Shown: positions 1 through 21,054 of the stretch, in pieces | How the letters are laid out: every line of letters begins with the position of its first letter | How positions within the stretch are numbered: position 1 is the stretch's first letter | Source of the DNA: a virus | Length of the DNA: 21,054 nucleotides | IMG/VR virus record: IMGVR_UViG_3300025585_000200 | Coordinates: 1-21,054 of that record | Direction: 5' to 3' (one strand) | The notes under the pieces: generated by a model | Database searches by the model: none | Seen by the model: only the letters and a program-made list of their open reading frames with translations | Told to the model about the DNA's origin: nothing | Translations under genes and position numbers: made by a program

Positions 1-555
1 CCAGAACAACCAGCACCAACAGAGAACGATGCGGAATGGGACGAGTTGGGTTTTGAACTCCAGAAAACAGGAGACCTCTCGTCACAAACCAGACAAAAAT
101 TAAAGGCAAAGTACAAAGTACCGGATCATATCATCAATCAATATGTTGATGGTTGGAAACAGAGAAGTATTGCCTTGGTTCAAGAAGCAGCAAAGATGGT
201 AGGAGGTAACGATGAACTTCAGAAGATCATCAAATTTGCAAGTGAAAGTCTATCAGACCAAGAAAGACAAGTGGTCAATCAGCAACTTAGTTCACCTGCT
301 TGGAAGACTACTCTGCTTGGTCTACACGCCAGAATGTCAAGAGAAAGCACACCAAGTCCAACCGCAAAAGAACCAAAGAAATCGGTTCCAGAAAAGACTT
401 CTGTGGTTGCAACACAAGAAATTGAACCGTTCATGAACCGTAAGGATATGACCACGCACATTCGTGACCCAAGGTATGGACGAGATAAGAAATATACCGA
501 TTGGGTACAAGCAAGGATTCGTTCGTCGGGAGATAGCAAATGGTTAAATGGATAA
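1..555 (+). CDS. Capsid assembly scaffolding protein, C-terminal part (T7 gp9-like)
   Basis: The frame is open from the first base and ends at TAA 553-555, so this is the 3' part of a gene that begins upstream of the window. An in-frame TTG at 46 is not a believable start because the acidic, proline-rich reading (PEQPAPTENDAEWDEL) continues to its left. The visible 184 residues are charged and mostly helical, with a C-terminal block reading EPFMNRKDMTTHIRDPRY and then GRDKKYTDWVQARI. This resembles the end of T7-type scaffolds, which is the part that binds the capsid protein. Scaffold chains guide procapsid assembly inside the shell and leave before packaging. The capsid gene lies 1.3 kb downstream, which fits, although in T7 gene 9 and gene 10 are adjacent. 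Its last codons overlap the start of the small gene at 540. Confidence 0.8.
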   Translation, partial: PEQPAPTENDAEWDELGFELQKTGDLSSQTRQKLKAKYKVPDHIINQYVDGWKQRSIALVQEAAKMVGGNDELQKIIKFASESLSDQERQVVNQQLSSPAWKTTLLGLHARMSRESTPSPTAKEPKKSVPEKTSVVATQEIEPFMNRKDMTTHIRDPRYGRDKKYTDWVQARIRSSGDSKWLNG

Positions 556-668
556 AGAAATACCTAGTCACTGTATTTCTCGCCTTTATAATATTCTTAT
601 CTACACTTATATTCGGGGTTAAACCTCCAAAGGAAATAACAAATGGTAAACTGGATCAAGCAAAATAA
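540..668 (+). CDS. Small single-pass membrane protein (42 residues), nested between scaffold and next gene
   Basis: An ATG at 540 opens a 42-codon frame ending at TAA 666-668. GGGAG at 528-532 lies 7 bases upstream, a good ribosome binding site. The product begins MVKWIKKY and then has one hydrophobic segment at about residues 8-27 (LVTVFLAFIIFLSTLIFGV), followed by a short polar tail. The positive N-terminus predicts an N-in orientation. It overlaps the scaffold gene by 16 bases and the following gene by 26 bases, each in another frame. Its first residues (MVKWIK) resemble those of the next gene (MVNWIK), and the DNA is similar too. It could be a small holin-like or accessory membrane protein, but no family was recognised. 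A chance frame remains possible because the whole gene is only 129 bases and partly constrained by overlaps. Confidence 0.5.
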   Translation: MVKWIKKYLVTVFLAFIIFLSTLIFGVKPPKEITNGKLDQAK

Positions 669-1149
669 ATATTCGTTAGGGTTATGGGGATTAACTGTAG
701 CAGCATTTCTTGTTATGGGAGTAGCACAAGGTTGTAATGTACAGTCGTGGATTCCATTCACACCACCAACAGAAGTTACGCAAGCGTTAGATTTACCAGA
801 AGGAAAACTAACCCTAGCAGAAGCAAATAAAGTATGGGCAGATTGGCAATACTATGTCTCTAGCAATACTGAAGCACTAAAGATTGCAGTAGAAGATTCT
901 AACCGCACATATGATTTCATCGCTTCATTGCTAAATACTAGTATGGGTTTGATTCAAGGTGCTGCCCCGTCCTTCCCCGGTGGTGCTTTACTTCTTTCAG
1001 TTCTAGCAGGTGGTGGCGGATTGTTAATGAAACGACCGGGTGAAGATGCTAAGGTTGCCGCAGAGAAACAAGATAGTTATAATAAGGGCATTGAAGTAGG
1101 AAAACAAATAGCAGAAGAACTATTAAAAAGTAAACCAAATGCCGTATAA
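643..1149 (+). CDS. Putative membrane protein of unknown function (168 residues)
   Basis: The start at 643 has AAAGGA about 9 bases upstream. The protein has a basic N-terminus (MVNWIKQNKY), a hydrophobic segment at about residues 11-30 ending in AQGC, a long polar middle (31-111), and a second hydrophobic glycine-rich segment at about 112-129 (GGALLLSVLAGGGGLLM). A charged helical tail of about 39 residues follows. The VAQGC at 27-31 looks a little like a lipobox but has Q at -2 and A at -3, so lipid attachment is doubtful. With two predicted membrane spans both ends would be in the cytoplasm and the polar middle outside. It sits between scaffold and capsid genes, where T7 has nothing. A role in lysis, in the virion or in the host membrane is possible; I do not recognise the family. 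The last 11 bases overlap the HNH gene. Confidence 0.75.
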   Translation: MVNWIKQNKYSLGLWGLTVAAFLVMGVAQGCNVQSWIPFTPPTEVTQALDLPEGKLTLAEANKVWADWQYYVSSNTEALKIAVEDSNRTYDFIASLLNTSMGLIQGAAPSFPGGALLLSVLAGGGGLLMKRPGEDAKVAAEKQDSYNKGIEVGKQIAEELLKSKPNAV

Positions 1150-1579
1150 AGATCCAGAGAAACGACGGGAATGGAATCGTAAGTGGAATCAAAATAACGC
1201 AGAGAAACGACGGGAATTAAATCGTAAATGGCGAGAAGAACATCCCGAATACAATCGCCAACATTATGAAAATAATTCTGAGCAACGAAAAGAATATCAA
1301 AAAGAATGGGGGAAAAATAACCCCGCAAAAGTAAATGCAAAATCAGGACGAAGAAGAGCAAGGAAACTAAACCAAACTCCAGAACTCACCGACCGTGAGA
1401 AACTGGAGATTGATTTCCTGTATGCTGTTGCCGATGGTCTCGGTCAAATCACAGGGACTCCGTATGAGGTAGACCATATTCATCCTTTGAGTAAGGGTGG
1501 TATACATCATCCCAGAAACCTACAGGTTATTACTGAAAAAGAAAACCTTAGGAAGTCAGCGAAAATTATTATCACTTGA
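1139..1579 (+). CDS. Free-standing HNH homing endonuclease
   Basis: 146 residues. The catalytic HNH module is at about residues 108-140: YEVDHIHPLSKGG carries D112-H113 and H115, followed by N127 (HPRNLQV) and N136 (EKENLRKS). This is the classic phage HNH layout, in which a divalent metal held by the His/Asn residues cuts DNA. The N-terminal half (1-75) is very basic and repetitive (KRREWNRKWNQNN, KRRELNRKWREE, QRKEYQKEWGKNN), probably a DNA-binding region built from repeats of about 15 residues. The start overlaps the previous stop by 11 bases and no strong Shine-Dalgarno is obvious, so translation may be coupled. The gene is probably a mobile insertion next to the capsid gene and is not part of virion assembly. 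Its first seven residues (MPYKDPE) match those of the nuclease at 3400. Confidence 0.9.
   Translation: MPYKDPEKRREWNRKWNQNNAEKRRELNRKWREEHPEYNRQHYENNSEQRKEYQKEWGKNNPAKVNAKSGRRRARKLNQTPELTDREKLEIDFLYAVADGLGQITGTPYEVDHIHPLSKGGIHHPRNLQVITEKENLRKSAKIIIT
1155..1231 (+). repeat. Tandem 45-base repeat inside the HNH gene
   Basis: Bases 1155-1186 and 1200-1231 are nearly identical (CAGAGAAACGACGGGAAT and then AATCGTAA in both), 45 bases apart, differing at only a few positions. They encode the first two copies of the basic [AP]EKRRE[WL]NRKW motif. A recent in-frame duplication of 15 codons explains the pattern. A third, more diverged protein-level copy follows (SEQRKEYQKEW). Confidence 0.8.
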
Positions 1580-1626
1580 AATAGAGATCCATAAAATCGG
1601 GACTTACCCGACATGGAACTTCGCTA

Positions 1627-1670
1627 ATGCTGTTTCTCTAACAGCATATTATTTCTTTCTCTTCTCTTAG
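1627..1670 (+). terminator. Probable transcription terminator after the HNH gene
   Basis: A perfect 8-base-pair stem (ATGCTGTT at 1627-1634 with AACAGCAT at 1640-1647) closes a 5-base TCTCT loop. It is followed by a T/C-rich run (TTATTTCTTTCTCTTCTCTT). The stem is only moderately GC-rich and the T-run is interrupted, so it may be a weak terminator or an RNA-processing hairpin. It would separate the HNH transcript from the capsid unit. Confidence 0.55.
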
Positions 1671-1671
1671 T

Positions 1672-1705
1672 TCTCTTCTATATGAGAGTATAGGAGAGGA
1701 CTTAG
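1672..1705 (+). promoter_or_regulatory. Candidate phage RNA polymerase promoter upstream of the capsid gene
   Basis: The sequence contains CTATATGAGA at 1678-1687, which recurs at 16310-16319 in front of the tail fibre gene. Directly after it, TATAGGAGAGG (1689-1699) resembles the start region of T7-type promoters (TATAGGGAGA). The place fits: it follows a terminator and precedes the most strongly expressed virion gene by about 120 bases. The far-upstream part does not match the T7 consensus. The polymerase of this phage is outside the window, so this remains a guess from position and recurrence. Confidence 0.35.
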
Positions 1706-1820
1706 ATGTATAGTTAGACCCGACCCCCCTTTGTGGACAAGGCACGGACAATCTGATGAAGGCATCACAATGTTCGTTTAGTTTTAATGTTTTAAACAAA
1801 TTCACAAAGGATAAATTACA

Positions 1821-2867
1821 ATGGCAAATAATGCTAATACACTGAGATTTCTGACTAACCAAGCACTTGCTACTGGTTCTCAGACTCCAACCGACTTGCT
1901 CCTACCAGTCTTTGGTGGAGAAGTTATCGCTGCTTTTGAGGAAGCAAATCAATTCCTCCCTCTCGTTAATTACAAACAAATCACTGAAGGTAAGGATGTC
2001 AAATATCCTGCCGTCTGGAAGATTGGTTCAGAGTACCACGAAGCGGGTACTGAACTCCTCGGTATGGATGTTGATACCAAAGAGTACACCATTTCTCTTG
2101 ATGACCGTCCTCTAGTTGCTCACTTTGAAGTTGATGACATTGATACCTCAATGGCACACTTTGATATTCGCAATGAACTCGCTCTTGAATGCGGTCGTGA
2201 AATGGCACGCCAAATGGACCGTAAGGTTGGTTGCTTGCTCGTCAATGCAGCAAGAGTAACTGCCGATACCGGTACTAACTCATTCCCAATCGGTGGTAAC
2301 GATTATGCTACTGCTGACGGTTTCTCAGACTTCTCCGCTGCAAACGGCAACACTGAGCGTGACGGTGCTGCTCTCGTTGAAGCAATGGCAAGCATTTCTC
2401 AAGCAATGGATGAGAAAGATGTTCCTGCCAACGAGCGTGCTTGCGTAGTTAGAGTTGGTCTCTATTACGCTCTCCGTCGTCTTGGTCTTCCATACTACGA
2501 CGGTAGTGTTGTGAACGCCGCTGCTGGTGGTATCTGGGGTCGTAGCGATCTCGGAATCAAGGGACCAAATGCTAACGCTACTCAAGGTTATCAAGTTCCT
2601 ATTGATGTGTTCGGTACTCCTGTTTATGCATCAAATCACATTCCAACAACCAACATTACTACCGGTCCTGCTAAGTACCAAGGTGACTTCACCAAGACCA
2701 TGGGCGTAATGTTCCATAAGTCTGCCATCGGCGTTGTACAAATGGCAGGTATCACCACTGAAACTATGCGTGATGTTCGTCGTCAAAGCGACTTTATGGT
2801 TGCTAAGATGCTCATGGGTGGCGGAGCACTCCGTCCTTACTGCGCATACGAAATCAGTGCCGCCTGA
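1821..2867 (+). CDS. Major capsid protein (T7 gp10-like)
   Basis: 348 residues, the usual length for T7-type capsid proteins (T7 gp10A is 345), which adopt the HK97 fold and form the icosahedral shell. The start at 1821 has AAAGGA 10 bases upstream. The N-terminal stretch DLLLPVFGGEVIAAFEEAN, the central DVDTKEYTISLDDRPLVAHFEVDDID and the C-terminal GVMFHKSAIGVVQMAGITTETMRDVRRQSDFMVAKMLMGGGALRP region (residues about 294-340) read like the capsid proteins of this group. Codons are more biased (CGT, CTC, GGT, many C-ending) than in neighbouring genes, as expected for a highly expressed protein. The gene is isolated by a terminator and candidate promoter upstream and a terminator just after its stop. 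It ends with two further nearby stops (TGA TAA TGA), and no slippery site for a gp10B-type longer form is seen. Confidence 0.93.
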   Translation: MANNANTLRFLTNQALATGSQTPTDLLLPVFGGEVIAAFEEANQFLPLVNYKQITEGKDVKYPAVWKIGSEYHEAGTELLGMDVDTKEYTISLDDRPLVAHFEVDDIDTSMAHFDIRNELALECGREMARQMDRKVGCLLVNAARVTADTGTNSFPIGGNDYATADGFSDFSAANGNTERDGAALVEAMASISQAMDEKDVPANERACVVRVGLYYALRRLGLPYYDGSVVNAAAGGIWGRSDLGIKGPNANATQGYQVPIDVFGTPVYASNHIPTTNITTGPAKYQGDFTKTMGVMFHKSAIGVVQMAGITTETMRDVRRQSDFMVAKMLMGGGALRPYCAYEISAA

Positions 2868-2874
2868 TAATGAA

Positions 2875-2915
2875 TGGGGAGGACTGCAAACTCCCCAATA
2901 TTATCTTTCATTTTC
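2875..2915 (+). terminator. Terminator downstream of the capsid gene
   Basis: A 7-base-pair GC-rich stem (TGGGGAG at 2875-2881 with CTCCCCA at 2891-2897) closes a 9-base loop and is followed by an AT-rich stretch with several T-runs. It lies 7 bases after the capsid stop. A terminator at exactly this place is a hallmark of T7-type genomes (T-phi after gene 10). Confidence 0.7.
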
Positions 2916-2944
2916 TACTACAATCAACAAAAGGATAAAATAAC

Positions 2945-3325
2945 ATGGCAGATACTACTACCAATTTGTATAAAGAAACCATTGAAGCAGTCAATCCCAT
3001 CTCAACTGTAACTCTTAAAGATGCCGATTGGGGTGCTCAACACAGACTAGGACAAGTTGCCGCTGGCGACACTCTTACCTTTACAGTCAAAACCTATCCA
3101 GCAGTCTTTTCTGTTCAAGGCGTAGGCGCAACGGCAGCAAAGAACGCAAGTGGTTTCATCTTCGTAAATGCTGCTGCAAAAGCACAAGTTTCAGGTACTC
3201 ACCTTGCAGTTTCAGGTACTACAGCAGATGACTTGGTTGTAACCATTTCATCTGGTGTTGTCACTCTGACTTCACCTGCTACTTCTGAAACCAAGACAGA
3301 TGTATGGATTTCACGAATACTCTGA
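2945..3325 (+). CDS. Small probable virion protein downstream of capsid (candidate head decoration protein)
   Basis: 126 residues with AAAGGATAAAATAAC just before the ATG. The sequence is rich in Thr, Val, Ala, Ser and Gly, with alternating hydrophobic and polar residues (TLTFTVKTYPAVFSVQGV, DLVVTISSGVVTLTSP) that predict a small all-beta fold. There is no signal peptide, membrane segment or cysteine. It sits directly behind the capsid gene and is closed by its own strong terminator, so it is probably made in large amounts with the capsid. A capsid decoration or head-fibre protein is the most natural guess, but no family was recognised. Its end (TDVWISRIL) faintly resembles the end of the small protein at 19074 (VDVWIFPQ). 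Confidence 0.75.
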   Translation: MADTTTNLYKETIEAVNPISTVTLKDADWGAQHRLGQVAAGDTLTFTVKTYPAVFSVQGVGATAAKNASGFIFVNAAAKAQVSGTHLAVSGTTADDLVVTISSGVVTLTSPATSETKTDVWISRIL

Positions 3326-3343
3326 GTATTAATCACAACTCTA

Positions 3344-3387
3344 AGGCGGATGGATGAAATATTCCATCCGCTTATTTTTCGTTTTTT
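3344..3387 (+). terminator. Strong rho-independent terminator after the small head protein
   Basis: Stem of 11 pairs including one G-U (3344-3354 with 3363-3373; core GCGGATGGA / TCCATCCGC) around an 8-base loop, followed by ATTTTTCGTTTTTTC. The stem strength and the T-tract make this the clearest terminator in the window. It would limit read-through from the capsid unit into the nuclease and tail genes. Confidence 0.85.
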
Positions 3388-3399
3388 CAAGGAGAACTT

Positions 3400-3846
3400 A
3401 TGCCATATAAAGATCCAGAAGTCAGAAGGCAAAAGTCAAAAGAAAGAAGAAATAAGTTCTTATCAAAGATGACAGAAGAGGAACGAATGGAATATCATCG
3501 TATGCATACTTCTAAATCTTACTATAAACATCTAGATAAACGACAGCAATATGGTAGAGAATACTATAGAAAGAATAAAGATAAGGCATATTATAACAAA
3601 TATCCAAAAGCAACTGAGGATGATTGGAATCATTATGTCTCTTGTACTAATTGTGAATGTTGTAATATAGCATTTAAGAATGATACAGATAAATGTCAAG
3701 ATCATAATCATGATACTGGAGAAATTCGTAAAGTATTATGTCAATTATGCAATAAGATAGAAGGTATGATTAGAGATCCTGAACATGCAGAAGCAATACT
3801 AAATTACAAAAGGAGTACCATACATGGGTGCGCTTTCCCGCCTTGA
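3400..3846 (+). CDS. Endonuclease VII-type HNH nuclease (free-standing)
   Basis: 148 residues; AAGGAG lies 7 bases upstream of the ATG. The C-terminal half matches the recombination endonuclease VII family: a zinc pair C85-x2-C88, the catalytic cluster D101-H102-N103-H104 (CQDHNHDTGE), and a second zinc pair with the conserved Asn (C114-x2-C117-N118, CQLCNKIEG). The family in T4 cuts branched DNA, but copies like this in small phages usually act as site-specific or homing nucleases. The N-terminal half is basic and helical and starts MPYKDPEVRR, like the HNH gene at 1139. It is inserted between the capsid unit and the tail adaptor gene; its last 23 bases overlap the adaptor start and it carries that gene's ribosome binding site. 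A paralog lies at 20070. Confidence 0.9.
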   Translation: MPYKDPEVRRQKSKERRNKFLSKMTEEERMEYHRMHTSKSYYKHLDKRQQYGREYYRKNKDKAYYNKYPKATEDDWNHYVSCTNCECCNIAFKNDTDKCQDHNHDTGEIRKVLCQLCNKIEGMIRDPEHAEAILNYKRSTIHGCAFPP

Positions 3847-4432
3847 TGCCGTCAACCGAATCCTAGTAGCATCTGGAGAATTCCCAGTTTCTTCTCTAAC
3901 AGTATCTGGTGCTAACGATGTGACCATCGCAATCCAGATGTTGAATGAAGCAACTATCATGGTTCAAATGAATGGAACCAATACTAACACAATATACTCA
4001 GAAGTCCTTCCTGACAATAATGGAAAGATTTATGTCTCTGATAATATTATTCATGTTGATACCTATGGCAATAGTGCCGATAGGAATGTTGCTGCACAAG
4101 GAAGAAATCCTACTTACCTAATAGATCTTGACAATGAAGGTACTAGTGTATTTGAAACAGGTACTTCATTATTCATCAAGACAGTTGTTCAAATTGATTT
4201 TGAAGATCTTGAAACCGCAGATCAGTTCTTTGCATGCGATCAGGCAGCAAGACGATATCAAATCCTTACAGTTGGTGATAAACAAAGTGATGCAGTTCTC
4301 AATGAACAGGCAATGCTTTCTCGCATCAATGCAAGATCCAAGGATGTCCGTGCAAGAGATGCAAACTTTATGGACAACTCAAAGTCTTATTGGGCAAGCA
4401 TTGGAGGACGCAGGTATTGGGGTCCACGCTAA
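3824..4432 (+). CDS. Tail adaptor protein (tail tubular protein A, T7 gp11-like)
   Basis: 202 residues, close to T7 gp11 (196). The N-terminal block SRLDAVNRILVASGEFPVSSL matches the family pattern (AVN.IL...GE.PV..L), and the C-terminal end DNSKSYWASIGGRRYWGPR is typically aromatic and basic. The protein forms the dodecameric ring joining the portal to the tail nozzle. The start at 3824 is set by AAAAGGAG at 3808-3815, which lies inside the preceding nuclease gene. The nozzle gene follows after 12 bases. Confidence 0.92.
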   Translation: MGALSRLDAVNRILVASGEFPVSSLTVSGANDVTIAIQMLNEATIMVQMNGTNTNTIYSEVLPDNNGKIYVSDNIIHVDTYGNSADRNVAAQGRNPTYLIDLDNEGTSVFETGTSLFIKTVVQIDFEDLETADQFFACDQAARRYQILTVGDKQSDAVLNEQAMLSRINARSKDVRARDANFMDNSKSYWASIGGRRYWGPR

Positions 4433-4444
4433 AGGAGAAGTTGA

Positions 4445-6565
4445 ATGCCTATTGTATCTACAATCATATCAGATCTAGTTGGTGGAGTTTCACGACAACC
4501 TGAAACCCAAAGATTTACAAATCAAATGCAGGAAATTGACAACTGCTTTACCTATATGACCACTGGTTTGGAAAAGAGAAACGGATCTACCTATGTCAAG
4601 AATATAACAGATCCGACTGGTACTTTGTTTATACATTGGCATGAGAGAAGTTCTACTCAAAGATATATCTTTATATTCAAACAAGACGGTTCTACACCTC
4701 TCCGTATATTCAAAGCAGATGGAACTACCTGTACTGTAAATTATCAATCAGGTAAGGATGGGACATTAAAAGCATACATGAATACTGCGCCTGCAAATAT
4801 TCATGCAGTTTCCTTTGATGATACCACAATAGTTCTCAATACCTCAACAACCACCGCTACAGATGCTAGTACAGTTTCATATCTCTTTAATGGAACTCCC
4901 GTAGATCAAAGCGGAAATGCACACAATAAACAATCTTGGAATGATTTTCCGTTACCACCCACGACACTTAATGAATACTGGTATGCCAGAGAAGATGCAT
5001 TAGGTCATCCTTCCGGTTGGTATAAATCCATTTCTATAGGTGCTCAACCGTGGTATGAGCGTGTCAGAACTCCAATGGCACACTCAACCTATGATGCTAC
5101 AACAATGCCGATTAGGATTGTACAGACTTCAGATACTGTCTTTGAAGTAAAAGAAGTAGAATGGAAACCAAGATTATCTGGAGATGGTCTTACAAATCCA
5201 CCCGCAACATTTGTTGGAAAACAAATAAACGATATATGTCTACACAGAAATAGATTCTGGATAGTGGCGGGAGAGAATGTTGTTGGTTCTCAGACCGGAG
5301 ATTATTTTAATTTCTGGCAAGATAGTTTCTCTCAACTAATAGACTCCGATCCAATTGATGTGAAATTAGGATCTGCTCAGGTATCAAAGATCAACTATGT
5401 TCAACCTTTCAATAAAGCGTTGGTATTGTTTACAAACGGAAATCAACAATATGAACTCAGAAGTAGAGATACCCTTACTCCAACTACGGTTAGCGTCCTT
5501 GCATCTACAGCATACACTTCTCCTAACCTTGCTAGACCAATTATCGCAGGATCTCAATTATACTGGTCAACCAACAAGGGAGCGTTCAGTCAGATCTACG
5601 AATACATCTCTGACGATGCAGCAGCACAATCAATCGCACAAGACATAACTGCGCATATTGATACTTACCTACCAGATAACCTATCATATTTCTCGGCATC
5701 CGCATCAGCAGATCTTTTGGTTGCTGGTACTGGTGACGATGGTGATCTTTATATCTGTTTCATGTATTGGCAAGGACCAAAGAAATTACAGAATGCTTGG
5801 TCTAAGTTAACACCTTCGGATAATGGAACTACCGGTAAAATATTATCCGCAAGATTCTTTGGTGATGATCTATATCTTCTACAGAGAACTGATGGTGTAC
5901 TAAGAATTAATAAAATTGAAACAAGAACCATTGATGATTATCCATCTTATCTGCCCCGTATAGATTCAAAGAGACAGGAGACTGGTGTTTGGACCAAAGG
6001 TCAACAGATTACAGAATGGGTAACTGATCTGTGCATGGACATAGATGCTGTGTACCTTGGTTCTGAATGGTCTCCAGACGGTTCTGAGGGCATCATACTG
6101 ACACCCGATAGCGTGGTGGACAATCTAGACGGAACCTGTACAGTGACCGTTAGCGGCGAATGGGCGGATTACCCAGCGTGGTTGGGATGTAACTATACCG
6201 CTAATGTAGAACTATCAAAACAATATCTAAGAAATAGAGATAATATAGCATTGCTCGGTGTACAGAGAATTCTAAAAGCAATGGTTGCTCATAGAAATAC
6301 TGGATATTATACCATTGAAATAGATCCCGGTATTAGTCCATCTGAGATAAGAGTAATGACCTATACACCCAAAGTTGTGGGTAGTTCTTTTATAGCATCA
6401 CAGAATTATATTGAAGAAGACGAAGTGGTTTCATACAAAGTAATGGGATCAAACGAAACCACTAAGATAAATATTAAATCAAACCATCCTTCTCCAATGA
6501 ATATTACATCAATAGAATTTGCATCAAACTTCGTACAGAGAAAGACATCGCCTGTAGACAGGTAA
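4445..6565 (+). CDS. Tail nozzle protein (tail tubular protein B, T7 gp12-like)
   Basis: 706 residues (T7 gp12 is 794). AAAGGAG precedes the ATG. The N-terminus shows the signature of the family: LVGGVSRQPETQRF at about 12-25, then QMQEIDNCF and GLEKRNGSTYV. This is followed by beta-rich repeats of the propeller-like nozzle (for example FNFWQDSFSQLIDSDPIDVKL). The C-terminal YTANVELSKQYLR and IEIDPG regions also fit. Six copies would form the hollow tail tip through which DNA passes. One internal patch (about 6061-6185, residues 540-580) is clearly richer in G and C than its surroundings. Confidence 0.93.
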   Translation: MPIVSTIISDLVGGVSRQPETQRFTNQMQEIDNCFTYMTTGLEKRNGSTYVKNITDPTGTLFIHWHERSSTQRYIFIFKQDGSTPLRIFKADGTTCTVNYQSGKDGTLKAYMNTAPANIHAVSFDDTTIVLNTSTTTATDASTVSYLFNGTPVDQSGNAHNKQSWNDFPLPPTTLNEYWYAREDALGHPSGWYKSISIGAQPWYERVRTPMAHSTYDATTMPIRIVQTSDTVFEVKEVEWKPRLSGDGLTNPPATFVGKQINDICLHRNRFWIVAGENVVGSQTGDYFNFWQDSFSQLIDSDPIDVKLGSAQVSKINYVQPFNKALVLFTNGNQQYELRSRDTLTPTTVSVLASTAYTSPNLARPIIAGSQLYWSTNKGAFSQIYEYISDDAAAQSIAQDITAHIDTYLPDNLSYFSASASADLLVAGTGDDGDLYICFMYWQGPKKLQNAWSKLTPSDNGTTGKILSARFFGDDLYLLQRTDGVLRINKIETRTIDDYPSYLPRIDSKRQETGVWTKGQQITEWVTDLCMDIDAVYLGSEWSPDGSEGIILTPDSVVDNLDGTCTVTVSGEWADYPAWLGCNYTANVELSKQYLRNRDNIALLGVQRILKAMVAHRNTGYYTIEIDPGISPSEIRVMTYTPKVVGSSFIASQNYIEEDEVVSYKVMGSNETTKINIKSNHPSPMNITSIEFASNFVQRKTSPVDR

Positions 6566-6576
6566 GGAAGGTACAT

Positions 6577-7170
6577 ATGGGAGTTGCAGAATTTACATTA
6601 GGTGCAATCATCGCATCTACTATAGCATCCGTTGGTACTTCGGTAGCAATGGCGAATCAAGCAAATAAACAACAAGCGGCAATGGCAGAATACCAGAACC
6701 GACAAAGAGAACTTGCCTATGCCAAATCCATGGCATTCAATAGGGCAAGTCAAGAAGTCAAGGCGGCGGAACTCAAGAGAAATCTACAGATGAAATATGA
6801 CCTTATGCGTGGTGCAAGCGAAGCACAAGGTGCTGAGAGAAATGTTCTAGAGTCTAGGGTTCAAGAGGCAGTGCTTAATTCTCTGGGATATGCTGTTGCT
6901 AGGGAAGGCGCAAAGATTGAAACAGAAAAGGAATTAGGGTTGCTTGGACAGTCTATTAATCAGATGCCTCAATGGGTGGTCGGTTCCAGTGAATCAACAT
7001 TCTTGACTGGTTTACAAGGAGGAATTCAAGGATTTATGAACGGTCTTAATATGGCAGGAGCATACTCTAATATTCAAGGAGCACAGGCAGCATCGCAAGC
7101 ATATAACGCTTATGGTGGTGCTATGGGCGTTGGTAATCCATCTAGAGCATCAATCATAGGAGGACCCTAA
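6577..7170 (+). CDS. Internal virion protein, T7 gp14-like
   Basis: 197 residues, against 196 for T7 gp14. It starts with a hydrophobic Ala/Ile/Ser-rich segment (about residues 5-25), followed by a long charged helix (27-75) and a Gly/Ala/Asn-rich, probably flexible end. In T7 this protein is ejected first and forms the pore in the outer membrane; the N-terminal apolar segment suits that role. The place immediately after the nozzle gene and before the two giant internal proteins is the T7 order. GGAAGG lies 7 bases ahead of the ATG. Confidence 0.85.
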   Translation: MGVAEFTLGAIIASTIASVGTSVAMANQANKQQAAMAEYQNRQRELAYAKSMAFNRASQEVKAAELKRNLQMKYDLMRGASEAQGAERNVLESRVQEAVLNSLGYAVAREGAKIETEKELGLLGQSINQMPQWVVGSSESTFLTGLQGGIQGFMNGLNMAGAYSNIQGAQAASQAYNAYGGAMGVGNPSRASIIGGP

Positions 7171-7172
7171 CC

Positions 7173-10100
7173 ATGCCAAGACCGTACTCTGAGGGTATTC
7201 CCGCAGGAGATCCAACCAACATCTACGCCCTTATTACCAATGGAATAGATGTTCCTACAGTACAGTTTACTCCTCAAGATAGAGTCGCTGAACCGTATAA
7301 TGAATGGGCAGCACTCAATAGAATTCTCAATACAGGAACTGCCGCTGCTGCTGAAGCAATGAATTTCAAAGCACAGCAGATTGAAAACAAGACTGCATAT
7401 GTCAATCTAGTAAACAGATTAGAAGATGATGCGATTAGAACTAAAGAAGAAAATCAAAGAGAATTTGATAGGCAAGTAAAAGAAAATCAAGATAATGCTT
7501 TTCTTACAGCAAAGACCAAAGTACAAAGAGCAATACTTGATAATGATTATAATCTTGCCGCAGATGAAGCAATGAAATTTGCACAAATTCCAGAATACTC
7601 TATTGAAAATAATCCATACATGGCAGAGAAAGCAACTGACCTTGTTGGATATGTTGAGGCAAAAAAGAAGCAAGCAGAGGCAGAAACAAGAACAGAGAAT
7701 AAAAGATTAAGTTCTGCTGCACAATCTACAGGTACTCTTCTCGCTGCTAAAGTAATAGAAAGTTATGAGATTCAATTTAAAGATGATGCTCAAAGACCAA
7801 GAGTTATGGGTTTATTTGAAACTGCTGAACCAGAACAAATTACCGAAAGATTACATGATCTTGTTATGAATGAAATTACTAGGAAGAATCCTGAGATAAG
7901 AGCAGTATTGGATGATCAGGATCTTAATCAACTTACCACATATATTTGGGATAGATCTGCAACTCTTAGAAATGGTATTACTGAAGAAAGAAATAGAGCA
8001 AGAATATTTTATGATATGGAAATGAAAGGAAAAGCATTACTCAATGATGCTATGCAAATCCGAGATGTTTCCGTGGATGTTCCCAATGTTCTTGAATACT
8101 TCAAAGAACTTGATGTGAATCCAGACATAACAACTAGTCAAAGAAATAAATTAAAAGATGGTGGAACTGCAATTATCGTAGATCAGGCAAAGAAAGGTGT
8201 GCCTGTACGAGGTGCTTTGGATGTTAGGGAAGAAATAAATTTACAAGCACAATCAGGAAATATCTCTATACCCGACGCAGCATCAATAGTTAGAGGATTG
8301 ACAAAGCGTGCAGAAAGAGAACTTGAAGGACAGATTGCAGAGTTTGAATCTAGAGCAACAAGTCAGGCGGGAGAAGGAAATGAAAATATCGCTCTTGCAA
8401 TGAGCGAAGAATTTAAAGGAAACAATCCGGCAATCGCTATTGCAGAACGATACGGTCTTGCAACAAGAAATGCGGATGGGTCATACCAACTCTCTTCCGA
8501 TCCACAAGATCAGGGAATGATAAAGAAATTACAACAACTTGAACAGAGATGGATTACTCAGCAAGAAAGATTTACCAGAGAAAATAATCTCAAATCAGAC
8601 ATTGATGTTGTAAATATTATTGGTGTTTCTAACTTCCAATATGATAGGGTTATTACCTCAGGAGATCCAAGACTTGAAGTAGGATCTCTACAAAGACCCG
8701 GTATCAGTGCAAGGGATGAGGCAATAGATTCATTAGTCACACAGAACTTTGATGCATCATTACAATACAGTCAAGATCCGGGTAAAGCAATTGCCTATAG
8801 ACTTGCTGCATATAGAAATGTTAAAGCAGAAACTGATAGATTAAAAGATGTAGAACTATCACCAGAGTATCAGTCTGCACTTGATGAACTAAGAACCGGA
8901 ACCATTGCCGAGCGAGAGCAGAAAATAAATGAACTTCTCAGTGGGTATGCCGAGAAATCAGCAGATGGAAAACTAAGAGAGAGTTCTCCACAAGAAAGAA
9001 AGTTTCTTTATACTGCGCTAGATGAATTCATGGAAGCAAGTATTCCAGACAGAATGAAACAACAAGCAAACAACCCCAGTGGAAATCTGGATGAATATGA
9101 TCCAGTAGAGTTTGCAAATATGGCAAATTCAAATGCTGCTCAACTGTTTAAGAATAAAGATAAGATGACACCAGAACAGAGAAGTATTGAAGAAGATAGA
9201 ATGGTGTTCATGCTTAATGCAGGTGATACTCTACCAGTTGATTGGTTCAAGTATCTTGGTGAAGAATACTTCGTGGAAGGTTCTTCCAAAGAACAGATGG
9301 CAAGAGGATATGAGTTACTTGAATTATCTGCAAAGACACAATACTACAGAGATCCAAACACAGGTGCTGTTCGTAAATTGAATATGCCTACCGTTGGACA
9401 AGTCAATGCAGAGATATCAATGTTTGAAGGTAACGAAATAATGTACAATACAGTTGTCATTGCTCAAGGAATGGCAATTGGAACTGGTCAAGAAGTATCA
9501 ATATTTCTTCCTCAAGCACACAACGAAGCACTTCGTATCCAACGAACTAAGGATATGACCAAGGATAGAGTGGCAAGGAATGCAGGAGAAATGCTTCCTC
9601 AACCACTGATTAATTCTATGACTGGTGAACCATATTCTTTTAATGCAGGACTTATTGAAACTCAAGCAAGAGAATTTAGAACTGTATTCTCAGAAGTATT
9701 CAATACAGTAATACCAAATCAAAGTGAAGATGATCCAACTGTTATTCTAGATCCAGAAGATTACATGCGTATGAATGCTATGTACCAAAGTTTCAAGTTG
9801 AACTGGGGCGATGAAAAATTAGCAATGAAATCTGCTGTCGCAATGATGGCAAAGATGGGTTATAAGGTCCTTACCGGCGATCCTACGACCAGTACATCTC
9901 CAAGGGTTCAGATGATATACGATCCTTTCAACATCATGCCGACCCAGCAAACAACCACAGGAGAGCGTGGAATGGCAACTGGTCTGTGGAGAAGATATCT
10001 GGAAACCAAAGTTGCTGCTGCCGCAAAAGAAGGAGTAATTAGAGGAACTGTTTCTCTAGGTAATGGTGCTATAAGTATGGATTTGAGAGCAGACATTAGC

Positions 10101-10274
10101 AGACCAGATTCCTTGATTCCGTTCAGGGTGGATGACTTACAAGGTAATTCAATCTATATTCCAGAAAGATTTGGAATATCAGAAGCAGATTATCAAGCAT
10201 GGGTTAGAGAACAACGAAGACAAGTGGATACTCAAACTAGAGATTTAGATTTACCCGGTCCATTGGGTCCATAA
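7173..10274 (+). CDS. Internal virion protein, T7 gp15-like
   Basis: 1033 residues, longer than T7 gp15 (747). It is largely helical and hydrophilic, with a strongly charged helix or coiled-coil stretch near 65-115 (NRLEDDAIRTKEENQREFDRQ) and no membrane segments. It starts 2 bases after the gp14-like stop, with AGGAGG about 10 bases upstream of the ATG. In T7 this protein joins gp16 to form the periplasmic tube that carries DNA into the cell. The assignment rests mostly on order, size and composition; I see no catalytic motif. Confidence 0.8.
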   Translation: MPRPYSEGIPAGDPTNIYALITNGIDVPTVQFTPQDRVAEPYNEWAALNRILNTGTAAAAEAMNFKAQQIENKTAYVNLVNRLEDDAIRTKEENQREFDRQVKENQDNAFLTAKTKVQRAILDNDYNLAADEAMKFAQIPEYSIENNPYMAEKATDLVGYVEAKKKQAEAETRTENKRLSSAAQSTGTLLAAKVIESYEIQFKDDAQRPRVMGLFETAEPEQITERLHDLVMNEITRKNPEIRAVLDDQDLNQLTTYIWDRSATLRNGITEERNRARIFYDMEMKGKALLNDAMQIRDVSVDVPNVLEYFKELDVNPDITTSQRNKLKDGGTAIIVDQAKKGVPVRGALDVREEINLQAQSGNISIPDAASIVRGLTKRAERELEGQIAEFESRATSQAGEGNENIALAMSEEFKGNNPAIAIAERYGLATRNADGSYQLSSDPQDQGMIKKLQQLEQRWITQQERFTRENNLKSDIDVVNIIGVSNFQYDRVITSGDPRLEVGSLQRPGISARDEAIDSLVTQNFDASLQYSQDPGKAIAYRLAAYRNVKAETDRLKDVELSPEYQSALDELRTGTIAEREQKINELLSGYAEKSADGKLRESSPQERKFLYTALDEFMEASIPDRMKQQANNPSGNLDEYDPVEFANMANSNAAQLFKNKDKMTPEQRSIEEDRMVFMLNAGDTLPVDWFKYLGEEYFVEGSSKEQMARGYELLELSAKTQYYRDPNTGAVRKLNMPTVGQVNAEISMFEGNEIMYNTVVIAQGMAIGTGQEVSIFLPQAHNEALRIQRTKDMTKDRVARNAGEMLPQPLINSMTGEPYSFNAGLIETQAREFRTVFSEVFNTVIPNQSEDDPTVILDPEDYMRMNAMYQSFKLNWGDEKLAMKSAVAMMAKMGYKVLTGDPTTSTSPRVQMIYDPFNIMPTQQTTTGERGMATGLWRRYLETKVAAAAKEGVIRGTVSLGNGAISMDLRADISRPDSLIPFRVDDLQGNSIYIPERFGISEADYQAWVREQRRQVDTQTRDLDLPGPLGP

Positions 10275-10287
10275 CAAAGAGGTATAA

Positions 10288-13200
10288 ATGGGAAGATTAC
10301 CACCATCACAGACACTAAGAGATGTTATTTCAGGCGCATCTGTTCCTGAGATGCCACAAACACCAGTTGGACCTAGTGCTCTACCAAGTAGACAATTCAT
10401 TGAAAGAAGTAATGCAAGCGTTCCTTTGTACGAGGATGCACTAGGAAATCCAACATACACCAACAATCAATCATGGTTTGAAACCTTTACTGATCGTAGG
10501 TTATATGCACAGACTGGTGGAGGAGCAGGTTATTGGGGATATGGTTGGAGAACTCCTACCCGTCTGATGTACGATAGTTACATCGGATTGGAGCAAGACC
10601 CAGCACCAGATCCTCTTTGGACAAGAGAAAAAGAAAAACCAAACTTTGTTGAAGAGAGAGTTAAGTTTCTTGAAAGTCAACTTGGTGATAAAGCAACCAT
10701 CCTTGCTGATGATTATGGTCCAGAGTTTCTAGCAAACCTAGCATCATCTGCTGTTTCTCTAGATGATGAAAGCGCAAGACTTACTTATGCTATGGATTCT
10801 GCATTCGCCAAACGAAGAATTGCGGACTATGATGCTGCTTCTGGTTGGGGAACTTATCTCGGTACAAAGACATTATCTGCCGTTGGTAACTACATGGCAG
10901 TTGATCCTATAACCAGTGTCACAACCATTGCTTCACTCGGTGCAGGTACATTAGTTCCTGCTATTGCAAGAAGTGCTGTTGTTGCAAATCATTTACCTTG
11001 GATAAGCACTCCTGCAAATATGGCAAGAAGTTGGATTGTTTCACATGGACCGACTCTTGCAAAGACACAATTTGCTTTAGCACCTGTTGATGGTGGGTTA
11101 AGTGGATATGCCATATGGGATGGATATAATAGGGACGCATCTCTTCTAAACGGAAACAATGCTATCCTTGATGAAAATCCATACGATGATATTGCTCTTG
11201 GTACAAGTATTGGACTTGCTGGAGGATTGATTGGATTTAGTCTGAACATCCGTCAATTAAATCGTGATGCCGCCATTGAGTCTCTTGCCACCGCAGGATT
11301 GAGTGTGCCAACCAGAGAATCATTGGATTACAGTGTTCGTTATTCTGCTTCACAAAGTAATCTATTACGCAGACTCAAAGCAGCAGGTGTTAGAGAAACA
11401 GATGACATCTATAGAGAAGTAGCAGATCCACGAAGATTACATGAATTGGGTATGAGGCGTGTAGATCAGGTTGAAGATCTTGTGAATTGGGTTGATAGAT
11501 CTAAACCAACACCCGATGAACTCAGATCTTATATTGGAAATAGACATGTCGCTGAACATAATAGACTGGTAACATTTAGAGAAACTATTGATGATGTTGC
11601 TAATAGACATTCAGACGGTTGGATATTGGATGCAGCAGGAAATAGAGTAGCACCAAACTTTGAGAAATATGGTGATGAAATAAATGCTGCATTAAGACAG
11701 GCAACTGATGGCGCAATGAATGCTGCTGGTGTAACTGCAAACCAACAGAGAAGAATCTATGCATTCATGAGAACCAGAGTTGGTATGACCGAACAGGATT
11801 TCCACAGATGGGTTCAAGCAACTGATCCGGGAGAAGCAGAGTTCGGTTTGCTTACACAGTTCATTAACCAGTCATTGGATGGTGAACGAAGAGTAATTCA
11901 AAATAATGCTGGTGGTCCTCTTCGTCTAGATGAAGTGGTTCCATCCGGTGTAAATGCAAATAGAATGTTACACGATGGTGTTGATGAGACAGCAGCAAAT
12001 GTAAGACGCATTATTGATGATGAAAATCAAGTAATGATTGATGGTCTTGATGCTCTTGCCGCAAGCGGTAGGAGAAATCCAGATGCAGAGAAAATCCAAG
12101 AACTTCTCATTCAATTATCAAGAGATTCCCGTGATGTGAATAGACAAGGTTTGCGTGCTACAGCAGGATCACCACAAAGAAATATTCGTAGAATGTATAC
12201 TGCTGATGACACAAAGATCGTAAATAAAATTAATAGACTGCTCCGAAGAGGAGAAGCAAGAGGAGAATTCCCTCCCGGATTTGTTCTCAGTGTACAAAGA
12301 AATATGCAAGCAAGAACTCTTGAAAACAATCTACTCCGCAGAAGATTGCGTGATGGAGAACTTGGTGAGATGCTTGGTTTGATGAACACCAATACTCTTG
12401 CAAAGATGGATGATCCTCGTTTGATTGATGGTCTCTATCCTTTACGAACTGGATTCCGTGATGGATTTGATGAAGTTGAAAACATTGCTTCAGCAAATGC
12501 AAGACGAACCGATGATTATGTTCAGATCAGCAGACTTTCAAGAACACCAGAGGTTGATCTGGAAACAGAATTTAGCAAAGCAAATGCTGCTCTTGGAAGG
12601 TCATTGGAAGATCTGGATACCGCAAGCACTGCTCAAAGAATGCGTCAATTACTTGCACCGGGTGCTGGTCAAGCAAACCTTAACAGTCCTAAAATAACAG
12701 CAAGTGGTACAGCGTGGACAAGCGGAAGTAGAACATTAAGTATTTCTGTAGTTGATCCGAATACAAATCAAACAGTCAGACTGAATATCAATAACAAAGA
12801 AATGTTTGAGAATGTATTTACACCAAATTCCATTGCAGCAGCAGATGCTTCAGGTAATTGGCAAGATCTTGTATTCAAAGGAAATTTATCTGATATTGTT
12901 TCAGATGCGGACAAAGCAGCAACAGCAGCAAAATCAGCATACTCAAGAATATCAAAGTCCAGAGAACTTGGTTATGCATTAGCAGATGAAGACTGGGATT
13001 TCGCTAGAGCAAATGGTCTTATAAGATCCATGCGTGGAATACCGTTTATTGGTAATGGTATATCAGATGTTTTAAACAGAGCAATAGAAACCGGTGGTAG
13101 ATATTTCTCTATTGAGCAAGGATTCCGTTGGGGAAATGATACTCTTGTAGGTACTAGATCAAGACTTTGGTTCAATCCAGAATCCATTACAGGAAGAGGA

Positions 13201-16200
13201 CTTGCCGATAATATTATGATGTTGGCAAATCTTATAGATAGTCCTCACGCTCTTAGGAGAAATGTAGGAAACCTAAGCGATGACAGTATGCATTCTATCC
13301 AACAGATTCGTAACTTTAATGCAGTTGCTGCACAGAGAGTTATCAAGGTATTGCAGAAATATGCAAAAGAAGGTAAACCGTTTGAAGGAAAAGATCACGA
13401 AGCACTAATCAATTTCTTTAGAGCAGCATTGAATCGTGATCCTAACTTTACACAAATTGCAAATAATCTTACACCAAAACAAAAAGAATTAAGAGAAGCA
13501 TTAGAGGATTTCATCCGACCATTTGTAAGAGAAGTGGAAACTGTAAGAGCAAGACAAGGATTGCCTGCCACAGCAGGAGATAATGTTTCACAGATTCTTT
13601 TGAACATGTTGACTAATCCTATTTATGAAAGAATTGTAGCACAGACCGGAAAAGTCAGAACGATTATCAATACCGAACTTACAAGATTGCATACAGAATC
13701 TTTAAGTAGATTAAGAGGTACATCTGGAACTCTGAGTATTCCGGGTCAACGAGGACCTAAACCAAGAACCTTGGATGTTGATAGAAGACTATTAAGTGGA
13801 ACCTATCTTAATTTAGATGAAGTTCAATTAGCAAAAGCACTCAATAGAGATATTGGTGCAGCAACAACAAGAGATGATATATTCAGAATATTGAATAATG
13901 ATATTGGTGATAACGCCCCAATAGGATTCGGTATTCAAAGATTGGTCAATGAATGTTCCGATACAGAAATAGCGAATGCCAGAACTTGGAATGATTTCGT
14001 TGATCTTCTTGAAAGCAAGAAAACCAATCAAGCATGGAATGATTGGGTTCAAGACCAGACAGATTCTGTCTACGGTAAATTTAATCCAGAGAGAAATAGA
14101 TTCAATACTGGTAGAAGAAACTCTCCATTAACCGCAACTCAAATGATTGGTGCGGATCTGATGGATGATAAAATCTATACAGAAATCGCAATGTCTAATG
14201 CTATGCGTCCATTCATGATTCAAAATTTCCAAGATATAGTTGCTGAGTTTGCTAATGGTCTTGGAACCAGAATGAGATTACAAGCACAACTGGATAGAAA
14301 TTTCTTGGGTGGTGCTAATAGAGAAACTGGTATATTCCAGATCTTAAGAGAAACGAGAGAAGGATTCCGTAGACAAGCACAAGAAATTGAAAGACAAACT
14401 GGTGCTTCACCCAGAACACTCATAAAACGAGTTGAAAGAGATATGGATAATCTTGAGGATATGTTGGCACACTCCTTAGGATTTAATGTAGAAACAGCAA
14501 ACAGATATGGTATTTGGGAAACTACATTCAGAATATTGAACGGTACTGTTAGAGCATCTGTTGGTTCATTCTTCGGTCTACAGACTGCAATTGCTGAAGT
14601 ACCCAAAGCATTTCTCTTGAATGCAAACCGCAATGGGTTTGTCAATGCGTTTATTGATACATTAGATTCATTGATTAATTCTCCTGCTGGGTTTGCTGAA
14701 TTGGAAAACTTAGGTTCTGGTATAGAACAGTTTACCCGTAAGTACGCATTGGGTGTGGATAATGAAGCGTACATGGGTGGTATCCAATTAAATACTAGAA
14801 GAATATATGATCCTAGAATTTTAGTTTCTGGAAACCGTAATCCTATTAGACCTTTAGCAAGAGCGGCAGATATCCTTAAAGGTAATGTAATAGATCAACA
14901 AGGATTGACTAGACTTGCCGCAGAACGAGGTAGCGGTCGGTATACAACCGGTGCAGCAAGGGTGGTGGATGCTGGAGTGGGTCTACTGGAAAGCGTTGCT
15001 AATGCCAATACACGCATCGGTGGACAACAATACTTTACCGCACTGGCAAGAAACATTGCAGCAAAGGGAGCAAAGAAAGAACTGGTGAGAAATATAGAAC
15101 TCATTAGAACTTTCTCTAGACAATACAATGCAGCAATGCGTAAACTTCCTGCTAATGCAACCTTTGAAACTAAACTTACAATTCTAAAAGATATTGCAAA
15201 GAAGAATAATCTTGAATGGGGTACGGCACTCCGTCTTGTAAAGCACGGTCTTACCGATGAAGCAGACCTAAAGATTATTTCTCAAGCATTTAGAAACAAG
15301 AGTGTAGTCAGAGATCCGGGATTTGTTACAGAGTTTAAAGAATATAATACCCAAGGTCTAAGAGATTATATTGATAATATTGCAACTAGGAGTGGTGATA
15401 GTCGTCTAGAAAGATCTGATAGGATCATGATGAAGATGACTTCATATCTTGAAGAAGAAGTCAATACCGCTGTTGTATCTGCAACCGGTATCGCCGCAAT
15501 CCCAAATGCAAACTTTATTCAAAGATATGTTGGACAGTTCTCTAACTATGTCAGAGGATTCGTACATCAAGCATATCTCCGTGGTGCTCACCAATCAAAT
15601 ATGATGAAGATTATTGCAATGGGTCTACCAGTTCTTATTGGAGAACTTCTCTACTATGAAGGTAAGAGACTCTTGGATATCAAGGGTTATAAAGGCAAAG
15701 ATACTTACTTAGAAGCGTGGGAAGAAACAAAGAAAGAATGGCGTGAACAACCAGAAATTGCTATTTACAGATTAATATCTAGAATTCCAGCAGGTGGAAA
15801 CTTCCAATCTTTCCTTTTAAATCATATTGTCAACCCAATGGAGATGGAACTATTCCCAAGTATTAGTGGTGGTTATAGACCAATGGGAAGAGATAAACCA
15901 CCGATAACTCAAGATCTTTCTCACAAGTTAATTTATAATGGTATTGATGCTGCTCTCAATACAGCAGCGTTGTCTCAACAAACTGAACTGCAAGCAAGCG
16001 ACATTGTTACACGAAGGACTAATCCATCAGAGATGTGGAGTCCTCCACTTGCTAACTTCAAACCATTTGAGACCAGTCTAGATTTCGTAAATGATCTTAC
16101 AAGTTCAAATCCATATATTGATAACTATGAGAAATGGTTCACATTCCCAAGAGGAGTTTATGGATTCATACCGGGTGTCCGTACATGGCAAATGAATACG

Positions 16201-16299
16201 GCACTTAAAACATTTGGATTAGCACCCGCATATGAGCAAGATCCAAGAGCATACCGTTGGGATCAGCACAATGAAAGAATGCGTAAGTTAGGTTACTAA
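10288..16299 (+). CDS. Giant internal virion protein, T7 gp16-like
   Basis: 2003 residues, well above T7 gp16 (1318). It is mainly helical and hydrophilic, with hydrophobic segments near residues 208-235, 302-320 (IALGTSIGLAGGLIGFSLNI) and 1772-1790 (KIIAMGLPVLIGELLYY) that could insert in a membrane. T7 gp16 has an N-terminal lytic transglycosylase; I see no matching ESG...P catalytic block in the first 200 residues. The C-terminal end, rich in aromatic residues (FPRGVYGFIPGVRTWQMNT), is typical of the region that anchors the inner-membrane part of the ejection channel. The start has AAAGAGG 7 bases ahead. It is the last gene of the ejection cluster, followed by a regulatory gap. Confidence 0.85.
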   Translation: MGRLPPSQTLRDVISGASVPEMPQTPVGPSALPSRQFIERSNASVPLYEDALGNPTYTNNQSWFETFTDRRLYAQTGGGAGYWGYGWRTPTRLMYDSYIGLEQDPAPDPLWTREKEKPNFVEERVKFLESQLGDKATILADDYGPEFLANLASSAVSLDDESARLTYAMDSAFAKRRIADYDAASGWGTYLGTKTLSAVGNYMAVDPITSVTTIASLGAGTLVPAIARSAVVANHLPWISTPANMARSWIVSHGPTLAKTQFALAPVDGGLSGYAIWDGYNRDASLLNGNNAILDENPYDDIALGTSIGLAGGLIGFSLNIRQLNRDAAIESLATAGLSVPTRESLDYSVRYSASQSNLLRRLKAAGVRETDDIYREVADPRRLHELGMRRVDQVEDLVNWVDRSKPTPDELRSYIGNRHVAEHNRLVTFRETIDDVANRHSDGWILDAAGNRVAPNFEKYGDEINAALRQATDGAMNAAGVTANQQRRIYAFMRTRVGMTEQDFHRWVQATDPGEAEFGLLTQFINQSLDGERRVIQNNAGGPLRLDEVVPSGVNANRMLHDGVDETAANVRRIIDDENQVMIDGLDALAASGRRNPDAEKIQELLIQLSRDSRDVNRQGLRATAGSPQRNIRRMYTADDTKIVNKINRLLRRGEARGEFPPGFVLSVQRNMQARTLENNLLRRRLRDGELGEMLGLMNTNTLAKMDDPRLIDGLYPLRTGFRDGFDEVENIASANARRTDDYVQISRLSRTPEVDLETEFSKANAALGRSLEDLDTASTAQRMRQLLAPGAGQANLNSPKITASGTAWTSGSRTLSISVVDPNTNQTVRLNINNKEMFENVFTPNSIAAADASGNWQDLVFKGNLSDIVSDADKAATAAKSAYSRISKSRELGYALADEDWDFARANGLIRSMRGIPFIGNGISDVLNRAIETGGRYFSIEQGFRWGNDTLVGTRSRLWFNPESITGRGLADNIMMLANLIDSPHALRRNVGNLSDDSMHSIQQIRNFNAVAAQRVIKVLQKYAKEGKPFEGKDHEALINFFRAALNRDPNFTQIANNLTPKQKELREALEDFIRPFVREVETVRARQGLPATAGDNVSQILLNMLTNPIYERIVAQTGKVRTIINTELTRLHTESLSRLRGTSGTLSIPGQRGPKPRTLDVDRRLLSGTYLNLDEVQLAKALNRDIGAATTRDDIFRILNNDIGDNAPIGFGIQRLVNECSDTEIANARTWNDFVDLLESKKTNQAWNDWVQDQTDSVYGKFNPERNRFNTGRRNSPLTATQMIGADLMDDKIYTEIAMSNAMRPFMIQNFQDIVAEFANGLGTRMRLQAQLDRNFLGGANRETGIFQILRETREGFRRQAQEIERQTGASPRTLIKRVERDMDNLEDMLAHSLGFNVETANRYGIWETTFRILNGTVRASVGSFFGLQTAIAEVPKAFLLNANRNGFVNAFIDTLDSLINSPAGFAELENLGSGIEQFTRKYALGVDNEAYMGGIQLNTRRIYDPRILVSGNRNPIRPLARAADILKGNVIDQQGLTRLAAERGSGRYTTGAARVVDAGVGLLESVANANTRIGGQQYFTALARNIAAKGAKKELVRNIELIRTFSRQYNAAMRKLPANATFETKLTILKDIAKKNNLEWGTALRLVKHGLTDEADLKIISQAFRNKSVVRDPGFVTEFKEYNTQGLRDYIDNIATRSGDSRLERSDRIMMKMTSYLEEEVNTAVVSATGIAAIPNANFIQRYVGQFSNYVRGFVHQAYLRGAHQSNMMKIIAMGLPVLIGELLYYEGKRLLDIKGYKGKDTYLEAWEETKKEWREQPEIAIYRLISRIPAGGNFQSFLLNHIVNPMEMELFPSISGGYRPMGRDKPPITQDLSHKLIYNGIDAALNTAALSQQTELQASDIVTRRTNPSEMWSPPLANFKPFETSLDFVNDLTSSNPYIDNYEKWFTFPRGVYGFIPGVRTWQMNTALKTFGLAPAYEQDPRAYRWDQHNERMRKLGY

Positions 16300-16303
16300 G
16301 TAC

Positions 16304-16322
16304 ATTTCTCTATATGAGAAAT
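16304..16322 (+). promoter_or_regulatory. Hairpin with the recurring CTATATGAGA motif before the tail fibre gene
   Basis: A perfect 7-base-pair inverted repeat, ATTTCTC (16304-16310) and GAGAAAT (16316-16322), flanks TATAT. It contains CTATATGAGA (16310-16319), also found at 1678-1687 before the capsid gene. This may be a phage promoter, a weak terminator after the gp16-like gene, or an RNA-processing site. The lack of a T-run speaks against a simple terminator. Confidence 0.4.
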
Positions 16323-16331
16323 TGTTTCACT

Positions 16332-16345
16332 TGAAATATATTTCA
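16332..16345. repeat. 14-base perfect palindrome before the tail fibre gene
   Basis: TGAAATATATTTCA reads the same on both strands. Its ends are part of two TTTCACT-like direct repeats (16325 and 16341). The centre is all A/T. It lies between the hairpin at 16304 and the ribosome binding site (AAAGGA) of the fibre gene. It could be a protein-binding site or an AT-rich promoter element; nothing in the window shows which. Confidence 0.4.
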
Positions 16346-16368
16346 CTCGTTTTACAAAGGAATAACAT

Positions 16369-17931
16369 ATGTCTTTATCTTCAGTCACCTACACAGGTAA
16401 TGGTGTATTGGCGACATACTCGTATGCCAATATTGATCTATTAGATGATGATTTGGTTACATACGCCTCTCAACTCCGTGTGTATGTTGACAATACTCTT
16501 CAGGTTTTAAATACCGCATACACTGTATCTGTTATTAATCAGAACATCACTTTCCAAGCAGGATACATTCCTGCGTCAAACACAGTCATAAAGATTTCTC
16601 GGTTTACAAAGAGTGATGATAGGTATATCAACTATACCAATTCTACAAACATTACCGCATCAATTCTTAACACAGATGCAAAACAATTGTTCTTCCTGAC
16701 CCAAGAAGCAATTGACTTGCGTGATGATGCAATGGTTCTCAATAACGAAGATAAGTGGGAAGGTAGAGGCAAGACCATTACCAATATCGGACCTGCTTCA
16801 GATGCAACCGATGCTGTCAACTTGGGACAATTAACTGCTGCTATCACCGGTACATTACCAAGTACATTGGGAACTAAAGGTTATACGACATATACAGGTG
16901 ATGGTTCTACTACCGATTATACCTTACCGAGTGAAGCAATTGGTCTTGCAGCAAAAGATATTGAAATATTCGTAAGCGGTGTAAAGCAATCTCCAACATC
17001 TGCATATACCATAACAGGAGACACTGTTTCCTTTTCTCCTGCTCTTGACAATGGAGTAGTTGCTGAAGTTTATTATAATAAGGGAACTGTTCCTGCTGCC
17101 TTTGGTGCTGATGCTGTGACCGAATCAATGATTCAGGACAGAGCAGTAAATAACGAAAAGATTGATGCTACTGGAGAAACTACCAATCATGTTCTCCGTG
17201 TAACCAATTCTCCATCAGGTCAAGTTGATTGGGGAACTATTCCCGCTTCAACCATCAGCGACTTTGATACTCAAGTTCGTACCAGTCGTTTGGATCAGAT
17301 GGCAACCCCAACCAGTGATATCAATCTAGGAAGTCGTAAGATAACAAACCTTGACACTCCGGCATCAAATAATGATGCTGCAAATAAAGTTTATGTTGAT
17401 ACAAAAGCAAAGGTTCAACAATCAACCCTTTTAACTGCGAATAGAACATATTCAGGAATAACATTTCTTTCTGGACTTGGTTCTTATCCAATTCACGGAC
17501 AGAAAGGTACATTTACTTTTAGCAATTTAAGTACAATAAATTCGTGTAATATATCAATACCAATCTTTACGGGTATGAATGGTATTAATAATAATTCAAC
17601 CGCTCCTAGCGGTAAAGCATCCATTGTTTATGTAAATTTTGATATTAACTTTGCTGCTGGAGTAACCTATGTGGTTCTATCTCCAGATTATGTAACCTAT
17701 GGATTAGACACAAATAATAATTTTAATTCTGCTGTTTATGGTGCATTTGTATGCATTGCAACTTTAACAGGAAATCAAATAATATTTGAAATAAGGAAAT
17801 GGAACTGGAATACTAATAATTATCATTTATATTGGAATGGTGCGGTATCTGGTCAATCTCCACAGAATCCTGTTTATTTGCTAACATATGGTACAGAACC
17901 CGCTTGGATTGCAACAGCAATTGGAACTTAA
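16369..17931 (+). CDS. Tail fibre protein (T7 gp17-like N-terminal domain)
   Basis: 520 residues. Residues 1-150 fit the T7 tail-fibre N-terminal domain that attaches to the tail: TYTGNG, LRVYVDN, TAYTV, VIKISRFT, then SILNTDAKQLFFLTQEAIDL. A linker motif (ITNIGPASDATDAVNLGQL) follows. Residues 172-236 repeat the same beta-domain pattern (TYTGDG, IEIFVSG, SAYTI, VSFSPAL). A second linker motif (KITNLDTPASNNDAANKVYVD) ends near 344. The remaining ~175 residues form a different, Asn-rich domain that is probably the receptor-binding tip; its DNA is visibly more AT-rich. The start has AAAGGA 9 bases upstream. The protein decides which cells are bound. Confidence 0.9.
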   Translation: MSLSSVTYTGNGVLATYSYANIDLLDDDLVTYASQLRVYVDNTLQVLNTAYTVSVINQNITFQAGYIPASNTVIKISRFTKSDDRYINYTNSTNITASILNTDAKQLFFLTQEAIDLRDDAMVLNNEDKWEGRGKTITNIGPASDATDAVNLGQLTAAITGTLPSTLGTKGYTTYTGDGSTTDYTLPSEAIGLAAKDIEIFVSGVKQSPTSAYTITGDTVSFSPALDNGVVAEVYYNKGTVPAAFGADAVTESMIQDRAVNNEKIDATGETTNHVLRVTNSPSGQVDWGTIPASTISDFDTQVRTSRLDQMATPTSDINLGSRKITNLDTPASNNDAANKVYVDTKAKVQQSTLLTANRTYSGITFLSGLGSYPIHGQKGTFTFSNLSTINSCNISIPIFTGMNGINNNSTAPSGKASIVYVNFDINFAAGVTYVVLSPDYVTYGLDTNNNFNSAVYGAFVCIATLTGNQIIFEIRKWNWNTNNYHLYWNGAVSGQSPQNPVYLLTYGTEPAWIATAIGT

Positions 17932-17946
17932 TAAAGGAAAACAATA

Positions 17947-18630
17947 ATGTCAAAGACACAAGTATTACCATCTTATATTGACTTTACTGGTGCATCCAGT
18001 GGACAAGTTCTATCATATAACGGGACTGAAGTAGTTTATATTACACCAAAGACCATCGCCAATGATACCACATGGGCAGCAAAAGGAGATCTGATTGTCG
18101 GTACTGCAAACGATACCGCAGTAGTTCTCTCTTCATCTGCTGTAAATAATCAAGCATTGGTTGTGGATACAACAACACAAACTGGTTTGAAATGGACAAC
18201 TCTTACTACTGCTGCAAAACAGGAAACAAAAGTTGTCAATACATCTACAAGTACCACCCAAGCATTCTATGAAACATCTGCTTTCTCGTTTGTAGTAGGA
18301 CAATGCTTCATTGAATATCTAAATGGTACATCCGCTACCGCAGTTCCTCTTGCTTCGGCATGGGTCAATCTGCGTTCCTATACGGGAACAAAGACAGCAA
18401 ATGTTACCGATAGATATTCTGGTGTATTCGGAACATCTTCAGGTGCTGCTTGCTATTGGAAGTGTGAAAGAAATACCAACGGTACAATCGTCAGAGTCCT
18501 TAGACCTTTCTCTGATGCCAGTGGTGCAAACGGACTTATCTGTACAGGTGGTTTATGTAGTCCTACAAACCTTGACTGGAACACCTCATATCAACTCCGC
18601 ATAACTGCATATGAGGATACCCAATCATGA
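17947..18630 (+). CDS. Second tail fibre-type or tail-associated structural protein
   Basis: 227 residues; AAAGGA lies 8 bases ahead of the ATG, 15 bases after the fibre stop. Residues 41-84 (TWAAKGDLIVGTANDTA, then LVVDTTTQTGLKWTT) carry a motif common in phage fibre and virion-attached proteins (AKGDLIVGTGN.TA...L..D....G..W). The rest is a beta-rich domain with four Cys (near 165-200), probably a globular tip. It may be an accessory fibre, fibre tip or assembly factor working with the protein encoded just upstream. The ATGA overlap with the next gene suggests translational coupling. Confidence 0.75.
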   Translation: MSKTQVLPSYIDFTGASSGQVLSYNGTEVVYITPKTIANDTTWAAKGDLIVGTANDTAVVLSSSAVNNQALVVDTTTQTGLKWTTLTTAAKQETKVVNTSTSTTQAFYETSAFSFVVGQCFIEYLNGTSATAVPLASAWVNLRSYTGTKTANVTDRYSGVFGTSSGAACYWKCERNTNGTIVRVLRPFSDASGANGLICTGGLCSPTNLDWNTSYQLRITAYEDTQS

Positions 18631-18848
18631 TAGCATCTGAAATACTACAGTTCACCATTCTCTGTACTGCATTCTTTGCAGCATGGAAACTGGATGCAAT
18701 TAACCGTACGCTGGGTGAAGTTACCACACAGATATCATATCTCAAAGAAGAAGTCATGGAACTTAAGGAATCATTTAATGATATCAGCAAAAGAGTAGAG
18801 AAAGCAGAAGAAGATCTCAAGAAAATAATCAAACTAGAGGAGAAATAA
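18627..18848 (+). CDS. Small membrane-anchored coiled-coil protein (candidate holin or spanin)
   Basis: 73 residues. One hydrophobic segment at about 4-20 (SEILQFTILCTAFFAAW) is followed by a long amphipathic, strongly charged helix (28-72) with heptad-like spacing. It lies between the fibre genes and the small terminase, the place of the T7 holin gene 17.5, so a lysis role is likely. The layout of one N-terminal span plus a coiled coil is also that of inner-membrane spanins such as Rz, but those are usually about twice as long. Holin is inferred from position, spanin from shape; the sequence alone does not settle it. The ATG overlaps the previous stop (ATGA). Confidence 0.7.
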   Translation: MIASEILQFTILCTAFFAAWKLDAINRTLGEVTTQISYLKEEVMELKESFNDISKRVEKAEEDLKKIIKLEEK

Positions 18849-18849
18849 A

Positions 18850-19074
18850 ATGGATAATAAAGAAGATAAACTACGACTTATGTGGGATATGACTGCTGAT
18901 AGCATCATAGACGCACTACAGAACCCAGAGAGAAACAGTCCGGGTTGGGTTCAATGTGCTCTTCGTTTCTTGCAAGACAATGGTGCAGAGGCATTATCTC
19001 TTCCTAATAACAAGAAGGATCAGATAAATAAATTGTTGCCTTTCCCCAAGTTAACTGAAAGGAAGATAGGTTAA
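18850..19074 (+). CDS. Terminase small subunit (DNA maturase A, T7 gp18-like)
   Basis: 74 residues (T7 gp18 is 89); AGAGGAG lies 8 bases upstream. It is helical and charged, with the pattern ADSIIDALQNPERNSPG, then ALRFLQDNGAEALSLP and INKLLPFPKLTE. The [AL]RFL.DNG...LP and LLPF pieces are typical of small terminase subunits of T7-type phages. The protein recognises the concatemer DNA and passes it to the large subunit. The large subunit begins 1.5 kb downstream, separated by four inserted genes. The stop overlaps the next start (TAATG). Confidence 0.8.
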   Translation: MDNKEDKLRLMWDMTADSIIDALQNPERNSPGWVQCALRFLQDNGAEALSLPNNKKDQINKLLPFPKLTERKIG

Positions 19075-19388
19075 TGATGAATGTACAAACGATTTGTAAG
19101 AATGAAGATCTTTTATTGGGTACTTCAAAGAGTACAGTAACAAAAGTTCTCTCGTTACAGAATTGGGAACAGTCAGTAATGACCGCTCAATTCACATCTA
19201 CTGATGGTCTTGCCACATGCCAATATCAAGGTAGATTACACCCAAGCGCACCATGGGTAAACCTAACTGCAATTGCGTCTGCACCCGGTATAGAATCATT
19301 ACCTAAGGTTCCCGAAGTTAAATTATTATTAGATGGTACTGCGATGTCAGTAGATGCCAAAGTAGATGTATGGATATTCCCTCAATAA
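19074..19388 (+). CDS. Small beta-rich protein, paralog 1 of 3
   Basis: 104 residues, ATG overlapping the TerS stop by one base (TAATG); an alternative ATG lies one codon on. GGAAG is 11 bases upstream. Its core motif QGRLHPSAPWVNL (residues 52-64) and the later PEVKLLLDG (80-88) recur at the same positions in the two following genes. Alternating Val/Thr/Ser residues predict a beta-sandwich. It ends VDVWIFPQ. No signal, membrane or catalytic features are seen. A virion surface protein is possible; function unknown. Confidence 0.75.
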   Translation: MMNVQTICKNEDLLLGTSKSTVTKVLSLQNWEQSVMTAQFTSTDGLATCQYQGRLHPSAPWVNLTAIASAPGIESLPKVPEVKLLLDGTAMSVDAKVDVWIFPQ

Positions 19389-19401
19389 GAAAGGTATTTA
19401 A

Positions 19402-19722
19402 ATGAGAACTCAACGACAAACACAAACAAGAAATAATGGTGAAACAACCACCTATACTTTCCAACTGGATCGTAATCCAAAGAATCCAAAAGTAATGATC
19501 AGTATTGATGTCAGCGGAACTGGTAGTAAAACAACCACCGGTAAAGCAATTAAGGGAAGAATGCATCCAGACGCTCCGTGGGTCACGCTTGCGTCCCCAT
19601 CAAATGCAACTGCCGCAACCATAAATGTTTTCACGACTGTCTGTCCTGAATATCAAATAACGATGGTAAATGGCGGTGGCGTAGGTGTCACTCAAACCCA
19701 TTCAGTAGCAGTTTGCAATTAA
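19402..19722 (+). CDS. Small beta-rich protein, paralog 2 of 3
   Basis: 106 residues with AAAGG about 10 bases upstream of the ATG. KGRMHPDAPWVTL (51-63) and PEYQITMVNGG (82-92) align with paralogs 1 and 3. The first 20 residues are polar (Arg, Gln, Thr, Asn) and unlike those of the neighbours, so the N-terminus may be the variable, attachment or partner-specific part. Otherwise similar in length and predicted fold. Unknown function. Confidence 0.75.
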   Translation: MRTQRQTQTRNNGETTTYTFQLDRNPKNPKVMISIDVSGTGSKTTTGKAIKGRMHPDAPWVTLASPSNATAATINVFTTVCPEYQITMVNGGGVGVTQTHSVAVCN

Positions 19723-19732
19723 GGAGAAATAA

Positions 19733-20059
19733 ATGAAAGTCAAGAAAAGTTCAGTCATATCTCACCCCACCAGTACCGGTACACTTACGACCGATGCTGT
19801 AAATATGGATCAAGCATCTTATTGTGATGCCCTCACAATCCAGTTATCTTGTAACTCAGCGTATACAGGGACCGTCACGGTACAAGGAAGATACCACCCA
19901 GAACATGATTGGGTTGCTTTAGGTTCAGCGTTAACCGTAAACAGTGCCGCCACCAGAGACCAAATATTTTCAAGGGATTATGCTCCAGAGGTTAGATTGA
20001 GTTCAACCAGATCGTCTGGTGCTGGTGCTGGAACCGTAACCGCTTGGTTCGGTCGCTAA
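19733..20059 (+). CDS. Small beta-rich protein, paralog 3 of 3
   Basis: 108 residues; AAGGAGA is 6 bases ahead of the ATG. QGRYHPEHDWVAL (51-63) and PEVRLSSTRSSG (85-96) match the other two copies; the end GTVTAWFGR parallels the final strand of paralog 1. Spacing between the three genes is 10-13 bases, so they are co-translated from one message. They occupy the interval where T7 carries its Rz/Rz1 lysis genes (18.5/18.7), yet look like structural proteins. Unknown function. Confidence 0.75.
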   Translation: MKVKKSSVISHPTSTGTLTTDAVNMDQASYCDALTIQLSCNSAYTGTVTVQGRYHPEHDWVALGSALTVNSAATRDQIFSRDYAPEVRLSSTRSSGAGAGTVTAWFGR

Positions 20060-20069
20060 GGAGAAATAT

Positions 20070-20606
20070 ATGGAAGAGAAGAAATGTACAAAGTGTGGAA
20101 TAGAGAAACCACTAAGTGAGTTTTATAGTAAGCGTACCCAATGTAAAGAGTGTGTTAGAAAATGCGTCACTAAATACGCAAAAGAAAATCCTGAAAAGAT
20201 CAAAGAAAATAATGCAAGATGGCGCAAAGAAAACTATGAAAGAAAACAAACAATGGATCAAGAATGCTATAAACGCAATCCACAAAAGTACAAAGACTCT
20301 GCAAAGAAATGGGCAAAGGAAAATCCTGAAGATAGAAAAAGAATTCTTTGGTTTAATAAATATAAAGGAACTTATGACCAGTGGGAAGATTATAGAACAG
20401 CGACCCATTGCTCTTGTTGTGGTGTAGAGTTCACGGATAAGAATAAGAAATGTCAAGATCACAATCACGACACTGGAGAAGTCCGAGATGTTATTTGTAG
20501 ATTCTGCAATGACATTGAAGGTAAAGTAAAAGATCATCCAGAAAGATTAATCCACATGATGGGATACTTACTAAAATGGCAGACGAAGACTATTATAGAG
20601 AAATAA
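20070..20606 (+). CDS. Endonuclease VII-type HNH nuclease with N-terminal zinc finger
   Basis: 178 residues; AAGGAG is 8 bases upstream. An N-terminal zinc-binding motif C6-x2-C9 ... C25-x2-C28 (CTKCGIEKPLSEFYSKRTQCKEC) is followed by a basic repetitive helix region (KENPEK, KENYER, KENPED; 38-90). The nuclease core repeats the layout of the gene at 3400: C114-x2-C117, D130-H131-N132-H133 (CQDHNHDTGE) and C143-x2-C146-N147 (CRFCNDIEG). The zinc finger probably gives DNA specificity. The gene is inserted directly before the large terminase gene and overlaps its start by 31 bases. Probably a homing nuclease, though help with packaging or DNA branch removal cannot be excluded. Confidence 0.9.
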   Translation: MEEKKCTKCGIEKPLSEFYSKRTQCKECVRKCVTKYAKENPEKIKENNARWRKENYERKQTMDQECYKRNPQKYKDSAKKWAKENPEDRKRILWFNKYKGTYDQWEDYRTATHCSCCGVEFTDKNKKCQDHNHDTGEVRDVICRFCNDIEGKVKDHPERLIHMMGYLLKWQTKTIIEK

Positions 20607-21054
20607 GAGACGACTTCAGGAATTTCCTCTGCGTTGTTTGGGACGCACTAAGTTTACCTCAACCCGCATTAGTACAGTACGACATTGCTGATTACCTTCA
20701 GAACGGTGGTGATAGAGTAATGGTGCAGGCAATGCGTGGGTGTGGTAAAAGTTATATCACCAGTGCCTATTGTGTGTGGTTATTATACAGAGATCCTAAT
20801 ACCACAATCATTTCTATGTCTGCCGTACAAAACCGTGCTCGTGAGTTCATCAGACTCTGTAGAAGAATTATAGACAGTGTAGACTTTCTCAGTCACTTGA
20901 TACCAGATGTAGAAGATAGAGATGGTGCTGATCGCTTTGATGTGGGTGCAAGATCTAGACCAGACAAGAACCCATCGGTTGCTGCTTATGGAATCAAGTC
21001 TATGATCACGGGTGCTCACTGTGATATTATTGTTGCAGATGATATTGAGATTCC
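20576..21054 (+). CDS. Terminase large subunit, N-terminal part (T7 gp19-like)
   Basis: The frame runs off the window end, giving 159 residues. The ATPase motifs are clear: Walker A at 53-59 (MRGCGKS) in VMVQAMRGCGKSYITSAY, an adenine/coupling stretch (TTIISMSAVQNRAREF) and Walker B at 149-158 (CDIIVADDIE). This is the motor that drives DNA into the procapsid; the nuclease domain lies beyond the window. ATG 20576 is the first ATG after an in-frame TAA at 20522. It has only a weak GGGA 11 bases upstream and overlaps the preceding nuclease gene by 31 bases, so initiation may depend on coupling with that gene. Confidence 0.92.
   Translation, partial: MADEDYYREIRDDFRNFLCVVWDALSLPQPALVQYDIADYLQNGGDRVMVQAMRGCGKSYITSAYCVWLLYRDPNTTIISMSAVQNRAREFIRLCRRIIDSVDFLSHLIPDVEDRDGADRFDVGARSRPDKNPSVAAYGIKSMITGAHCDIIVADDIEI

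Follow-up and report, generated by a model that had tools for sequence, protein, structure and literature searches.

A tandem array of small predicted beta-sandwich proteins beside the terminase genes of uncultured T7-like phages

Introduction

What are the three small adjacent genes that follow TerS in an uncultured T7-like phage, and what might their products do? The window, by which we mean the whole stretch of DNA analysed, is a complete IMG/VR virus record of 21,054 bases. It carries a T7-like late region that encodes a scaffold, the MCP, two tail tube proteins, large internal proteins, a fibre bearing the T7 gp17 N-domain, and TerS, and that runs into the 5' part of TerL. The MCP is at most 34% identical to that of the best-ranked cultured phages, and there were no cultured members of the clade among 50,697 phage records.

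Results

The three array genes are homologous to one another, as judged from their alignments. They are intact tandem reading frames on the + strand, as first described (Table 1); gene 1 has an alternative start, ATG 19077, that gives a protein of 103 residues and agrees better with the relatives. The two motifs said to be shared were found: [QK]GR.HP...WV.L at residues 52-64 of gene 1 and 51-63 of genes 2 and 3, and PE[VY] starting at residues 80, 82 and 85, respectively. The first motif is exact and confined to these genes; a scan of six frames found it nowhere else in the window, even in loose form. Paralogy was upheld by the pairwise local alignment scores (z = 7.7, 6.2 and 9.2), which were reached by 0 of 2000 shuffles for every pair, and in phmmer searches no shuffled decoy got to the reporting limit.

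Table 1. Features around the terminase genes of the window
Feature	Coordinates	Strand	Basis
73-aa ORF, N-terminal membrane-like segment and coiled coil	18627..18848	+	marginal phrog_739 Rz-like match, E 0.0045
TerS (T7 gp18-like DNA packaging protein), upstream border of array	18850..19074	+	Pfam PF11123, E 3e-4
Array gene 1 (slot 1), 104 aa	19074..19388	+	motif QGRLHPSAPWVNL at 19227-19265; ORF, family HMM, AF2 model pLDDT 86
Array gene 2 (slot 2), 106 aa	19402..19722	+	motif KGRMHPDAPWVTL at 19552-19590; ORF, family HMM, slot-2 clade in tree
Array gene 3 (slot 4 of five-gene arrays), 108 aa	19733..20059	+	motif QGRYHPEHDWVAL at 19883-19921; ORF, family HMM, AF2 pLDDT 88, pTM 0.77
Free-standing endonuclease VII-type HNH gene, array/TerL gap	20070..20606	+	PF02945, E 3e-13
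TerL, 5' part, runs off record	20576..21052	+	phrog_38, E 7e-35

The array follows TerS directly, in the order fibre, second fibre gene, TM gene, TerS, array. The original prediction placed it between the terminase subunits, with the correction that the third gene is followed by the HNH gene, which abuts TerL. Two further free-standing endonuclease VII / HNH genes lie at 1139-1579 and 3400-3846. The three flank the MCP region and TerL and are likely homing-type genes at module borders. The second fibre-like gene (17947-18630, MSKTQVLPSYIDFTGASSGQVL...) had no match at E 0.01 or better in PHROG and Pfam; it is found in three of the related phages (L003, L004 and L005) and missing from L007. At the T7 gp16 position, 10288-16299 encodes a 2003-aa internal virion protein with no match at E 1e-5 by tblastn against the 50,697 phage records. 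A 126-aa beta-like ORF directly 3' of the MCP gene (2945-3325) is a candidate decoration protein; it was tried as a member of the array family and rejected, as it did not match the family profile.

The array is conserved in the nearest relatives. A TerL scan of viral contigs found five contigs at 67-73% identity, with the remainder at 51% or less; the five represent four phages, because L005 and L006 are one phage sampled in two metagenomes. A TerS-based scan added no clade members. The TerS proteins of the relatives are 64-75% identical to that of the window. Each of the four relatives has family members in tandem between TerS and TerL, so that all five phages, the window included, have the array in their late packaging region. 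There are five copies in L003, L004 and L005 and three in L007 and in the window, where slots 3 and 5 are absent and the HNH gene, not present in the relatives, occupies the expected slot 5 site. With the family HMM, all array genes gave E-values no higher than 7e-19, and about 75 more distant TerL loci gave no significant match. All three window genes are intact and conserved in the relatives, whose frames are also intact.

Slot order is largely kept across the phages, as judged by sequence comparison. Of 72 comparisons between phages, 58 had their best match in the corresponding slot. In the tree, slots 2 and 5 formed clades and slot 4 without L007 formed a weaker one; slot 1 was too diverged to be resolved. 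The conserved order indicates that the duplications are probably older than the split of these phages, and the retention of paralogs in order argues for distinct roles rather than dosage. The N-termini, which had been described as differing, are indeed variable; they can be aligned within slots and are therefore diverged rather than unrelated.

The array slots appear to be under purifying selection while diverging as fast as fibre genes. Between L004 and L005, identity was 39-71% for the array slots, compared to 46% for the second fibre gene, 76% for TerS and 94% for TerL. For the slots, dN was 0.23-0.66 and dS was 0.87-1.67 (NG86); these values are rough because they come from one phage pair with dS near saturation. 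The finding that dN was below dS indicates purifying selection.

The array proteins are predicted to have the fold of YomS and the C-terminal domain of XepA. AlphaFold2 models of gene 3 (pLDDT 88.2, pTM 0.77) and gene 1 (pLDDT 86.3, pTM 0.72) were all-beta, had no long helices and were 8-strand beta-sandwiches with identical strand order; the two models share one 21-sequence input, in differing order, and are not fully independent. The beta-rich character was borne out in these two genes, which have the same fold and not unrelated ones; gene 2 belongs to the family by sequence. The top solved structures for both models were XepA (residues ~175-278) and YomS, with Z of 9.2 and 9.2 for gene 3 and 10.8 and 10.6 for gene 1, and rmsd of 2.1-2.5 over 89-93 residues, spanning the whole protein. 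The margin over unrelated structures was about 1.5 Z for gene 1 and about 0.6, a tie, for gene 3, and Foldseek E-values against PDB were all above 0.001. The window proteins are single-domain (103-108 aa) and the N-terminal domain needed for XepA-type cytotoxicity is missing.

Among lower-ranked matches were phage cement proteins (KHP40, Z 8.6, and Pam1, Z 8.1, in the gene 3 search; BPP-1, Z 8.0, in the gene 1 search). The shared beta-sandwich is common, and the modelled likeness to cement proteins is only weakly specific. Gene 3 also matched a Pan3 'needle' chain (Z 7.9), and sugar-binding modules appeared for both models. Matches to GOLD domains, CBMs, PirA and botulinum hemagglutinin were taken as the common beta-sandwich arrangement. 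The best BFVD matches were two unnamed viral proteins of ~100 aa (TM 0.75-0.85, gene 3) and roseophage protein A0A191VYR2.

The sole apparent relative at the sequence level is PHROG 34406, a family of unknown function from N4-like roseophages. The family HMM matched gp38 of roseophage RD-1410Ws-07 (E 2.7e-5; hhalign 92%) over the GR.H...WV.L region; gp38 belongs to PHROG 34406 (E 9e-68) and, based on its phage and length (97 aa), appears to be A0A191VYR2. In the other direction the PHROG 34406 profile gave weak matches in 7 of 21 family members; for the window genes, E was 0.015 for gene 1 and 0.15 for gene 2, and gene 3 had no match. The protein is present in eight N4-like roseophage records, encoded in the middle (early/middle) region near an N4 gp14-like gene and outside the structural modules.

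Other searches identified no further relatives. The array genes had no match in Pfam, PDB sequences or cultured T7-like phages, and tblastn with window genes 1 and 3, L003 slot 4, L005 slot 5 and L007 slot 2 against the 50,697 phage records found none. Single-protein and slot-alignment scans of viral contigs recovered only the known clade, a motif scan of these contigs added only the roseophage relative, and a slot 5 scan of genome contigs found none. Sub-threshold Pfam matches (Tocopherol_cycl, AIM24, LT-IIB and others) were taken as chance. A 141-aa gene upstream of TerS in L067, L078, L080 and L081 and Lo5R7ANS gp61 looked similar by eye, but neither stood up to profile comparison (hhalign probability 3% and 2%).

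The suggestion that the array replaces the Rz/Rz1 genes of T7 holds for position only. In the distant T7-like loci inspected, the TerS-TerL interval was often empty or contained HNH genes, small basic ORFs or fibre/esterase genes, a variability that indicates a general cargo site. In addition, the membrane and coiled-coil ORF upstream of TerS could be the holin or Rz-like spanin of the clade; its profile matches are marginal. This ORF is 19-59% identical among relatives, as if swapped between phages. Spanin profiles (PHROG, Pfam) did not match the array genes.

The TerS-TerL interval can host virion adhesin genes. In T7-like phage Lo5R7ANS and in metagenomic locus L076 it contains an esterase-like protein (in L076 by a sub-cutoff GDSL match), and in L076 also a small member of a tail fibre family. 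Mesorhizobium phage Lo5R7ANS (L087:4327-5840) has genes for a beta-like protein of 87 aa and for an esterase resembling lysophospholipase L1 immediately before TerL; the former is found again beside the capsid assembly gene in Rhizobium phage RHph_I20.

Discussion

The array is a real, conserved and uncurated protein family in three or five tandem copies, with a fold that has known relatives. We infer its function from fold and position, and likewise infer oligomerisation, virion location, surface exposure and contact with host or capsid; likeness of fold does not in itself reveal function. Tentatively, we favour the possibility that the array proteins are small ring-forming proteins of the virion surface, serving as decoration or as an adhesin base. 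In this reading, a single fast-evolving family of ~105-residue predicted beta-sandwiches has expanded within the late operon, its three or five paralogs keeping a set order. Each protein would form a small cyclic oligomer on the virion surface, either a capsid decoration or the base of a host-binding protrusion, and the paralogs would serve to diversify the surface subunits and not to raise the dose. This role is favoured by the pentamers of XepA and YomS and the hexamer of HFTV1 (see below), the late-operon position, the fast divergence, and the finding of esterase and fibre-family genes at this site in other T7-like phages. It is very doubtful that the paralogs assemble together into a single mixed ring or protrusion in which each slot has its own place, with three or five distinct subunits. 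Such a ring would recall the five-fold rings of YomS and XepA and, if real, would be a hetero-oligomeric surface structure without a known counterpart among T7-like phages.

Three other functions were considered. The proteins might cap or extend the tail or fibres as tail-tip or fibre-associated subunits that contact receptors, the paralogs giving several specificities. The gene order from fibre to array, the fibre-like divergence, the adhesin-like genes at this interval in other T7-like phages and the fold matches to the 'needle' chain and sugar-binding modules are consistent with this, but XepA, YomS and the cement proteins scored higher and the array proteins have no fibre-attachment domain or repeat, and we consider it unlikely. 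We also think it improbable that they are late-acting intracellular proteins outside the virion (assembly factors or host-directed), as the roseophage relative may be. That relative is encoded in the early/middle region; in RPP1, gel-band mass spectrometry identified 13 virion proteins, and the copy there (orf45) was missing from them (PMC4193335). This absence counts most strongly against a place in the virion; it is weakened by the large divergence and by a method that could miss a 97-aa protein, and the array itself is in the late packaging region in every phage of the clade.

An accessory role in lysis, with XepA-like action on the membrane or envelope, seems very unlikely. The best fold matches do come from prophage lytic cassettes, and the array is near the holin- or spanin-like ORF, at the position of Rz/Rz1 in T7. 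However, XepA was cytotoxic in plaque assays only in its two-domain form and YomS, single-domain like the array proteins, was not (PMC6834076). Reading the three sequences by eye revealed no signal peptide or membrane segment, and lysis gives no clear need for three to five diverged copies.

Two things are added here: a family of proteins that lacks a curated description, and an uncultured clade of T7-like phages in which an array of three or five paralogs occupies a fixed site between the terminase genes. Should the array proteins prove to be part of the virion, the YomS/XepA fold, so far poorly understood, would be linked to a role at the virion surface, and the array would exemplify how gene duplication lets a small phage diversify its surface.

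The nearest solved relatives form cyclic oligomers, and more distant ones sit on phage capsids. YomS of SPbeta and the C-terminal domain of XepA of PBSX (PDB 6i5o, 6i56) are, like the array proteins, single beta-sandwiches of ~105 aa from late phage genes near lysis genes. Both form pentamers; XepA was reported absent from mature phage, a point against the favoured role, and the authors consider capsid binding as well as membrane action (PMC6834076). They differ from the array proteins in sequence (7-14% identity) and are not in tandem arrays. A PDB profile search found no sequence match to XepA or YomS, neither being among hits up to E 10, nor to cement proteins. The latter (KHP40/KHP30, Pam1, BPP-1) resemble the array proteins as small beta-sandwiches (Z about 8, near the common background for this fold), but are single genes without sequence similarity. 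PHROG 34406 is also single-copy, in contrast to the array. The T7 Rz/Rz1 spanins have an N-terminal membrane helix or lipobox and a periplasmic coiled coil, features not seen in the predicted structures of genes 1 and 3. The turret base protein of HFTV1, an archaeal siphovirus, is a hexamer seated on capsid hexamers, and its only probable structural homolog is XepA (Z 8.1; PMC12494034); its likeness to the array proteins runs through XepA.
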